Source of the DNA: Levilactobacillus brevis
GTDB taxonomy: Bacteria; Bacillota; Bacilli; Lactobacillales; Lactobacillaceae
Direction: 5' to 3'
Assembly: GCA_003666485.1 (NCBI GenBank)
Contig: CP032931.1
Coordinates: 1,116,001-1,180,000, forward strand
Length of the DNA: 64,000 bases
Shown here: one piece after another, positions 1 through 64,000 of the stretch
Numbering within the stretch: the first letter of the stretch is position 1
How the letters are laid out: each line of letters begins with the position of its first letter
Made by a program: the position numbers and the translations under genes
The notes under the pieces: generated by a model
Told to the model about the DNA's origin: nothing
Database searches by the model: none
What the model saw: only the letters and a program-made list of their open reading frames with translations

Positions 1-42
1 GAAAACATTTTACCAAAGACTAACAAGCCAGCTGCTAAATAG
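1..42 (+). CDS. BMC hexameric shell protein (PduJ/PduA type), C-terminal end only
   Basis: The first 14 codons of the window read ENILPKTNKPAAK and stop. The segment resembles the VEKILPK-type tail of PduA/PduJ microcompartment shell proteins, and in Lactobacillus pdu operons a gene of this kind (pduK/pduJ) lies directly before pduL. Only the last 13 residues are visible, so the choice between pduA, pduJ and pduK is inference from position. Confidence 0.6.
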   Translation, partial: ENILPKTNKPAAK

Positions 43-334
43 TTTTAATAGTATCTGTGCTTAAACTGGTAGTATTAATCGTCTTGCCGAGTGTTTGATT
101 GACTTTACACGCGGTAAGTACGACTTTGAGTCGAAGAGTCTCAGACCTCTTTAAATATTTATGATTGACATCAAGGATTGTTTAAATGACTTGCAGGATG
201 ATATGACAGTCGTAAGGTCGAGATTTTAAGGCTTAAAGTCGTGCCTATCGCGTTCTAATCTATCAGTGATTGGTAAGTGTCAGGTTACCTACTAATTTTA
301 AGTGTGATTCTAAATAGTGAGGAAGGTATAACTG
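43..334 (+). other. Gap between shell gene and pduL, no gene seen
   Basis: About 290 AT-rich bases with stops in all frames and no convincing hairpin followed by a T-run. The only clear signal is the pduL ribosome site GAGGAAGG (318-327 region). The spacing is unusually long for two adjacent pdu genes, so a promoter or a decayed gene may lie here, but I cannot point to one. Confidence 0.4.
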
Positions 335-961
335 ATGGACGAAACAGCATTGCGTGAGATTATTCACCGAATTATTAAAGAAGAGATGGATCCCAATCGT
401 ATTCCGATTGGTGTGTCTAATCACCATATTCATTTAACTGAAGAGGATTATAACATTCTCTTTCCAAATCAGAAAATGACTGTGTTTAAGCCCCTGAAAC
501 AACCTAATGAGTTTGCTTCAAAACAAGTTGTTGATATTGTTGGGCCAAAAGGAAAAATTGAACATGTACGTGTGTTAGGCCCTTGCCGTTCACATTCACA
601 AGTTGAAATTGCCCGCTCTGAAGCTTTGAGAATTGGTGTTGATGCGCCTATCAGATTGTCAGGACATTTAGATGGTGCACCTTCAGTTAAGCTGGTAACG
701 CCAGATGGTGAGGTAAATGTTCAAGGTGTCATCATTGCTAAGCGTCATATTCATATGAGTGATCAGGATGCACAGCGTTTTGGTGTAAAACTGGGTGATA
801 CGGTATCCGTTGAAATCGAATCTGATAATCGGCGGACAGTATATGATGACGTCATTTGCCGGCCACGAAAAGATTTCGTGTTGGAAATGCATATTGATAC
901 TGACGAAGCTAATGCTGCTAATGTCGGTGCCAATACTTTCGGTAAAATTGTTAAAAAGTAG
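335..961 (+). CDS. pduL: Phosphate propanoyltransferase PduL
   Basis: PduL exchanges CoA for phosphate on propionyl-CoA (or 3-hydroxypropionyl-CoA), giving the acyl phosphate used by PduW and recycling CoA inside the microcompartment. The 208-residue length is normal. The two PduL beta-barrel halves each carry a histidine-rich zinc motif: NHHIHLTEED near residue 29 and RHIHMSDQD near residue 136. The first ~18 residues (ETALREIIHRIIKEEM) form an amphipathic helix of the encapsulation-peptide type. ATG at 335 follows GAGGAAGG. The gene sits in the pdu operon, 15-18 bases before pduM. Confidence 0.95.
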   Translation: MDETALREIIHRIIKEEMDPNRIPIGVSNHHIHLTEEDYNILFPNQKMTVFKPLKQPNEFASKQVVDIVGPKGKIEHVRVLGPCRSHSQVEIARSEALRIGVDAPIRLSGHLDGAPSVKLVTPDGEVNVQGVIIAKRHIHMSDQDAQRFGVKLGDTVSVEIESDNRRTVYDDVICRPRKDFVLEMHIDTDEANAANVGANTFGKIVKK

Positions 962-979
962 TGTAAAAGAGATAGGTTG

Positions 980-1492
980 GTGATTGATTTGGAACAGTTA
1001 GTGGCTCAGGTTCTGAACAGACTCAAGCAGCGTGAAGAACATAGTTATAACTGTACTTACGAACCAGAGGCCGCCATCCCTGCGTCACAAGTGTTTTTGG
1101 ACAATGCTAGTGTGACGGTAGATAATGTCTCAATTGAACTTATTGTGAGTTTATACAGGTTGGATTTTAACAATCCTTGGGTTAAGTGGTTATTACAAGG
1201 AATTGACTATCAAGTGCACATTCATTTGGTAGTTAACGAGTTAACCGTTAACTTCATTCCGCGAAAAATGTTGTTGGATTGGCCAGTCCAAATTATGACG
1301 ACACAACAACAGCCAATTTTAGCGCTGTATGAACAACACCTTTCACGAGCAACACTGGCGGCATTACCAGATAAAACGATTCTGGTAGTTACACCGCAGC
1401 AACGACTAACGGCAGAAGCAACTGACGTGTTATCTGTCAAAAAGATGAAAATGCAAATGAGGACTGATGAAGATTGTATATGGCAAAAGTAG
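980..1492 (+). CDS. pduM: Microcompartment assembly protein PduM
   Basis: PduM is a poorly characterised structural component needed for correct Pdu microcompartment assembly. The protein has about 170 residues, like the Salmonella protein, starts with a short amphipathic helix (LEQLVAQVLNRLKQRE) and has the position between pduL and pduN expected for pduM. The family match rests on weak overall similarity plus position. The start is uncertain: TTG 977, GTG 980 or TTG 989 are all in frame; AGAG at 968-971 favours GTG 980. The 3' end overlaps pduN by about 19 bases. Confidence 0.75.
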   Translation: MIDLEQLVAQVLNRLKQREEHSYNCTYEPEAAIPASQVFLDNASVTVDNVSIELIVSLYRLDFNNPWVKWLLQGIDYQVHIHLVVNELTVNFIPRKMLLDWPVQIMTTQQQPILALYEQHLSRATLAALPDKTILVVTPQQRLTAEATDVLSVKKMKMQMRTDEDCIWQK

Positions 1493-1746
1493 TTGGAAGT
1501 GTCGTTTCGACACAGAAAGATCCATCGCTGGTTGGGCGTAAACTGATGATTGTCCAACCGGTTAACTCCGACGGTCGGGCCGTTCGTCATCAAGAAGTTG
1601 CTGCTGATTCAGTTGGTGCTGGAGTTGGCGAATATGTTTTACTAGTTCGTGGTGCAGGTGCACGGAGAGCCAATCGTGGAGATGGAGCCGCTCGTGATGT
1701 GAATGACTGTTCAATTGTCGGGATTATCGATCGATTCGACCAGTAG
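1474..1746 (+). CDS. pduN: BMC pentameric vertex protein PduN (EutN/CcmL family)
   Basis: PduN pentamers cap the vertices of the polyhedral shell. The 90-residue protein is a complete EutN/CcmL domain: the start MYMAKVVGSVVSTQKDPSL matches the family beginning (MxLxxVxGxVVxTxK), and the middle carries GxGxYVLLVRGAGAR followed by the C-terminal VGIIDRF strand. The family start pattern favours the TTG at 1474 over the ATG at 1480, with GAGG at 1459-1462 as ribosome site. It overlaps the end of pduM, which suggests coupled translation. Confidence 0.93.
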   Translation: MYMAKVVGSVVSTQKDPSLVGRKLMIVQPVNSDGRAVRHQEVAADSVGAGVGEYVLLVRGAGARRANRGDGAARDVNDCSIVGIIDRFDQ

Positions 1747-1761
1747 GAGGTAGATGGCGAC

Positions 1762-2343
1762 ATGCCAATTTATACTAAAGGTGGCGACAAAGGATCAACT
1801 AGCCTTTATGACGGCACCCGGGTCAAAAAAGACTCGCTCCGTGTAGAAACTTACGGCACATTCGATGAATTGAATGCCAACGTTAGTTTAGCCGACAAGT
1901 TCTGCGTTAAGCCAGAAAACCAAGAGATTTTAAAAAAAATCGAGTATAAGATGTTTTTCCTTCAGGGAGAGATTGCAACGCAAGAGGCTCCCAAGTTTAA
2001 CGCTAACAGTCGGGTAATAACAGATGAGGATGTTCATCAGTTAGAGAGCATTATTGATCGGTATACGAATGAGTTACCGCGAGTCGTTAGTTTTATTCTG
2101 CCAGGAGCGAGTTTAGCTGGTGCGCAGCTCCATGTTTGTCGGACTGTTTGTCGAAGAGCAGAACGTTTGTTTGTCCGTTTCTCAACTGATGTAGAAGTGA
2201 GACCGGTCTTAGAACGTTATATCAATCGGCTTTCAGATTTCTTCTATATCATGGCTCGCTCAGAGGACTACGAATTTCAAATTAACGAGCTAACTGATCG
2301 TGTTGTTAAACGATATGCTCAAGTGACGGGGCGAAAAAAATGA
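1762..2343 (+). CDS. pduO: ATP:cob(I)alamin adenosyltransferase PduO
   Basis: PduO transfers the adenosyl group of ATP to cob(I)alamin, making the AdoCbl cofactor of the diol/glycerol dehydratase. The 193-residue protein is the adenosyltransferase domain alone, as in L. reuteri. Visible family motifs are the N-terminal ATP-binding TKGGDKGSTSLYDG (residues 5-18), the TYGTFDELNA segment near residue 31, and VCRTVCRRAERLF near residue 127 with the conserved arginines. TAGGAGG at 1744-1750 precedes ATG 1762. A second adenosyltransferase of the same family lies at 48722-49294. Confidence 0.95.
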   Translation: MPIYTKGGDKGSTSLYDGTRVKKDSLRVETYGTFDELNANVSLADKFCVKPENQEILKKIEYKMFFLQGEIATQEAPKFNANSRVITDEDVHQLESIIDRYTNELPRVVSFILPGASLAGAQLHVCRTVCRRAERLFVRFSTDVEVRPVLERYINRLSDFFYIMARSEDYEFQINELTDRVVKRYAQVTGRKK

Positions 2344-2819
2344 ATGAAAAACAAATTCAAGACATTATTCGTGAGGTACTAGCTAAACAAGGAGGAACTA
2401 CCATGAACTTATTTGATCGGCACAAAATGGAAAAGGTGATTGATGCCGCGGTTGCACGGGCTGATGAACTGAAGGTCGGCGTGACAATTTGCATTATGGA
2501 TCAAGCCACGACACCACAAATGATGTACCACATGCCAAATGCCAATTTAGTAAGCTCAACCTTGGCTCCCAAAAAAGCTTGGTCTGCAATTGCAATGAAG
2601 GAACCTACGAAAGATATCAGTAAAGATATTCAACCAGGTGCACCTTTGTATCAAATGGAGACAATGCTGGATGGCAAGTTAGTTTCATTCCCAGGTGGGA
2701 TTCCACTAGTGATTGATGGTACGGCTATCGGTGCTATTGGCGTTAGTGGTGGTCTTATTGAAGAAGACCAATCTATTTGTGAAGCGGCAGTTGCTGCGTT
2801 CTTAAAGGAGAGTAAATAG
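2340..2819 (+). CDS. GlcG/HbpS-like (PduO C-terminal-like) protein with targeting helix
   Basis: The body (from residue ~22) is a GlcG/HbpS (DUF336) domain, the fold fused to the C-terminus of some PduO proteins, where it is reported to bind heme or cobalamin. Its function in pdu operons is not settled. Residues 1-18 (MNEKQIQDIIREVLAKQG) look like an encapsulation helix similar to those of PduL and PduP. The long start, ATG 2340, overlaps the pduO stop as ATGA. A second in-frame ATG at 2403, with its own strong ribosome site, would give a 138-residue form without the helix (separate entry). The next gene, pduP, follows after 2 bases. Confidence 0.85.
   Translation: MNEKQIQDIIREVLAKQGGTTMNLFDRHKMEKVIDAAVARADELKVGVTICIMDQATTPQMMYHMPNANLVSSTLAPKKAWSAIAMKEPTKDISKDIQPGAPLYQMETMLDGKLVSFPGGIPLVIDGTAIGAIGVSGGLIEEDQSICEAAVAAFLKESK
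2389..2405 (+). promoter_or_regulatory. Internal ribosome site and start codon inside the GlcG-like gene
   Basis: AAGGAGG at 2389-2395 lies 7 bases before ATG 2403, which is in frame with the ATG at 2340. The core of the internal site is a textbook Shine-Dalgarno, clearly better than anything before 2340. Initiation here would delete residues 1-21, i.e. exactly the amphipathic helix. Confidence 0.75.
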
Positions 2820-2821
2820 GC

Positions 2822-4252
2822 ATGGAGACTGAAAATATTGAACAAGCTATTCGTAAAATTTTGAGTGAAGAATTAAGCAATCGGCAAAGTGCAACAGCTG
2901 CCGATGCTGCTCCTGGGAATAACGGGATCTTCACAACTGTCAACGATGCAATTGCAGCGACAAAGGAAGCACAGATCAATTATGCTGATCAACCAATCTC
3001 CGTTCGGAACCAGGTTATTGATGCTATCCGTGAAGGCTTCCGGCCATACATTCAAGAAATGGCAGAACGTATTCATGAAGAAACTGGCATGGGAACTGTT
3101 AGCGCCAAGGTCGCAAAGCTAAATAACGCTTTATACAATACGCCTGGTCCTGAAATCTTGCAGCCAGAAGCTGAGACTGGTGATGGTGGCCTGGTAATGT
3201 ACGAATATGCACCATTTGGTGTAATCGGCGCCGTTGGTCCAAGTACTAATCCTTCCGAAACGGTTATTGCCAATGCCATTATGATGTTGGCTGGCGGTAA
3301 CACGTTGTTCTTTGGTGCTCACCCGGGCGCTAAGAATATTACGCGTTGGACAATTGAAAAGTTGAATGAATTTGTGGCTAAGGCAACAGGTTTACATAAC
3401 TTAGTCGTCTCTCTTGATAAGCCATCAATTGAATCTGTCCAAGAAGTTATGCATCATCCTGATGTCGCAATGCTTTCCATCACTGGCGGTCCATCAGTTG
3501 TCCATGAAGCTTTAATTAGTGGAAAGAAGACGGTTGGTGCCGGTGCTGGTAATCCACCTGCCATGGTTGATGCGACAGCCAATGTTTCATTGGCTGCTCA
3601 CAACATTGTGGACTCAGCTGCTTTTGACAATAATATTTTATGTACTGCAGAAAAGGAAGTTATTGTTGAAGCACCTGTTAAAGATGAACTTATTCAAAAG
3701 ATGCAGGCTGAAGGTGCGTTCTTAGTTACTGATTCAGCTGACATTGAAAAGTTAGCAGATATGACAATTGGGCCTAAGGGCGATCCTGACCGGAAGTTTG
3801 TCGGTAAGGATGCAACCTTCATTTTGGACAAAGCGGGTATTCGTTACACCGGGGAACCAACGCTGATTATCTTAGAAGCTTCTAAGGATCATCCATTGGT
3901 AACAACCGAAATGCTGATGCCAATTTTGCCAATCGTCACTTGCCCAACTTTTGCTGATGTATTGGCAACGGCTACTGAAGTTGAAGGTGGATTACACCAT
4001 ACAGCTTCAATCCATTCAGAAAACTTACCTAACATCAATAAGGCGGCTCACCGTCTGAACACGTCAATTTTCGTTGTTAATGGGCCTACTTACTGTGGTA
4101 CTGGTGTAGCAACTAACGGTGCTCACAGTGGTGCTTCTGCTTTGACGATTGCGACGCCAACTGGAGAAGGTACCGCAACGTCGAAGACTTATACTCGTCG
4201 TCGTCGGCTCAACTCGCCAGAAGGGTTTTCACTACGGACTTGGGAGGCATAG
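2822..4252 (+). CDS. pduP: CoA-acylating propionaldehyde dehydrogenase PduP
   Basis: PduP oxidises propionaldehyde (or 3-hydroxypropionaldehyde) with NAD+ and CoA to the acyl-CoA in the microcompartment lumen. The 476-residue length and aldehyde dehydrogenase fold fit. The N-terminal ENIEQAIRKILSEELSNRQ is an encapsulation peptide followed by a flexible Ala/Gly linker. The catalytic cysteine is C274 in FDNNILCTAEKEV, and the conserved GAVGPSTNPSET and SITGGPSVV segments are present. It starts 2 bases after the previous stop and is followed by pduQ after 3 bases. Confidence 0.97.
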   Translation: METENIEQAIRKILSEELSNRQSATAADAAPGNNGIFTTVNDAIAATKEAQINYADQPISVRNQVIDAIREGFRPYIQEMAERIHEETGMGTVSAKVAKLNNALYNTPGPEILQPEAETGDGGLVMYEYAPFGVIGAVGPSTNPSETVIANAIMMLAGGNTLFFGAHPGAKNITRWTIEKLNEFVAKATGLHNLVVSLDKPSIESVQEVMHHPDVAMLSITGGPSVVHEALISGKKTVGAGAGNPPAMVDATANVSLAAHNIVDSAAFDNNILCTAEKEVIVEAPVKDELIQKMQAEGAFLVTDSADIEKLADMTIGPKGDPDRKFVGKDATFILDKAGIRYTGEPTLIILEASKDHPLVTTEMLMPILPIVTCPTFADVLATATEVEGGLHHTASIHSENLPNINKAAHRLNTSIFVVNGPTYCGTGVATNGAHSGASALTIATPTGEGTATSKTYTRRRRLNSPEGFSLRTWEA

Positions 4253-4255
4253 AAT

Positions 4256-5377
4256 ATGGAAAAGTTTTCACTCGCAACTGATATTTATTCCGGCAACGAT
4301 AGCTTAGAGCGGTTGCATTTACTCAAGGGCGAGACAATCTTTCTCGTATGTGATGCCTTCTTACCAGATACGCCTACTCTGAAACGAATTTTAGCGCAAA
4401 TAGATGATAGCAATGAAGTTAAAATCTATGCGGATGTTAAGCCAGATCCACCGTTAGCTAATATTATTGCCGGTGTTAAGCAATTCGTTCCGATGAAGCC
4501 TACAGTTGTTATCGGTATTGGCGGTGGCTCAGCAATTGATACTGCTAAAGGAATTCGCTTCTTCGGTGAGAAACTTCGGCGGCAAGACATCAAGAAATTC
4601 ATTGCGATTCCAACGACTAGTGGAACCGGCTCGGAAGTCACACAACACTGTGTATTGTCTGATCCTGAAAATCATAAGAAATACCCAATTATGGAGGATT
4701 TCTTGAGACCAGACGAGGCATTACTTGATCCGCGGTTGGTCATGACGGCGCCTAAGAGTGTAACAGCTTACTCAGGCTTGGATGTGTTGACCCATTCTCT
4801 GGAATCACTTGTTGCGGTTGATTCCAATATGATTACTGAGGGTCTATCTGAAAAAGGCGTGGACGTCATCACTCATGATTTGGTTACCTGTTACAAGCAT
4901 GGTGAAGATGAGGCAGCTAGAAAACGAGTTCATGAAATTTCTTGTGCGGCCGGGATTGCCTTTAGCAACGCTGGCTTAGGAATTTGTCACTCGATTGCCC
5001 ATCAATTAGGGGCAAACTTCCATGTTCCTCATGGCTTAGCCAACGCAATGCTCTTACCATACGTAGTTGCATACAATGCTGAACATGATAAGACCGCTTG
5101 TGCCAAATACGCACAAGCTGCTCGAAAAGCTGGTCTTGCAGCTAGTGGTATGGGAGATCGCGTAGCGGTTCACCGATTAATTAACTGCATCAAGCAAATG
5201 ATGCTTCAGATGGATTGCCCACGGACTTTACAAGCGTTTGGTGTAGATGCTAAAGATGCCCTTGCCAAAACTGATGTCATTGTGGCTAATGCTAAGCAAG
5301 ATGCAACGTTCCCAGGAAACCCAGTAGTGCCAACCGATGAGGACTTGGCTCAAATTTATCAACGTGTGATTAAGTAA
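4256..5377 (+). CDS. pduQ: 1-propanol dehydrogenase PduQ (iron-type alcohol dehydrogenase)
   Basis: PduQ reduces propionaldehyde (or 3-HPA) to the alcohol and regenerates NAD+ for PduP. It is a 373-residue type III alcohol dehydrogenase: nucleotide-binding GIGGGSAIDTAKG near residue 86, IPTTSGTGSEVT near 120, and the metal-binding histidines in GICHSIAHQLG and FHVPHG (about 240-262). The segment from MTAPKSVTAYSG to the end is duplicated as a broken copy at 9526-10176. A structured hairpin element follows the stop. Confidence 0.95.
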   Translation: MEKFSLATDIYSGNDSLERLHLLKGETIFLVCDAFLPDTPTLKRILAQIDDSNEVKIYADVKPDPPLANIIAGVKQFVPMKPTVVIGIGGGSAIDTAKGIRFFGEKLRRQDIKKFIAIPTTSGTGSEVTQHCVLSDPENHKKYPIMEDFLRPDEALLDPRLVMTAPKSVTAYSGLDVLTHSLESLVAVDSNMITEGLSEKGVDVITHDLVTCYKHGEDEAARKRVHEISCAAGIAFSNAGLGICHSIAHQLGANFHVPHGLANAMLLPYVVAYNAEHDKTACAKYAQAARKAGLAASGMGDRVAVHRLINCIKQMMLQMDCPRTLQAFGVDAKDALAKTDVIVANAKQDATFPGNPVVPTDEDLAQIYQRVIK

Positions 5378-5402
5378 GCGTTGTAATTATGCTGATCGTT
5401 TT

Positions 5403-5480
5403 AGCGGTCAGGTGCTGCGCCTGCGGGTACCCTGAAACTAAAGGGCAGCCTACAGACCTGTGCCTGACCGCTTTTGTTTT
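5403..5480 (+). terminator. Structured RNA element / terminator between pduQ and pduW
   Basis: A perfect 10-bp outer stem, AGCGGTCAGG (5403-5412) with CCTGACCGCT (5463-5472), encloses 50 bases with further pairing (GCTGC 5414 with GCAGC 5445; CCCT 5430 with AGGG 5442) and ends in TTTTGTTTT. The segment AGCCTACAGACCTG (5447-5460) resembles a cobalamin-riboswitch B12 box, but the rest of that riboswitch is not recognisable. At minimum it is a partial terminator or mRNA processing element that lowers expression of pduW onward. Confidence 0.6.
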
Positions 5481-5530
5481 AGAACAATGATTGATTAAAA
5501 ATAGGTATCCCTTAGAGAGGAAGTAAGCAG

Positions 5531-6712
5531 ATGTCAGAAAAGATTTTAGCGATTAATGCGGGGAGTTCTTCCCTTAAATTTAAGCTTTATGATATGCCAG
5601 AAGCGAAAGTATTAATGAGTGGACAAGTTGACAGAATTGGCAGCCAGACGGGTGAATTCAGTTATGCGATTGCTGGTAGTCGGAGTAAATCGGTGGCACC
5701 AATGCCAGATCATATGGCAGCGATTCAACACGTCATTGATACGCTGCTATCTAGTCATGTGATTCAGAGTAAAAATGAAATTTCGGGTGTTGGTCACCGA
5801 GTTTCTCATGGGGGACGCTACTATTCTGAACCGGTACTAATTGATGAAGATGTAAAGTCTAAAATCAAGGAATTATCAGTATTGTCTCCTTTGCATAATC
5901 CTGTTAACTTGATGGGAATTGAGGCATTTGAAAAACTTTTGCCACATGCCAAGGAAGTTGCCGTTTTCGATACGGCGTTTCATCATACAATTCCTGCAAA
6001 GGCCTATATGTATGCATTGCCATATAGCTACTATAAGGATCATGGTATTCGTCGATATGGGTTCCATGGGCCTTCTCATGAATATATTGCGCAAAAGGCA
6101 CAAGAACTTTTTGGGGCAGAACGGACGCATCGTTTAATCTCTTGTCATTTGGGTAACGGTGGTAGCTTGACGGCAATTCGTGACGGTAAGTCGATTAATA
6201 GTTCGATGGGATTTACCCCACTAGCAGGAATCGTCATGGGGACACGCTCTGGGGATATTGATCCGGAAATCATTCCTTTCATTGAAGAGGAGTTCAACAT
6301 GGATTCTCAGGATGTGCGAAAGATGCTGAATCATGATTCTGGCTTGCTAGGAATCTCAGGGATCTCTAACGATATTCGTGACTTGGATAAAGCAGCACAA
6401 ACAGGCAATGAACGGGCCCAGCTCGCATTGGATGTATATGCACATCAAATTCAACAGTATATTGGGGCATACACCACTGATTTGGAAGGTTTAGACACGC
6501 TAGTCTTTACGGCTGGAATTGGTGAACATTCAGCATTGGTACGGAAAATGGTCTGCTCTCGCCTAAGGTATCTTGGTGTGAAGATCGATGAGGCTAAGAA
6601 TCAAGCAAATGAAATCAGTATTGAGGCTGAAGACAGTCGCGTGAAAGTAGCCGTGATTCCAACTGACGAAGAAATCATCATTGCGCGGGATGTAATGGCT
6701 GTTTTGGACTGA
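5531..6712 (+). CDS. pduW: Propionate/acetate kinase PduW (AckA family)
   Basis: The enzyme converts propionyl-phosphate (or acetyl-phosphate) plus ADP to the acid and ATP, the energy-yielding end of the pathway. The 393-residue protein begins with the acetokinase signature [16 protein letters not shown], has [10 protein letters not shown] near residue 95, the [12 protein letters not shown] loop near 175 and the FTAGIGEHS motif near 323. GAGAGGAAG lies 6-8 bases upstream of ATG 5531. A second full-length copy is at 10207-11388. Assignment as PduW rather than a general AckA is from its place in the operon. Confidence 0.95.
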
Positions 6713-6728
6713 ACGAGAGGGTGTAACT

Positions 6729-7073
6729 ATGGGAAGACAGATTGACCGAACGATTCAGGAATATGTTCCAGGAAAACAGGTTACGCTGGCACATATTGTA
6801 GCTAATCCAACGGCGGATATTTATGAAAAATTAGGTATTCAAACACCTAAGAATGCTTTGGGTATTTTGACAATTACTCCCAGTGAGGCCTCAATTATTG
6901 CTGGAGACGTTGCGACAAAATCAAGCAATGTCGAACTAGGGTTCATTGATAGATTTAGTGGTTCAGTGGTTATCGTTGGGGAAGTATCCGAAGTGGAGGC
7001 AGCTTTGCGTCAAGTTGTTGAGACGCTGCATAGCCTATTAAACTTCGATATACCAGAGATAACGCGAACATAG
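6729..7073 (+). CDS. pduU: BMC shell protein PduU (EutS/PduU family)
   Basis: PduU is a circularly permuted BMC-domain hexamer that forms a minor shell facet. The 114-residue length is typical. The N-terminus [20 protein letters not shown] is the family beta-barrel segment, followed by a permuted BMC domain with [18 protein letters not shown] and [16 protein letters not shown]. It follows pduW after 16 bases with GAGAGGGTG as ribosome site, and the next gene begins within 16 bases, so all are likely cotranscribed. Confidence 0.95.
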
Positions 7074-7088
7074 ATGGGAGTGGGAAAC

Positions 7089-8153
7089 GTGGCCAAAAAC
7101 TTTGAATTTGATCATCCACAGCGGTTGTCTGGAATGCAGCTTCGTAACGGCTATTGCTTAGCGCCTTTATCCACACGGACTGCTCGCTTTAGTGGTGAGG
7201 TCAGTAGAGATGATTGCTATTTTCATGAAATTCATGCAAAACAGGTTGGCATGGATATCGTTGGATCGGCTTACGTTCATCCCAGCGGGTCGACTGTGAC
7301 CGGCTCAATCAGTGTTGCTGACGATCAAAAAATTTCTGGCCTACATCATCTTGCCAAAACCATTCAAGGTCAGGGAGCACGTGCTATCTTACAGATTGTA
7401 CATGCTGGCAGAATGACCAATCGTATTGCAACCAATGGTGCACCAGTTGTCGCACCGAGTACTGTAACAGCTACTCACGGTAAAGTAGATGTACCTATGA
7501 CTTTAAGTGTGGATGATATTTATAAGATTGTGGATCAGTTTGGGGCGGCAACGCAACGGGCAATTCTCGCCGGATTTGATGGTGTGGAAATTCACGGGGC
7601 CAATAGCTTTTTACTTCAACAATTTATGTCACCTTTAACGAATAAACGTACTGATCAGTTTGGTGGGAGTCTTGCAAATCGGGTTCGTTTTCCTTTAATG
7701 GTAGCAAAACGAGTCTTGAATGTTTCACAACAAGCGCAACAACCGTTTGTGGTGGGGTATCGATTGTCTCCCGAAGAGATTGAACCTCATGGACTAAGCA
7801 TAATTGATAACCTTGCATTAGCTCAGTTACTGACGGCTTTGCCATTAAGTTATTTGAGTCTGTCAATGCGAGATTATAATCAAATGCCAGTAACACAGAT
7901 AACTGATAAGTCCGTGCGAGCTTTATTTAAAGGTGTTGTCGGGAACTTGCCATTGATGGTGGCGGGCGGTATTAAGGGTGCTACTGACGTCTGCCAACTT
8001 GAGGGTTCTGCTGATTTATTGGCGATTGGGCAGCAGTTGATTTTGAATCCTTCGTGGCCCAGTGACTTGCATCGCTCAAAAGGACAGCCAGAAAATGAAA
8101 TATCGGATGCTTGGCAAGCGGGGTTGCCGCAGTCAATTTTCCGATATTTGTAA
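7089..8153 (+). CDS. NADH:flavin oxidoreductase, Old Yellow Enzyme family
   Basis: FMN-dependent TIM-barrel ene-reductase or NADH:flavin oxidoreductase. The family signature VEIHGANSFLLQQFMSPLTN followed by KRTDQFGGSLANRVRFP is present near residue 165, as is the C-terminal phosphate-binding MVAGGIK. GTG 7089 is preferred because GGGAG at 7076-7080 is 8 bases upstream; the ATG at 7074 touches the pduU stop and would bury that site. Its substrate is unknown. The position inside the operon between pduU and pduV suggests a role in redox balance or in handling reactive aldehyde products such as acrolein, which is speculation. Confidence 0.85.
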   Translation: MAKNFEFDHPQRLSGMQLRNGYCLAPLSTRTARFSGEVSRDDCYFHEIHAKQVGMDIVGSAYVHPSGSTVTGSISVADDQKISGLHHLAKTIQGQGARAILQIVHAGRMTNRIATNGAPVVAPSTVTATHGKVDVPMTLSVDDIYKIVDQFGAATQRAILAGFDGVEIHGANSFLLQQFMSPLTNKRTDQFGGSLANRVRFPLMVAKRVLNVSQQAQQPFVVGYRLSPEEIEPHGLSIIDNLALAQLLTALPLSYLSLSMRDYNQMPVTQITDKSVRALFKGVVGNLPLMVAGGIKGATDVCQLEGSADLLAIGQQLILNPSWPSDLHRSKGQPENEISDAWQAGLPQSIFRYL

Positions 8154-8169
8154 GAAGGAGGGATAGACT

Positions 8170-8952
8170 TTGCCAGAGAGACTATTAAACCTGACTGCTG
8201 GATTTAATTTTCGAGATTTAGGCGGTTATCAAGGGAGCAATGGCCGAACCGTGAAATGGCGTAAGCTGTGGCGCACTGCCCATCTTGCTAGCCTAACAGC
8301 AGAGGACTCTCAAAAATTGATTGATGCCGGAATTGGTGTTGTCATTGACTTAAGGTCTACGGCGGAAGTGCAACAATTTCCGGATCAGTTAGGATCGCTG
8401 CAGTCAATTCACTTACCAGTTTTTGATAATGATGAGACAGAAAGTGCGGCCTCAGCTGCCGAGTTAGAACGTCTCTTTTCGCGAGAACATCGTGGCGGCT
8501 ACTTGCGAATGATGCGAGTCTATCGCAGGCTAGTAATTTCTCCCCAAGCGCAACAGGCTTATAGTGAATTCTTGCAACTGATTTTAAAATTGGGCGGTCA
8601 ATGTGGCATTATATTTCATTGTTCAGCGGGAAAAGATCGAACGGGAATGGCAGCTGTCTTTTTACTACGAGCTTTAGGCGTAGCACCAGAAACGGTGTTG
8701 GCAGATTATTTACTGACTAATCCGGCCTCTGAGAAGCACATTTCTGATAGGGTAGCCGCTGTACCAATTGGTCCTGGCCGCCAGAACTTTAGACAGTCAG
8801 TTCGTGATTTAGCTTCAGTACATTCGGATTATTATAATCAGGCCATGTGCTTAATTAATTACGAGTATGGGGGAATGTCAGCTTACTTGACAGAAATCTT
8901 GCGCTTCTCATTAGCAGATCAGGCTAAATTGCAGAAATTATATTTGGTATGA
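8170..8952 (+). CDS. Tyrosine/serine phosphatase-like protein
   Basis: A 260-residue member of the bacterial tyrosine phosphatase family (IphP/LipA-like). NFRDLGGYQG lies near the N-terminus and the complete catalytic loop HCSAGKDRTG (CX5R) near residue 154, with a general-acid region around FDNDETES. Such enzymes may act on phosphoproteins or phosphoinositides; the substrate here is unknown. The start is TTG 8170 with GGAGG about 10 bases upstream. It sits within the pdu operon between the OYE gene and pduV and is not a standard pdu gene. Confidence 0.85.
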   Translation: MPERLLNLTAGFNFRDLGGYQGSNGRTVKWRKLWRTAHLASLTAEDSQKLIDAGIGVVIDLRSTAEVQQFPDQLGSLQSIHLPVFDNDETESAASAAELERLFSREHRGGYLRMMRVYRRLVISPQAQQAYSEFLQLILKLGGQCGIIFHCSAGKDRTGMAAVFLLRALGVAPETVLADYLLTNPASEKHISDRVAAVPIGPGRQNFRQSVRDLASVHSDYYNQAMCLINYEYGGMSAYLTEILRFSLADQAKLQKLYLV

Positions 8953-8995
8953 TTTTGTTTTGGGTATGCATGTGTGTAAGATAGGAGGGAGTTTG

Positions 8996-9424
8996 ATGCG
9001 GCGTTCAATGTTTATTGGTGCAATTGGTTGTGGCAAAACAACATTGCTGCAACGCTTAAAGGGTTTAGCAATTCAATATGATAAGACTCAGTCTGTCGAA
9101 TTCTATGAAAATATTGTTGATACACCGGGCGAATATATTGAACATAGACGGATGTACACCAACCTTGCAACAACAGCAATGGATGTAGACTTAGTGGTCA
9201 TGCTACAGAGTGCTACTGATAAGCGGCTCATTTTCCCAGAGGCCTTTAGCACGATGTTTGGCCGACAAGTCATTGGCGTCGTTACAAAGATTGATGTTGC
9301 CGACGACAAGGATGTTTCGTGGGCAGTTCAGCAACTCAAACGGGCTGGTGCACAGAGCGTGTTTGAGGTGTCTGCTCTGAATGGCGATCATACTGAGGAT
9401 CTTCGCCAAGTCATTGATGGCTGA
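8996..9424 (+). CDS. pduV: Small GTPase-like protein PduV (EutP/PduV family)
   Basis: PduV is a Ras-like P-loop protein reported to associate with the outside of the microcompartment and influence its movement. The 142-residue protein has the P-loop IGAIGCGKTTLLQRL, a switch-like DTPGEYIEHR and the guanine-specificity region VVTKID. ATG 8996 follows TAGGAGGGAG; an upstream in-frame start at 8960 would bury this site. It is the last gene of the first pdu segment and has a paralogue at 13283-13732. Confidence 0.92.
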   Translation: MRRSMFIGAIGCGKTTLLQRLKGLAIQYDKTQSVEFYENIVDTPGEYIEHRRMYTNLATTAMDVDLVVMLQSATDKRLIFPEAFSTMFGRQVIGVVTKIDVADDKDVSWAVQQLKRAGAQSVFEVSALNGDHTEDLRQVIDG

Positions 9425-9525
9425 AGTGTTCATTCCTTTTTTTAAATTAAAGTTAAACAACGGATAAAGGGCGAGCGCTAAAATTATGAAATATTAGGTG
9501 TTGCGGCCTTTTTATCTGAAAAGCG

Positions 9526-10176
9526 AATCCACAGTTAGTCATGACGGCGCCTAAAAGTGTTACCGCTTACTCCGGACTGGATGTGTTGACGCATTCGCTG
9601 GAGGCGCTGGTATCCAAGGGTGCGAATACAATCACTGATGCCTTAGCCGAAAAGGGCATTGACGTGATTACCCATGATTTGGTAGACTGCTATAAACATG
9701 GGGATGACGTTGAGAAACGCCAAACGGTTCACGAGATTTCTTGTGGTGCCGGGATGGCGTTCACCAACGCCGGCTTAGGATTCTGCCACGCGATGGCCCA
9801 TCAACTGGGGGCCAACTTCCACGTGCCTCATGGCTTAGCTTGTGCAATGCTGTTGCCACACGTTGTGGCTTACAATGCCAAACACTCTGACTTGGCGTTG
9901 CATAAGTATGCTGCAGCAATTCGCAAAGCCGGGTTGGCTTCCCACGGCTTGAGTGACCGGTTAACGATTCAACGGCTGCTCTCACGGATTCGTCAGATGA
10001 TGATTCAAATGGATTGTCCCCAAACGTTACGAGCCTTCGGTGTTGATGTCAAGGACGCTGAAGCCAAGACTCAAGTTGTCATTGACGACGCCAAGTTAGA
10101 CGCGACGTTCCCTGGCAATCCAGTGATTCCAACTGATGACGACCTAAAGGCCATTTACCGGAAAGTCATTCGGTAA
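9526..10176 (+). pseudogene. pduQ remnant, 5' half missing
   Basis: The reading frame from about NPQLVMTAPKSVTAYSG to the stop aligns with residues ~158-373 of the intact PduQ at 4256-5377, including the histidine metal site (GFCHAMAHQLG, FHVPHG). The NAD-binding half is absent, there is no ribosome site before the ATG at 9541, and homology begins abruptly near 9526. Without the nucleotide-binding domain it cannot be an active alcohol dehydrogenase. Bases 9425-9525 before it show no gene. Base usage is more GC-rich than in the intact copy, so it is an old or foreign paralogue rather than a recent duplication. Confidence 0.9.
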
Positions 10177-10206
10177 ATATTCTGGAGATAGAAGGAAAGA
10201 TGACGT

Positions 10207-11388
10207 ATGCCAAAAATTTTATCTGTTAATGCGGGGAGTTCCTCGTTGAAATTCAAACTGTACGCCATGCCAGCAGAAGATGTTGTGATCAGTGGTTTGG
10301 TTGACCGAATTGGCCATTCCGATTGTATCTTTACTTATGATTATCAGGGCGCAAAACATAAATCGGTTCAAGCGGTCCAGAATCATACGGAAGCGGTCCA
10401 ACTGGTCACGGACGCCTTGCTCGACAGTGGTGCAATCCAAGACAAGTCAGAAATCGTGGGGATTGGTCACCGGGTCGCACATGGTGGGCGAGACTACACG
10501 CAGTCAACTGAGATCACACCAGTGGTCCAACAGAAGATTGCGGACCTCGCGGACATGTCCCCCTTACACAATCCGGTTAACTTACTGGGAATTGAGGCGT
10601 TCGAGAAGCTCCTACCAGACGCACGAGAAGTGGCTGTCTTTGACACGTCCTTCCACAGCACGATTCCGTCCAAGGCATATATGTATGCGCTACCATTTGA
10701 ATACTACGAAAAATATGGTATTCGGCGGTACGGATTTCACGGGCAATCTCACCAATACATTTACAGTGAAGTCAATCGGCGCTACGATCAGGACTTTTCT
10801 CGGAAAATCATTTCCTGCCACTTGGGGAATGGTGCCAGCGTTTGTGCCATCAAGGACGGGAAGTCTGTGAATACGTCGATGGGGTTTACGCCGTTGGCTG
10901 GTCTGGTCATGGGGACGCGTTCAGGAGATGTTGATCCCAACATCCTGCCGTTCCTAGCAGAGAAAGAAGATCTCAGTGCCGCTGACATTCGCCAAGTTTT
11001 GAACCACAAATCTGGGTTGTTAGGCCTCTCGGGCGTTTCCAACGACGTGCGGGATGTGCTTAAGGCCGAAGCGGATGGCAACAAGCGGGCTGAGCTGGCC
11101 TTACAAGTGTACGTCCATCAGATTCAAACCTACATCGCCGCGTACACGGCTGATCTGGGTGGCTTACAGACGCTGGTCTTCACGGCCGGTGTCGGTGAAC
11201 ATTCAGCGCCAATTCGTGAACGGGTCTGCGCTGACCTGGAATACCTGGGTGTGAAGATCGATGCGGATGCGAATCGGGATAATGATCTTGATATTTCTGC
11301 GGCCGATAGTCGTGTGAAGGTCTTGGTCATTCCAACGAATGAAGAATTAGTCATTGCACGGGAAACAGAGAAAGTTGTAGATAGTTAG
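10207..11388 (+). CDS. ackA: Acetate/propionate kinase, second copy
   Basis: Full-length 393-residue acetokinase: [16 protein letters not shown] start, GIGHRVAHGG near 95, RRYGFHGQSHQY near 175 and FTAGVGEHS near 323. It is clearly homologous to the kinase at 5531-6712 but diverged throughout and uses more G/C in third positions. AGAAGGAAAG lies before ATG 10207. It follows the broken pduQ after 30 bases, the same gene order as the intact operon, so it was probably the pduW of a second pdu operon and may now serve as a general acetate kinase. Confidence 0.93.
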   Translation: MPKILSVNAGSSSLKFKLYAMPAEDVVISGLVDRIGHSDCIFTYDYQGAKHKSVQAVQNHTEAVQLVTDALLDSGAIQDKSEIVGIGHRVAHGGRDYTQSTEITPVVQQKIADLADMSPLHNPVNLLGIEAFEKLLPDAREVAVFDTSFHSTIPSKAYMYALPFEYYEKYGIRRYGFHGQSHQYIYSEVNRRYDQDFSRKIISCHLGNGASVCAIKDGKSVNTSMGFTPLAGLVMGTRSGDVDPNILPFLAEKEDLSAADIRQVLNHKSGLLGLSGVSNDVRDVLKAEADGNKRAELALQVYVHQIQTYIAAYTADLGGLQTLVFTAGVGEHSAPIRERVCADLEYLGVKIDADANRDNDLDISAADSRVKVLVIPTNEELVIARETEKVVDS

Positions 11389-11548
11389 GGAAAAATGGAG
11401 TAGTGGAAATACTGACGCAACGAACATTGTCATTCTACTTAATATCAGACTTGGCATAAACAAGTCCTGATGACTAGGTATTTTTGCGCCTAAGTCGGTG
11501 AATATTTCTTATCAAACGGTTAGGAACGTTAAAGAAGGTGTGAGAAAT

Positions 11549-12376
11549 TTGAAACGAATTGGATTATTAGCAGGTAGTCTGCGAGCAGAGTCTTATGCGC
11601 GGAAAGTGGCGCGTAATCTGGGGTTGTTGGTGCCCAACACGGTCCTGGCGGAGCCTATCTCGATTGCGCACCTCCCCTTGCTCCATGACCATTTGAGTCG
11701 CCGCGAACAGGACGCTTGTCAGGCATTTAAAGAGCAGGTTCAGCGGATGGATGCATTTTGTATCGTCACGCCGGAGATCAATCGGGGAATTCCAGGGTGT
11801 TTGAAAAATGCTTTGGACATTGCCTCGGTCTCTTACCAAGGAAGCCTGTGGGAACATAAGCCGGTGTTGATTGCCTCAGTTTCAACTGGCAAGTTAGGCG
11901 GCCTGAGTGCCAGCCAACAGTTAAAGCAGTTAGCGTTGGTCCTAGGCATGCAGCCCGTGCAACCCACTGAGATTTACATCAGTGATGTGCGTCGGTTATT
12001 TGCGGACCATGAGGTGCTGACGGATGACTCGGTACTGCCGTTCTTGAAATTAGCGGTGGATAATCTGATTGCCGCAATGCCGGGTGAAACGCCAACGTCG
12101 ACGCTGACCTTTCAGATTGGGACAGACAAGATTCGCCTGTTGCAACAAGAAAAGCAGGTTGGCCAAGCGACGTTCCAGTGGAGCACCGGTTCGCTGGTTA
12201 TTTCAAGCATTACGATTGAACCTGAGTTCGAACACCGGGGATTAGCAGGGCAGTTGATGCTGAAGTTGATCATGATTGCTCGGTTATTTAATTTGGGTAT
12301 TGTTGCGAAGTGTTCGTACTCACAAGCATTCTTTAAGCAACATCCAGCCTTGGGAAAGGCGCTGCGTCTGCAGTAA
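11549..12376 (+). CDS. NADPH-dependent FMN reductase fused to a GNAT-like domain
   Basis: Two domains are visible. Residues 1-~180 are a flavodoxin-like NADPH:FMN reductase (RIGLLAGSLRAESYARK at the start, FCIVTPEINRGIPG in the middle, VSTGKLGG later). Residues ~185-275 resemble the small YidJ/YjdJ-type GNAT domain (EPEFEHRGLAGQLMLKL, then CSYSQAFF). TTG 11549 with GAAGG about 11 bases upstream gives the usual family start; the frame is open upstream to 11498 but without a ribosome site. A 160-base gap separates it from ackA. The role next to pdu genes is unknown. Confidence 0.8.
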   Translation: MKRIGLLAGSLRAESYARKVARNLGLLVPNTVLAEPISIAHLPLLHDHLSRREQDACQAFKEQVQRMDAFCIVTPEINRGIPGCLKNALDIASVSYQGSLWEHKPVLIASVSTGKLGGLSASQQLKQLALVLGMQPVQPTEIYISDVRRLFADHEVLTDDSVLPFLKLAVDNLIAAMPGETPTSTLTFQIGTDKIRLLQQEKQVGQATFQWSTGSLVISSITIEPEFEHRGLAGQLMLKLIMIARLFNLGIVAKCSYSQAFFKQHPALGKALRLQ

Positions 12377-12408
12377 TTTAGCGAAATTTTGATAGTGAGG
12401 TGGCAGGT

Positions 12409-13260
12409 GTGCTAACGAAAGAACCGAACTTATTAGAAACAGCCAATCAGCAGTTAAGCCAGTTTGCAGAAATTGTTAACGGTGATCACGCGACTCGGGC
12501 AGTAACAGCAGAAGATACGCTGCGCGTGGGTATTGATCTGGGGACCTCGTCAATTGTGATGGTAGTGTTAGACCAAGACGATAACGTTATCTATGGTAAT
12601 TTTGAATATGATCACGCCGTTCGCGATGGTCTGGTGGTAAACTTCATGGATTCCGTCAGGATCTTGACGCGACTCAAGCAACAAGCAGAGGACGTCTTGG
12701 GCCAGCCACTGACCACGGCTTGTGGGGCTATCCCGCCTGGTACGGGGGATGGTAGCGCTAAAATTGTGACGAATGTCATTGAGTCTGCTGGCTTTGAGTG
12801 TCGCGCAGTGGTTGATGAACCGACTGCGGCGGCAAAGTTTTTACGCCTAAAAGATGGTACCGTCGTTGATATTGGTGGTGGGACCACCGGTATTAGTATC
12901 TTTAAGCGCAAGCGACTGGTTTACGTGACGGATGAGGCTACCGGTGGGGCGCAAATGACCATGGTGTTATCAGGCCGCAATCATTGGTCCATGGATGAAG
13001 CCGAGAAGGTCAAACGAGACGTTTCGCGTGAGACCGAAGTCTTTGCAACGATTCGACCAGTCGTTGAGAAGATGGCGGCAATTACCAGTTCAGCCACGAA
13101 TGGCCGGCCGCAACAGCCAGTCATTGTTGTGGGTGGGGCCATTAACTTTAAGGATTTCGTCAAGATGTTTAGTAAGGCGTTGGGGACGACGGCCGTGAAG
13201 CCTGAATTTCCACAATTTGTGACGCCGATTGGCATTGCGATGTACGATCGAGATAACTGA
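12409..13260 (+). CDS. eutJ: EutJ-like actin/Hsp70-fold ATPase
   Basis: EutJ is a putative chaperone of the Hsp70/actin ATPase superfamily found in ethanolamine and some propanediol microcompartment operons. Visible are the phosphate-1 loop VGIDLGTSSIVMVVLD near residue 42, DEPTAAAKF near 140, the phosphate-2 loop VVDIGGGTTGISIF near 153 and the adenosine motif VIVVGGAINF near 240. GTG 12409 is chosen because GAGG (12397-12400) is 8 bases upstream; GTG 12400 overlaps that site. No eut genes accompany it. It is followed by a second pduV after 22 bases. Confidence 0.88.
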   Translation: MLTKEPNLLETANQQLSQFAEIVNGDHATRAVTAEDTLRVGIDLGTSSIVMVVLDQDDNVIYGNFEYDHAVRDGLVVNFMDSVRILTRLKQQAEDVLGQPLTTACGAIPPGTGDGSAKIVTNVIESAGFECRAVVDEPTAAAKFLRLKDGTVVDIGGGTTGISIFKRKRLVYVTDEATGGAQMTMVLSGRNHWSMDEAEKVKRDVSRETEVFATIRPVVEKMAAITSSATNGRPQQPVIVVGGAINFKDFVKMFSKALGTTAVKPEFPQFVTPIGIAMYDRDN

Positions 13261-13282
13261 AGGTGAAGGGACGCTGAGTGCA

Positions 13283-13732
13283 ATGAGAAAGGCGATGTTT
13301 GTGGGCGCAGTTGGGTGTGGCAAGACCACGCTGATTCAGCGGCTGCATCATGAAACGATTAGTTATGACAAGACACAGGCCGTTGAATTTCGTGGGGGGA
13401 TTATCGACACCCCGGGAGAATTCGTGGAGCACCGCTACCTGTATCCCTCGTTGATGACGCTGTCAGTGGGGGCCAAAGTCATTGTGGCCATTCAAAGTGC
13501 GCTTGATCAGCGAGCTGTCTTTCCGCCGGCCTTTACGACCATGTTTCCGGTCGAGACCATTGGCGTGATTTCAAAGGTCGATGCGGCCAGTTCCGAGCAA
13601 ATTACATACGCCGAGGACCGATTGAAAAACGCTGGTGTGAAGCAAATCTATCAGTTGTCCTCGGTGACAGGGACTGGCGTTACCGATTTTGAAAAAGTAC
13701 TGAATCAATTAACAACGGTTGTCAATGCGTGA
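13283..13732 (+). CDS. pduV: PduV/EutP-like GTPase, second copy
   Basis: 149-residue P-loop protein with VGAVGCGKTTLIQRL, DTPGEFVEHRYLY and GVISKVDA. It aligns end to end with PduV at 8996-9424 but is clearly diverged. ATG 13283 sits behind AAGGTGAAGGG with moderate spacing; the in-frame extension to 13229 overlaps eutJ and is unlikely. It ends the second pdu tail and is followed by a repeat-rich gap. Confidence 0.88.
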   Translation: MRKAMFVGAVGCGKTTLIQRLHHETISYDKTQAVEFRGGIIDTPGEFVEHRYLYPSLMTLSVGAKVIVAIQSALDQRAVFPPAFTTMFPVETIGVISKVDAASSEQITYAEDRLKNAGVKQIYQLSSVTGTGVTDFEKVLNQLTTVVNA

Positions 13733-13751
13733 TGGGGTTTGGTGATTAAAG

Positions 13752-14075
13752 ATTGCAAGTACAAAGACACCTGCTAAGATTCGGACGGAGAGTAAAGTCA
13801 TTAAACTAGTCCACGTTCATCACCTGCGGCTGTCAGAGATTTGGGGGCTGGCCGCCTCCCGTCCGCCAAATATGAGCCGGAACGCGGTGGGCGGCGGGAC
13901 GAGCCAAAGGGCGGTCTCGTCTCCGCGACTTTGAGCCGAAGAACGCGTCTCAAAGTCGCCAGTTCTCTAAACGGCATGAACCGCGCCGCTAAGGGAACTC
14001 CCACGGCTGAGCTCATATTTGGCGAACGGTAAGGCGGCCAGCACGGACCACATGACGTTCAGAGACCAATTTTGC
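13752..14075. repeat. Intergenic palindromic repeat family, member 1 (inverted interior)
   Basis: The gap 13733-14228 has no gene but a complex repeat. Near-identical 30/31-base inverted repeats (13847-13876 and 14012-14042, core CGCCAAATATGAG) bracket a GC-rich interior. Flanking blocks (TTGCAAGTACAAA at 13752 and CTGCGGCTGTCAGAGAT at 13824) recur at 44235 onward in the same orientation, whereas the interior matches members 2 and 3 only in reverse complement. Open frames inside it are not genes. Confidence 0.8.
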
Positions 14076-14228
14076 CGTACTGTCAAACTTGCAGCCTTTG
14101 GTTAAATGAATAACGGTTAACAGGCATTTTGCTGAGATATTTTGGCAAAATGTTTTTTTCTGCCCAATTTGCCCGCAAAATAGGGTACGCTAGAAGGAAT
14201 CAAGTTAAAATGAGACGGAGGTCTAGCC

Positions 14229-15425
14229 ATGACAAAATACCGGTGGCAAGCCAGTGCCCTAGTGCTGGTAGCGTTTATGTTGGGGTGTAATGAATTTATG
14301 GTAGTGGGTGTGATTTCTGATATTGCGCGTTCCTTGCGAGTGACGGTGGCAACGGCGGGGTATTTGGTGACCATCTTTGCCATCGTTTATGCCGTCAGTA
14401 CACCACTGATCACGGTTCTAGCCAATCGGTTCAGCCGCTACAAGACCCTCATGACGCTGCTGGTAATTTTTTTGATTGGCAATACCTGGAGTGGGTTTGC
14501 CACGAGCTACGGTTGGTTCTTGGTTTCACGAATGCTGACGGCTGCGGTGGCTGGCGCGATTGAATCGCTGATTATTTTATTTGCCAATGACATTGCACCG
14601 CGCAACAAACGGGCCATGTTAATCTCCTGGCTGGCGGCCGGATTTAGCATTGCCTCGGTCGTCGGGGTACCGATTGGGACGGCCATCAGTACGGCTACCA
14701 GTTGGCACGTGGCCTTTCATTTGATCTCCGTGCTCAGCTTGTTGACCTGCATCGTGATGGCGCTGCTACTGCCCCGTGACTTGCCACAGACGCCCGGCGG
14801 TATCAAGGACCAATTGGTATTGTTGACCGACAAACGAATTTACTTGGGGGCCGTGTTGATTCTCTTTTCCGCGGCTGCGCTGTACGCTTATTACACGTAC
14901 ATTCGGCCGTTGCTGACCACCGGACTGGGATTCAGTACCACCGCACTGAACTGGTTACTGTTTGTGCTGGGCATCATGAGTATCTTTGGCAATCGCCTGT
15001 CCGGGTCGGTAGCGGAGCGAAGCGGGCTGAAAACCATGCCACGGTTCTACGTGGTCGACATCCTTCTCTTACTGTTACTGCCAGTCGCCTTACGTACGCA
15101 AGTGACCGGGTTCGGTCTCCTGCTGGTATTGACGCTGATCATCTCCGTGGTGAATTCGCCAATTCAGATTCACTTCCTAGATGTGGCCGAGGCCGACTAT
15201 CCTCAGGCGACTTTACTGGCCTCGTCGTTAAACGCCATCTTCTTTAACATTGGTATTTCCGTGGGGTCGGCCACGGCATCACTGGTTCTGACACACGCGG
15301 GACTCAAACAGTTGGGACTGGGTGGCGCCGCCTTTGCCGGGCTATCCCTGATTGTGGCCATCGTGTTAAACCGGGTGATTGCGCACCATCAAGCAACTGA
15401 GATTTCCCGGCCAACTGAATCGTGA
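14229..15425 (+). CDS. MFS transporter (DHA1-type exporter)
   Basis: A 398-residue integral membrane protein with about 12 hydrophobic segments and a conserved MLGCNEFMVVGVISDIA first helix, resembling the sugar-efflux/arabinose-export (AraJ-like) and drug-export branch of the major facilitator superfamily. A loop NRFSRYKTL after TM2-3 corresponds to the MFS motif A region. GACGGAGG lies 7-8 bases before ATG 14229. It is followed after 86 bases by a close paralogue. Substrate unknown. Confidence 0.88.
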   Translation: MTKYRWQASALVLVAFMLGCNEFMVVGVISDIARSLRVTVATAGYLVTIFAIVYAVSTPLITVLANRFSRYKTLMTLLVIFLIGNTWSGFATSYGWFLVSRMLTAAVAGAIESLIILFANDIAPRNKRAMLISWLAAGFSIASVVGVPIGTAISTATSWHVAFHLISVLSLLTCIVMALLLPRDLPQTPGGIKDQLVLLTDKRIYLGAVLILFSAAALYAYYTYIRPLLTTGLGFSTTALNWLLFVLGIMSIFGNRLSGSVAERSGLKTMPRFYVVDILLLLLLPVALRTQVTGFGLLLVLTLIISVVNSPIQIHFLDVAEADYPQATLLASSLNAIFFNIGISVGSATASLVLTHAGLKQLGLGGAAFAGLSLIVAIVLNRVIAHHQATEISRPTES

Positions 15426-15511
15426 AATCAGTGAGTCGTTTGGCTAAATATTTACCGTGAGATAGTGTAATCTGATAACTAGAAATCTATGAAAAACAGA
15501 GGGAACCGTTT

Positions 15512-16690
15512 ATGAACAAGTATCGTTGGCAAGCCATTGTGTTTGTCCTAGTGGCATTTATGTTGGGCTGTAATGAATTTATCGTGGTCGGGGTGCTCTC
15601 CGACATTGCCCAGGAATTTCGGGTCCCCGTGGCCACGGTCGGGTATTTGGTGACCATCTTTGCCACCGTCTATGCCGTGAGCACGCCGTTTATTACCATT
15701 TTGACCAACCGGTTCAGCCGGTACAAAACGTTGATGACGTTGATGGGCATCTTCTTGGTCGGCAACACGCTCAGTGGGTTGGCCATGAGCTTTCCGATTT
15801 TGCTGGTGTCGCGGATCATCACGGCCGTGGTGGCAGGGGCAATTATTTCCTTGATCATGACCTTTGCCAGCACCATTGCGCCACGAGAAAAGCGGGCCAG
15901 CCTGGTGTCTTGGATCTTCGCCGGTTTCAGTATCGCCTCCGTCTTCGGGGTGCCGATTGGCACGGCCATCAGTACCAGTTACAGCTGGCATGACGCCTTT
16001 TACCTGATCTCTATCATCAGTGCCATCACGTGCGTCCTGTTGGGCTGGTTGCTACCACGTCAGGTGGAACAGGTCCAAGGCAGCGTGAAGAATCAATTGG
16101 TCCTGCTGAAAGACCGCCGCGTGGTGGTGGGCATCGTACTCGTCTTGTTCACGGCGGCCACCATGTATGCGTACTACACCTACATTCGGCCGCTACTGAC
16201 CACGGCGCTAGGCTTCAGTACGACCAGTCTAAATTGGCTTTTGTTCTTGATTGGAATCATGAGCATCCTCAGCAACCGTTTCTCCGGTATGCTAGCTGAA
16301 CGCAACGGCCTGCGGGTCATGCCGCGTTTCTATGTGGCCGATGTGATTCTGCTGGCATTACTGCCATGGGGACTGTCCAGCAAGGTTTGGGGGCTGGGGA
16401 TATTGCTAATTTTGAGCTTGATCGTGACGATTTTAAATTCACCGATTCAGATTCATTTCCTCAACATCGCCGAGCAGGATTATCCGCAATCCACGGTGCT
16501 GGCGTCTTCATTAAACTCAATCTTCTTTAACTTCGGCATCTCCTTGGGGTCCGCCACGGCTTCGGGGATGCTGGGCGTGGTTGGCCTCAAGCACATCAGT
16601 TGGGGCGCCGCCGTCTATGCCGCCATTTCGCTGGGGTTAGCCATAACCTTGAACCACGTCATCCGCCAACATCAACGGGTGAACGGGTAG
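15512..16690 (+). CDS. MFS transporter, tandem paralogue
   Basis: A 392-residue 12-helix MFS protein closely similar to its upstream neighbour along the whole length (shared MLGCNEFI, NRFSRYKTLMTL, YAYYTYIRPLLTT and NSPIQIHFL segments). The pair arose by tandem duplication. AGAGGGAA precedes ATG 15512. Whether the two form a heteromer or have separate substrates cannot be told. Confidence 0.88.
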   Translation: MNKYRWQAIVFVLVAFMLGCNEFIVVGVLSDIAQEFRVPVATVGYLVTIFATVYAVSTPFITILTNRFSRYKTLMTLMGIFLVGNTLSGLAMSFPILLVSRIITAVVAGAIISLIMTFASTIAPREKRASLVSWIFAGFSIASVFGVPIGTAISTSYSWHDAFYLISIISAITCVLLGWLLPRQVEQVQGSVKNQLVLLKDRRVVVGIVLVLFTAATMYAYYTYIRPLLTTALGFSTTSLNWLLFLIGIMSILSNRFSGMLAERNGLRVMPRFYVADVILLALLPWGLSSKVWGLGILLILSLIVTILNSPIQIHFLNIAEQDYPQSTVLASSLNSIFFNFGISLGSATASGMLGVVGLKHISWGAAVYAAISLGLAITLNHVIRQHQRVNG

Positions 16691-16794
16691 TTTGGCTTGA
16701 GCTGGCCGCCTAATGAAACCATTAGATTTTGGTCGGGTGGCAAGCTAACCACGAAAAATCGTAAATCCAGATGCCTCCGTCAGCCAACAGTTCC

Positions 16795-17245
16795 ACCTGC
16801 TATGGGGAACGCCTCCAGCCTGGGAAGCGGTCTTCCGGCTCGCTTGAAAGCCTGGCACAACCCGCCAGGCCCCCAAGTCGTCCCACCCAGTAACCTGACC
16901 AAAAGCGCCAGCTAACTGGGTCGTCACAGTTGGCTGCACTATTGGCTGACTCCGGCGAATTGGGGCTTATCAGCAACACTGCGTTAGGTCAGTAGGCCAC
17001 CTGTTACCAAAGGCTGAACCGAATGGCAGTGAATCATCTCCGTAGCCGGGAGTCCGCCAAATATGGGTTCAGCCGTGGGAGTTACCTTACCAGTGGTTTT
17101 AGCTGGTTAGGTAACTGGCGTCTTTGAGACGTGGTTTCCGGCTCAAAGGCGAGGTGTCGAGACCGCTCTGTGGCTCGACCCGTCCGCCCACCGCGTTCCG
17201 ACCCATATTTGGTGGACGGGAGGCGGCCAGCTCGTACCATGTGGC
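16795..17245. repeat. Intergenic palindromic repeat family, member 2
   Basis: The gap 16691-17532 has no gene. A 16-base inverted repeat (17052-17067, core CCGCCAAATATGGG; 17202-17217) encloses an inner hairpin with 14-base arms (17080-17093 and 17103-17116, one mismatch) and further stems, and ends in GGCGGCCAGC. An upstream block with GCTATGGGGAACGCC (16799 onward) is shared with members 3 and 4. Confidence 0.8.
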
Positions 17246-17274
17246 TAAATAAATCAACTGCAAACAAAATATAT

Positions 17275-17307
17275 TAAACGCGTTATCGTTGAGGTAGCGC
17301 GTTTTTT
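17275..17307 (+). terminator. Hairpin terminator
   Basis: AACGCG (17277-17282) pairs with CGCGTT (17298-17303) across a short partly paired loop and is followed by TTTTTT. It would stop readthrough from the MFS genes before the surface-protein gene. Confidence 0.6.
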
Positions 17308-17532
17308 GTCCACCAAATGGTGACTTGCCAGGAGTTGTGGATAGTTTGTAAGTGAGTTCGTCAACCAAACAAACAGGTAAATTCCCGGTTGGGTGAATCA
17401 AGGGGCACAACTGTTGATTTCAAATGAGTCCCCTTACCCCCCTTGTCTTAAGCACGTCTATAGTAAAGGCAAGGTAGGAAGAATGACAGGAACAAATTAG
17501 TGATTACAGTGTGCATTGGAGGGGGATTACAG

Positions 17533-19386
17533 ATGCGCAGGAAAATTTATCGATTGTTGGTTAGCCTAGTCGCGACTGTGGCCGTCTTCTTGGCTGGGGG
17601 ATTGATGTTTAACAACGTCACGGCTCACGCGGCGGAGGTGTTGGCCTCTGGCCTTCAAGCAGGCGACGCTACCATTACAGATGTGAATGGCAATGCGATT
17701 GCGAACGGGAGTCAGCTAGACAAATGGACGAGTTATTCGGTGTCTTACAACTGGTCGATTCCAGATGGCCAGGCGATTGCGACTGGTGATACGGCTACGG
17801 TGACATTGCCAGAAGGGGCGGTCGCTGAACACGATACGACTGTCTCGATTCTTGATGATACCGGTCGGGAAGTCGGTGTCTTTACAATTAAAGCCGGCGA
17901 AACGACTGGGAGTATCATGTTTAACGATGCCTTTGCGTCGGCCGGTACGAACCGTCGTGGCACGTTGCAATTTTATGTGAAAGGCACGACCTTCACTGGT
18001 GGTACCGGTGAAGACTGGGGTTTGAATAAAATTGGCTGGATTAGTGAAAAGAATCCGGACGGGTCACCAGCGAAGCTCACTTGGAACATTGCGTTTAACC
18101 CAATGAGTCAAAACGTTGGGGCAGCGGTTGTCACGGATACGTTGGGTCCAAATCAAGAATTCATTCCCGGTTCCGTTGTTGCGGAAACTGGTGAATACGT
18201 GACGAAGAGTACGTTCGTATCCAGCGGGAACACGACGCCCACGGTCAGTCAAAATGGCAATCAATTAACGTTTACGTTTGCCAATGTGACGACTGCGATT
18301 AACATGACGTATCAAACGCGGCCGACGACCTTGGATAACGGTGGTAGTTGGACGAACCAAGCCAGTTGGGATGGCCGCACAGTCGGTTCACAAATTGCTT
18401 GGGGTGGCAGTGGTAGCGGCTCCGGTGATGCGACCACGGGTGAAGTCGTCTTGAACAAGCAAGCGGCAGCCACTGGTGAAATGCTGGCCGGCGCGGTTTA
18501 TCGGTTACAACAGACCGACGGAACGGTTGTTGCCAATAATTTAACGACTGACGCGAACGGCCAAATCATTTACAGTGACTTGGCATCCGGTGATTATGAA
18601 TTTGTTGAAGTGACCCCACCAGCAGGCTTTACGCTTGATGAAACGCCAATTCCGTTCACGATTGTGGCCGGTCAAACGGCGCCAATCGAGGTCTTCGCCA
18701 CTGATAAGCGTGAAAATAGCGAAGGGCCAGGTACTGGTGGCAATACAGAAAATCCAGAACCGGGGACGCCAGAAAATCCAGAGAACCCAGAACCGGAAAA
18801 TCCAGAGAACCCAGAACCGGAAAATCCGGAACCAGGGACTCCGGAAAATCCAGAGAATCCAGAACCAGGGAACCCAGAACCGGGGACACCAGAAAATCCA
18901 GAGAACCCAGAACCAGAAAATCCAGAACCGGGGACTCCAGAAGCGCCAGAATACCCAGAGCCAGGGAATCCAGAAACGCCAGAAGTTCCTGGGACCACGA
19001 CACCAAGTGTGCCTGAGGAACCACAGCAACCAACGACGCCACAACAACCTGAACCAGAAAAGCCAACGGTCACGCAGCCGCAACAACCAACACAACCTGG
19101 TACGACAACAGGAGGTCAAGGTTCATCAACAACGACTGGTAGTGGCACGACTACTGGCGCAGCTGCCAATGGTACTGGGAGTTCAACGAGTGGTCAACAG
19201 TCAAGCACAACGAGTGCAACCCACGGGCAATCCGCGGCTAGCGCAACTGCGCCAAGCTCTAGTTCTAGTGCTAGTGGCAAGTTGCCACAGACTGGTGAAC
19301 ATGAGAATCCAGTGATGTTTTGGCTCGGTATCGGCTTGCTCGCCATCACAGGATTGAGCTATGGCATTTACCGTCGCCAAAAGTAA
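17533..19386 (+). CDS. LPXTG-anchored surface adhesin with SpaA-like domain and Pro-rich stalk
   Basis: 617-residue sortase substrate. Residues 1-~35 are a signal peptide (MRRKIYRLLV, cleavage after AHA). Residues ~40-290 resemble the paired Ig-like adhesive domains of collagen/fibrinogen-binding MSCRAMMs (TVTLPEGAV, LTWNIAFNP, TNQASWDG). Residues ~302-395 are a Cna-B/SpaA-like domain (GEVVLNKQ, TPPAGFTLDETP). A stalk of NPE/PEP/GTPE repeats (~405-490) and a Ser/Thr/Gln-rich tract lead to LPQTGE near 583, a membrane helix and an RRQK tail. ATG 17533 follows GGAGGGGG; the longer frame from 17500 buries that site. The ligand is unknown. Confidence 0.92.
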   Translation: MRRKIYRLLVSLVATVAVFLAGGLMFNNVTAHAAEVLASGLQAGDATITDVNGNAIANGSQLDKWTSYSVSYNWSIPDGQAIATGDTATVTLPEGAVAEHDTTVSILDDTGREVGVFTIKAGETTGSIMFNDAFASAGTNRRGTLQFYVKGTTFTGGTGEDWGLNKIGWISEKNPDGSPAKLTWNIAFNPMSQNVGAAVVTDTLGPNQEFIPGSVVAETGEYVTKSTFVSSGNTTPTVSQNGNQLTFTFANVTTAINMTYQTRPTTLDNGGSWTNQASWDGRTVGSQIAWGGSGSGSGDATTGEVVLNKQAAATGEMLAGAVYRLQQTDGTVVANNLTTDANGQIIYSDLASGDYEFVEVTPPAGFTLDETPIPFTIVAGQTAPIEVFATDKRENSEGPGTGGNTENPEPGTPENPENPEPENPENPEPENPEPGTPENPENPEPGNPEPGTPENPENPEPENPEPGTPEAPEYPEPGNPETPEVPGTTTPSVPEEPQQPTTPQQPEPEKPTVTQPQQPTQPGTTTGGQGSSTTTGSGTTTGAAANGTGSSTSGQQSSTTSATHGQSAASATAPSSSSSASGKLPQTGEHENPVMFWLGIGLLAITGLSYGIYRRQK

Positions 19387-19410
19387 CAGTCTAGCATTAA
19401 GATAGTTTAT

Positions 19411-19447
19411 GAGAAGAGATTGGAAAATTTTTCCGACCTCTTTTTAT
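19411..19447 (+). terminator. Terminator after the surface-protein gene
   Basis: GAGATTGGAAA pairs with TTTCCGACCTC (about 19416-19440, with wobble and one mismatch) and is followed by TTTTTA. Confidence 0.6.
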
Positions 19448-19543
19448 TTTGCCCAAAACCGGTGTAACTAGCGACCAGTTTATTTTGTAAGGGGTTCACG
19501 GTATAATAACGTCAGAATGTGTGACGTGAAGGGGAGAAACTTT

Positions 19544-20113
19544 ATGGTAAAACGACGAACATTATCGCGCGAACAAGTACTGGACCGGGCTAACGAAATG
19601 ATTGCTAGCGAAGGGCTGAGCCACCTAACGATTCGGGCGTTGGCCAGTCAGCTGGATGTGCGGCCCCAATCGATTTATAACTATGTCGATAGCCGCGACG
19701 ACCTGCTGGATCAAGTCGGGTTAACCTTTGTTAACGAGATTGCGGACCGTTTGATGCGGCGGCTGGTGGGCGTTGCTGGCAAGGAGGCCCTCTGGGTATT
19801 CGCCCATGAATTTCGGGCGGGATGCAAACAGCAGCAACACTTGGCGCCACTCCTCTTGAATCTCAATGATCTACAACAGTTGACCGCGACGCATCAGGCA
19901 TTGGTGGACCTGTATCAGCAGATGTTTAAGAGTCTTCACTTGGATGAGGCGGGCAACACGGCGTTAGTGGCGTCGACCCTTTATCGTTCGGCTTTATTTG
20001 GCTTCATCGTTCAAGAAATCGGCGGCTTTTTGCGGTTGTCGGCGCGAAAGGTGGACCAGCGTTTTGACCAGACCATGCAGCTGGCCATTGACCAATTTAC
20101 GACGCTTGATTAG
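19544..20113 (+). CDS. TetR/AcrR family transcriptional regulator
   Basis: 189 residues. The N-terminal helix-turn-helix is clear (VLDRANEMIASEGLSHLTIR then ALASQLDVRPQSIYNYVDSR), and the C-terminal domain is the TetR_C ligand-binding type (LLLNLNDLQQL, LYRSALFGFIVQE). ATG 19544 follows AAGGGGAG; the upstream frame from 19517 overlaps that site. It stands alone between two terminated units, so it may regulate itself or a distant gene. Ligand unknown. Confidence 0.9.
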   Translation: MVKRRTLSREQVLDRANEMIASEGLSHLTIRALASQLDVRPQSIYNYVDSRDDLLDQVGLTFVNEIADRLMRRLVGVAGKEALWVFAHEFRAGCKQQQHLAPLLLNLNDLQQLTATHQALVDLYQQMFKSLHLDEAGNTALVASTLYRSALFGFIVQEIGGFLRLSARKVDQRFDQTMQLAIDQFTTLD

Positions 20114-20153
20114 GGCGGTCGCCAATTCTTTTAATTTTTTTGGCAGTTACCCC

Positions 20154-20184
20154 TTGCCTTAGAGTGCACTTGAAGGTGTTTACT
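20154..20184 (+). promoter_or_regulatory. MerR-type promoter and operator
   Basis: TTGCCT (20154-20159) and TTTACT (20179-20184) are separated by 19 bases, longer than normal, and the spacer holds the dyad CCTTAGAGTGCACTTGAAGG (20157-20176). A long spacer with a CCTT...AAGG dyad is the classical MerR-activated promoter layout. It lies 32 bases before merR, so the regulator probably controls its own operon. Confidence 0.7.
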
Positions 20185-20215
20185 AGTCTTGTTAGCAAGT
20201 AAAGGAGGCGCAGTG

Positions 20216-20635
20216 ATGGCAGAGAAACAGTACCGAATCGGTGAATTCGCCAAGCTGGTGGGCTTATCGACCTACACATTGCGGTATTACGAGGACCAAG
20301 GGCTGATTCGCTCACAACGCGATGACAACGGCGTGCGTTACTACACGACCAAGGACATCCGCTGGGTCGGCTTCATCCTCCATCTCAAAGGGACCGGCAT
20401 GCGGTTGAATGATCTGAAACGTTACGTGCGGTTGCGGGCCGCTGGCGACAGCACCATCGCGGAACGACGCGCAATGCTACAGCAGGTCAAGGATGATGCC
20501 GAAGCCGACATTGCTGAGCTGCAGATGCATTTGCGGGTCTTAGGCCACAAGATTGACTGGTATGACGGCAAAGTCAATCAGTCAATCGCGGATACTGAGA
20601 GCTTCCACGACTACTTGCAAAAATTTCAAGACTAA
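20216..20635 (+). CDS. MerR family transcriptional regulator
   Basis: 139-residue MerR regulator: winged helix at the N-terminus (YRIGEFAKLVGLSTYTLRYY, EDQGLI, DDNGVRYY) and a C-terminal dimerisation helix (residues ~80-125). There is no cysteine cluster for metal sensing, so it belongs to the organic-ligand/stress type (AdhR/NmlR-like). ATG 20216 follows AAAGGAGG. It is followed at 15 bases by the cupin gene and then a carboxymuconolactone decarboxylase gene, a common lactobacillus trio thought to respond to electrophile or aldehyde stress (inference). Confidence 0.9.
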   Translation: MAEKQYRIGEFAKLVGLSTYTLRYYEDQGLIRSQRDDNGVRYYTTKDIRWVGFILHLKGTGMRLNDLKRYVRLRAAGDSTIAERRAMLQQVKDDAEADIAELQMHLRVLGHKIDWYDGKVNQSIADTESFHDYLQKFQD

Positions 20636-20649
20636 AGAGGCTGGAAAAT

Positions 20650-21072
20650 ATGGCAAAGAATGAAAATGTTAAAGATGGCGTGATTTTTCCCGTTGGCGAT
20701 AAGAACGTGGCTTACCAAGACGTTTTTACCGGTCAAAGTTATTTGCAGGGCTTAGTCAATGACCCCGACGTCAGTGTTGGCGTGGGAAACGTGACCTTTG
20801 AACCCGGCTGCCGGAACAACTGGCACATTCACCACAATGGGTTTCAGATCCTGTTGGTAACCGGTGGTGAAGGCTGGTACCAAGAAGCGGGTCAACCGGC
20901 ACGGCGGCTGCACCCAGGCGACGTCGTGGTGACCAAGGATGGCGTAAAGCACTGGCACGGTGCCACCAAGGATAGTTGGTTCAGCCACGTTGCGATTACG
21001 GCGGGTACCCCAGAATGGTTGGAACCAGTTGATGACGCGCATTACGACGCGTTGGATCAGGAGGCAAAATAA
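20650..21072 (+). CDS. Cupin-domain protein
   Basis: 140 residues forming one small beta-barrel. The cupin metal-ligand motifs are visible: NNWHIHHNGFQILLVTGGEG (G-X5-H-X-H-X3-4-E-like, with Q in place of the usual Glu) near residue 57, and HPGDVVVTKDGVKHWHGA near residue 95. Enzyme activity unknown. AAAGAGGCTGG lies upstream of ATG 20650, and the stop codon overlaps the next start (TAATG). Confidence 0.88.
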   Translation: MAKNENVKDGVIFPVGDKNVAYQDVFTGQSYLQGLVNDPDVSVGVGNVTFEPGCRNNWHIHHNGFQILLVTGGEGWYQEAGQPARRLHPGDVVVTKDGVKHWHGATKDSWFSHVAITAGTPEWLEPVDDAHYDALDQEAK

Positions 21073-21392
21073 TGGCTAAAAAACAAACAGCAGGTCGGGA
21101 CAACTTGGGTGATTTCGCACCGAAGTTTGCCGAACTTAATGATGACGTTTTATTCGGTCAGGTGTGGTCACGTGAGGATAAGTTATCCGCGCACCAACGC
21201 AGTCTGATCACGATTTCTGCGTTGATCTCTGCCGGCAATTTCGAACAACTGCCAGCCCACCTCAAGATTGGTAAGGGCAATGGCATCACCAAGGACGAAA
21301 TTGCTGAAGTCATTACCCATCTGTCTTTCTACGTTGGTTGGCCGAAAGCTTGGTCCGCGTTCAACATCGCCAAGGAAGTCTTCACGGATTAG
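21072..21392 (+). CDS. Carboxymuconolactone decarboxylase family protein
   Basis: 106-residue all-alpha CMD-domain protein (AhpD-like fold): RSLITISALISAGNFEQLPAHL and EIAEVITHLSFYVGWPKAW are the family core. The AhpD CxxC redox pair is absent, so alkyl-hydroperoxidase chemistry is unlikely. Partner of the preceding cupin, with overlapping start and stop codons. The exact reaction is unknown. Confidence 0.9.
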   Translation: MAKKQTAGRDNLGDFAPKFAELNDDVLFGQVWSREDKLSAHQRSLITISALISAGNFEQLPAHLKIGKGNGITKDEIAEVITHLSFYVGWPKAWSAFNIAKEVFTD

Positions 21393-21431
21393 CTGAATTA
21401 GATTGATCTTAAATGAAGCACCGGATTCACG

Positions 21432-21463
21432 GGATTGTGGCATTGGTCACAGTCCTTTTTTGG
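21432..21463 (+). terminator. Terminator of the merR-cupin-CMD unit
   Basis: GGATTGTG pairs with CACAGTCC (one wobble) across a 7-base loop, followed by TTTTTT. Confidence 0.7.
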
Positions 21464-21510
21464 CGTTGCGCGCGTTATAATGAAGGTAATCAATGAAAGG
21501 GGTTACCAGC

Positions 21511-22632
21511 ATGCATTTACATAAAATAATCGTCGGCATGGCGGCCTTGTGTGGCTTGACGATCGGTGGTTTGGCACTGAGTCAGCAGCCAGTCACAGCT
21601 CACGCGGCGTCAGCCACCACGCTGTACAAGCAGTGGAAAAAAGCTTACGTGGGTGGCAAGACCCAGAAGTATGTCAAATCTAATAATGGCCAGGGCGCCA
21701 CGACTGCCCTATCTGAAGGCCAAGGATACGGCATGCTCGCGACAGTCTTGGCCGCTAAGAAGGGCGTCAACACACGGACGACATTTAACCAGTTCTACAA
21801 GTATTACCGGGCCCACCGCGTATCGGCAAAGGTCCCACTGATGCAGTGGCAACAGACCAAGCGCAACGGTAAAATGACCAGCACCGGCCAGCAACGCAAT
21901 TCAGCGACCGATGGGGATTTGGATATTGCCTACGCCTTGATTCTGGCCGATAAGAAGTGGGGCAGTAAGAAGGTCAATTACAAAGCAGCCGCCAAGAAAT
22001 TACTTAAGGCCATCAAGCAAAAGGAAATCAACCCGACGACCTTACTGCCGACCATGGGCAATTGGGCCACCAGTAGTTATGACCTGAGCAAATTACGGAC
22101 GGCGGACCTGATGACGGGGTACTTCAAGACGTTTGCGAAGTACACCCACGATAGTTCCTGGAACAAGGTCGCCAAACGCAGTCAGGCCACGGTCAAGAAG
22201 CTAAGCGCGCGGCACAAGACGGGGTTGTTCCCTGACTTCATTTTCGTGACGGGTAAGAGCCTGAAGCTCAAGGCTGTCCAGCCGTACGCCATCGAATCGG
22301 GGACGGACAATCAGGTTGGCTACAATGCCTGCCGGGTGCCATGGCGGTTGGCGCAGACTTATAAGATTAAACATGACAGCGTCACCAAGAAGGCGTTGCT
22401 GAAACAGTTGAAGTTCTATAACCGCAAGTCGAAGATCACCGCGGTCTACACACTAGGTGGTAAGGCGGTCAACAGCTACGAGAACACGGCATTTACCGCT
22501 CCCGTCAACTACGCAGCCCGCGTGATGAAGCGCACGGCTCTGAAAAAGAAGACGGCTAAGCAGCTGCCGAAGTCGATTGAAAAGAAGAACTATTTCTCAG
22601 CGACCTTGCAAGTGGTTACGGCGTTGAGCTGA
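21511..22632 (+). CDS. Secreted glycoside hydrolase family 8 enzyme
   Basis: 373 residues with a signal peptide (KIIVGMAALCGLTIGGLAL, cleavage near AHA). The catalytic domain shows the GH8 signature: SEGQGYGMLATVLA with the likely acid Glu, ATDGDLDIAYALILADKKWG with the Asp pair, and TDNQVGYNACRVPWRLA. GH8 enzymes cut beta-1,4 glucans, chitosan or xylan; the substrate cannot be told. ATG 21511 follows AAAGGGG (21497-21503), so the ATG at 21493 is not used. A terminator follows. Confidence 0.88.
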   Translation: MHLHKIIVGMAALCGLTIGGLALSQQPVTAHAASATTLYKQWKKAYVGGKTQKYVKSNNGQGATTALSEGQGYGMLATVLAAKKGVNTRTTFNQFYKYYRAHRVSAKVPLMQWQQTKRNGKMTSTGQQRNSATDGDLDIAYALILADKKWGSKKVNYKAAAKKLLKAIKQKEINPTTLLPTMGNWATSSYDLSKLRTADLMTGYFKTFAKYTHDSSWNKVAKRSQATVKKLSARHKTGLFPDFIFVTGKSLKLKAVQPYAIESGTDNQVGYNACRVPWRLAQTYKIKHDSVTKKALLKQLKFYNRKSKITAVYTLGGKAVNSYENTAFTAPVNYAARVMKRTALKKKTAKQLPKSIEKKNYFSATLQVVTALS

Positions 22633-22639
22633 GAAATCA

Positions 22640-22673
22640 AAAAGTCTGGGAATTTCCCAGACTTTTTTTATCG
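22640..22673. terminator. Hairpin terminator between the GH8 gene and mntH
   Basis: AAAAAGTCTGGGAA and TTCCCAGACTTTTT form a perfect stem with almost no loop. The A- and T-runs on both sides allow it to serve both converging genes. Confidence 0.85.
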
Positions 22674-22680
22674 ATCAATT

Positions 22681-24012
22681 TTAGAAAACGGAAAACAATA
22701 ATTGCAGGTTAAAGACAGTAATCACCGCCGTCAGCCCATAGCCAACGATGGCGGTCACCCGGCGATTGACGTGGGTGCCCATGAGCGGCGACTGGCCGGT
22801 CATGTGAATCAGTGGGAAGAGCGTGAATGGCAGGGCGATGCTCAAGACCACCTGGGCGTAGACGATGAGGCTTTCAAAGGTGTGGTCGTTAAAGCCCACG
22901 GCCCAGCCAATCAAGATGATGGGCACCAGCGTCACGAATCGCGTCAATAGGCGCCGTTGCCAAAGCGGCAAGCGAATGTGGATGTAGCCTTCCATGACGA
23001 TTTGACCGGACAAGGTGCTGGTAATGGATGAAATCAGTCCGGTGATCAACAGGGCCAACGCAAAGAGCCAGCTCATGGCGGGACTGGCCAAGGCCCCGAC
23101 GATGGTGCTATCTTTGAGTCCCTGGTACACAGCTTGCAGACTGGAGAGTTGCCCCGTCTTGCCGAAAAATAATGTACCGCCAAGAATCAACAGTAGGGCG
23201 TTGATGATTAGGGCCGCAATCAAATGGACGGTGGCGTCCCACCGGGCAAAGCGCAATGCCTCGGTGACTTGTGCCGGATCATGTTCGTCGTAACGCCGGC
23301 TTTGTGCGAGCGCTGAGTGAAGATACAGGTTGTGGGGCATGATTGTCGCGCCGATGATACCAACGCTTAAAATCAATTTTTCGTGGTTAGTCAGCAAACT
23401 CAGTGAGGGGACCAGTCCTCGCGCAATCGCACTGGGCACGGGTTGGGCGCGCCAGACTTCAACGGCAAAGATGATCCCAACAGTCAAGATTGCCACGAGC
23501 ACGATAAATTCGATCCGGCGAATCCCGAAGTGCAGGAATAGCAAGACAATCAGCACGTCCGCCACGGTCAGTAGAATGCCGTAGACTAGCGGGAGACCGA
23601 AGAGTAATTTCAGCGCAATCGCCGTGCCCACGACCCCGGTCAGGTCGGTAGCCATCATGGCCACCTCATTGAGTAGCCAAAGAGTGATGCGCACAGGCGT
23701 GGGGACCTGCGTGGCAATGGCCTGCGCCAAGTCCTGGCGAGCCACCACGCCGAGCTTGATGGCCAAGTCCTGCATGAACATGGCGACTAGGATGGCGATG
23801 ACCAGGACGGCTAGTAATTGATAGCGATACTGACTTCCGCCAGCCAGCGACGTCAACCAGTTGCCGGGGTCCATGTAGCCAATTGCCACTAGGGCGCCCG
23901 GGCCACTGTACGCTAGGAATTTTTGAAAGAATGAGGTCTCGTAGACGCTGGGTACCGGCACGCTCCGGTTGACCTCATCGAGACTGGGTCGCGTCGGTTC
24001 AGGCATGGGCAT
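22681..24012 (-). CDS. mntH: Nramp-family manganese/metal transporter MntH
   Basis: Proton-coupled Mn2+ (Fe2+) importer of about 443 residues and 11 hydrophobic segments. The metal-site motifs are present: GYMDPGNWLTSLAGGS in TM1 (residues ~46-60) and MPHNLYLHSALAQSR in TM6. Lactobacilli accumulate Mn as an antioxidant and usually carry several mntH copies. The start (ATG 24012, or GTG 24015) lies inside the end of hemH, a 14-base overlap, so the two are translated from one minus-strand mRNA. Confidence 0.93.
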   Translation of the reverse strand: MPMPEPTRPSLDEVNRSVPVPSVYETSFFQKFLAYSGPGALVAIGYMDPGNWLTSLAGGSQYRYQLLAVLVIAILVAMFMQDLAIKLGVVARQDLAQAIATQVPTPVRITLWLLNEVAMMATDLTGVVGTAIALKLLFGLPLVYGILLTVADVLIVLLFLHFGIRRIEFIVLVAILTVGIIFAVEVWRAQPVPSAIARGLVPSLSLLTNHEKLILSVGIIGATIMPHNLYLHSALAQSRRYDEHDPAQVTEALRFARWDATVHLIAALIINALLLILGGTLFFGKTGQLSSLQAVYQGLKDSTIVGALASPAMSWLFALALLITGLISSITSTLSGQIVMEGYIHIRLPLWQRRLLTRFVTLVPIILIGWAVGFNDHTFESLIVYAQVVLSIALPFTLFPLIHMTGQSPLMGTHVNRRVTAIVGYGLTAVITVFNLQLLFSVF

Positions 24013-24952
24013 CACCCGCTTCAGTCAGCCGCTGCTGCGCCAGGTCCGCGAGAAACCGACTGAACCGGGGATCATCGTTCATGGGTGGCACCAGCTGAAA
24101 ATTATCGCCGCCGCTGGCCTTGAAAGTCTGGTAATTTTGCACGTAGTCTTCCTCCAACGTTTCCAGACAGTCGGCCACAAAGGATGGTGTGACGATCAAG
24201 ACGTTGCGTTTGCCCAGCTCGACCAGCTGCATCAGCGTGTTCTTGAGATACGGCTTCTGCCAAGGGAGCGGGCCAAATTTAGATTGGTAAACCGTCTGCA
24301 CCTTGTCGACTGGCAGATCAGGTAGGCGGTCCAAAACGCCTTGCGTGGTGGTCTGACACTCTGTCGGGTAAGGGTCACCGTGGCGGACCATGGCGCTGGG
24401 GATGCTGTGGTAGCTGAATAGGACGGCATCGAAATCGGCCTGCTGATAGGCGTGCCAGACCTGATCCGCTAAGATATCGAGGTAGGCCGGCTGGTCGTAA
24501 AAATGCTGAACCGCTGTGACGGCGATGCCAGTGGCCCGGGCCTGCTGAAAAATGCCGGCGTGGGTACTTTGGGTGTACTGGGGAAAGAGTGGTAGTAAGA
24601 CGATGTGGTCACAGGTTTGGGCTAGTTGCCGCAGGGCCGGTCCAATTGCCGGTTGCCCGTAAGTCATGGCGTAGGCCACTTGCCAGTCAGGCAACAGTTG
24701 TTGGACCTGCTGCGCCATCCGCTGGGTGTACACGACTAGCGGTGAACCTTCTTGCGTCCAGATGTGCTGGTAAAAGGTCGCTGACCGCCAGGAACGAGTA
24801 GGTAAAATAATGCCGCGTAGCAGCGGTTGCCACAGGGCTGGCGGCATTTCGATGACGTTGCGGTCACTAAGAAATTGCTGTAAGTATTGGCGGACGTCCG
24901 CCGTCGTGGGTGAGGCGGGCGAGCCTAAATTAACTAAGAGTAAACCGTTCAT
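23999..24952 (-). CDS. hemH: Ferrochelatase HemH/CpfC
   Basis: Inserts Fe2+ into porphyrin (coproporphyrin III in Gram-positives). 317 residues beginning MNGLLLVNLGSPASPTTADV, the typical family start, with FSYHSIPSAMVRHGDPYPTE carrying the catalytic His near residue 180 and the VTPSFVADCLETLEEDY motif near 260. ATG 24952 with a G-rich ribosome site is preferred over the in-frame start at 24967. No other heme-synthesis gene is adjacent. Cotranscribed with mntH. Confidence 0.93.
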   Translation of the reverse strand: MNGLLLVNLGSPASPTTADVRQYLQQFLSDRNVIEMPPALWQPLLRGIILPTRSWRSATFYQHIWTQEGSPLVVYTQRMAQQVQQLLPDWQVAYAMTYGQPAIGPALRQLAQTCDHIVLLPLFPQYTQSTHAGIFQQARATGIAVTAVQHFYDQPAYLDILADQVWHAYQQADFDAVLFSYHSIPSAMVRHGDPYPTECQTTTQGVLDRLPDLPVDKVQTVYQSKFGPLPWQKPYLKNTLMQLVELGKRNVLIVTPSFVADCLETLEEDYVQNYQTFKASGGDNFQLVPPMNDDPRFSRFLADLAQQRLTEAGDAHA

Positions 24953-25069
24953 GGAAAATCCCCCCAAGGGTTATGTTTAAACTAATCTTAGCATAAAGTA
25001 ACCGCTTACAGTGCGCTGATTGTAAAGGTTGTAAGTGAAAGAATACCGGGGAACACTCGGCTATTAGGG

Positions 25070-25405
25070 ATTCCGATAGTTATGGGGAATGCCAGTGGCT
25101 TGAGAAACGGTCCGCTGACTCGATTTGAAGTTTGACAGATGGAATGGTAACGTTCAGCTACATGGGTGATTTTATCTGCTACGTAGCCGAGAGTCCGTCA
25201 AATATGGGTTCAGCCGTGGGAGTTATTTGAGCGGCATGACCCCCATGCCACTCAGATAACTGGCGTCTTTGAGACGCGACCTTCGGCTCAAAGGCGAGGT
25301 GTCGAGACCGATTTTTGGCTCGACCCGTCCGCCCACAGCAACACGACCCATATTTGGCGGACGGTAGGCGGCCAGCATGGACCAGGTTGCGGTCAAAGAC
25401 TATTT
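25070..25405. repeat. Intergenic palindromic repeat family, member 3
   Basis: The gap 24953-25510 has no gene. Inverted repeats at 25193-25208 and 25347-25362 (CCCATATTTGGCGGAC) flank an interior very similar to member 2, including a hairpin built on AGTTATTTGAGCGGCATG with its complement (about 25221-25261). It is preceded by the GATAGTTATGGGGAATGCC block shared with members 2 and 4, and followed by GGCGGCCAGCATGGACC. Confidence 0.8.
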
Positions 25406-25458
25406 TTAGCCATAAAGCTTGGTACCATAATAAATTTTTGCAATCTTCAGCTTAGAAC

Positions 25459-25493
25459 TAAAAAAAGAGCCTGGGAGGTTATCCCAAGCTCTG
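25459..25493 (-). terminator. Terminator of the GH25 gene
   Basis: GAGCCTGGGA and TCCCAAGCTC form a stem with a 5-base loop; read on the minus strand it is followed by a T-run (the A-run at 25460-25466). Confidence 0.8.
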
Positions 25494-25510
25494 CTCATCA
25501 TGCAATTGGT

Positions 25511-26452
25511 TTAGTAAGTCGTCACGAATGCTTTGTTAGCAGTGACGTACTTGCCGTTGTTCAATTGGAACCGGTAAGCGTCCTTACTGTTCTTAGTGAT
25601 GGCTTTGACAGCGACCTTCTTACCAGCAGTCAACTTAGTGCTCCGTTGGCCCTTGGTAAATAACGTGCTGTTGTATTCGTAAACGTTCTTATCGATCTTG
25701 ATACCGGTAACGTTCTTCACGCTCTTGTAGTAGCTAGGTGTCGTGTGAGAAGCGCCGGCAAACCAGCTTTTCACAACGGCATTGTTCTGAATCTTGTTCA
25801 GATCGACGTTGCCACTAATTCCGGAAACGCGGCCAGTACTGGTATATTGCCATAAGTCGATGGACGTGCCAGCAACCTTGGGCTTCGTGGAACTGTATTT
25901 AGCGATCCACGACCCATCAAATTTGGAGAAGTCCAGCTTATGTGAGTTGGCGTAATATTCACCAGCATACATGATCAGTGGCTTGTCCGTCAGGCTACGC
26001 ATCGTCTTTAACCAAGCATTAACGTAGGTTTGTTCTGACTTCGTGGCACTTGGCATCCGCTTTTCTTCATCCAAAGCGAAGAACTTCGTGTGGGCGTTAC
26101 TCCGCTTGTAGAAGTCTTTGGCTTCTTGTCGGGCATCCTTCACACTCGTGAATTCAGCGAACATGTATTGGCCAAATGGCACGCCAGCCTTGTAGGCACC
26201 GTTAGCGTTGACGTTACGCTTGCTGTCGACCATGTAGCCAGCGTCGCCCTTGCTCCCGTGTTGTACCCGGATGATGGCGTACTTTAAGTCCTTGGACGCC
26301 TTAGTCCAGTTGATATTCCCTTGATATTGCGAAACATCCGCAACTTTACTACCGGCTGCTTGGGCGTTAGTTGTGCTCAAGCCAATACCAACGGCCAGGA
26401 CAGCAGCTGCAGCGGCCAAACCGGCCCCTAATTTATGGAACTTAATTTGCAT
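25511..26452 (-). CDS. Secreted GH25 lysozyme-like muramidase
   Basis: 313 residues: signal peptide to about residue 33 (ending AQAA), then a GH25 TIM barrel with VADVSQYQGNINWTKASK (catalytic Asp strand), YAIIRVQHG, FFALDEEKR (active-site acids) and SIDLWQYTSTG, and a C-terminal ~70-residue SH3/SLAP-like wall-binding module (YKSVKNVTGIKIDKNVYEY). It probably cleaves peptidoglycan during wall turnover. GAGGAGGATATC lies 7 bases before the ATG on the minus strand. Confidence 0.93.
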   Translation of the reverse strand: MQIKFHKLGAGLAAAAAVLAVGIGLSTTNAQAAGSKVADVSQYQGNINWTKASKDLKYAIIRVQHGSKGDAGYMVDSKRNVNANGAYKAGVPFGQYMFAEFTSVKDARQEAKDFYKRSNAHTKFFALDEEKRMPSATKSEQTYVNAWLKTMRSLTDKPLIMYAGEYYANSHKLDFSKFDGSWIAKYSSTKPKVAGTSIDLWQYTSTGRVSGISGNVDLNKIQNNAVVKSWFAGASHTTPSYYKSVKNVTGIKIDKNVYEYNSTLFTKGQRSTKLTAGKKVAVKAITKNSKDAYRFQLNNGKYVTANKAFVTTY

Positions 26453-26547
26453 GAATGATATCCTCCTCAGTCTTTGGGTCCATTGTACACGGTCTGACTT
26501 GCGAGGAGGTTACGGACAATTTACAATTGATTACAGTTCGATTGCAG

Positions 26548-26585
26548 AAAAAAGTTGCCAACGAAAAAAACAATTGGCAACTTTT
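26548..26585 (-). terminator. Terminator of the matrixin-like gene
   Basis: AAAAAGTTGCCAA and TTGGCAACTTTTT are perfect complements around a 12-base loop just beyond the stop of the minus-strand gene at 26597. Confidence 0.85.
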
Positions 26586-26596
26586 TACGGAGTTGA

Positions 26597-27526
26597 TTAG
26601 TGAACAGCCACATAAATCTTGAGCGCTAATTTGGCGCGATTCTTATCGGTCTTGGTGATTGGCGTGTATTTGGACAAGCCAGCCTTGACCTTCTTGTAGC
26701 TGTAAACGTTGTTACTGCCGCTTTCAAAGTACATTAAATCTTTCTTGTTAGGCGAATGGTTGAGGCCCATCACGTGCCCCAATTCATGGGCAATCGTGCT
26801 GGCGTATTCGTACATCCGGCCTTCATTGGCCAGCTTGTTCTTCACCAGCGTCACATCTTTTTTCAGGACGGCGTATTCTGGCAAACTGGTCTCGACCTTA
26901 CCGGCTTCCTGATTGAACAGGGTTTGGTAATTGCTGTCGTCGGTCGTAATGCCCTCGGCAGCTAGATTAGCCTTGGCCTTGGCTTCAATCGACCCAGCGT
27001 ATTGCTTGTAAAAGGCATCGTTGAGCTGATTGGTCATTGCTACGCCAATATTTTGCTTTTCGGCATTGTAAAATGACTGGCGTACCTGTAACTGCTTTTT
27101 CGCGGGTGTCCACCAAGCATCGCTCTGATCACTCTTGGTTGGCGTTGTCTTGGAAACGGAAAACGTCAGATTGTGCTTTTTCTTTGAGCCTACGGTAAAT
27201 TCCTTTTTACCCAACTTCTTGTTCCAGTAGGCCATCGCGGTGGTGACACTCTTCTTAAGAGTCTTGTCTTTGGTCTTGACGTACACCGCGGTCTTGCCGT
27301 TTTTCTTCAAGGCAGTCTGTGCATCATAAGCTAATTTGTATTTCTTGCCCAGCGCCTTGGCGTGCTTTTGGTAATACCCCTTGGATTTCTTGAGCAATGC
27401 ACTAGACGGGGTCACACTGGCGGCTGAAGCCGTGATGGTGCTAGTGGTGATGACGGGTGCCACGATCAAGGCTGCCGCAACGGCCGTAATCAGTGAACGC
27501 ACCCTGAGATGGTGTGTCTTACGCAT
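26597..27526 (-). CDS. Secreted matrixin-family zinc metalloprotease
   Basis: 309 residues with an N-terminal signal peptide (RSLITAVAAALIVAPVI, cleavage near ASAA). The metzincin zinc site HELGHVMGLNH is intact near residue 240, followed by a region with DLMYF in place of the Met-turn. The N-terminal half is Lys-rich (pI high), suggesting wall or DNA association. ATG 27526 follows AGGAGG; the longer frame to 27556 includes that site. Such predicted extracellular peptidases are common in lactobacilli but their targets are unknown. Confidence 0.88.
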   Translation of the reverse strand: MRKTHHLRVRSLITAVAAALIVAPVITTSTITASAASVTPSSALLKKSKGYYQKHAKALGKKYKLAYDAQTALKKNGKTAVYVKTKDKTLKKSVTTAMAYWNKKLGKKEFTVGSKKKHNLTFSVSKTTPTKSDQSDAWWTPAKKQLQVRQSFYNAEKQNIGVAMTNQLNDAFYKQYAGSIEAKAKANLAAEGITTDDSNYQTLFNQEAGKVETSLPEYAVLKKDVTLVKNKLANEGRMYEYASTIAHELGHVMGLNHSPNKKDLMYFESGSNNVYSYKKVKAGLSKYTPITKTDKNRAKLALKIYVAVH

Positions 27527-27687
27527 GATGATAACCTCCTCTAATCCCCAAAACATGTCGTGTTTACAATAGCATAGGACATTAGCCGCACGGGGTCAAG
27601 CAAAATTAATTGCGGAGACATTAGGGGATTTGCCCCGGATTAGCGGCATTGGTGTCGGTTTCATGAAATAATAAATCGAACATTTGT

Positions 27688-27716
27688 TTGGTTCTTGGAT
27701 TGTAATCTGGTATAGT
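27688..27716 (+). promoter_or_regulatory. Promoter of the tag-sbcDC unit
   Basis: TTGGTT (27688-27693), 17-base spacer, TATAGT (27711-27716), 30 bases before the tag start. It faces away from the minus-strand metalloprotease. Confidence 0.65.
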
Positions 27717-27745
27717 GGATTTAACAGAAAATGGGAGGAATCGGT

Positions 27746-28306
27746 ATGGTTAAACGATGTGAATGGGCAACGGGTTCGCCGGTGATGGAGCGGTATCACG
27801 ATGAGGAGTGGTGTCGGCCACAGCACGACCTGCAGAAGCTATTTGAGATGCTTTGTTTAGAAACGTATCAAGCGGGGTTGAGCTGGCAAACGGTGTTGAA
27901 TAAGCGCGCAGCCTTCCGCCAGGACTTTTACGATTATGATATCGCCAAGGTCGCTGCCATGACGCCTGCAGACATTGACCGCTTGCTGACCGATCCCGAA
28001 ATCATTCGTAACCGGCGGAAACTCGAAGCCACGGTCAATAACGCCCAGGTCATTTTAAATTGGCCAGCGGGATCAGACTTCGCCACGTGGCTGTGGGCCT
28101 TTGTGGGTGGTCAGCCGATTCGCCACGCCGTTCAGTCAGACGCCCAGGTTCCGGCAACGACTGATTTGGCCCAGCACATTTCACGAGAAATGAAGAAACG
28201 GGGCTTCAAGTTCGTGGGGCCGACGACCGTCTATTCCTTTCTGCAAGGGGCAGGCTTGGTGAACGACCACGTGATCGGCTGCGATTGGGCACCAGAGAAC
28301 AAGTAG
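27746..28306 (+). CDS. tag: DNA-3-methyladenine glycosylase I
   Basis: Base-excision enzyme removing 3-methyladenine from alkylated DNA. 186 residues, normal length. The zinc ligands of the Tag family are all present: Cys in VKRCEW, His in RYHDEEW near the start, and His/Cys in NDHVIGCDW at the end. ETYQAGLSWQTVLNKR carries the catalytic-site aromatic region. ATG 27746 follows GGGAGGAAT (27733-27741), so the ATG at 27731 is not the start. Followed after 15 bases by sbcD: a DNA repair operon. Confidence 0.93.
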   Translation: MVKRCEWATGSPVMERYHDEEWCRPQHDLQKLFEMLCLETYQAGLSWQTVLNKRAAFRQDFYDYDIAKVAAMTPADIDRLLTDPEIIRNRRKLEATVNNAQVILNWPAGSDFATWLWAFVGGQPIRHAVQSDAQVPATTDLAQHISREMKKRGFKFVGPTTVYSFLQGAGLVNDHVIGCDWAPENK

Positions 28307-28321
28307 AAAGAGGGAAAGACT

Positions 28322-29455
28322 ATGCGCTTTTTACATACAGCGGATTGGCATATTGGCAAGAAGCTTCATGGCTATGATTTAATTCCGGAACAAGAAGAGG
28401 CCTACCGCCAGATCAAGGCCATTGCCGAGGCGGAACACGTGGATGCCATTGTGATTGCGGGGGACCTTTATGACCGCGCACTTCCCAGTGAACCGGCCGT
28501 GACGGCGTTGACCAAGATGCTGGTGGACCTGAACCGTCAGGACAAATTCCCGTTGCTGGCCATCAGTGGAAATCATGATTCCGGTGTGCGACTGGGCTAC
28601 GGTGCCGAGTGGTTTTCGAGCACGGACTTTTTCTTACGGACTAAACTAGCAGACGTGCTGTCACCCGTAACGTTAGGGGACACGCAGTTTTTCTTGCTGC
28701 CATATTTTGAACCGATTGCTGCGCGCCAATTCTTTGATGATGACCAGATCAGGACCGTCAATCAAGCGATGGAACGGCTAGTGGCGGCGATGCAAGCGCA
28801 GTTTGCCCCAGATAAAAAGCACGTGTTGATCGCCCATTTCTTCGCGGCAGGCAGCCAACATACGGATTCGGAAACACAGGTACAAGTCGGCGGCCTAAAT
28901 GCCGTGCCGGTTGACCTGCTAGCCCCATTTGACTACGTGGCGCTCGGACATTTGCACCGCAAGGAGGCCTTGCAAAATGAACCCACGGTCAAGTACAGTG
29001 GTTCACCACTGAAATTTTCGACTAGTGAGGCGGCGGATACCAAAGGTGTGTGGATCGTGGATACCGATACCACACCGGTAACGGTGACCTTTAAGCCCCT
29101 GAAGCCGTGGCATGATCTCGTTGTCTTGGAAGATAGATTTGACCACTTGCTAGACCGCAATCACATCTATCCGGTAACACCAGAAGACTTTATTGCCGTG
29201 AATCTGACGGACACCACGCCAATCACCAACGTCATGCAACGGCTGAAGACCCGTTTTCCGCGGGTGATCGAGTTAAATCGGGTCAACCAGTTGACCGTGA
29301 CGCCGGAGACGTTAGACGTGCAACAAGTCCAACAGGATCCCGTGACCTTACTGAGTGATTTCTTTGCGCAGGTTACGCAGCATCCCCTCAGCGACCAGCA
29401 ATTGACTTGGGCCAAGCAGGCCTTACAACGCGCAGAAAAGGAGCAAGAGCAATGA
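28322..29455 (+). CDS. sbcD: Exonuclease subunit SbcD
   Basis: Mre11-like nuclease subunit of the SbcCD complex, which cuts hairpins and protein-blocked DNA ends. 377 residues; phosphoesterase motifs are visible in order: LHTADWHIGK (residues 4-13), AGDLYDRALP, SGNHDSGVR and VALGHLHRKE with the metal-binding Asp/His/Asn. GAAAGAGGGAAAG lies just before ATG 28322. The stop overlaps the sbcC start (ATGA). Confidence 0.96.
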   Translation: MRFLHTADWHIGKKLHGYDLIPEQEEAYRQIKAIAEAEHVDAIVIAGDLYDRALPSEPAVTALTKMLVDLNRQDKFPLLAISGNHDSGVRLGYGAEWFSSTDFFLRTKLADVLSPVTLGDTQFFLLPYFEPIAARQFFDDDQIRTVNQAMERLVAAMQAQFAPDKKHVLIAHFFAAGSQHTDSETQVQVGGLNAVPVDLLAPFDYVALGHLHRKEALQNEPTVKYSGSPLKFSTSEAADTKGVWIVDTDTTPVTVTFKPLKPWHDLVVLEDRFDHLLDRNHIYPVTPEDFIAVNLTDTTPITNVMQRLKTRFPRVIELNRVNQLTVTPETLDVQQVQQDPVTLLSDFFAQVTQHPLSDQQLTWAKQALQRAEKEQEQ

Positions 29456-32400
29456 GTCCAGTAACCCTACATCTTGAATATTTTGGTCCCTATCGCGATG
29501 CGACCATCGACTTCACCAAGTTCGCCGCCACGCCGTTGTTTCTGATCAGCGGCAAGACCGGGAGTGGTAAGACCACCATCTTTGATGGCATGTGCTACGC
29601 GCTGTTCAATCAGACCTCGGGTGTCGACCGCGAAGCCAAGTCGATGCGCTCGGACTTTGCCACGATGACGGACACCACGCGGGTCACGTTTACCTTTACC
29701 CACCGTGACCGGCGTTACGAGATCGTTCGCGAACCCAGCCAAACATTGGCGAAAAAGCGGGGGACCGGTGTGCACGAGGCGACGGCCAGCGTTACGTTGA
29801 CGGTCTTTGCTGGCGAGGATGAAGTGACTCAGCTGACCAAGGAAGGCCAAGTCCGTGACTACCTACAAGACCTCTTGCAGATGGACGGTAAACAATTTTC
29901 CCAAATCGTCTTGCTACCGCAGGGCCAGTTCCGACGGTTCCTGATTGCGCCCAGCGAAGACAAGGCAGCGGTGCTAGAGCAACTCTTCAACACCACCATT
30001 TTCGCCCGTTGGACGGACCAGTTGAAACGGCAACTTAAGAAAAATGAGGCGGCTAATCGGCAGACGGCGGCGACACAGGATCGGTTGTTAAACGAGTTGA
30101 AATGGACCGCGGCCAATCAAACAGCCGCACAGAACCTGTTGGCCAATCGCCAGACGCCAGATATTTTAACGCTAATGGCCAGTCAACAGGCGACGACCCG
30201 ACAAGATGTGGCAGCCGTGACAGAGAAGTTGGCGACGGCTGATCAAGTGCACAGCGACTTGGTGCGACAAGATGAGCAGGAACGGTTATTCCTACAGGAT
30301 CAGCAGCAATTGACGCAACAACGCGCTGAACAGCAAACGCTGACAGCTCAGCAACCCGCTATGGACCAGCTCAAACAACGCATCGCCGAATTGGAATGGA
30401 CGCAGCAGCTTCAACCGCAGTGGCAGCAGCGTGAGCGAGCCCAGCAAATGGTGACCCAGCGGCAACGGCAGCAACAAACGACCCAGCAAGAACTGAGCCA
30501 AGCACAAGCCCAGCTGGTCGCCGCACAGCAGGAACAGACGCGACAACAACCGCTAGTGGCAAAGCTCAAGCAGGCCAATACCCAGTTGGCCCAGCAACAG
30601 GCGTTAGTGCCTGTCTATCAACGCGTAGCGGAACTAAAACGGCAAGTTCAAACAGCACAACAGGCCGTGACGCAGGCGGCAACGGCCGCAACGACTAGTC
30701 AGACTGCGGTGGCTGAAAATCAGACGGCTCAGGCCAAACAGCAACAAGTTATCGACCAACAAGCGACGATTTATGAAACGCAAAACGCTTTGGCTAAGCA
30801 ACAAGCAACGCTAGACCAGCAACAGCAACAGTTAGCTGCGTTACAGGAGCTAGCGACGAGCCAGAATCAACTGATGACCCAACAACAGGCGTTGACGGTA
30901 CAAGCCAACGCAGCCACTGCAGCGGCCAAGCGGCAGCGGGCTTTGGCCGAAGCGAAGAATCAAGAATTTTTACGCAACCAAATCGTGTTATTGAGTGCGC
31001 AGTTGACCGAAGGAAGTCCGTGCCCAGTCTGTGGATCGGTGCATCATCCACACCCTGCCGCAACGACGACGGCCGTGGCTATTTCTGAAGACGAGGTCAA
31101 GGAGTTGGCGGCCGTGGCGCAGGAGCGAGAACAACAAGCCACGCGACTGACCACTGAATTTAAGAACGGCCAGCAACGGGTCGCTGAGCAGCAAACGGCG
31201 ATGCAAACCGGCCTGGCGACCCTGCAACAGCTGATGGCTCAGCCGGCAACGACGACCTTGACACAATTAGCTGACGTGCAACAAACGGCGATGACCGCGT
31301 ATCAGCAGGCCGTGACGGAGAATCACCAGCAGCTGGCTAAGTTGCAAGCTGCACAGACCCGTTTGACGCAATTACAAGCCGACGCGCAAACGCTGACGAC
31401 CCAGTTGACCGCGGCGAACGAGACGGTCAAGCAGCGGCAGGCTGCGGCTGATAAGCTCGGCACAGAATTGGCAACGGAAACCAAGCGTTTACCAGCCGAT
31501 GCGCCCACGGTTGCTGACTTCGATCAACAACTGACCGCGTTGACTCAGCAGATCAATCACGATCAACAAATCCTGGACGCGGCCCAAACGGCGGTTCAAC
31601 AGGCCCAACAAGCCGTGGAAGTGCGCCAGTCTCAAGTGACCCAGTCACAACAAGAATTGACTACCAGCCAACAGGCGTTGACGGCGGCTCAAGCGGCAGT
31701 GCGCGAACAGTTGCTGGCACAATTTCAGGCGGCCGATGACGCACAAGAAGCGGTGGTCACGACTGCCATCGCTGACTTACCAACGTTGCCGGCCAAGCGC
31801 CAAACGCTGCAGGCGTACCAACAACATCAAGCGCAATTGGCCACGTCGATTGCCGCTCTGGTCAAACGAACGCAGGGCAAGCCGACGCCACAACGGGAAC
31901 AAACACAGGCCCAGCTAGTGGCGGCGAAAGCCCGAGTCACGGACTTACAGGAGCAGCAACGTCGATTACAAAATCTGGTCGAATTTAACACCGAGCGGGT
32001 CACCCAATTGGATAAGTTGGTCGCTGAACAAGCCACTACCCTGAAGAAAACGCAGGAGCTCACCGAATTGAGCGGCGTCGTCAATGGGGATGGTCCGAAC
32101 AGCAAGCTGGGCTTGGAACGCTACGTCCTGCAAACCTATCTACGGCAAATTCTCACCGTCGGCAATCATCGGCTGAAACAGCTGACAAATGGTCGCTATC
32201 AGTTTGTGATCGACGAGGCACAGGCCAATTCCAAGAAACGCTCGGGTCTCGAGATCAACGTGTATGACGACCACGTGGGTGAGCAACGGAGTGTCCACAC
32301 GTTATCTGGTGGGGAAAGCTTCATTGCCTCACTGGCCTTGGCCTTGGCGTTAGGCGAAGTCATTCAACAGACCACTGGGAGCGTGGACGTTGATGCATTG

Positions 32401-32601
32401 TTCATCGACGAAGGCTTTGGTTCCTTGGACGAAGATGCTTTGATGACGGCTTTGGAATCGCTCGAAACCATCGAGGGCCAACACCGCATGATCGGCATTA
32501 TCAGTCACGTCAGCGAGCTACGTGATCAGGTGGAAAACCAACTTCAAGTCATTGCTAACGGTAATGGGGAAAGTACGATCCGCTACCATGCCGCGGAGTA
32601 A
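29452..32601 (+). CDS. sbcC: Exonuclease subunit SbcC (SMC-like ATPase)
   Basis: Rad50-like ATPase partner of SbcD, 1049 residues. Walker A GKTGSGKTT near residue 34, long Gln-rich coiled-coil arms (~200-500 and ~560-900) and a central zinc hook CPVCG near residue 524. The C-terminal ABC signature HTLSGGESFIASLALAL and Walker B ALFIDEGFGSLDED close the head. ATG 29452 overlaps the sbcD stop; the frame is open further upstream only within sbcD. The extreme Gln/Ala/Thr content of the arms is characteristic of lactobacillus SbcC. Confidence 0.96.
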   Translation: MSPVTLHLEYFGPYRDATIDFTKFAATPLFLISGKTGSGKTTIFDGMCYALFNQTSGVDREAKSMRSDFATMTDTTRVTFTFTHRDRRYEIVREPSQTLAKKRGTGVHEATASVTLTVFAGEDEVTQLTKEGQVRDYLQDLLQMDGKQFSQIVLLPQGQFRRFLIAPSEDKAAVLEQLFNTTIFARWTDQLKRQLKKNEAANRQTAATQDRLLNELKWTAANQTAAQNLLANRQTPDILTLMASQQATTRQDVAAVTEKLATADQVHSDLVRQDEQERLFLQDQQQLTQQRAEQQTLTAQQPAMDQLKQRIAELEWTQQLQPQWQQRERAQQMVTQRQRQQQTTQQELSQAQAQLVAAQQEQTRQQPLVAKLKQANTQLAQQQALVPVYQRVAELKRQVQTAQQAVTQAATAATTSQTAVAENQTAQAKQQQVIDQQATIYETQNALAKQQATLDQQQQQLAALQELATSQNQLMTQQQALTVQANAATAAAKRQRALAEAKNQEFLRNQIVLLSAQLTEGSPCPVCGSVHHPHPAATTTAVAISEDEVKELAAVAQEREQQATRLTTEFKNGQQRVAEQQTAMQTGLATLQQLMAQPATTTLTQLADVQQTAMTAYQQAVTENHQQLAKLQAAQTRLTQLQADAQTLTTQLTAANETVKQRQAAADKLGTELATETKRLPADAPTVADFDQQLTALTQQINHDQQILDAAQTAVQQAQQAVEVRQSQVTQSQQELTTSQQALTAAQAAVREQLLAQFQAADDAQEAVVTTAIADLPTLPAKRQTLQAYQQHQAQLATSIAALVKRTQGKPTPQREQTQAQLVAAKARVTDLQEQQRRLQNLVEFNTERVTQLDKLVAEQATTLKKTQELTELSGVVNGDGPNSKLGLERYVLQTYLRQILTVGNHRLKQLTNGRYQFVIDEAQANSKKRSGLEINVYDDHVGEQRSVHTLSGGESFIASLALALALGEVIQQTTGSVDVDALFIDEGFGSLDEDALMTALESLETIEGQHRMIGIISHVSELRDQVENQLQVIANGNGESTIRYHAAE

Positions 32602-32710
32602 CGCGGGCCTTAACTCTGGACAATGCCTAGGTGTGGCTGGATTCCCGTATAATCCAGAAAACGGTCGCATAAGTGAGGGTAACTGAGAGCGATGTATTGA
32701 ATTCATCCCG

Positions 32711-32771
32711 TAACGGTTTATCACCCCCAAATTTAGTGACGTAAACCGTTAAATAACCATCAGAAATGGTT
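32711..32771. promoter_or_regulatory. Inverted repeats upstream of the bile salt hydrolase-like gene
   Basis: The 278-base gap before 32880 contains TAACGGTTTA (32711-32720) with its exact complement TAAACCGTTA (32742-32751), and a second dyad AACCAT (32755-32760) / ATGGTT (32766-32771). They lie 110-170 bases before the start and look like operator sites or RNA stems; the regulator is unknown. Confidence 0.5.
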
Positions 32772-32879
32772 TAGTGCGGAAGCTAATTAACCGATTATAG
32801 TTTTAACGATTATCCGTGCAAAATTGATTTCGAAGGGTTAGAATAATGAGTAACTAAATTAGAAACGGGATGATTTTCA

Positions 32880-33863
32880 ATGTGTACGAGTTTGACTTAC
32901 GAAAATAGTCAGGGGGACCATTTTCTAGCACGCACGATGGACTTTGCTTTTGAACTAGGAGGTCAGCCAGTCTTTATGCCGCGGAACCAAAAAATTCAGG
33001 GGGATGCGGGCGCCTTTACCACGAAGTATGGCTTCATCGGCGCTGGCCGGAATCTTAGTCACTACATGTTTGTGGATGGCGTCAACGAATTCGGTCTGGG
33101 CGTCGCGGCCCTTTACTTCCCACAATATGCACAGTACCAAAAGACGGCGCCAGCAGATAAGTTAGGCTTGGCACCACATGACGTGACCGCCTGGGCTTTA
33201 GGAAACGCCAAGAGTGTGGCTGACTTACGGGAGTTGGTCCATCACATTCAGATCTTAGACGTGCCCGTGGCCTTACTAGGATTGACCACGCCACTGCATT
33301 TCATCTTCAGCGACCGAACCGGAGATACGGCGGTCTTGGAAGCAACCAGTGAGGACCTGCGTCTGATTGACGATCCAGTGGGCGTCATGACGAATGCGCC
33401 ACAACTCAGCTGGCATTTGCAGAACCTTAGTACGTATGGCACGATGCAGGCCGCAGAACGGCCATTGCACGATTATATGGGCTTTTCGTTGAAGACGCAG
33501 GGGCCAGGAACGGGGGCGCTGGGGTTGCCAGGGGATTACACGTCGCCTTCACGTTTTGTGCGGACGGTTTATAACAAGCATTACAGCTTGCCAACATCCG
33601 GGACGCCGGCGACATTGAATCTGTTACAACACCTGCTGGATAGCGTGACGATTCCTAAGGGTGTCAAGCTAAAGGCCGATGGCAAGAGTGATTACACGCA
33701 GTACCGGGGCTATGCAAACCTGGATGACCGGACCTACTTCATGGAACCGTACGACAACCAGGAATTACAGGGTATTCACCTGACTGACGAAATGCTGAAT
33801 GATTGGGATACACCCGTTGAATATCCCCTGGATCATCAAGCCCACGTCAAGTACATGAATTAG
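32880..33863 (+). CDS. bsh: Choloylglycine hydrolase family (bile salt hydrolase / penicillin V acylase)
   Basis: N-terminal nucleophile hydrolase of 327 residues that cleaves amide bonds of conjugated bile salts or related N-acyl compounds. The essential Cys2 (MCTSLTYENSQGDHF) becomes N-terminal after Met removal; the Arg/Asp pair lies in ARTMDF near residue 19, GVMTNAPQLSWH near 165 carries the conserved Asn, and GDYTSPSRFVR near 220 the conserved Arg. It could equally be of the penicillin-acylase or acyl-homoserine-lactone branch; the sequence does not decide. No strong ribosome site is seen (GGGATG at -8). A GNAT gene follows after 11 bases. Confidence 0.88.
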   Translation: MCTSLTYENSQGDHFLARTMDFAFELGGQPVFMPRNQKIQGDAGAFTTKYGFIGAGRNLSHYMFVDGVNEFGLGVAALYFPQYAQYQKTAPADKLGLAPHDVTAWALGNAKSVADLRELVHHIQILDVPVALLGLTTPLHFIFSDRTGDTAVLEATSEDLRLIDDPVGVMTNAPQLSWHLQNLSTYGTMQAAERPLHDYMGFSLKTQGPGTGALGLPGDYTSPSRFVRTVYNKHYSLPTSGTPATLNLLQHLLDSVTIPKGVKLKADGKSDYTQYRGYANLDDRTYFMEPYDNQELQGIHLTDEMLNDWDTPVEYPLDHQAHVKYMN

Positions 33864-33874
33864 TGGGAGGTCAC

Positions 33875-34324
33875 ATGAGTACGTTTGTCCAAAAAGCCTT
33901 TTCTGAGTTAACCACGACGGAGTTGTTAGAAATCTATCGACTGCGGGTGGCCGTCTTCGTGGTGGAACAAGACTGTGCCTATCAGGAAGTTGACGATGCT
34001 GACCAGATTGCTCAACACCTGTTTCGCCAGGATGAGTCCGGTCACGTGTTGGCCTACGCTCGGTTGATTCCGGAACCCCAACAGGTTCGCATTGGTCGCG
34101 TGGTGGTAGCGCCCACGGCTCGGCGTCATGGTGCGGGGCGTCAACTGGTGACCACGGCCATTCAGGCTGCTCGGACCACTTATCCGCAAGCAAAGCGTAT
34201 CGTGATTCAGGCCCAAGCCTATCTGCAAAGCTTCTATGCGTCGCTCGGTTTTCAACCCGTCAGTGACGTGTACCTGGAGACCGGTATTCCGCATCTGGAC
34301 ATGGTATTGCCGCTAACGAAGTAG
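33875..34324 (+). CDS. GNAT acetyltransferase, ElaA-like
   Basis: 149-residue GNAT-fold protein of the ElaA type: LTTTELLEIYRLRVAVFVVE and YQEVDDAD near the start, then the acetyl-CoA loop IGRVVVAPTARRHGAGRQLV near residue 85. ATG 33875 follows GTGGGAGG; the frame to 33863 includes that site. Substrate unknown. Cotranscribed with the hydrolase. Confidence 0.88.
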   Translation: MSTFVQKAFSELTTTELLEIYRLRVAVFVVEQDCAYQEVDDADQIAQHLFRQDESGHVLAYARLIPEPQQVRIGRVVVAPTARRHGAGRQLVTTAIQAARTTYPQAKRIVIQAQAYLQSFYASLGFQPVSDVYLETGIPHLDMVLPLTK

Positions 34325-34380
34325 CAAAAAACAGGCGCGACGACCAAGTAACAATCTACTTGATCATCGTGCCTGTTTTA
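34325..34380. terminator. Bidirectional terminator between the GNAT and GH3 genes
   Basis: AAAAACAGGCGCGACGACCA (34326 on) pairs largely with the complementary segment ending GTGCCTGTTTT (to about 34378). Converging genes share it. Confidence 0.8.
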
Positions 34381-34389
34381 GATACAAAA

Positions 34390-36645
34390 TTATTTGGCCC
34401 GTTCGTTAGCCGCGGCAATGAAGTCAGCAATCAACGGTGCAGGTCCGCCGAGTGCAATGACTGCACGCAACGGCATGTTCAGAAACATTTGGTCTTGCAA
34501 TAAGGCCAGGTTGCCGGTTTCATCAGTGGCAGCCAAGAAATTATTGGCGCCGGCATACTTCGGTGCCAATACCGTCGCCTGGAAGATGGCCCGCAAGCGC
34601 GGATCCTGGACGATGGTGGACAGGTAAGTCTCCATGGTAACGGGGGCTGGAGAGTTCTTAAAGTCCATCGTCAACTTGGTTTGTAACCGGATGTCTCGTG
34701 AGGAATCGCCGATCATAATTTCATAGTCACCAGTATCGGCTTGCCAGCGGGCCTTGCCTTCGCACCACCAGCTAAAGTCGCGGCGGCTGAGCTTCAGCGT
34801 CACGGGTTTGGTTTCACCAGGCGCCACGGCAACCTTGGTGAAGGCGCGCAGTTCCTTGGTTGGCATCGGGACGTGGGAGGCGTGGTTTGCGATGTAAAGT
34901 TGCGGTACCGCTTGCCCCGGGCGGTCGCCGGTATTGGTCAAGTCAAACTTGACCGTGGCACCGTGTTCGTTTTCATCGATAGCCAGGTTGGTGTATTCAA
35001 ACGTGGTGTAGCTCAGGCCGTGGCCGAATGGGAACAGCACATGCATTTCATGGGTATCATAATAGCGGTAGCCCATGAAGACACCCTCGGTATAACGTTC
35101 GTGATGTGGGTCTTGGCCAAAAGTCGGCGCCATTGGCGTGTCGGTCAGCCGCCGGGGGAAGGTCTCAGCCAAGTGACCAGATGGGTTGACGGCACCGGTG
35201 ATAATATCCCAGGTTGCTTCACCGACTGCTTCACCGGCCAGGTAGGTTTCCACGACCGCGTCGACGTTGTGAATCCACGGCATTTCAACGGCAGAACCAT
35301 TTTGCAAGACGACGGTCACGTGTTCATTGACTTTGGCCAGGCTACCGATCAGTTCACCTTGATTTTCAGGGAGCATCAGTGATGCCTTGTCGAAGCCTTC
35401 CGATTCCGTATTTTCGGGATAACCGGCAAAAATGATGACATGATCCGCTGATTTGGCGGCTTCTAACGCCGCTTCTGCCAGACTGTCGTCCGTTTCACTT
35501 TGGTCAAGCCGGTAACCGGGGTAGTAGTTGGCCGTGAGTTCACTGTTTTGCAGTGCCATCAACGGGGTGACCAGGTTAGTCGGGTTGACGTGTGAGCTAC
35601 CAGAGCCCTGGTAACGCGGTTGGTCAGCCAGTTCACCGACCACGACGATATTGCCCGCATCCTTCGCCGTCAACGGCAATTCGTTGTGCCGGTTCTTCAG
35701 GAGGACGATGCTGTCGTCTGCTAGTTTGCGCGCAAAGTCGTGGTGGGCAGCGTGATCGTAAGTGCCAGGTTTATCTGCTGGCAACCAATTTTCAATGATG
35801 TGTAGGAGGTGCCGGACGGCTTTATTGAGGGTACCTTCGTCCAGTTCACCGGTCTCCACGGCCCGAATGATGCTGTCGACGGAAGCTTGTCCTTGGCCTG
35901 GCATTTCTAGGTCAAGGCCGGCCCGTAAGGCTTGAACGTTGTTGGCAACGGCGCCCCAATCAGACATGACGGCGCCGTGGAAGCCCCATTCGTCGCGCAA
36001 GATGCTGCGGAGCAAACGTCGGTTTTGAGAATTCAGTGTGCCGTTGATTTTGTTATAGGAGGTCATGACGGTTGCGGGAAAGGCCGCCTTGACAATGATC
36101 TCAAAGGTGCGTAGGTATAGCTCGCGCAGGGTCCGTTGCGACATATCGCTGGAAGCCGTGAAACGCTGGTTTTCCCGGTTATTGGCGGCAAAATGCTTGA
36201 CGGCGACCCCCACGTGTTGGGATTGAACGCCTTGAACGTAGGCGCTGCCGAGTTTGCCGGCCACTAAGGGGTCTTCGGACAGGTACTCGAAATTACGACC
36301 ACCCAGTGGGGAGCGTTTCAAGTTGACACCGGGGCCGAGCAACAGACTGATCTGTTCTGCACGGGCCTCAGCGCCCAGGTGCTCCCCTAATTGGCGAAGC
36401 AGGTGGGTGTTCCACGAGCTGGCACTCAGCGCAGCCGCGGGGTAGGTGATGGCTTGAACTGAATCGTTAATGTTGGTGGTACCTGAATCTGCGGTCTGCT
36501 TCCGTAAGCCGGAAGGGCCGTCCGTCATCATCAGAGCGGGGATGTCGAGGCGGTCAATCGCCGCGGTATACCAACTCTTTTTTCCTGAAACCAAGGCAGC
36601 CTTCTCTGGTAACGTGAGTGCAGCTAGCGTTCGTTCGATGTCCAT
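34390..36645 (-). CDS. bglX: Glycoside hydrolase family 3 beta-glucosidase
   Basis: 751-residue cytoplasmic GH3 enzyme without signal peptide. The N-terminal TIM barrel has MMTDGPSGLRKQ, GVAVKHFAANNRENQR and the nucleophile Asp in GAVMSDWGAVANN near residue 230. The alpha/beta sandwich carries VVLQNGSAVEMPW, and a C-terminal fibronectin III-like domain includes FPFGHGLSYTTFEY. It probably hydrolyses beta-glucosides (or other beta-glycosides) taken up as such. A GAAAGG ribosome site and a possible CcpA site lie upstream on the minus strand. Confidence 0.92.
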   Translation of the reverse strand: MDIERTLAALTLPEKAALVSGKKSWYTAAIDRLDIPALMMTDGPSGLRKQTADSGTTNINDSVQAITYPAAALSASSWNTHLLRQLGEHLGAEARAEQISLLLGPGVNLKRSPLGGRNFEYLSEDPLVAGKLGSAYVQGVQSQHVGVAVKHFAANNRENQRFTASSDMSQRTLRELYLRTFEIIVKAAFPATVMTSYNKINGTLNSQNRRLLRSILRDEWGFHGAVMSDWGAVANNVQALRAGLDLEMPGQGQASVDSIIRAVETGELDEGTLNKAVRHLLHIIENWLPADKPGTYDHAAHHDFARKLADDSIVLLKNRHNELPLTAKDAGNIVVVGELADQPRYQGSGSSHVNPTNLVTPLMALQNSELTANYYPGYRLDQSETDDSLAEAALEAAKSADHVIIFAGYPENTESEGFDKASLMLPENQGELIGSLAKVNEHVTVVLQNGSAVEMPWIHNVDAVVETYLAGEAVGEATWDIITGAVNPSGHLAETFPRRLTDTPMAPTFGQDPHHERYTEGVFMGYRYYDTHEMHVLFPFGHGLSYTTFEYTNLAIDENEHGATVKFDLTNTGDRPGQAVPQLYIANHASHVPMPTKELRAFTKVAVAPGETKPVTLKLSRRDFSWWCEGKARWQADTGDYEIMIGDSSRDIRLQTKLTMDFKNSPAPVTMETYLSTIVQDPRLRAIFQATVLAPKYAGANNFLAATDETGNLALLQDQMFLNMPLRAVIALGGPAPLIADFIAAANERAK

Positions 36646-36681
36646 ACGTTCAAATCCTTTCTACTAGTTAAACTTATTTCC

Positions 36682-36697
36682 AGTATACCGTTTTCAA
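36682..36697 (-). promoter_or_regulatory. Possible CcpA (cre) site before the GH3 gene
   Basis: AGTATACCGTTTTCAA matches 14 of 16 positions of the cre consensus read as WTGWWWNCGYTNNCAW. It lies about 37 bases before the GH3 start, where carbon catabolite repression of a glucosidase would be expected. Two mismatches keep this tentative. Confidence 0.4.
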
Positions 36698-36748
36698 TCC
36701 CGTTATGTTACCCTCTGTCGATAATTTTACGCGACCTGAACTTATTCT

Positions 36749-36777
36749 TTGACAAACGGCGAAGAATGGGTTAACTT
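36749..36777 (+). promoter_or_regulatory. Promoter of the leader peptide-oppA transcript
   Basis: TTGACA (36749-36754), 17-base spacer, TAACTT (36772-36777). The transcript would start near 36784 and run through the leader peptide and terminator hairpin before oppA. Confidence 0.7.
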
Positions 36778-36831
36778 TAATCTTGTGCAATTCACTTAAT
36801 CACAAAAAATAAGTAAAGGAGGAAGATCACA

Positions 36832-36936
36832 ATGTTGAACAGCGCTTACCAAACTCAAGGACAACTGGCCGCATGTTGCGAATGTAACGTGTCTTTTTGC
36901 GTTACCACAATTCGTGATCTTCCGGCTAAACCGTAG
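36832..36936 (+). CDS. Cys-rich leader peptide (34 codons) before oppA
   Basis: A short frame too small for routine gene finding: AGGAGG at 36818-36823 is 8 bases before ATG 36832, and the product has 34 residues with the cluster CCECNVSFC at residues 15-23, i.e. four Cys codons among nine. It has no signal peptide or membrane helix. Downstream come a 16-base perfect palindrome (GCCAATCTAGATTGGC, 36948-36963), a strong terminator and then oppA. The layout is that of a transcription-attenuation leader sensing Cys-tRNA supply, which is inference; the sequence itself shows only frame, ribosome site and hairpins. Confidence 0.75.
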   Translation: MLNSAYQTQGQLAACCECNVSFCVTTIRDLPAKP

Positions 36937-36970
36937 CAGTACATAGCGCCAATCTAGATTGGCAGTGTCC

Positions 36971-37020
36971 AACGGGTTACCGCTTTCACGAATGTCGTGA
37001 GGGAGGTAGCCCGTTTTTTC
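36971..37020 (+). terminator. Attenuator-like terminator before oppA
   Basis: AACGGGTTACC (36971-36981) pairs with GGTAGCCCGTT (37006-37016, one wobble), extended inside by TCACGA/TCGTGA, and is followed by TTTTTT. It lies after the leader peptide and 68 bases before the oppA start, so it would reduce oppA expression unless disrupted. Confidence 0.85.
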
Positions 37021-37087
37021 GGCTTTAAAATAAAATTTTTGTGGATTGCACGCCAAAAAAATTGAGGAAAAAAGGAGCAGTTATCTG

Positions 37088-38728
37088 ATGAGAAAATGGA
37101 CTGGAATTGGGTTAGTCGCCGCAGTTGTCGCACTAGGCATGGGGTTAGCTGCTTGTGGGCAAACATCATCAACGGCCAAGCCGCAGCAGGAGTTGCGGTT
37201 GCCAGCGACCGCGGCACTCGATACGATCGACCTCGCCAAGGCGACGGGGTATGGCCAGACGGGGAACGTCTTTGAAGGCTTTTATCGCCTGGGTAAGAAC
37301 GGGAAAGTTGCGCCAGGTTTGGCGGATAAGGTCAGCGTCTCCAAGGACAAGAAGACCTGGACTTTCCACGTTCGCGACAATGCCAAGTGGAGCAACGGCG
37401 ATAAGATCACCGCACAAGACTTCGTTTATTCCTGGCGGCGGACGTTGACACCATCGACGAAATCGTCTTACATGACCATGTTTTCTGGCATCAAAAACGG
37501 CGATCAAATTATTGCGGGTAAGAAAGATCCTAGCAGCATTGGAATTCACGCCAAGAACCAGCAGACGGTCGTCGTTCAACTGGACAAGCCCATCGCTTAC
37601 TTTAAAATTTTAATGGCTTATCCACTGTTTGCCCCCCAAAATAAAAAGGTGGTCGACAAGTACGGCAAGAAGTACGCGACTAAGTCTGAATACATGGTCT
37701 ACAGCGGTCCCTTTAAGATTCAAGGCTGGAATGGGACGGGCAACACCTGGTCCTTCGTCAAGAACAATCAGTACTGGGATCACAAAGTCGTGAAGCTACA
37801 CAAGATCAATTACCAAGTGGTCACCAATCCACAGACCGGGTTGAGCCTGTACCAAAACAAGAAGCTAGACTTTGCGCAGCTGTCCAACGAGCAGGTGAAG
37901 AACTACAAGAATAATAAAGAGTTCCAGCAATATCCGTACTCCATTGTGATTCATTTGAAATACAACTTCCAAGACGCCGACAAGGCCAAGCGGCGGATCA
38001 TGAGTAACCAAAATATTCGCCAGGCCATTGCGTTGTCCATCAACCGTGGCCAATTGACCAAGAAAGTCTTGGGTGATGGTTCCGTGACCCCAACTGGATT
38101 TGTGGCCAGTGGTTTAGCTAACGACCCCAAGACGGGCGAGGACTTCGCCAAGCAACAGGCCGTGAAGAACACGACCACGTACAACCCAACCTTGGCTAAG
38201 AAAAAGTGGGCAGCCGGGTTGAAGCAATTGGGCATTCAAAAGGTTAATTTGAACATCATGGCCGGAAACGATGACGTGGCCGCCAGCACCGTGACCCAAT
38301 ACCTGAAGGGCGCGCTGGAAAAAAATCTGAAGGGCTTTAGTCTTAAGATTCAAAACGTTCCTGCTTCCGTGGCACAATCACGTTCGACCAGCGGTGACTT
38401 TGATTTGTACCTGTCTCACTGGGGAGCCGACTTCAACGATCCGATTTCTTTCTTACAGATTCCGGTCAGCTCTAACTCATTGAACTACGGGAAATGGTCG
38501 AATAAGCGTTATGATGCGCTGATCGACAAGGCACAAGGCCAAGATGCCGGCAACGATGAAGCGCGTTGGCAAGACATGGTTCAAGCAGCTAAATTGTTGA
38601 ACAAGACGCAGAGCTTCACGCCACTGTACCAGGCCAACTACGCCTACCTGACGCGTTCCGATGTCCATGGGATCATCCACAACACGGCGGGAACGCAGTG
38701 GAGTTACAAATACGCTTATATCAAGTAG
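37088..38728 (+). CDS. Oligopeptide-binding lipoprotein (OppA family)
   Basis: 546-residue substrate-binding protein of the SBP_bac_5 family. Lipoprotein signal with lipobox GLAACGQ (Cys ~22), then TGQTGNVFEGFYRL-type and TWTFHVRDNAKWSNGDKI peptide-binding motifs typical of OppA. ATG 37088 follows AAAGGAG; the longer frame from 37046 overlaps the leader. No permease genes are adjacent, so it must work with a distant Opp system. The Cys-rich leader hints at uptake of sulfur-containing peptides or cystine (speculative). Confidence 0.9.
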   Translation: MRKWTGIGLVAAVVALGMGLAACGQTSSTAKPQQELRLPATAALDTIDLAKATGYGQTGNVFEGFYRLGKNGKVAPGLADKVSVSKDKKTWTFHVRDNAKWSNGDKITAQDFVYSWRRTLTPSTKSSYMTMFSGIKNGDQIIAGKKDPSSIGIHAKNQQTVVVQLDKPIAYFKILMAYPLFAPQNKKVVDKYGKKYATKSEYMVYSGPFKIQGWNGTGNTWSFVKNNQYWDHKVVKLHKINYQVVTNPQTGLSLYQNKKLDFAQLSNEQVKNYKNNKEFQQYPYSIVIHLKYNFQDADKAKRRIMSNQNIRQAIALSINRGQLTKKVLGDGSVTPTGFVASGLANDPKTGEDFAKQQAVKNTTTYNPTLAKKKWAAGLKQLGIQKVNLNIMAGNDDVAASTVTQYLKGALEKNLKGFSLKIQNVPASVAQSRSTSGDFDLYLSHWGADFNDPISFLQIPVSSNSLNYGKWSNKRYDALIDKAQGQDAGNDEARWQDMVQAAKLLNKTQSFTPLYQANYAYLTRSDVHGIIHNTAGTQWSYKYAYIK

Positions 38729-38758
38729 TCAATACGGCAGGACATACAATACTGCTAG

Positions 38759-38792
38759 AAAGGGTCTGGGGCAAAAGTCTCAGGCCTTTTGT
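38759..38792 (+). terminator. Terminator of oppA
   Basis: AAAGGGTCTGGGG and CTCAGGCCTTTT form an imperfect stem around GCAAAAGT, followed by a T-run. Confidence 0.7.
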
Positions 38793-38874
38793 GTCGCCGA
38801 ATAACTGGTGTTGAACCCGGCTAACCACCTCGGCGCGTATTCTGGTATCATGGACCCAGAGAGGGGATGGCGAC

Positions 38875-39423
38875 ATGGCGATTGGACCCAACGATGGTCA
38901 CGTCTGGGATAGCAACGGAGCTCAGGAATATTCGGCCTACTTTGGCACGCCGACGCACGATGACCACGTGTTATTTGAGCTGCTGACGGTGGGGGTGTTT
39001 CAAGTTGGTCTCAGCTGGCAGGCCGCCGCTAGCAAGTTGCCGGTGTATCGACGACTCTTTGCGGGGATGGACCCGCGCCAGGTGGCTGGTTTTGAAGACG
39101 AATTGGATGGCGAACGGATTGCTCGTGACGCCGCGATGATCAGTAACGGCCGCAAAATCCGCGCGACGATTCACAATGCCCGTGCGATTATTCAGGTCCA
39201 ACAAGAATTTGGCAGCTTCAGCCACTATCTCTGGCAATTCGTCAATGGCACGCCACTCTTATTGCCGGCCGTGACCCGTGATGAGCTGACCAACCAGTCG
39301 ACCATTGGGACCGCGGTTGCTCGTGATCTCAAACGCCGTGGCTTCAGCTTTGTCGGCCCGGTGGTCACCCACATGTTCCTCCTAGCCGCCGGAATTTTAC
39401 GTGAACAAATTATCGACGATTAA
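38875..39423 (+). CDS. DNA-3-methyladenine glycosylase I-like protein lacking zinc ligands
   Basis: 182 residues with the Tag fold: LFELLTVGVFQVGLSWQAAA, ISNGRKIRATIHNARAII and DLKRRGFSFVGPVVTHMFLL align with the true Tag at 27746-28306. The Cys and His of the N-terminal zinc site (CxW...YHDxEW) are replaced (HVWDSNGAQEYSAYFG), and the C-terminal His/Cys pair is missing (REQIIDD). It is therefore a diverged, zinc-free paralogue that may have another base specificity or no glycosylase activity. GAGAGGGGATGG precedes ATG 38875. Confidence 0.82.
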   Translation: MAIGPNDGHVWDSNGAQEYSAYFGTPTHDDHVLFELLTVGVFQVGLSWQAAASKLPVYRRLFAGMDPRQVAGFEDELDGERIARDAAMISNGRKIRATIHNARAIIQVQQEFGSFSHYLWQFVNGTPLLLPAVTRDELTNQSTIGTAVARDLKRRGFSFVGPVVTHMFLLAAGILREQIIDD

Positions 39424-39537
39424 GTGAAATTTAGGTGAGAAATTTATTTGGCACGCAAACGGTTTCCAGGGAACATGGGTAAGGGAATGCCGGTATTACG
39501 CGATTCGCTATGAATAAATTTATAACAACTTTGTCTT

Positions 39538-41186
39538 CCTGAATTATTCATACCTTTCAAAAAAGTCGTCAGTTTTCATGTTTTTCAAAAACTGACGGCT
39601 TTTGATCTTGCTTACTATGTATTGAGACTCTAAATTTTGATGGTATCACCTAACGGTGAGTCATTTTTGAATTTTTGGGTGCACTTATCCCTTGATCGTA
39701 CAGAATTTTTTTTAATTGGGGCTATTTAATAGCCTGAATACGCTGTAATACCTGATAAAAGAGTCGATGATAAACGTGATGAGAACTCAGTCGTAACTGG
39801 ATTCGTCGACCGGTAAACACAACGCGGGCAGCGACTTTGAATAAACGGATTCGTAATGTACTAACACGCAATCCGGTCTCTGTTTTAGGTAGGGCTATTT
39901 GCTTCATAAAATTGATAATATTGTACGCTAATACACTAACCATCATACGGGCAGCGTTGGCGGTAAACGTTGAACTATCAGTCTTATCAAAGAAGAAGCC
40001 CTCTTTGGCTTCCTTGATATAATTCTCCATCTGACCACGCTTATGATACAGTTCAAATGCTGCTTCTACGGTTAAATTTGTCAGATTAGTCACAATAAAT
40101 TCATGTGAAAAGATCAATTCGCCAGCTACACGAGTTGACTTAACGTATACTTGACGCGGTTTAGGCCACGAAGTGGCCTGATAAGTTGCTGAGTAATAGT
40201 GAGTTTCGGTTTCATGCCACTCAGTTGTGTCGCTTATCTGTACAAACTCTTCTGCCAAGTTGTGTAGTCGCTTATTACGTTTGAGGCGAATAATGTAAAA
40301 GACATCATCGGCCTCGCAGGTATCATAAACAGCTGGTGTGGCGAACCCGCTATCACCGCGAACCAGAATATCAGTTTCTGGCAATTGGTCTTGATAATGT
40401 TTTAATAACGGTTCTAAAAAGGCTTTTATATCTGTGCTGGTATAGGCATTACCAGGCCGTAGGATGGCTTTCATGAGATTACCATCATTATCGATAGCTA
40501 GTAATGGATGATACCCCTCCGAGCCATAATGGGCGTTATAGTCAGTAGCTTCTTGATTGCCATAAGTGTCAGAATGGGTTGAATCAATATCAATAATGGT
40601 GGTCGTCTGATTAGTTAGCAGTCGAGCTTGATCAATAAGAGCTTGATTTAAAGTCTGGAAGGCGTCCACACCTGCGGAATCGATACGTTGCCAGAAACGG
40701 GATATCGTCGCTTGTGAAGCTAAGGCTGGTTTGTCCAATAAAAGTTTAAACAATGGTTCTGCAACCAATGAGGTTGCAGCAGAATCTGTATTATAACCGG
40801 CAATGATCTGCAGAACCAACTGCATTAAGATACTTGAATTACTATGTCGGCAGTATTGTCGATGGTCGTTGAACTTCAATAGATTGTCAGCTAAGTTCGT
40901 GAACTGAAACTTTGCCATCAGTTCAACACACAAGGTTAGGCCACCATCAGAAGATAATTGACCGCCGGTATGCGATGCTAGAATGTTTTTATTGAAACTA
41001 AATGCCATTTCCTGTACAGTTTTCATTATAGAGTCCTCTTCTCTTTATAGTGTCTTTTGGTCGAGTTAACTATACCAGAGCTGAGGCTCTTTTTCTGCAC
41101 TTAAAAGGTGAAAACGTAAAATTCCCATCAAGCACTTGAATCATGTGTTTGATGGGGATTTTGGAGTTTCTGGTGAATAATTCAGG
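39538..41186 (-). mobile_element. IS1380-family insertion sequence
   Basis: 1649-base element bounded by inverted repeats CCTGAATTATTCA (39538-39550) and TGAATAATTCAGG (41174-41186) and flanked by the direct repeat GTCTT (39533-39537 and 41187-41191), a 5-base target duplication. It holds one minus-strand transposase. A hairpin (39566-39607, AGTCGTCAGTTTT with its complement) near the left end would terminate the transposase mRNA. Intact ends and duplication indicate a recent insertion. Confidence 0.92.
39722..41026 (-). CDS. IS1380-family transposase
   Basis: 434-residue DDE transposase. The start has the family motif SHTGGQLSSDGGLTLC; acidic catalytic residues are recognisable in TTIIDIDSTHSD near residue 147, LVRGDSGFATP near 222 and HKRGQMENYIKEAKEG near 330. 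AGAGGACTC lies 7-9 bases upstream of the ATG. The frame is complete and uninterrupted, so the element may be active. Confidence 0.93.
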   Translation of the reverse strand: MKTVQEMAFSFNKNILASHTGGQLSSDGGLTLCVELMAKFQFTNLADNLLKFNDHRQYCRHSNSSILMQLVLQIIAGYNTDSAATSLVAEPLFKLLLDKPALASQATISRFWQRIDSAGVDAFQTLNQALIDQARLLTNQTTTIIDIDSTHSDTYGNQEATDYNAHYGSEGYHPLLAIDNDGNLMKAILRPGNAYTSTDIKAFLEPLLKHYQDQLPETDILVRGDSGFATPAVYDTCEADDVFYIIRLKRNKRLHNLAEEFVQISDTTEWHETETHYYSATYQATSWPKPRQVYVKSTRVAGELIFSHEFIVTNLTNLTVEAAFELYHKRGQMENYIKEAKEGFFFDKTDSSTFTANAARMMVSVLAYNIINFMKQIALPKTETGLRVSTLRIRLFKVAARVVFTGRRIQLRLSSHHVYHRLFYQVLQRIQAIK

Positions 41187-41189
41187 GTC

Positions 41190-41218
41190 TTGACACCTGA
41201 TTAAAGTTGCATTAGACT
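41190..41218 (+). promoter_or_regulatory. Promoter of the T-box/metQNI transcript, at the IS junction
   Basis: TTGACA (41190-41195), 17-base spacer, TAGACT (41213-41218). The first two bases of the -35 box belong to the right-hand target duplication GTCTT of the IS element, so the insertion left this promoter intact while replacing everything upstream. Confidence 0.75.
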
Positions 41219-41225
41219 TACAGAT

Positions 41226-41522
41226 AAATTAAACGATTGAAAAAACAATGTGATCAGGAGAGTAACCACCGTCAATGGTTTGAAGAGAGCCCGTGATTTG
41301 CTGCAAGCGGGTAACCCACGGCGGGGTGAAGATGGCCTGAAATGAATTGGTATCGCTGAGTCCTTGGGATGAGGCGGTAATGTCCGGCACTCATTATCGT
41401 GCACGCACTTCAAGGCGCAAGCTGGCGAGTGTTAATGAGGAGCTGGGTATTCGTACCTGACTTGAATTTAGAATGGTACCACGACGAAGTTCGTTTCTAT
41501 TAATTTAGGAGCGGACTTTTTC
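41226..41522 (+). ncRNA. T-box riboswitch, probably methionine-specific
   Basis: A ~300-base leader ending in the T-box sequence AGAATGGTACCACG (41470-41483; consensus AGGGTGGNACCGCG), followed by a terminator (AAGTTCGTTTC 41487-41497 with GGAGCGGACTT 41508-41518, then T-run). An AGAGAGC stretch at 41284-41290 and an ATG at 41342-41344 are compatible with Stem I and a Met specifier, fitting the metQNI genes downstream. Uncharged tRNA-Met would favour readthrough. The exact Stem I fold was not computed. Confidence 0.85.
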
Positions 41523-41596
41523 TTTTGGTCACAAAGTCAATCGCGGCGTTTCAATTTTTACAAATAGAATTTAGTAGATAAAGGGGATTATTGGGT

Positions 41597-42406
41597 ATGA
41601 AGAAATCATTCAAGCATTTTAGTTGGTTGTTATTGTTATTGATTCCACTGTTGATCGTTTCTGGCTGTGGCAAATCCAGCAGCAGTAGTAAAACGGTGAA
41701 GGTCGGCATCATGGGTTCCGATGAAAAGATTTGGAAACCAATTCAAAAGCGGTTAAAGAAACAAGGCGTGAACATCAAGTTGGTTACCTTTACGGATTAC
41801 AACCAGCCCAACGCCGCGTTGACCAACCACGAAATTGACATCAACTCGTTCCAACACACTTACTTCATGCAACAATGGAACAAGGCGCACAAGACCAACA
41901 TCGTTTCCATTGGGAAGACGATGCGGGCCCCATTACGGTTGTACTCCAAGAAGGTCAAGAGCGTTGCTGACATCAAGAAGGGTTCGCAGATCACGATTCC
42001 TAACGACTCTACCAACGAAGGTCGGGCCTTACACTTGCTTCAATCAGCTGGGCTGATCAAGGTCAACAACAAGCTGGCTTTGCCAACGCCAAAGAACATT
42101 ACGCAAAACAAGCTGAACTTGAAGATTACGCCAGTTGACGCTGCCCAAACGCCACGTTCCTTAAGTGATGCTGCTGGTGCCGTCATCAACAACGAATTCG
42201 CGGCCGAAGCCAAGTTGCCAAACAGCGAAACCATTTACAAGGAAAAGCTGAACAAGGCTTCGATTCCATACATCAACATCATTGCGACGAACAAGGCTGA
42301 CAAGAATAACAAGACTTACAAGAAGATTGTGAAGGCTTACCAGTCTGAACAAACGAAGAAATTGATCAAGAAGTACTACAACGGGTTGTCTGTCCCAGCT
42401 TGGTAA
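41597..42406 (+). CDS. metQ: Methionine-binding lipoprotein MetQ
   Basis: 269-residue NlpA-family lipoprotein: lipobox VSGCGKS (Cys ~24), then VKVGIMGSDEKIWKP and EIDINSFQHTYFMQQWN motifs typical of MetQ. It delivers D/L-methionine to the MetNI transporter. ATG 41597 follows AAAGGGG with 10-base spacing; TTG 41591 is an alternative. First gene of metQNI, controlled by the T-box upstream. Confidence 0.94.
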   Translation: MKKSFKHFSWLLLLLIPLLIVSGCGKSSSSSKTVKVGIMGSDEKIWKPIQKRLKKQGVNIKLVTFTDYNQPNAALTNHEIDINSFQHTYFMQQWNKAHKTNIVSIGKTMRAPLRLYSKKVKSVADIKKGSQITIPNDSTNEGRALHLLQSAGLIKVNNKLALPTPKNITQNKLNLKITPVDAAQTPRSLSDAAGAVINNEFAAEAKLPNSETIYKEKLNKASIPYINIIATNKADKNNKTYKKIVKAYQSEQTKKLIKKYYNGLSVPAW

Positions 42407-42463
42407 ACAACGCGTTCGTTAACTTAGAAACTGCCGGCATTGGCGAGTAAGGAGAATGAGTCT

Positions 42464-43528
42464 GTGACTAATGAAGCGATTATTCAATTAAAAGATATTG
42501 ACGTGACCTTCCATAATAAAGGCCAAACCGTAACGGCCGTGAAAAATGTCTCACTCACGGTTGAACGGGGGGACATTTACGGGGTCGTCGGGTATTCCGG
42601 CGCCGGGAAGAGTACGTTGGTTCGGGTCATTAACCGCCTTCAACGGCCAACTGCCGGTACGGTTGAAGTTAATGGTCAGGATATTTTGGCCCTCAAGCCC
42701 AAGGAACTGCGAGTGGCGCGGACAAAGATCGGCATGATCTTCCAACACTTTAACCTGATGGCGTCACGCACGATTGCGGACAACGTAGGCTACCCCTTAA
42801 AGGGGGGCGACTTGTCCCATGAAGAGCGTCAAGCCAAAGTAGCCCATTTGCTGGACCTGGTCGGCTTAACGGAAAAGGCGGCGGATTATCCCGCGCAACT
42901 TTCCGGGGGGCAAAAACAACGGGTGGCCATCGCGCGGGCGTTAGCCAATGATCCCGAGATCCTGATCAGTGACGAAGCGACCAGTGCGCTAGACCCCAAG
43001 ACCACGTCATCCATTCTGGAATTGTTGAAACGCTTGAACCGTGAACTCGGGTTGACGGTCGTGCTCATTACCCACGAAATGGAAGCTGTTAAGGAAATCT
43101 GCAACAAGGTGGCCGTCATGGACGATGGCGAGATCATCGAACGCGGTGATTTGGTTACCATCTTCAGTCGCCCGGAAAAGCCGCTGACCCAAGACTTTAT
43201 TAACACGGCCACGCAGATCAACCAGGCACTCGAAAAGATTTACAAGCAGGCCCAAACGCTGGGGCTGGACGAACATCAACAGCTGGTTCAGCTCCAATAT
43301 GTGGGCGCCAGCACCGATGCGCCGCTGATCACCGAGCTGTACAAACGCTACGGTGTGGTCTCCAACATTTTATACGGGAACGTGGAAATTCTGCAGGATA
43401 CGCCGTTAGGCAACCTGATCGTTGTGATGACCGGGGACCCCGACAAGTTAGCTGCTGCTTGGCAGTATTGCCAGGATGCCGGGATTACCGTGACCCATTT
43501 ACAGCCAACAGATTCGGAGGTGGCCTAA
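42464..43528 (+). CDS. metN: Methionine ABC transporter ATP-binding protein MetN
   Basis: 354-residue ATPase. Walker [13 protein letters not shown] near residue 45, signature [15 protein letters not shown] near 145, Walker [13 protein letters not shown], switch His in VVLITHEME, and a C-terminal NIL domain (~280-350) that senses methionine in the family. GTG 42464 sits 9 bases after AAGGAG; the open frame from 42440 would bury that site. The 3' end abuts metI. Confidence 0.95.
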
Positions 43529-44212
43529 TTGAATTTTATTGCGAAATATTTTCCTAATGCTGTAACCATGAAAGATGAGTTCGTGCAGGCCACGGGCGAA
43601 ACGCTGTACATGACGTTTGTTACGGCTGTTGTGGCGGGCATCATCGGGATGGCCATTGGGGTCGGGTTGATTGTGACCCAACCGGGTGGCATCTTGGAAA
43701 ATCGCGTTGTTTATAACATTCTTGATAAAATCGTTAACCTGTGTCGGTCAATTCCCTTCGTCATCTTGCTGGCCGTCATTGCGCCACTGACCCGCTTGAT
43801 CGTGGGGACGGCGATTGGGACGACCGCTGCCATTGTGCCGCTGGTCATTGGTTCCGCACCGTTTTACGCCCGGCAGATTCAAAACGCCCTGTCCGAAGTG
43901 GACCGTGGCGTGATCGAAGCGGCCGAGTCAGTTGGCTCCGGTCCCATTGCAATTATCTTCCGCGTTTACCTGCGCGAAGGCTTACCGGACATTATTCGTT
44001 CCTCAGTCCTAACGTTGATCAGTCTGATCGACCTGACTGCCATGGCCGGTGCCATCGGTGGTGGGGGCCTCGGGAACTTGGCCATCAACGTCGGTTACAG
44101 TCGCTTCGAAAATGATGTGACGATCGCGGCTATGCTGATCATCCTGGTGCTGGTCTTCGCTATTCAATTGATTGGCGACCTCTGGGCACGTAAGGTGGAT
44201 CACACGGCTTAA
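43529..44212 (+). CDS. metI: Methionine ABC transporter permease MetI
   Basis: 227-residue permease with about five membrane helices. The EAA-type coupling motif is visible in GVIEAAESVGSGPIAIIFRV near residue 130, and the family GAIGGGGLGNLAINVGY segment near 175. TTG 43529 directly follows the metN stop, with GGAGGTGG 7 bases upstream. Confidence 0.95.
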   Translation: MNFIAKYFPNAVTMKDEFVQATGETLYMTFVTAVVAGIIGMAIGVGLIVTQPGGILENRVVYNILDKIVNLCRSIPFVILLAVIAPLTRLIVGTAIGTTAAIVPLVIGSAPFYARQIQNALSEVDRGVIEAAESVGSGPIAIIFRVYLREGLPDIIRSSVLTLISLIDLTAMAGAIGGGGLGNLAINVGYSRFENDVTIAAMLIILVLVFAIQLIGDLWARKVDHTA

Positions 44213-44234
44213 TCAGATTACAAATCAACTAAAG

Positions 44235-44570
44235 GTTGCAAGTACAAAAACACCTGATAGTACTCAGCTGACAAGGACTGTGAACATGAAATTAGTCCAC
44301 GCCCGCCACCTGCGGCTGTCAGAGATTCCGGTAGCTATGGGGAACGCCGGCGGCCTAAGGAGCGGTCCGCCGACTCGGTTTGAAGATTGACGAACCCCGT
44401 CAATCTCCAAACACGTCCCACGCTGTAAGCTGAGTAAAAGCGCTCAGCTAACACCGTTGTCACAGCAACCTACACCTCTGACCTCCTCCGGTTACGTCGG
44501 TGATTAACCACAAATTTGGCGAACGGTAAGGCGGCCAGTATGGACTACATTGCGTTCAAAGACAAGTTCT
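44235..44570. repeat. Intergenic palindromic repeat family, member 4
   Basis: Gap 44213-44953 has no gene. TTGCAAGTACAAA (44236) and CTGCGGCTGTCAGAGATT match member 1; GCTATGGGGAACGCC to TTTGAAGATTGACG matches members 2 and 3; the 3' part (TTTGGCGAACGGTAAGGCGG, then CCAGTATGGAC) matches the right end of member 1. The long palindromic interior of members 1-3 is missing, so this is a shorter form. Bases 44700-44953 after the terminator show nothing else clear. Confidence 0.7.
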
Positions 44571-44642
44571 TGTCGCAACAAGCTCTGGTGTCACAATGAT
44601 TTTAACTACTTTCAAGCTTGTAACTTTTACAAATTAATACGT

Positions 44643-44691
44643 AAAATCACAATGAGGTCAGGGCGCATGCCCTGGCCTCATTGTGATTTTG
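44643..44691. terminator. Long hairpin terminator after metQNI
   Basis: A 21-bp stem (AAATCACAATGAGGTCAGGG and its complement, one G-T wobble) with loop GCAT and an A-run/T-run on either side. Confidence 0.85.
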
Positions 44692-44953
44692 TAAGAAACT
44701 ATTCGGCATGAACAATTTTTCGACAAATTGGCTTATCTGACTAAGCTTATCTGTTGTGAATCATTGAGATAATTAGAGGTGAGCGTTGTCATTGATATCG
44801 TTGCACCAGGGTCTTAACTGGATGTTACTGGGAAGTTGAAATTTTTTTAAAACAACGCTCATTTTGCCGCCGAATTCTAATGGTTTTCCGGTAAAATAGA
44901 AAAATTATGATGCATATCGTTACGGGTATGAGAGAGAAAGGATTTATCGGGTT

Positions 44954-45898
44954 TTGAAGAATTTAGGTGCGCCAACTGAAAATGTCATGAAGGGAATCTT
45001 CTGGGCAACCGTGGCTTCGGCGATGTTTGGGATTTCCGGAACCGTCCTGCAGTTCATTTCACAAGGCCAATCGATTCCGACCAGTTGGTTCTTATCTGCA
45101 CGAACCATGGGTGCCGGCGTTATTTTGTTGTTGATTAGTTTGGTATTGTATGGAAAAAAGACGTTCACGATTTTTAAGAGTTGGCAAGAAATTGGGTGGA
45201 TCGTCGCCTACGCGCTGATTGGGCTGGGCGCCAACCTCCTGACGTTCTACATTGCCGTGCAAACGGGGAACGCGGCCGCTGCCACGATTCTGCAGTACCT
45301 CAGCCCGTTGTTCATCGTGCTGGGCAGCTTACTATTCAAGCATGAACGGCCGTTACGTAGTGACCTGATTGCCTTTGTGGTTGCTTTAGTGGGCGTCTTC
45401 TTGGCCATTACGCGAGGGGACATCACCCAATTGGCCATCCCCGTGGACTCCCTGTTGTGGGGCATTGGTTCTGGAATCACAGCGGCATGTTATGTCGTTT
45501 TACCCCGGCCATTAGTCCGTGACTATGGTCATGCGCCGATTACTGTGTTAGGCTGGGGAACGTTTATTGCGGGTGTGGTCTTCAACTTATATCATCCCGT
45601 GTTTTTGAACATGCCGCCGATTACGGGCACGCTGATTGGGTCGATGGCCACGGTCATCATCGTGGGAACTATTTTGCCGTTCTCGTTAATCCTTTACAGC
45701 ACCCACTTTGCGCCGTCTGACGTCATCAGTATCGTCGACGCCACGCAACCAGTGGTGACCTTCGTCTTATCGATTTTATTCTTAAGCTTAAAGATTACGA
45801 TTGCCGAAATTATCGGCTCCGTTCTGGTGATTGTCGCAATTTACTTGCTACAACGGGGGCGGCGGAAAATCGTCACACAATTTGAACGTGTAAATTAG
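44954..45898 (+). CDS. EamA/DMT-superfamily transporter
   Basis: 314 residues with ten hydrophobic helices arranged as two EamA repeats (first with TVASAMFGISGTVLQFI, second starting near GIGSGITAACYVVLPRP). The family exports amino acids, metabolites or drugs; the substrate is unknown. TTG 44954 lies 11 bases after AAAGGA; ATG 44987 is an in-frame alternative without a good site. Followed after 11 bases by the phosphatase gene. Confidence 0.88.
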   Translation: MKNLGAPTENVMKGIFWATVASAMFGISGTVLQFISQGQSIPTSWFLSARTMGAGVILLLISLVLYGKKTFTIFKSWQEIGWIVAYALIGLGANLLTFYIAVQTGNAAAATILQYLSPLFIVLGSLLFKHERPLRSDLIAFVVALVGVFLAITRGDITQLAIPVDSLLWGIGSGITAACYVVLPRPLVRDYGHAPITVLGWGTFIAGVVFNLYHPVFLNMPPITGTLIGSMATVIIVGTILPFSLILYSTHFAPSDVISIVDATQPVVTFVLSILFLSLKITIAEIIGSVLVIVAIYLLQRGRRKIVTQFERVN

Positions 45899-45909
45899 GA
45901 AGTGAGCAG

Positions 45910-46539
45910 ATGACGACCTTTGATTGGGTGCGTCATGGTCAAACGCAAGCGAACGTTGACCAGATTATGCAAGGACAATTGGATAGTGCCGTCACGCATT
46001 TAACGGTCAACGGCTTACAGCAGGCCGAACGACTGGCGCAGTGGCTCAAAAACAGCCACTACGATCAGCTGGTCAGCAGCCCCTTACATCGGACCCGGCA
46101 AACGACGGCGGCCTTAACGGCGACGCTAGACGTCTTGCCCCAATTCGACGAGCGGTTGATGGAAGCCGATTACGGGCAATGGACCGGTGCCAATTTTCAA
46201 GGGCTACGGGCGCAACAACCGGCAGACTTTGATGCGTTGACTGGTGAAGCCTTGCCGGATACTCTGGCGGCGGTCGGTGGGGAGACTTACCTGGACGTGC
46301 AACGCCGCGTGGGCCAGTGGCTGGCCGAAGAGGTCGTGGATCATCCGGACGACCACATTTTGGTGGTGAGCCACGGGTTGACTATCAAGGCGACCGCACT
46401 ACTAATGTTGGCGGCCCCGGCAACGACCGCGTTGCCAGAGCCGGGCAACACCAGTCTGACCCGGATGGTGATCGATCCGGTAACGGGCCAGCGGTACCTG
46501 CAGTCATACGCGGTGAGCGGCCAGTTCAGGTCATCTTAA
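45910..46539 (+). CDS. Histidine phosphatase (phosphoglycerate mutase-like)
   Basis: 209-residue member of the histidine phosphatase superfamily: catalytic VRHGQTQANVDQ at residues 7-18, SSPLHRTRQTTAAL near 57, the acid MEADYGQWTG near 88 and second His in ILVVSHGLTIKA near 155. It acts on phosphorylated metabolites; the substrate cannot be assigned. AGGAAGTGAG before ATG 45910; cotranscribed with the EamA gene. Confidence 0.92.
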   Translation: MTTFDWVRHGQTQANVDQIMQGQLDSAVTHLTVNGLQQAERLAQWLKNSHYDQLVSSPLHRTRQTTAALTATLDVLPQFDERLMEADYGQWTGANFQGLRAQQPADFDALTGEALPDTLAAVGGETYLDVQRRVGQWLAEEVVDHPDDHILVVSHGLTIKATALLMLAAPATTALPEPGNTSLTRMVIDPVTGQRYLQSYAVSGQFRSS

Positions 46540-46561
46540 CTACATGCACGAATCTGTAAAC

Positions 46562-46601
46562 AAAAAGTTGCGTAACCGTTTTGGGCTACGCAACTTTTTT
46601 T
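46562..46601. terminator. Bidirectional terminator
   Basis: AAAAAGTTGCGTA and TACGCAACTTTTTT are exact complements around a 12-base loop between converging genes. Confidence 0.88.
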
Positions 46602-46610
46602 AGTCTAATC

Positions 46611-47364
46611 TTATTGGGCAGTGACGCCACCGTCGACAGGAATCTCGGCGCCGGTGATGAAGGAAGCGTCATCGGAGGCCAAGAAAGCGACGGTTGCGGC
46701 AACCTCTGAGGCCTTGCCTAACCGGCCCAGTGGGTGCATCTTGCCGAGGTCGGTCTTAGGTGCGGCGTAAACGTCTGAGGCGTAATCCGCCATTTCCGTT
46801 TCAATCAGGCCAGGGTGCACCGAGTTGACCCGGACTTGGGATGGGGCGTATTCGATGGCGGCATCCTTGGTCATCAGGCGGACGGCGCCTTTGCTAGCGC
46901 CATACAGGGTCGCTTGTGGTGAACCGGCCAATCCAGCGATGGGATGACGTATTGACCACGGCGCCACTCTTCTTGGCCGCCATGATTGGAATGACGTGCT
47001 TCATGCCAAAGAAGACGCCCTTCACGTTGATGTTCATCAGCTGATCCCATTGTTTTTCTGTGATTTCTGGCAGGTTGATCAGACGGAAAATGCCGGCGTT
47101 GTTGAAGAGAATATCGATCGTGCCAAATTTATCAAGGGTGGCCTTGACGACCTTTTCCCAATCGGCTTCCTGACTGACGTCTTGTGGCATGAAGACGGCC
47201 TTAGGTGAATCGAGGTCAGCCGCAACTTTTTCGCCAGCTTTTACGTTAATATCTGTGAAAACAACGGTCGCACCTTCTGCTAAGAAGCGTTTTACCGTTG
47301 CCAAACCAATTCCTGCTGCGCCACCGGTTACCAGGGCGATTTTACCATCAAGTCGTTCAGTCAT
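46611..47364 (-). pseudogene. Short-chain dehydrogenase with a 1-base frameshift
   Basis: Two overlapping minus-strand frames make one classical SDR. The first (47364 down to 46894) has the Rossmann motif TGGAAGIGLA, NNAGIF and the strand GAVVNTSS; the second (46967 down to 46611) continues IAGLAGSPQATLYGASKG with the catalytic Tyr/Lys and the C-terminal GAEIPVDGG. One extra C (G-run at 46941-46943 on the plus strand) between NTSS and IAG breaks the frame. As written, the product loses the catalytic Tyr. It is either a recent pseudogene or a sequencing error. AGGAGG-type site before ATG 47364. Confidence 0.88.
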
Positions 47365-47458
47365 TCTAAGAACCTCCAGTATGTAAGATAATTGTACATG
47401 TTCATTATATCACAAATAAAACTAATGCGGCCGGCTTGACCGTGAATTTTACCCAAAG

Positions 47459-47494
47459 AAAAATAACCCCGCCACGAGGGTAGGGTTATTTTTA
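47459..47494 (-). terminator. Terminator of the small minus-strand gene
   Basis: AAAATAACCC and GGGTTATTTTT form a stem beyond the stop at 47511. Confidence 0.75.
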
Positions 47495-47510
47495 GGTTGA
47501 AACAGCCGGT

Positions 47511-47726
47511 TTACTTCTTGAGGTTATCTTCCACGTAAGAACGAACTTCATCGTCGGACTTCGCGTCGATTTCCTTCATCGAAGCTTCAGTTTCATCGGT
47601 GTTGTGACCATTGGATTCCATAAAGTGGTTCCAAAGAGCATCCCGAACTGGTTGCTTTGAATCTGACCAGTCGAATACTTCACTCATTTTTTCATCCAAT
47701 AAAGCAGTCTTTTCTACAACAGCCAT
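47511..47726 (-). CDS. Small acidic protein of unknown function (71 aa)
   Basis: Not recognised. 71 residues, acidic, no membrane segment or signal peptide, predicted mostly helical (VVEKTALLDEKMSEVFDWSD; EASMKEIDAKSDDEVRSYVE). A strong ribosome site GGAGG lies before the ATG at 47726, and a terminator follows, so the gene looks real and monocistronic. No domain can be named. Confidence 0.7.
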   Translation of the reverse strand: MAVVEKTALLDEKMSEVFDWSDSKQPVRDALWNHFMESNGHNTDETEASMKEIDAKSDDEVRSYVEDNLKK

Positions 47727-47732
47727 AACCAA

Positions 47733-48142
47733 TTACCTCCAAAATGAATATTGGGGTCAGCGGTTCTGTTACTGGCATGCGCCACCGGCTTCATCTTCAT
47801 AGTAGTCCTAAAACTTGGAAATGGTAAATAATTTGTTTAAGCCGGTCAAGTTTCCCGATAATAAGGCCCTAAATTAGCACTCCCAATCGTGTTAGAGTGA
47901 AATGAGTTGACACGCTTAATGTGAGATGGCAGGGATTTGGCCACCTTGGGGACTGGTGAATCCCGTTGTTAGTGCGGTCGGGTTGGTAACTTGACTGACA
48001 AACGGTATTTTTTAAAATGCGGTAGCGTGGCGGGGGCAAAACGGGATAGTATAATTTTGCTGTCTTTGCGAAAATGACTGGTTTGCGACGGCAATTATGC
48101 TATTATGAAACCGCTTCAAAAAACACAAAGGAATGATATAAA
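47733..48142. other. Gap with a partial CIRCE-like half site
   Basis: About 410 bases without a gene. TTAGCACTC at 47875-47883 is one half of the HrcA operator, but the second half is displaced and incomplete. Candidate promoters for the flavodoxin gene (TATAAT-like ATTATG stretches near 48095) are seen but not firm. Confidence 0.35.
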
Positions 48143-48589
48143 ATGCTGTTAGCACACGTGGTCTACGCAACAATCACCGGTAACAATGAAGAATTGGCTG
48201 ATATTGTTGCTGAAAGTTTAGAGAAGGCGGGCGTCCAGGTAAAAGAAACAGAAATTTCGCAGACGGATGCGGCTGATTTGAAGAGCTCAGATATTTTAGT
48301 GGTCTGTGCTTATACATACGATGAAGGCAAAATGCCAGAAGAAGGCATGGATTTTTACGAAGATCTACAGGAGTTGGACCTTAAAGGGAAAGTCTATGGT
48401 GTTGCTGGATCTGGCGATAAATTCTATGGTGAGTACTACAACACGACTGTAGATCATTTTGACGAAGCATTTCAACAGACTGGAGCAACGCGCGGATCTG
48501 CGAACGTCAAGATTGATTTGGAACCGTATGAAGAAGACGTCGAGAAACTGGCGCAATTTTCCAAGGAATTGGTTGCTCAAGCGAGTTAA
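48143..48589 (+). CDS. Flavodoxin
   Basis: 148-residue electron carrier with bound FMN. The start HVVYATITGNNEELADIVAE contains the phosphate-binding loop (T-x-T-G-N-x-E), and VVCAYTYDEGKMPEE and VYGVAGSGDKFYGEYY contribute the FMN ring loops. The physiological partner in this organism is unknown; reduction of cob(II)alamin for the adenosyltransferases or of other reductases is possible. AAAGGAATG lies upstream of ATG 48143. Confidence 0.92.
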   Translation: MLLAHVVYATITGNNEELADIVAESLEKAGVQVKETEISQTDAADLKSSDILVVCAYTYDEGKMPEEGMDFYEDLQELDLKGKVYGVAGSGDKFYGEYYNTTVDHFDEAFQQTGATRGSANVKIDLEPYEEDVEKLAQFSKELVAQAS

Positions 48590-48623
48590 AAGAAATCAAC
48601 GCTATCGGCATACAAGTGATAAC

Positions 48624-48659
48624 GAAAAGGTCTGGGAATGCGTATCCCAGGCCTTTTTA
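48624..48659 (+). terminator. Flavodoxin terminator
   Basis: AAAAGGTCTGGGA and TCCCAGGCCTTTTT form a stem around ATGCGTA followed by the T-run. Confidence 0.85.
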
Positions 48660-48721
48660 GCTTGCTTTGACATCATTGTAATAGGTATTCAATAAACACA
48701 AGTGAGCCACGATACGATGGT

Positions 48722-49294
48722 TTATCTAAAAACGGGCCGACTATTGCGATAGAGAATATCGTCGTAGCTGTCTAAGAAGTTAGCGTAACGTGCAGCGGCG
48801 AAGAAGTAGTCTGATAACCGATTGATGAAAATTAGGACATCGTTATTACTAGCATCATTTTTTTGCAGGGAAACGATACGTCGCTCGGCTCGTCGTGTAA
48901 CTGTACGGGCGTATTGCAGTGCGGAAGCGGGTTGTGTCCCCCCTGGCAAAATAAACTTATTGACCGGTGGCACTTTTGCAGTGTAGTCATCGATCTTTTT
49001 TTCTAGCCAATCGGTTGCGCCATCGTTGAGTTTGGAAAAAATAAAGTCATGACGTGTATCTGATTTTAAGGTCGCAAGATCCCGACCAGCATCGAAGAGC
49101 AGTTGTTGAATCTCCTCGAGTTCAGGCTTCATTACGGCTGTTTTAGGTGTCAGCAAGGAAATCGTCATGCCAACCCATGAGTTCAACTCATCAACACTCC
49201 CATACGCTTCAACACGGGTATCATCCTTATCGACAATCGTTTTACCTATAATCCGTGTTTGACCCTTGTCGCCAGTTCGTGTATAAATCTTCAT
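48722..49294 (-). CDS. ATP:cob(I)alamin adenosyltransferase, second PduO-type
   Basis: 190 residues, the PduO-type adenosyltransferase fold: IYTRTGDKGQTRIIG (ATP loop) at the start, EAYGSVDELNSWVG near 29 and ARTVTRRAERRIV near 130 with the conserved arginines. It would adenosylate corrinoids made or salvaged by the neighbouring cbi operon. AGGAGGGTAAA lies just before the ATG on the minus strand. Clearly distinct from the pduO at 1762-2343; the two may serve general and microcompartment pools. Confidence 0.92.
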   Translation of the reverse strand: MKIYTRTGDKGQTRIIGKTIVDKDDTRVEAYGSVDELNSWVGMTISLLTPKTAVMKPELEEIQQLLFDAGRDLATLKSDTRHDFIFSKLNDGATDWLEKKIDDYTAKVPPVNKFILPGGTQPASALQYARTVTRRAERRIVSLQKNDASNNDVLIFINRLSDYFFAAARYANFLDSYDDILYRNSRPVFR

Positions 49295-49717
49295 AGTTTT
49301 ACCCTCCTAATGGTTACTAAGATAAGCATGCCAATTCAGTTTTAGAATTACAACCCTATTTCAAGATGAAAGTATGTGACCACAAGAGAATGATAAATTG
49401 GTGAAATAACCAGTCATTTTATAGCATTAAAAGATAAGTAGCTGGTAAGGAGATGGCGTGAATCTCATTGATTTAGAGATAAATATGATAAATACGCGTA
49501 TTTCGACGGGAAATTGTCATTTAAAATCGGCTGATGCAAATGAAAAAGACAAGTTTTTACTTTGTGATGTTATTCTCTTGTTCAAATGGAATTGTGTACA
49601 CTTTATCTGTTGAGGAAAAATCGCTGAGTTATTGCGGTCATAGATAAAACAGTGTAATTTCGTATGTAAGCGATTACTTAAAAGTTATCGCCAATACATA
49701 ATAAAGAGGTTTTAGTC
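49295..49717 (+). other. Divergent control region before the cbi operon
   Basis: About 420 AT-rich bases between the minus-strand adenosyltransferase and the plus-strand operon. No cobalamin riboswitch could be recognised: no GCC-ACTG core and no B12 box. The clearest signal is a cre-like site at 49664-49679. AAGAGG before ATG 49718 is the ribosome site. Confidence 0.5.
49664..49679 (+). promoter_or_regulatory. Candidate CcpA (cre) site before the cbi operon
   Basis: ATGTAAGCGATTACTT matches 15 of 16 positions of the cre consensus WTGNAARCGNWWWCAW. It lies 39 bases before the first gene, likely at or just downstream of the promoter, which would mean repression in the presence of glucose. Confidence 0.65.
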
Positions 49718-50230
49718 ATGGGAAACAATCGTGCTTTAAAACGCTTAACATTGACCGCTTTACTATTGGCACTGTGTATTATTGGCGCCAACATCAAAAT
49801 TTTAGGGTCAATTGCGCTAGATTCTGCCCCTGCTTTCTTAGGAACTTTGCTTTTGGGACCTTGGGTGGGCGCCTTCTTAGGCTTCTTTGGTCATATGACG
49901 TCCGCGATGTTATCCGGATTTCCGCTTACGTTGCCCGTTCATTTGATTGTTGGGGGAATGATGGCAGTTTGCATGTTTGTATTCGGCTATATTCGTCAAA
50001 AATTAGGGCTCAATCGTGTGGTTGTGGTTATTCTCTCGGATGTCATTGCTTATATTATCAACGTTCCGTTAGAAATTCCCTTACTCTATCCGTTATTGAA
50101 AGGGGCAATCATTGCGTTATTTATTCCACTAACGATCGCGACAATTGTTAATCTGGTTATTTGTGAATTGCTTTATGTGGTATTACCACAAAGTGTCAAG
50201 CAAGCGGATTTTATCGTGGGTAAAGGCTAA
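49718..50230 (+). CDS. ECF transporter S component, CblT-like
   Basis: 170-residue membrane protein with about six helices (LLLALCIIGANIKILGSIAL at the start) of the ECF substrate-binding family. As first gene of the corrinoid operon it probably takes up a cobamide precursor. CblT-type S components, predicted for dimethylbenzimidazole or alpha-ribazole, are the closest named group; this is positional inference. It needs the general EcfAAT module encoded elsewhere. The stop overlaps the cobD start (TAATG). Confidence 0.75.
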   Translation: MGNNRALKRLTLTALLLALCIIGANIKILGSIALDSAPAFLGTLLLGPWVGAFLGFFGHMTSAMLSGFPLTLPVHLIVGGMMAVCMFVFGYIRQKLGLNRVVVVILSDVIAYIINVPLEIPLLYPLLKGAIIALFIPLTIATIVNLVICELLYVVLPQSVKQADFIVGKG

Positions 50231-51300
50231 TGACCGTTATTCACGGGGGTAACCGAGAAAAGATTGCGGCGTTAATCCAACGACCGGCGACGAGCCTATT
50301 AGATTTTAGCGCCAACATTAATCCGCTGGGGGTACCGCAAGCGTTAAAGGCAACGTTATCAGCTGCACTGACTGAACTGAGTGATTATCCCAATCCAGAG
50401 TATCCACGGCTAAAATCAGCCATTGCGAAACACCATCAGGTAGCAGCCACAGATATAGTCGTTGGTAATGGTGCTGTACAGTTGATTTTTGATGCGGCGT
50501 TGGCACTACACGTACAAACCGCAATGGTCCTAGCACCTTGTTTTGGTGAGTATGAACGGGCGTTGAAAAAGGCTGGCACACAGGTCACACACTTTTCTTT
50601 GACTCGTGACGACGACTTTCAGTTGACTGGTGCACAGTTGATCCAAGCGCTTAAGGACCAGCCCCAAGTGAAGTTGGTGTGCCTGGGTAATCCTAATAAT
50701 CCAACTGGGACGATGTTGAATGACGCTGACTTGGATCAATTGGTGAGCTACTGCCGCCAACAGAAGATTTGGGTGATTTTGGATGAAGCCTTTATGGACT
50801 TGAGCCTTTCACCGAATGAGGGCTGGCTACCGAAGCTGAGTCCCAGTGACCCGGTCATTGTTGTCCGGTCGCTAACCAAGTTTTTCGCAATTCCAGGGTT
50901 ACGACTGGGGTATGCCGTTACGAAAAACAGTGCACTTCAACAAAAGATGCGAGACCAAAGTGAGCCATGGAGCGTTAACACGGTGGCAGCACGGTTTGGT
51001 GAACGGGCCTTTGAGGATAGAACTTATATTCAAGCAACGCAAGATTGGCTACAAACTGAACAACCCTGGTTGGGAAAGCAATTACAAGAGATAACATTTC
51101 TGCACGTCTTTCCATCAGTGACGAATTATTACTTAGTTTATAGTTCCGTGCCGCACCTACGAGAAAAGTTATGGCAGGTCGGTATCCTGATTCGGGATTG
51201 TCGGGATTATGTTGGGTTGGATGCAGGCTATTATCGGATGGCTGTGAAAAGTCATGAGGCAAATCAAGAATTGGTACAACAGTTGCGGGTACTTGAATAG
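50230..51300 (+). CDS. cobD: L-threonine-O-3-phosphate decarboxylase CobD
   Basis: PLP enzyme making (R)-1-aminopropan-2-ol phosphate, the linker of the cobamide lower loop. 356 residues, aminotransferase fold type I: LLDFSANINPLGVPQ near residue 20, LGNPNNPTGTML near 155, and RSLTKFFAIPGLRLGYA near 218 with the PLP lysine. Start overlaps the previous stop. Confidence 0.94.
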   Translation: MTVIHGGNREKIAALIQRPATSLLDFSANINPLGVPQALKATLSAALTELSDYPNPEYPRLKSAIAKHHQVAATDIVVGNGAVQLIFDAALALHVQTAMVLAPCFGEYERALKKAGTQVTHFSLTRDDDFQLTGAQLIQALKDQPQVKLVCLGNPNNPTGTMLNDADLDQLVSYCRQQKIWVILDEAFMDLSLSPNEGWLPKLSPSDPVIVVRSLTKFFAIPGLRLGYAVTKNSALQQKMRDQSEPWSVNTVAARFGERAFEDRTYIQATQDWLQTEQPWLGKQLQEITFLHVFPSVTNYYLVYSSVPHLREKLWQVGILIRDCRDYVGLDAGYYRMAVKSHEANQELVQQLRVLE

Positions 51301-51326
51301 CGAGCTTGAGAAAGGGGGGCTAGTCA

Positions 51327-52700
51327 ATGAAGAAGATATTAATTGCGGGGGTGACCAGCGGTGCCGGAAAGACCAGTGTGGCGTTGGGACTGTTATCGGC
51401 ACTGAGTAAACGTTTGACGATTCAGCCTTATAAGGTTGGTCCGGATTACGTAGATACCAAGTTTCATACACGGATTACGGGGCGTAGTTCACGTAATCTA
51501 GATAATTTTCTGGTGCCCAATGCGGCTGCGTTAAACTATTTATTCACCAAGGATACTGCCGATGTTGATCTTGGCTTGATCGAAGGCGTCATGGGGTTGT
51601 ACGACGGCTTGGGAATAGATAAGGATGCGTTCTCGACCGCAAGTGTGGCTAAACAACTAGACGTTCCTGTGGTATTGGTTGTGAATGCTCGGGCCACATC
51701 AACTTCTGCTGCGGCAATCATTCAGGGCTTTAAAGTGATGGATGCCGCGGTCAAAATCGTAGGAGTGATCGTTAACAATGTGATGAGTGAGAACCACTAT
51801 CAACTGGTGAAGGGGGCAATTGAACGGTATACCGATGTCGAAGTGCTAGGGTATTTACCGCACAAGAAAGAAGTTAGTTTACCGTCACGTCAGCTGGGGT
51901 TAGTTCCGGATGAGGAGTTACCTGGTGTGGATCGTAAAATAGCTGAACTAGGTGAACTGATTCAGCAGCATGTGAATCTGTCACGGTTATTAGCGCTTGC
52001 GCAAGAAACTGATTCGACGACACCATTACCGTATGATTTGCCCGAAGTATCATGCCGTGTTGGCGTAGCGCGGGATGAGGCGTTCAACTTCTACTATCAC
52101 GATAATCTGGAATTAATGGAGCGCTGTGGCATGCAATTGATTCCATTTAGTCCCATTGCAGACCACCGGCTCCCTGAAGTCGATGCCTTGTACTTAGGCG
52201 GTGGGTATCCGGAAGAATTTGCCTGTGACTTGGCGCAAAATCAACGTATGCGGCAAGCTATCCAAGCGTTTTCAAAGCGTGGACGACCAATCTATGCGGA
52301 ATGTGGGGGCCTGATGTATTTAGGGAGAGACTTGCAAACCGAATCAGCTCGCTATCCGATGGTCGGAATCTTTGATGGTAGTAGTGTGATGACGCCGCGC
52401 TTAAAACGATTTGGCTACTGTTACGCCACGCCTAAGCGAGACACTTTGTTGGCCCCTGCCCAAACAACTGTGGTCGGTCATGAGTTTCATCATTCTACCT
52501 TCACGCCACGCTCAGCAGACCTCCAACCTGTTCTTGATCTCCAGAAGATCCGCGACCAGCAGGTGGTTGATCATTGGCAAGGTAGCTATCAATATCGACG
52601 GACGTATGCTGGGTACCTTCATGTTCACCTGTATCAAAGTCAACAATTTCTGAATCAATTTCTGACACAGTTAGGGGCGACGGAACATGCAGATTGCTAG
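51327..52700 (+). CDS. cbiA: Cobyrinic acid a,c-diamide synthase CbiA
   Basis: ATP- and glutamine-dependent amidation of the a and c side chains of cobyrinic acid. 457 residues: N-terminal P-loop domain (IAGVTSGAGKTSVALGLL), C-terminal class I glutaminase-like domain with nucleophile Cys in YAECGGLMYLGRD near residue 330 and the His/Glu region VVGHEFHHSTF. GAAAGGGGGG lies 10 bases before ATG 51327. Overlaps cbiB by 14 bases. Confidence 0.96.
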   Translation: MKKILIAGVTSGAGKTSVALGLLSALSKRLTIQPYKVGPDYVDTKFHTRITGRSSRNLDNFLVPNAAALNYLFTKDTADVDLGLIEGVMGLYDGLGIDKDAFSTASVAKQLDVPVVLVVNARATSTSAAAIIQGFKVMDAAVKIVGVIVNNVMSENHYQLVKGAIERYTDVEVLGYLPHKKEVSLPSRQLGLVPDEELPGVDRKIAELGELIQQHVNLSRLLALAQETDSTTPLPYDLPEVSCRVGVARDEAFNFYYHDNLELMERCGMQLIPFSPIADHRLPEVDALYLGGGYPEEFACDLAQNQRMRQAIQAFSKRGRPIYAECGGLMYLGRDLQTESARYPMVGIFDGSSVMTPRLKRFGYCYATPKRDTLLAPAQTTVVGHEFHHSTFTPRSADLQPVLDLQKIRDQQVVDHWQGSYQYRRTYAGYLHVHLYQSQQFLNQFLTQLGATEHADC

Positions 52701-53655
52701 TATGGTGACTCTGGGTTTTATCCTGGACCTCATATTGGGAGACCCGCCGACTTGGCCACATCCGGTTAAAGTGATTGGCCACGCGATTGCCCATCTGACA
52801 ACCTGGCTCAATAAGCAGACTTATTCAGCACTTAAGCGACGCTGGTTGGGTATCGTGTTATGGGTGATTATCGTGGGTGGTACTGGGGTGATTACAGCAG
52901 TTGTGATGTGGGCGTCTAGTCTGAATCATTGGCTTTCGTTCATTATAGGGACCTACATCTGTTACGCATGTTTATCTGTACGCGGCTTAGCTATTGAGAG
53001 TCACAAAATTATGCGGAGTCTTCGTGCAAATGATTTGCAACAAGCACGCCATCAAGTCGGCATGATTGTCGGCAGAGACACTGAGCAATTGGGCCCCGAA
53101 GACGTCTGTAAAGCAACGATTGAGACGGTTGCAGAAAATACAAGCGATGGGGTTGTTGCGCCATTGATTTATTTGATCATTGGCGGACCGGTTCTTGGCT
53201 TGATGTACAAAGCAGTGAACACGTTAGATTCAATGGTTGGGTATCGCAACGAAAAATATCAAGACTTTGGTCGGTTTTCAGCAAAGGCCGATGATGTGAT
53301 CAACTACATACCAGCCAGAATAACGTGGTTACTGCTAATGGCCAGTAGCATGCTGCTGGGGTACGACTACAGAACAGCTTTTGTCGTCGGCAAGCGTGAT
53401 CGTAAGAAACATCGTAGCCCGAACAGTGGTTTTTCAGAATCAGTTGTCGCAGGCGCGTTAGATCTACGCTTAGGTGGCCCGCATTATTATTTTGGTGAGT
53501 TGGTTACCAAACCGTTTATTGGACTGGCAACCGCCAAATCAGCGACGACGACGGATATTCGGTTAACGCTTCGTTTACTTTACGTTGCCTCATGGATGTG
53601 CCTGATACTTTGTGTGGGGGGACGCCTTATGTTATGGAAAGGATTGACGTTATGA
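52687..53655 (+). CDS. cbiB: Adenosylcobinamide-phosphate synthase CbiB
   Basis: Membrane enzyme attaching aminopropanol (phosphate) to adenosylcobyric acid. 322 residues with about four helices; LGFILDLILGDPPTWPHPVK at the start, ETVAENTSDGVVAPLIY near 155 and SPNSGFSESVVAGALDLRLG near 250 are family motifs. ATG 52687 lies inside the end of cbiA; the stop overlaps the cbiC start (ATGA). Confidence 0.95.
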   Translation: MQIASMVTLGFILDLILGDPPTWPHPVKVIGHAIAHLTTWLNKQTYSALKRRWLGIVLWVIIVGGTGVITAVVMWASSLNHWLSFIIGTYICYACLSVRGLAIESHKIMRSLRANDLQQARHQVGMIVGRDTEQLGPEDVCKATIETVAENTSDGVVAPLIYLIIGGPVLGLMYKAVNTLDSMVGYRNEKYQDFGRFSAKADDVINYIPARITWLLLMASSMLLGYDYRTAFVVGKRDRKKHRSPNSGFSESVVAGALDLRLGGPHYYFGELVTKPFIGLATAKSATTTDIRLTLRLLYVASWMCLILCVGGRLMLWKGLTL

Positions 53656-54311
53656 AAACACGTGACTACATCACAGTTCCCAATCAGATTACGGATAAGA
53701 GTTTTCAAATGATTCAAGATGAGATTGATAAGATTGCCCCTGGATACACGTTTGATAGCCCCGTTCAAGAAGCCATTATTAAGCGAGCCATTCACACGAC
53801 AGCTGACTTTGACTACTTGCAAAACCTTAAATTTTCACATGAGGTCATTACTAAGATTCAGCATCTCATGCAACACGGTGGCACGATCTTTACTGATACG
53901 ACCATGGCGTTAGCTGGTATGAACAAACGGAAGCTTGATGAGCTAGACGTTCATTATCACTGCTATATTCGGGATCCCCGGGTATTTGAGATTGCTAAAG
54001 ATCAAGGTATTACCCGGTCAATGGCTGCTATTGAACTTGCCGCAACAGTCAAGACGGAAAAACTATTTGTCGTTGGCAACGCACCGACAGCGCTATATAA
54101 AATTTTAGAAATGGTTAAACAAGGTCGGTTAGATCCAGCGGCAGTTATTGGTGTGCCGGTCGGTTTCGTTGAAGCGGCAGAAAGCAAGCAGGCGTTGTAC
54201 GATAGCGACATTCCAGCCATTGTTGCCTTAGGACGTAAGGGCGGCAGCAATTTGGCCGCAGCCCTGACGAATGCCATCATGTACAACTTAGATTTAGCTA
54301 CTGAAGGATAG
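53652..54311 (+). CDS. cbiC: Cobalt-precorrin-8 methylmutase CbiC
   Basis: Moves the methyl group from C11 to C12 to give cobyrinic acid. 219 residues; AIHTTADFDYLQNLKFS near 47 and IFTDTTMALAGMNK near 77 are family motifs, and GNAPTALYKILEMV near 137 is conserved. ATG 53652 overlaps the cbiB stop and has AAAGGA 7 bases upstream; earlier in-frame starts lie within cbiB. Confidence 0.95.
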   Translation: MKTRDYITVPNQITDKSFQMIQDEIDKIAPGYTFDSPVQEAIIKRAIHTTADFDYLQNLKFSHEVITKIQHLMQHGGTIFTDTTMALAGMNKRKLDELDVHYHCYIRDPRVFEIAKDQGITRSMAAIELAATVKTEKLFVVGNAPTALYKILEMVKQGRLDPAAVIGVPVGFVEAAESKQALYDSDIPAIVALGRKGGSNLAAALTNAIMYNLDLATEG

Positions 54312-54320
54312 GTGAGAGCG

Positions 54321-55454
54321 GTGTCAACGACGGATGACGATTACGTTTTTTATAACGGCCGAAAACTGCGGAAGGGATTTACGACAGGCACGACAGCCAC
54401 GGCTGCAGCGGTCGCAGCAACTAAAACATTGTTGCAGCAAGAACCCCAGGCCATCGTTGCGGTAAAAGCGGCTAATGGCCAACAAGTTGAATTCGATGTG
54501 CAGGATGATCAGTTCGATGAACAGCAAGCCTCGGTCGCCATCACCAAGGATGGTGGTGATGATCAAGATGCCACAGATGGGATGTTAATTTATGCGACGG
54601 TCACGCTACGAAACGATAGTGAGATTACGCTGGATGGTGGCAAGGGAATTGGGCGTGTCACGCAAAAAGGCTTGGCTAATGACCCCGGAATGCCAGCCAT
54701 CAATCCGACGCCTCGGCGGATGATCAAGCAAAGTGTGCGGCAGCTGCTGGGGGCTAATCGTGGCGCAGATATTGTGATTTCCGCGCCCAAGGGCGAAGAA
54801 GTAGCCAAGCTCACTTACAATCCGAAGCTAGGCATCGTTGGCGGGATCTCTATTCTGGGGACCAGTGGTATTGTCACACCGATGTCTGAAGAGAGCTGGA
54901 AGCATTCCATTTCAATTGAGATGAACATTCACAAGCAACGGGGTGATAAGCGGATTATCCTAACGCCAGGAAATTATGGTGAGGATTTTCTGACGCAGAC
55001 GATGAAGATTCCAGTAACGCAACAGGTCCAGATGAGTAATTTTGTAGGCTACGTCTTAAAAGAGGCACAGCGGCTGGGCTTTGAACACGTGTTGATGGTC
55101 GGTGACTTGGGGAAGATGATTAAGGTTTCAGCCGGTATCTTCTCAACGCACAGTAAAGATGCGGATGCACGGGCTGAGGTAATGGTCGCCAATCTGGCGC
55201 TACTGGGTGCCCCCGTGGATCTGCTTAAACAGGTCTATGCTTGTCTGACCACAATCTCAATGATTGATTTAATTAACCAGCAAGGGTACCAGGCGGTCTA
55301 CCAAGAAATTGTGGACAAGATTAAGCTACGGTCGGAAAAATTATTGGCGCACCGAAAACCAACAGTGACGATAGATGCTGTCATCTTTTCACGGTCTACA
55401 GGCTTGTTAGCGTCCTCCAAACCGCTGAAAGAAATCGAGGCGGAATGGCGATGA
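54321..55454 (+). CDS. cbiD: Cobalt-precorrin-5B C1-methyltransferase CbiD
   Basis: Methylates C1 in the anaerobic pathway. 377 residues; KLRKGFTTGTTATAAAVAA near residue 15, ITKDGGDDQDATDG near 75 and GKGIGRVTQKGLA near 105 are CbiD signatures. Two GTG starts compete, 54312 and 54321; AGGTGAG directly upstream favours 54321. The 3' end overlaps cbiE. Confidence 0.94.
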   Translation: MSTTDDDYVFYNGRKLRKGFTTGTTATAAAVAATKTLLQQEPQAIVAVKAANGQQVEFDVQDDQFDEQQASVAITKDGGDDQDATDGMLIYATVTLRNDSEITLDGGKGIGRVTQKGLANDPGMPAINPTPRRMIKQSVRQLLGANRGADIVISAPKGEEVAKLTYNPKLGIVGGISILGTSGIVTPMSEESWKHSISIEMNIHKQRGDKRIILTPGNYGEDFLTQTMKIPVTQQVQMSNFVGYVLKEAQRLGFEHVLMVGDLGKMIKVSAGIFSTHSKDADARAEVMVANLALLGAPVDLLKQVYACLTTISMIDLINQQGYQAVYQEIVDKIKLRSEKLLAHRKPTVTIDAVIFSRSTGLLASSKPLKEIEAEWR

Positions 55455-56047
55455 TCACAGTTGTTGGTATTGGTCCAGGGGCCGCAAGCTTGCGGTTAGC
55501 TGGAACAGAGGCGTTGGTCGCTCAGGCAGACTTGGTGATTGGATCAAAGCGGCAACTGGCAGAATTCAATCCTCAACAAGAGACACTGGTTTTACCGCAT
55601 TTAAAGGAATTGGCGGTTTACTTGCAAGCACATCGACAGAAAAACATTGTGTTGCTGGCGTCAGGAGATCCGTTGCTGTACGGCATTGGTAATTGGTTGT
55701 TGACTCAGGTGCCAGCTGATGATGTCAAAATCATTCCAGGAATTAGTTCGATTCAGTATTGTTTTAATCAACTGGGATTGTCCATGAATGATACTTACTT
55801 GACCAGCAGTCACGGACGGCAGCCAGACTTCGATTTCTTATTACAACATGACAAGGTGGGCATGGTGACTGACCAGCAGATTGGCCCCGTACAGATCGCG
55901 GCGGCTATTCGGGAACGTCACCAGCACCGACACCTCTACATAGGTGAAAACTTGAGCTATACGTCTGAAAAAATAAGCCAATTTACGGAGGAAACAGTTC
56001 CTGACCGGAAATTTGGCATGAACGTGGTGATTATAACTAATGCGTGA
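55451..56047 (+). CDS. cbiE: Cobalt-precorrin-7 C5-methyltransferase CbiE
   Basis: Tetrapyrrole methylase-fold enzyme, about 198 residues: MITVVGIGPGAASLRLAG at the start and VLLASGDPLLYGIGNWL near 75 for SAM binding. ATG 55451 has GAGG 10 bases upstream; ATG 55445 is the alternative. It pairs functionally with CbiT, which overlaps its end by 8 bases (fused as CbiET/CobL in other bacteria). Confidence 0.94.
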   Translation: MITVVGIGPGAASLRLAGTEALVAQADLVIGSKRQLAEFNPQQETLVLPHLKELAVYLQAHRQKNIVLLASGDPLLYGIGNWLLTQVPADDVKIIPGISSIQYCFNQLGLSMNDTYLTSSHGRQPDFDFLLQHDKVGMVTDQQIGPVQIAAAIRERHQHRHLYIGENLSYTSEKISQFTEETVPDRKFGMNVVIITNA

Positions 56048-56600
56048 TGAAGAATTTTTACGAACAAAGGTGCCGATGACCAAGGCAGAAGTCCGGGCCA
56101 TTAGCTTGGACAAGCTGCAATTGGCGACTAAACGGCACTTGCTTGACGTCGGTGCGGGTACCGGGAGCATCAGCTTACAAGCTGCCTTAGAGCACCCCCA
56201 ACTGCAGGTGACGGCGGTGGAGAATAATCCGGCTGCCTTGGAAATTATGCAAAAGAACATGAGTCATTTTGGGACGACCACGATTGATTTAGTGGCTGGT
56301 GAAGCGCCAAGCAAGATCCCGGTAACCAACTATGATGCCATATTTGTTGGTGGTAGTGGCCAACAGTTGGATGAGATTATCCAGTTTGCTTATGCGCATT
56401 TGATCCCGGGAGGCAATCTAGTGTTGAACTTCATTTTGTTAGAAAATGCACTAGCTGCTTACCAAACACTGCAAGAGGTTGGCTTTCAGAAGATTGAAGT
56501 GGTTGATGTGAGCGTCAAACGGTTGCATGCCCTGGGTAAAGGCCACTTCTTTAAGCCTCAGAACCCGACCATTATTATGAGTACAACACGAGAGGAATGA
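56040..56600 (+). CDS. cbiT: Cobalt-precorrin-6B C15-methyltransferase/decarboxylase CbiT
   Basis: 186-residue Rossmann-type SAM methyltransferase acting at C15 with loss of the C12 acetate carboxyl. The SAM motif [17 protein letters not shown] near residue 37 and the acidic [11 protein letters not shown] loop near 58 are present. Start ATG 56040 overlaps the cbiE stop. Confidence 0.94.
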
Positions 56601-56605
56601 ACGAT

Positions 56606-57385
56606 ATGTCAATTGTTAGTTTTGTAGGCGCTGGCCCTGGTGAAAAGGATCTCATTACGTTGAAGGGGTACAGACGATTGGCCGCGGCGGACGTTGTCAT
56701 TTACGCAGGTTCACTGATCAACACGGCTTTATTGGACTATTGCAAGGATGGCGCAGCCAAATATGATAGCGCTGGCATGGATCTGGGACAGATCATTGAC
56801 TGCATGCAACAGGCAGTCGATCAAAATCAATCAGTCGTGCGGCTGCAAACTGGAGATTTTTCAATTTACGGCTCGATTCGTGAGCAAATTGAGGAAATGA
56901 AAAAGCGCGGAATCGCGTTTGAATGTATTCCTGGCGTCAGTTCATTCTTAGGCGCAGCGTCCAGTATGGGGGTCGAGTACACGGTTCCGGAAGTCTCACA
57001 AAGTGTCATCATTACACGAATGGCAGGACGGACACCAGTTCCAGAATCCGAATCCCTCGAGGCTTTGGCCAAGCATCAGACATCAATGGTGATTTTTCTT
57101 TCCGTCCAGGGCATTCAAAAGGTCGTCAAGCAATTGCGTGCCGGTGGTTACCCTGAAGATACACCAGCGGCCGTCATCTATAAGGCAACTTGGCCAGACG
57201 AAAAGAAGGTTCAAGGGACATTAGCTGATATTGCGCAGAAGGTACACGAAGCCGGCATTCGGCGAACGGCCCTGATCATGGTTGGTGAGTTCCTAGGAGA
57301 CGAGTATAACTATTCCCACCTGTATGACGCGAACTTTAGTCATATGTATCGTCACAAGGCAGTCGCTGATGACACGACCAAATAA
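56606..57385 (+). CDS. cbiF: Cobalt-precorrin-4 C11-methyltransferase CbiF
   Basis: Tetrapyrrole methylase of ~259 residues: [20 protein letters not shown] at the start, [20 protein letters not shown] near 77 and the CbiF-typical [16 protein letters not shown] near 133. ATG 56606 has AGAGGA about 10 bases upstream; ATG 56597, which overlaps the cbiT stop, is the alternative. Confidence 0.95.
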
Positions 57386-58448
57386 ACGCGTAGCCATTTT
57401 GGCATTGACCGCAACAGGTGTGACGTTGGCGCGGCGGTTGCAATCACGATTGCGTGATCAGCAACTAGCTGTTCAGGTAGTCCTATCAGCCAAATTTGCC
57501 CAAGGTCGTGAGCAAAGCTATGCGTCTGGTCAGTTCAAATCAGCGTTTCGACAGGCCTTTACTGATAGTGCGTATGTGATTTGCATCATGGCAACGGGAA
57601 TTGTGGTACGCACGCTAGCACCGCTAGTACAGGACAAACGTTGTGATCCAGCTGTACTGGTTATGGACGAACGTGGGCAGCACGTGATCAGTTTATTGTC
57701 GGGACATGTGGGTGGCGCCAATGCGTTTACCAAGTGGATTAGCGAGCTGATTAAAGCAGATCCAGTCATTACCACGGCAACGGATGTGGCGGGGGTTCAA
57801 GCGCTGGATGTTCTAGCCAAACAATTGCATGCCTGGTACCCCGAGTTTAAGCGGAATACCAAACAAATTAATGGACGTCTGGCTGCGGGCAAACCAGTCT
57901 CACTGTGGATCGCCCCAGAGTTTCAATCGCAAGTGACAAACACGCGAGGATTCCAGGTGGTGACTGACTTGGCAGCTGCTGACCCAACGGCCCCATTAAT
58001 TGCCGTTACGGATCAGCAGCTGACGGTCAAACGTGACAATCTGATTCCCATGATTCCTAGGCTAGATGTCTTAGGAGTGGGGTGCCGGAAGAGCGTCACC
58101 AATGCCATGATGTTCGCGGCCTTTAGTGAATTTTGCCAGCAAGAAAAGATTGCCTGGCACGCGATTGATCAGATTGCATCTATTGAAAAGAAAGCTCATG
58201 AAACGGCCATTCATGAGTTAGCCGCAACCTTAGATGTTCCCGCGACTTTTTACTCGGCCAATCAGTTACGCGCCAGTTCAGCACATTATGCCCAATCAGA
58301 CTTTGTTAAAAAGACGGTAGGTATCGGTAATGTGGCTTGTGCAGCGGCAGATTTTGCTAGTGGACAGCGGGTAGTTACGCCACGTTATGCCGGTCATGAA
58401 ATTACTTTCGCCCTTGGACGGAAAAAACAAACAGAAATGAGTGAATAA
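57369..58448 (+). CDS. cbiG: Cobalt-precorrin-5A hydrolase CbiG
   Basis: Opens the delta-lactone ring and releases acetaldehyde. 359 residues: N-terminal domain with [31 protein letters not shown] near 70 and [14 protein letters not shown] near 100; C-terminal domain with [14 protein letters not shown] near 235 and [13 protein letters not shown] near 315. ATG 57369 lies within the end of cbiF; the earlier in-frame start at 57324 is deep in cbiF and unlikely. Confidence 0.94.
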
Positions 58449-59175
58449 GATGTTGTACATTGTTGGGTTAGGTCCAGGTTCACAACGACTGATGACTCAG
58501 GAAGCTATTGAAGTAATCAAGCAGACACACACAATCGTGGGCTATGCGACCTACGTTCGGCTGATTGAAGATATGTTGACCGATAAAGAATTAGTAGTCA
58601 CTGGTATGCGCGGTGAAGTTGCGCGTTGCCAGAAAGCCATTGACATTGCAGCAACGGGGAAGGACGTCGCAGTTATTTCCAGTGGGGATGCCGGTATCTA
58701 TGGCATGGCCGGCCTGATCTTTGAACTGTGTGGTAAACAAGACAAGCACATCGATGTGAAAGTTATTCCTGGCGTAACGGCCAGCATTGCTGCTGCCGCT
58801 GCGTTAGGCGCACCGCTGATGAATGACTTCTGCCATATTAGTTTGAGCGACTTGATGACGCCTTGGGAAGTAATCACTAAGCGTGTCGACGCGGCGGCCC
58901 AGGCTGACTTTGTGATCTGCCTGTACAACCCGCGTAGCAAGGGGCGGCCGAACAACTTACGTGAAGCGCTAGACATTATTTTGAAATACAAGTCACCAGA
59001 TACAATCGTAGGCCTGGGTAAAGACGTTGCGCGGCCCAAGGAAATTGATAAAGTCGTGACGATTGGTACGTTAGATGAAACGGAAGTTAATATGACGTCT
59101 ATCGTTATTATTGGCAATAAGAATACCTATGTGCAAGATGGGCGCATGGTGACTCCCCGGGGCTATACCCTATGA
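58441..59175 (+). CDS. cbiH: Cobalt-factor III C17-methyltransferase CbiH
   Basis: Methylates C17 and drives ring contraction. 244 residues, tetrapyrrole methylase fold: LYIVGLGPGSQRLMTQEA at the start, VAVISSGDAGIYGMAGLIFE near 79 and FVICLYNPRSKGRPNNLREA near 158. Start is GTG 58441 or ATG 58450; neither has a strong ribosome site, so coupling to cbiG is likely. Confidence 0.95.
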   Translation: MNKMLYIVGLGPGSQRLMTQEAIEVIKQTHTIVGYATYVRLIEDMLTDKELVVTGMRGEVARCQKAIDIAATGKDVAVISSGDAGIYGMAGLIFELCGKQDKHIDVKVIPGVTASIAAAAALGAPLMNDFCHISLSDLMTPWEVITKRVDAAAQADFVICLYNPRSKGRPNNLREALDIILKYKSPDTIVGLGKDVARPKEIDKVVTIGTLDETEVNMTSIVIIGNKNTYVQDGRMVTPRGYTL

Positions 59176-59924
59176 TTTTACTCTTGGGAGGTACTTCGGA
59201 AAGTCTCACGGTGGCTGACTTTTTGACGGCGCAGCATCATTCCTTCATTTTAACCGTGACGACAGATTATGGTCGTGATCTTGCGAGTGCGCATGCGACA
59301 CAGGTTGTGAAGTGCTTATTTACGGCTGATACCCTGAAGCATTTCATTCAGCAACGAAACGTTACGTTGATTCTCGATGCGACCCATCCGTTTGCTAGGG
59401 TGATTTCTAAACTAGCCATGGCTGTGGCTGAACAAACGGGAACGCCATACTTACGTTTTGAGCGGCGGCTTGTCTATCCGCAAGATCAGGGCGTTACGTT
59501 AGTCGACGATTTTGCAGCTGCCTGCGTGCGCTTGAAGCAGATAGCCGGTACGATTTATCTTTCTACTGGTAGTAAGACAGCGGCTGACTTTGCAACTGAA
59601 GTGGGGTTAGACCGGCTGCATGTGCGGGTGCTTCCCACGACGACTGTATTGGCGAAATTGACGGCCGCTGGCTTTGATGCCACCCAAATTGATGCGATTC
59701 GTGGGCCGTTCACGACAGCGTTGAATGTTGAATTGTTCCGTCGTGCACATGCGGCGGTAGTGGTAACGAAGGAAAGTGGCAAACAGGGTGGCGTGCAAGA
59801 GAAGATTGCCGCGGCACAACAGCTGAAGATTCCTTGCCTGGTCATTCGGCGACCAGTGATGACGTATCCGCAACAGGTTTCAGATGTGCCGGCGTTAGCA
59901 AAATTTTTGGAGGTGACACCATGA
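59172..59924 (+). CDS. cbiJ: Cobalt-precorrin-6A reductase CbiJ
   Basis: NAD(P)H-dependent reduction of the macrocycle. 250 residues: ILLLGGTSESLTVADFL at the start, ILDATHPFARVISKLAM near 70, PYLRFERR near 95, and VVTKESGKQGGVQEKIAAA near 196. ATG 59172 overlaps the cbiH stop (ATGA). Confidence 0.94.
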   Translation: MILLLGGTSESLTVADFLTAQHHSFILTVTTDYGRDLASAHATQVVKCLFTADTLKHFIQQRNVTLILDATHPFARVISKLAMAVAEQTGTPYLRFERRLVYPQDQGVTLVDDFAAACVRLKQIAGTIYLSTGSKTAADFATEVGLDRLHVRVLPTTTVLAKLTAAGFDATQIDAIRGPFTTALNVELFRRAHAAVVVTKESGKQGGVQEKIAAAQQLKIPCLVIRRPVMTYPQQVSDVPALAKFLEVTP

Positions 59925-61339
59925 CGGGCAGAGTGACATTGTTAGGCGCGGGTCCTGGCAACCCAGAACTACTCACACTATTGGGTAAGCGCCGGCTGCA
60001 AGAAGCTGATGTCGTCTTGTATGATCGGTTAATCAATCCATCATTGTTAGCTTTTATGCGGGCTGATGCTGAACGAGTGGACGTTGGCAAGCTACCGCGT
60101 TTCCATAAAGTTAAACAGTCTGTCATCAATCAATTACTGGTGGATTATGCCCGGGATGGTAAGCAGGTCGTTCGGCTTAAGGCGGGGGATCCTTACGTTT
60201 TTGGCCGTGGTGGTGAAGAAGGTCAATTTCTTCATCAGCATCGCGTGAAGTTTGAAATTGTCCCCGGATTAACCAGTGCCATTACGGGGTTAGCAGCTGT
60301 CGGAATCCCCATCACCCATCGGGACTATGCCTCTAGTTTTCACGTTATTACGGGGCATCATCAGGCGGACGGCCAGCAACTCGATTGGCCAAATATTGCC
60401 CATCAAGAAGGAACCCTGGTGTTCTTAATGGGGATGGCCGCATTGGAAGAAATTTGTACGCAGTTGGTGGCCAATGGCCGTACAGCGTCGACACCGGTGG
60501 CCATCATTCAGTGGGCGACGCAGTGGCGTCAACAGATGGTGACGGGAACCTTAGCCAACATTGCTGAACGGGCGACCGCTAAAAAGATTGGGGCCCCGGC
60601 TTTGATCGTCGTGGGTAATGTCGTCACGCTTACGCAGGCGTTGCAGCCAGAACTGTCGTTGCAGGGGACGCACGTGCTATTACCGTATTCTGCCAGTTCA
60701 CGACTGTTTACCAAGTTACAGGACCGCGGGGCAACGGCTGATTTCTATGAACGGGCCACAAGCCGTCCGCTAGCAGTCACCTTGCCAGATTGGCAATCGT
60801 ATCAAGAGCTGTTGGTTTTAGACAGTCAGGCCTATGATGCGCTGCTGACAGCGATGGTTGACCAAGGACAAGATCAACGACAATTGGCCCGGTTATCCTT
60901 TACCGCGGCCAATCAGGCTGTGGCAAAACGCTTGCGTCGCCGCGGAATTATTGTTGATGCAGTTCAGTCAACGGCTGCCACAACTGGCAAAACACTGACG
61001 ATTGGTGAAGCCAACCAAGGCAACACAGGAGAGAACTTTCTGGCGACCTACCGAGCAGTTGTGCGGTCGACAGCCATCTCGTGGCCACTGGAACAATTTC
61101 AAGCCATTATTTTTCCTAGTAGCGCAAGCGTTCATGATTTTGTCGCCACACTTACTGACACGCAACGCCAGCAGATGCTGCACTGTACTGTCATTGCCAT
61201 GGGAAATCAGGTCGCACGTGCACTTCGGCAAGCGGGTATCACGCAGCCAATTGTACAAGCCAAGACCATCGATGATGTAATTGATCAATTGGAAAGCAGG
61301 AGAGTCAGCCATGACAAAAACAGCAATCTTAACAGTTAG
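59921..61339 (+). CDS. cobA: Uroporphyrinogen-III C-methyltransferase / uroporphyrinogen-III synthase fusion (CobA-HemD)
   Basis: 472 residues in two domains. Residues 1-~245 are SUMT: GRVTLLGAGPGNPELLTLLG, VRLKAGDPYVFGRGGEE near 86 and GLAAVGIPITHRDYASSFHV near 125. Residues ~250-470 are a HemD-type domain, weakly conserved as usual (VLLPYSASSRLFTKLQDRG, IIFPSSASVHDFVATL). Makes precorrin-2 from hydroxymethylbilane. ATG 59921 with TTGGAGGTGA upstream; overlaps cbiJ stop and, at its end, cbiK by 29 bases. Confidence 0.93.
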   Translation: MTGRVTLLGAGPGNPELLTLLGKRRLQEADVVLYDRLINPSLLAFMRADAERVDVGKLPRFHKVKQSVINQLLVDYARDGKQVVRLKAGDPYVFGRGGEEGQFLHQHRVKFEIVPGLTSAITGLAAVGIPITHRDYASSFHVITGHHQADGQQLDWPNIAHQEGTLVFLMGMAALEEICTQLVANGRTASTPVAIIQWATQWRQQMVTGTLANIAERATAKKIGAPALIVVGNVVTLTQALQPELSLQGTHVLLPYSASSRLFTKLQDRGATADFYERATSRPLAVTLPDWQSYQELLVLDSQAYDALLTAMVDQGQDQRQLARLSFTAANQAVAKRLRRRGIIVDAVQSTAATTGKTLTIGEANQGNTGENFLATYRAVVRSTAISWPLEQFQAIIFPSSASVHDFVATLTDTQRQQMLHCTVIAMGNQVARALRQAGITQPIVQAKTIDDVIDQLESRRVSHDKNSNLNS

Positions 61340-62096
61340 TTTTGGCACAACCTATCCCGCCACGCGTCAAGCGACGATCGGGGCGACCGAACAGACTATT
61401 CAGCAGGCCTTCCCGCAAGCACAAATTTTTCGAGCTTTCACGTCTAAGATTGTGATACACCGCATTCAAAGTCATGAAGGTCTTCACATTGATTCACTTG
61501 ATGAGGCGCTCACGAAGATTCAAGCGCAGGGCTTTGATCAGCTGTGGATTCAATCCTTACATCTCATTCCTGGCATTGAGTATGAGCAGGTAGTCGCGGC
61601 GGCTGACCGTGTCCGTTCCACATTTCAGAGTGTGGTCGTGGGGCCTCCGTTGCTAGATACCCAGGCTGACTTTTTGCAGGTCGTGAGTGACTTGAAACAA
61701 TGGTATCCAGACACGCAGGCAAATGCGGGGGTGCTGTGGATGGGTCACGGTACGGCGCACCAGACCTTTGCGACTTACGCTTGCTTGGACCACATGTTGT
61801 GGGGGTCCAAGCAGTATGTGGGTGCCGTAGAGAGTTACCCAGGAATTGACTTAGAAATACGTCGGTTAAAGCATGACGGCATTGAGCGGGTGACCTTACA
61901 GCCCTTCATGTTGGTTGCCGGAAATCATGCCCACCAGGACATGGCCTCGTCTCAGCCGGATTCATGGCAGAGCCAACTGGAGGCGGCTGGTATACAGGTC
62001 ACGCCTGTGTTACAAGGTCTAGGTGCTTATTCAGAAATTCAGCAATTATTCGTACGACACCTGAGAAATGCAGTGAATAGGAGAGATACGCAATGA
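61311..62096 (+). CDS. cbiK: Sirohydrochlorin cobaltochelatase CbiK
   Basis: Inserts Co2+ into sirohydrochlorin, the committing step of the anaerobic pathway. 261 residues: TAILTVSFGTTYPATRQATI at the start, LWIQSLHLIPGIEYEQV near 82 with a metal His, and VLWMGHGTAHQTFATY near 143 with the catalytic His. ATG 61311 has CAGGAG 8-10 bases upstream. Overlaps cbiL (ATGA). Confidence 0.95.
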   Translation: MTKTAILTVSFGTTYPATRQATIGATEQTIQQAFPQAQIFRAFTSKIVIHRIQSHEGLHIDSLDEALTKIQAQGFDQLWIQSLHLIPGIEYEQVVAAADRVRSTFQSVVVGPPLLDTQADFLQVVSDLKQWYPDTQANAGVLWMGHGTAHQTFATYACLDHMLWGSKQYVGAVESYPGIDLEIRRLKHDGIERVTLQPFMLVAGNHAHQDMASSQPDSWQSQLEAAGIQVTPVLQGLGAYSEIQQLFVRHLRNAVNRRDTQ

Positions 62097-62818
62097 GTAA
62101 ATTTTGGGGTATTGGCGTTGGACCAGGAGACAGTGATCTCCTGACCATCAAAGCAGTTAAAACGATTCGACAACTAGATATTTTATATACACCACAAGCA
62201 CATAAAGACGGTGTCAGTGTCGCGGAAACAATTGCACAACCCTATCTGCCGACCGATTTAACGATCAAACGGCGGCACTTTCCTATGAGTGGCGATTGGG
62301 TGACCAAAATTCATTCATGGCAGGCCATTTCACAAGAAGTGATTCAGGATGTCAAGGCTGGCCAACAAGTTGGTTTCCTCACGTTGGGCGACCCGTCTGT
62401 GTACAGTACATATAGTTATATCATGCAGCTAATAGAAGATGAGGTCCCGGTCCAAACGATTGCCGGAATTTCTTCTTACAGTCAGATTGCCGCCAGTGTG
62501 TCGCTACCGTTGGTTTTAGATGATGAACGCTTGACCGTGGTACCGGCTACGGCGCCAGTAGATCAGGTGAAAGCAGCAATTGATCACAATGATAATGTGG
62601 TCATTATGAAAATCTCTGCTAACTTTCAACAGATCTATGGCTTACTAGCAGCACGGAATTTGTTGGCCCGTTGTGTATTGGTCAGCAAGGCATCTATGGC
62701 AGATCAAAAAGTTCAGCAACTTGCAGATTTAACGCCTGATGCTGCGATCCCTTACTTTTCAACTCTGATTTTAAAAAAGCATTCTTTAAGGGAGACGATG
62801 GCTCATGAAATTGTTTAA
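62093..62818 (+). CDS. cbiL: Cobalt-factor II C20-methyltransferase CbiL
   Basis: 241-residue tetrapyrrole methylase: [20 protein letters not shown] at the start, [20 protein letters not shown] near 95 and [20 protein letters not shown] near 122. Start overlaps the cbiK stop; the end overlaps cbiM by 14 bases. Confidence 0.95.
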
Positions 62819-63557
62819 AACGAAATACTTTACTCGCGGGTCGATTGGGCTAGCCGGGCTATCTGCTTTGTTTTTTACGCTTTACCCGCAAGATGCGTAC
62901 GCGATGCACATTATGGAGGGCATGCTCCCACCTAAGTGGTGTATTTTCTGGTTTGCAATCTGTACACCATTCTTTATCTATGGCCTATATCGAATGCGTA
63001 AAATCGTGACGTCATCACAACAAAATGCCAAAATTATGCTCGCGTTGTGCGGGGCATTTGTCTTCGTGCTCTCGTCGTTAAAATTGCCGTCTGTGACGGG
63101 ATCTTGCTCGCACCCGACTGGCGTGGGACTGGGGACGGTCATGTTTGGACCTGGTGTGATGGCCGTGTTGGGTGTCATCGTGCTATTGTTTCAAGCGTTG
63201 CTTTTAGCTCATGGCGGGTTGACGACGTTAGGTGCTAATGAATTTTCCATGACAATTGTCGGGCCATTAGTTGGGTTTGCCGTTTGGAAAATTTGTCGGG
63301 CATGCAAAGTCAATCGTTCTGTGTCACTCTTCTTGTGTGCCATGTTAGCGGACTGGTCGACCTACGTGACAACCTCATTTCAGCTGGCCGTGGTTTTCCC
63401 AGATCCGAATACGGGGATGTGGGGAGCGGTTGTGAAGTTCTTGGGCATCTACGCCGTGACACAAATTCCGTTAGCCGTTGCTGAAGGATTATTAACAGTG
63501 ATTGTTTATAACTTGGTTCTTAGCAATAACTTATGGGAGGAAAGTGCACTGGGATGA
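62805..63557 (+). CDS. cbiM: Cobalt ECF transporter S component CbiM
   Basis: 250 residues. An N-terminal ~30-residue signal-like segment ends in AYA, after which the mature chain begins [13 protein letters not shown], whose His2 and adjacent residues bind Co2+ in the family. About six further helices follow, with [17 protein letters not shown] near 103. Works with CbiN, CbiQ and CbiO. Start ATG 62805 with GGGAGACG upstream. Confidence 0.95.
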
Positions 63558-63892
63558 ATAAAAAAACCAAACAAAATTTGATTTTATTATTGATAGTCAT
63601 CGTTTTAGTCATTACCCCATTTTTTGTGGCCAACAAGGGCGAATACAGCGGCAGTGATGATCAGGGGACGGCCCAAATTTTAAAAAATGATCCGAGTTAT
63701 AAAGTCTGGGCTCATCCGCTTTGGACACCGCCCTCCGGTGAAATCGAAAGCCTTTTATTCACACTCCAGGGGTCACTGGGGACCGGGATTATTGCTTACG
63801 TCATTGGAAATGCGCATGGTCGGAAAAAGGCCTTGGCACAGCAAGCTAAAGCCAATGACAAGACCAACAAGAAGATGGAAAAGAAAGACTAG
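63554..63892 (+). CDS. cbiN: Cobalt transport protein CbiN
   Basis: 112-residue small membrane subunit: N-terminal helix ([17 protein letters not shown]), extracytoplasmic loop with [13 protein letters not shown] and the family Trp motif around [16 protein letters not shown], second helix, and a Lys-rich C-terminal tail that is longer than usual. ATG 63554 overlaps the cbiM stop and follows GGGAGGAAAG. Confidence 0.93.
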
Positions 63893-63920
63893 CAGGTTTC
63901 AAGGCAAAGAGGGGGTTAGG

Positions 63921-64000
63921 ATGCTTGTAATTGATAAGTATGCGTACACCAATCGCATCGTGGGTTGGTCACCACAGCGCAAAGCAATGTTTTGGTTACT
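63921..64000 (+). CDS. cbiQ: Cobalt transport permease CbiQ, N-terminal fragment (runs off the window)
   Basis: From ATG 63921 the frame reads MLVIDKYAYTNRIVGWSPQ and on to the window edge, matching the start of CbiQ (IDxYAYxNRL). GAGGGGGTTAGG is the ribosome site. Only 26-27 residues are visible; cbiO is expected next. Confidence 0.85.
   Translation, partial: MLVIDKYAYTNRIVGWSPQRKAMFWL

Follow-up and report, generated by a model that had tools for sequence, protein, structure and literature searches.

A cysteine-rich leader frame and a terminator precede oppA

The window, by which we mean the whole 64-kb stretch of Levilactobacillus brevis DNA analyzed here, carries on its plus strand oppA, an SBP_bac_5 lipoprotein gene of 546 codons (37088-38728) with the Shine-Dalgarno (SD) sequence GGAG at 37074-37077. 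By sequence, the nearest solved relative of the protein is 5kzt_A (376 bits); a literature search found no mention of 5kzt. The neighbors of oppA in the window are a family-3-type glycosidase gene and tag, with no permease gene. On the same strand, the region from 36749 to 37087 holds a promoter (36749-36777) composed of TTGACA at 36749-36754, a 17-nt spacer, and TAACTT at 36772-36777, which would place the transcript start near 36784-36786. The SD sequence AAAGGAGG (36815-36822) leads a 34-codon frame, MLNSAYQTQGQLAACCECNVSFCVTTIRDLPAKP (36832-36936, including the stop codon TAG at 36934-36936), whose product contains CCECNVSFC, with four cysteine codons (36874-36876, 36877-36879, 36883-36885, and 36898-36900) within nine. 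Behind the leader stop stand a hairpin (36941-36968), topped by the 16-nt palindrome GCCAATCTAGATTGGC (36948-36963), and an intrinsic terminator (36971-37019) with arms at 36971-36991 and 36995-37015, a run of six T at 37014-37019, and a stability of about -31 kcal/mol.

An earlier note on this DNA had described the frame with its strong ribosome site, the four cysteine codons, and a strong terminator followed by the oppA start, all of which we find in place. Its "good promoter" is half right: the -35 TTGACA is perfect and retained in 32/32 Levilactobacillus rows, but the -10 TAACTT matches the consensus at just 3/6. A scan for promoters and terminators missed both this promoter, whose -10 is too weak, and the true terminator, listing in its stead a hairpin within the leader. 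The perfect palindrome is present in the window but is no key part in itself; its counterpart in sister species is mostly not palindromic and forms a hairpin top with a varying loop (by eye). Within the 64-kb window, 738 SD-led starts open frames of 8-60 codons; 16 distinct frames have at least three cysteines in ten codons, and the leader frame alone among these has the full 8-nt SD sequence.

Cysteine codons and competing RNA arms in Levilactobacillus

Leader DNA was matched in 34/34 other Levilactobacillus genomes searched, in some of them in part only; L. brevis ATCC 14869 (L053) is among the strains with the leader. Three core cysteine codons are retained in 32/32 leaders of the genus, and the codon between them encodes glutamate, glutamine, valine, or lysine (22, 6, 3, and 1 of the 32). 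Counted from the core onward, 23 leaders have four cysteines and nine have five, and four or five are also found in the 12/32 leaders in which an insertion shifts the frame behind the core. The earlier note's expectation of conserved cysteine codons amid neutral neighbors is borne out for the cysteines and for the codon between them, but the flanking codons (GCA before the core, AAC after it) are invariant, so some core neighbors are not free.

The leader RNA contains two complementarities that share one segment. Arm 1 (36821-36830), which overlaps the leader SD sequence, is fully complementary to 36914-36923 (helix H1), part of an arm 2 formed by late leader codons (36910-36923), while 36910-36917, also in arm 2, is fully complementary to 36986-36993, a segment inside the 5' arm of the terminator; this second pairing would be an antiterminator. 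H1 comprises 7-10 pairs in each of 32 Levilactobacillus species (at least nine in 26). In a set of 16 distinct arm pairs, pairing holds in 89% of cells and five pairs are changed on both sides, a number reached by 5/500 shuffles; no shuffle (0/500) and no slid version of the helix attains its covariation score. Arm 2 keeps at least six of eight pairs with the terminator arm in 28/31 rows, the remaining Levilactobacillus row (L035) having no terminator; variants of the two segments include ATTCGTGA/TCACGAAT, AATCGTGA/TCACGATT, and TATCGTGG/TCACGATA. For this antiterminator, 84% of cells are paired versus 20-43% when the arms are slid; 8/500 shuffles attain its covariation score, and 217/500 match its count of three double-change pairs. 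From these figures the pairing is well supported and its covariation modest, so the covarying antiterminator stem that had been anticipated is there as a pairing, with covariation the weaker half of that claim. Species of the zymae/namurensis/spicheri group have available a neighboring pairing to the terminator loop, CGTTCA:TGARCG (by eye). Alignment A1 holds 28/32 Levilactobacillus rows (L035, L054, L055, and L087 excluded), and alignments A2 (17 rows, of which 16 are distinct) and A3 (12 rows) are made of distinct arm pairs.

Cysteine leaders across Lactobacillaceae

We called a Cys leader any SD-led frame no longer than 60 codons in which a stretch of ten codons includes at least three cysteines. 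Among 118 distinct regions lying upstream of oppA orthologues, 99 have such a frame, as against 0/40 paralogue regions and 6.1% of dinucleotide shuffles. With a chance rate of about 6%, some of the 99 may be chance frames (L078, L084, and L171 are doubtful). The boundary between orthologues and paralogues is a gap in score (600 versus 517 bits). Removal of duplicates took the upstream regions from 133 to 130 and then to 118; L088, L090, L091, L092, and L094 were dropped from 62 loci as too distant, and L001-L032 and L095-L106 were dropped before counting, being of the same genus as named loci. The 40 paralogues comprise 39 matches taken in score order below the gap, where one at a contig end was passed over, and one more from lower in the list.

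Cys leaders occur in 13 genus-level groups and are otherwise unlike one another. Coverage is full in Levilactobacillus (32/32), Pediococcus (10/10), g38 (10/10), Lapidilactobacillus (8/8), and g23 (7/7), and in the small groups g24 (5/5), Lactobacillus (2/2), g12 (2/2), g13 (1/1), and g32 (1/1); it is partial in Lentilactobacillus (13/14), Ligilactobacillus (5/6), and Secundilactobacillus (3/4), and Cys leaders are absent from Liquorilactobacillus (0/10), g25 (0/4), g33 (0/1), and g9 (0/1). Peptides such as AACCECN..C, MCCSMC, MMMCCPCC, MCCCCT, and VCCCC illustrate the range: outside Levilactobacillus, the cysteine cluster is the sole feature common to the leader peptides of different genera (by eye), and even its spacing varies by genus (CC.C, C.CC, CCCC, CC..CC). 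A terminator follows the frame in 96/99 Cys leaders, none being found in L035, L084, and L171.

Support for the competing arms is uneven beyond Levilactobacillus. The antiterminator helix of Lentilactobacillus has 90% of cells paired versus at most 44% when slid, with one double-change cell. In a test of the wider region, the duplex between the leader end and the terminator arm has a median z of -3.5 in Lentilactobacillus, -3.0 in g23, -2.6 in Ligilactobacillus, -1.9 in Levilactobacillus, and -5.0 in g13 (one row), and it is weak in g24 (+0.6), Lactobacillus (-0.7), g38 (-0.75), Secundilactobacillus (-1.0), Pediococcus (-1.2), and Lapidilactobacillus (-1.3). The narrow definition of the antiterminator failed in Pediococcus, where the best pairing of the wider region sits around the stop codon. 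Over all 96 leaders in the narrow region test, p is at most 5 of 100 for the antiterminator in 49 and for H1 in 59.

A candidate ribosome-mediated attenuator

These observations argue that the leader is very probably a ribosome-mediated transcription attenuator of the trp/his type, with charged tRNA-Cys as the signal read and a peptide-binding lipoprotein as the target. It has the SD-led frame, the conserved run of cysteine codons, and the intrinsic terminator of such devices, together with an antiterminator in Levilactobacillus and Lentilactobacillus and, judged by duplex z, in g23 and Ligilactobacillus. The comparison of sequences establishes these parts, the conservation of the cysteine codons, the competing arms, and the linkage to oppA. 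Conserved codons, competing arms, and terminators in 96/99 leaders support the translation-dependent attenuator that the earlier note had proposed; the response to cysteine, its timing, and the substrate of OppA are inferred.

In the proposed mechanism, when cysteine is plentiful the ribosome would pass the cysteine codons and reach the stop at 36934, masking arm 2 (36910-36923), whereupon the terminator (36971-37019) would fold and oppA would be off. When charged tRNA-Cys is scarce, the ribosome would stall on the cysteine codons (36874-36900) and leave arm 2 free, which, if arm 1 and the SD sequence are occupied, would pair with 36986-36993 and let polymerase continue into oppA, and expression of oppA would permit uptake of cysteine-bearing peptides. 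In an untranslated leader, arm 2 would pair with the leader SD region (H1) and the terminator would form, so that oppA would be off by default.

Folding predictions with ribosome footprints blocked bear on the order of these events. At equilibrium the terminator is favored in every state (0.93). H1 reaches 0.99 in free RNA and is also preferred over the antiterminator when a single ribosome is stalled and the SD sequence is free; neither H1 nor the antiterminator can form when a ribosome sits at the stop codon. The antiterminator reaches 0.94 only in nascent RNA extending to 36998, with the SD sequence occupied and a ribosome at the cysteine codons. The modeled states match trp-type logic (off when fully translated, off when untranslated, on when stalled), and the mechanism would need both co-transcriptional timing and an occupied SD sequence.

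Methionine T-boxes and the breadth of the signal

A T-box senses tRNA directly and with no leader peptide, an uncharged tRNA allowing transcription to continue beyond a terminator. The T-boxes of lactobacilli (RF00230) therefore resemble the Cys leader in their job, but differ from the oppA leader in that the latter would be read by a ribosome. A search of 36650-37150 found no T-box at the window leader. At the place of the leader and on the gene strand, a T-box was found in 10/19 leaderless orthologues (L070, L074, L120, L125, L126, L128, L129, L132, and L134 in Liquorilactobacillus and L138 in g33). L138 and L070 pass the Rfam cut-off of 93 bits, and the other eight score 66-85 bits with E values of at most 1e-12. 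The specifier is AUG (methionine) after GAAG or GAAA, read in L138 and L070 from alignments, the pattern search having matched an earlier site there; the bulge is UGGU, which is unsuited to the U73 of tRNA-Cys. Neither a Cys leader nor a T-box was found in 9/118 orthologues (L071, L093, L121, L148, L170, and L177-L180), of which L093 lies on a short contig end. In a tree of OppA with 71 rows, including 3/10 T-box orthologues, the three Liquorilactobacillus T-box rows fall into starred clades together with L075 of Ligilactobacillus, which has a Cys leader, and L071, in which neither sensor was found, and at the next level with Lentilactobacillus L064 and L068 (Cys leaders). This nesting of T-box rows among Cys-leader genes suggests that the Cys leader was replaced by a methionine T-box on the oppA orthologue.

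The same T-boxes raise the question of whether the leader reads the status of sulfur amino acids broadly, through methionine and cysteine codons, and not cysteine alone, a reading that we regard as possible but rather doubtful. Methionine clusters (start codon excluded) occur in 20/118 upstream regions versus 1.2% of shuffles and in 0/40 paralogue regions, as in MMMCCPCC of g38 and MCMCMM of Lapidilactobacillus, and by this enrichment the sensor may read both sulfur amino acids in some genera; methionine is the most prominent residue other than cysteine, followed by alanine (36 regions versus 9.2% of shuffles) and glutamine (13 versus 3.9%). Against a broad reading, the window leader has no methionine codon after its start, and cysteine is the sole residue common to all 13 groups (by eye).

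Cysteine synthase genes were also compared. The window genome gave no cysKM match, where control genomes were positive in 14/14 cases, and 11/12 sampled Levilactobacillus genomes were without any match, the remaining one having a match at E 1.8e-4. A cysKM-like gene (E < 1e-60) is present in the g33 genome and in all nine sampled Liquorilactobacillus genomes with an orthologue, eight of them with and one without a T-box. We considered whether the leader marks cysteine auxotrophs only and rejected the idea: in g24, 5/5 genomes have both a Cys leader and a cysKM-like gene (E < 1e-60).

Alternative explanations

Apart from a broader sulfur signal, three readings compete with cysteine-reading attenuation. 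Control might act mainly through the translation or RNA stability of oppA, with the terminator secondary, which we consider improbable. It would give a role to a long-range pairing, P0, between 36785-36793 at the expected RNA 5' end and 37043-37051 between the terminator and the oppA SD sequence; P0 has 9/9 pairs (G-U allowed) in 29/32 Levilactobacillus, and three sister species show one compensated pair in it, but it does not overlap the oppA SD sequence, and no support for it was found in other genera. Translational control would also suit the second short frame with at least two cysteines (MESECSDC.., MSPGCPC..) that 9/10 Pediococcus loci have between terminator and oppA (L076, L077, L079, L080, L150, L152, L154, L155, and L166), a count that stands without a chance control. 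Terminators in 96/99 leaders weigh against it, although in Levilactobacillus cerevisiae (L035) the leader and its cysteine codons are kept and no terminator was found between leader stop and oppA; L035 might be a natural variant that expresses oppA regardless of cysteine.

Cysteines spaced as in CCxC could bind metal. The peptide itself might therefore act, as a metal- or redox-binding small protein or as a redox-stalled nascent chain, the terminator being a by-product, and mycobacterial cysteine-rich uORFs have been discussed as possibly redox-sensitive (accessible part of PMC4633059). This is very unlikely given that the peptide outside the cysteine cluster is not common to genera, that cysteine spacing differs among them, and that oppA elsewhere carries a methionine T-box; moreover, the frame changes in 12/32 Levilactobacillus alter the end of the peptide and leave the RNA arms largely kept. 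A riboswitch, a ligand-binding RNA in which the frame would be incidental, is the least probable of all: despite a strong leader fold (z = -3.7, 100 shuffles) and the recurrence across Levilactobacillus (by eye) of a hairpin after the stop, Rfam at gathering and permissive thresholds gave no family in 36650-37150 save one hit at E 2.6, and what the genera have in common is a frame, an SD sequence, and cysteine codons, not a fold.

Relation to known systems

To our knowledge, leader-peptide attenuation is rarely reported in Firmicutes. Polycysteine uORF attenuators of mycobacteria were reportedly described by Canestrari in 2020. In the accessible part of a paper that cites them, these attenuators are leaderless and translational (as cited in PMC13236596), and short frames with clustered cysteine codons also lie upstream of sulfur genes as the cys/cbs leaders of Actinobacteria (available text of PMC1262725 and PMC4633059). 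The oppA leader resembles both in its short frame with clustered cysteine codons. It differs from the mycobacterial uORFs in being SD-led (36815-36822), in having a terminator (36971-37019), and in standing before an oligopeptide-binding protein gene in Firmicutes, and from the actinobacterial leaders, which as described in the available text have no conserved terminator (PMC1262725), in having both a terminator and an antiterminator arm. Another relative in design is uORFC-8-2, a predicted attenuator before cysS in Rhodobacterales, whose uORF has tandem cysteine codons and is followed by an intrinsic terminator (PMC8632094, in the part accessible). It is, however, an alpha-proteobacterial element with two cysteine codons that serves a cysteinyl-tRNA synthetase, whereas the oppA leader belongs to Lactobacillaceae, has mostly 3-5 cysteines, and in the window precedes an SBP_bac_5 gene; in the window genome, no Cys leader was seen by eye in the 400 nt before cysS. 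Within the bacilli, a histidine leader peptide before hisS*/hisZ (PMC2965389, from its available text) is likewise leader-peptide attenuation in Firmicutes, but it concerns histidine and aminoacyl-tRNA synthetase paralogues where the oppA leader concerns cysteine.

For the inferred role of OppA, CtaP of Listeria monocytogenes may offer a precedent by analogy: first annotated as oligopeptide-binding, it has been associated with high-affinity cysteine uptake (PMC10269559, in the part available), although CtaP is linked to two permease genes and oppA in the window has no neighboring permease. The earlier note had called such control uncommon for Opp-type binding proteins; no report of a Cys leader before oligopeptide-binding genes is among the literature matches listed, from a search outside which most subscription papers lie. 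Of four studies on Firmicutes or lactic acid bacteria, the accessible portions of PMC2494555 and PMC3766115 mention neither "opp" nor "leader peptide", those of PMC3616900 none of "oppA", "oligopeptide", and "leader", and those of PMC6004538, with RNA-seq of L. paracasei in medium deficient in cysteine and methionine, neither "opp" nor "peptide". If the device is borne out, Firmicutes would have a cysteine attenuator that spans a whole family and acts on genes for oligopeptide-binding proteins. It would connect one OppA protein among many look-alikes with a physiological signal, cysteine, give a sequence handle on the sulfur nutrition of food and gut lactobacilli without cysteine synthase, and provide a case of ribosome-read and tRNA-read sensors replacing each other on one gene.

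Sensors on other OppA-like genes and the neighborhood of oppA

T-box matches in the window genome number 25, five of them above the cut-off. Six T-boxes precede SBP_bac_5 lipoproteins (L225, L226, L229, L233, L234, and L235), and their specifiers read as isoleucine, isoleucine, tryptophan, leucine, methionine, and arginine, tryptophan being the least sure. Applied to 12 synthetase T-boxes, our specifier rule gave a clear reading in tyrS, valS, and trpS (3/12) and no usable match in the other nine. The genes behind the T-boxes gave no Pfam hit with the 60-residue N-terminus and did so with longer frames, which are cut by locus ends. The cysteine leader fits a pattern in which each OppA-like protein would stand under its own amino acid sensor. 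It is a tentative generalization, one we would put at somewhat less than even, that in Lactobacillaceae single OppA-type proteins are wired to single amino acids through separate, interchangeable RNA sensors; if so, each OppA-like protein would either handle peptides in which "its" amino acid abounds or answer one particular shortage.

The ten neighbors of orthologues that were scanned, from seven other loci, form a mixed set, including a glycosylase, lactate/malate dehydrogenase, isochorismatase, HlyIII, HAD, and DNA alkylation repair proteins and, at L081, one ABC ATPase. The leader is therefore tied to oppA and not to a gene neighborhood.

About 2.5 kb downstream of oppA in the window, past a DDE transposase gene on the minus strand (39722-41026), lies a plus-strand T-box (41241-41501) that scores 72 bits, below the Rfam cut-off, has the specifier AUG (methionine), and stands before a metQ/NlpA gene at 41591.
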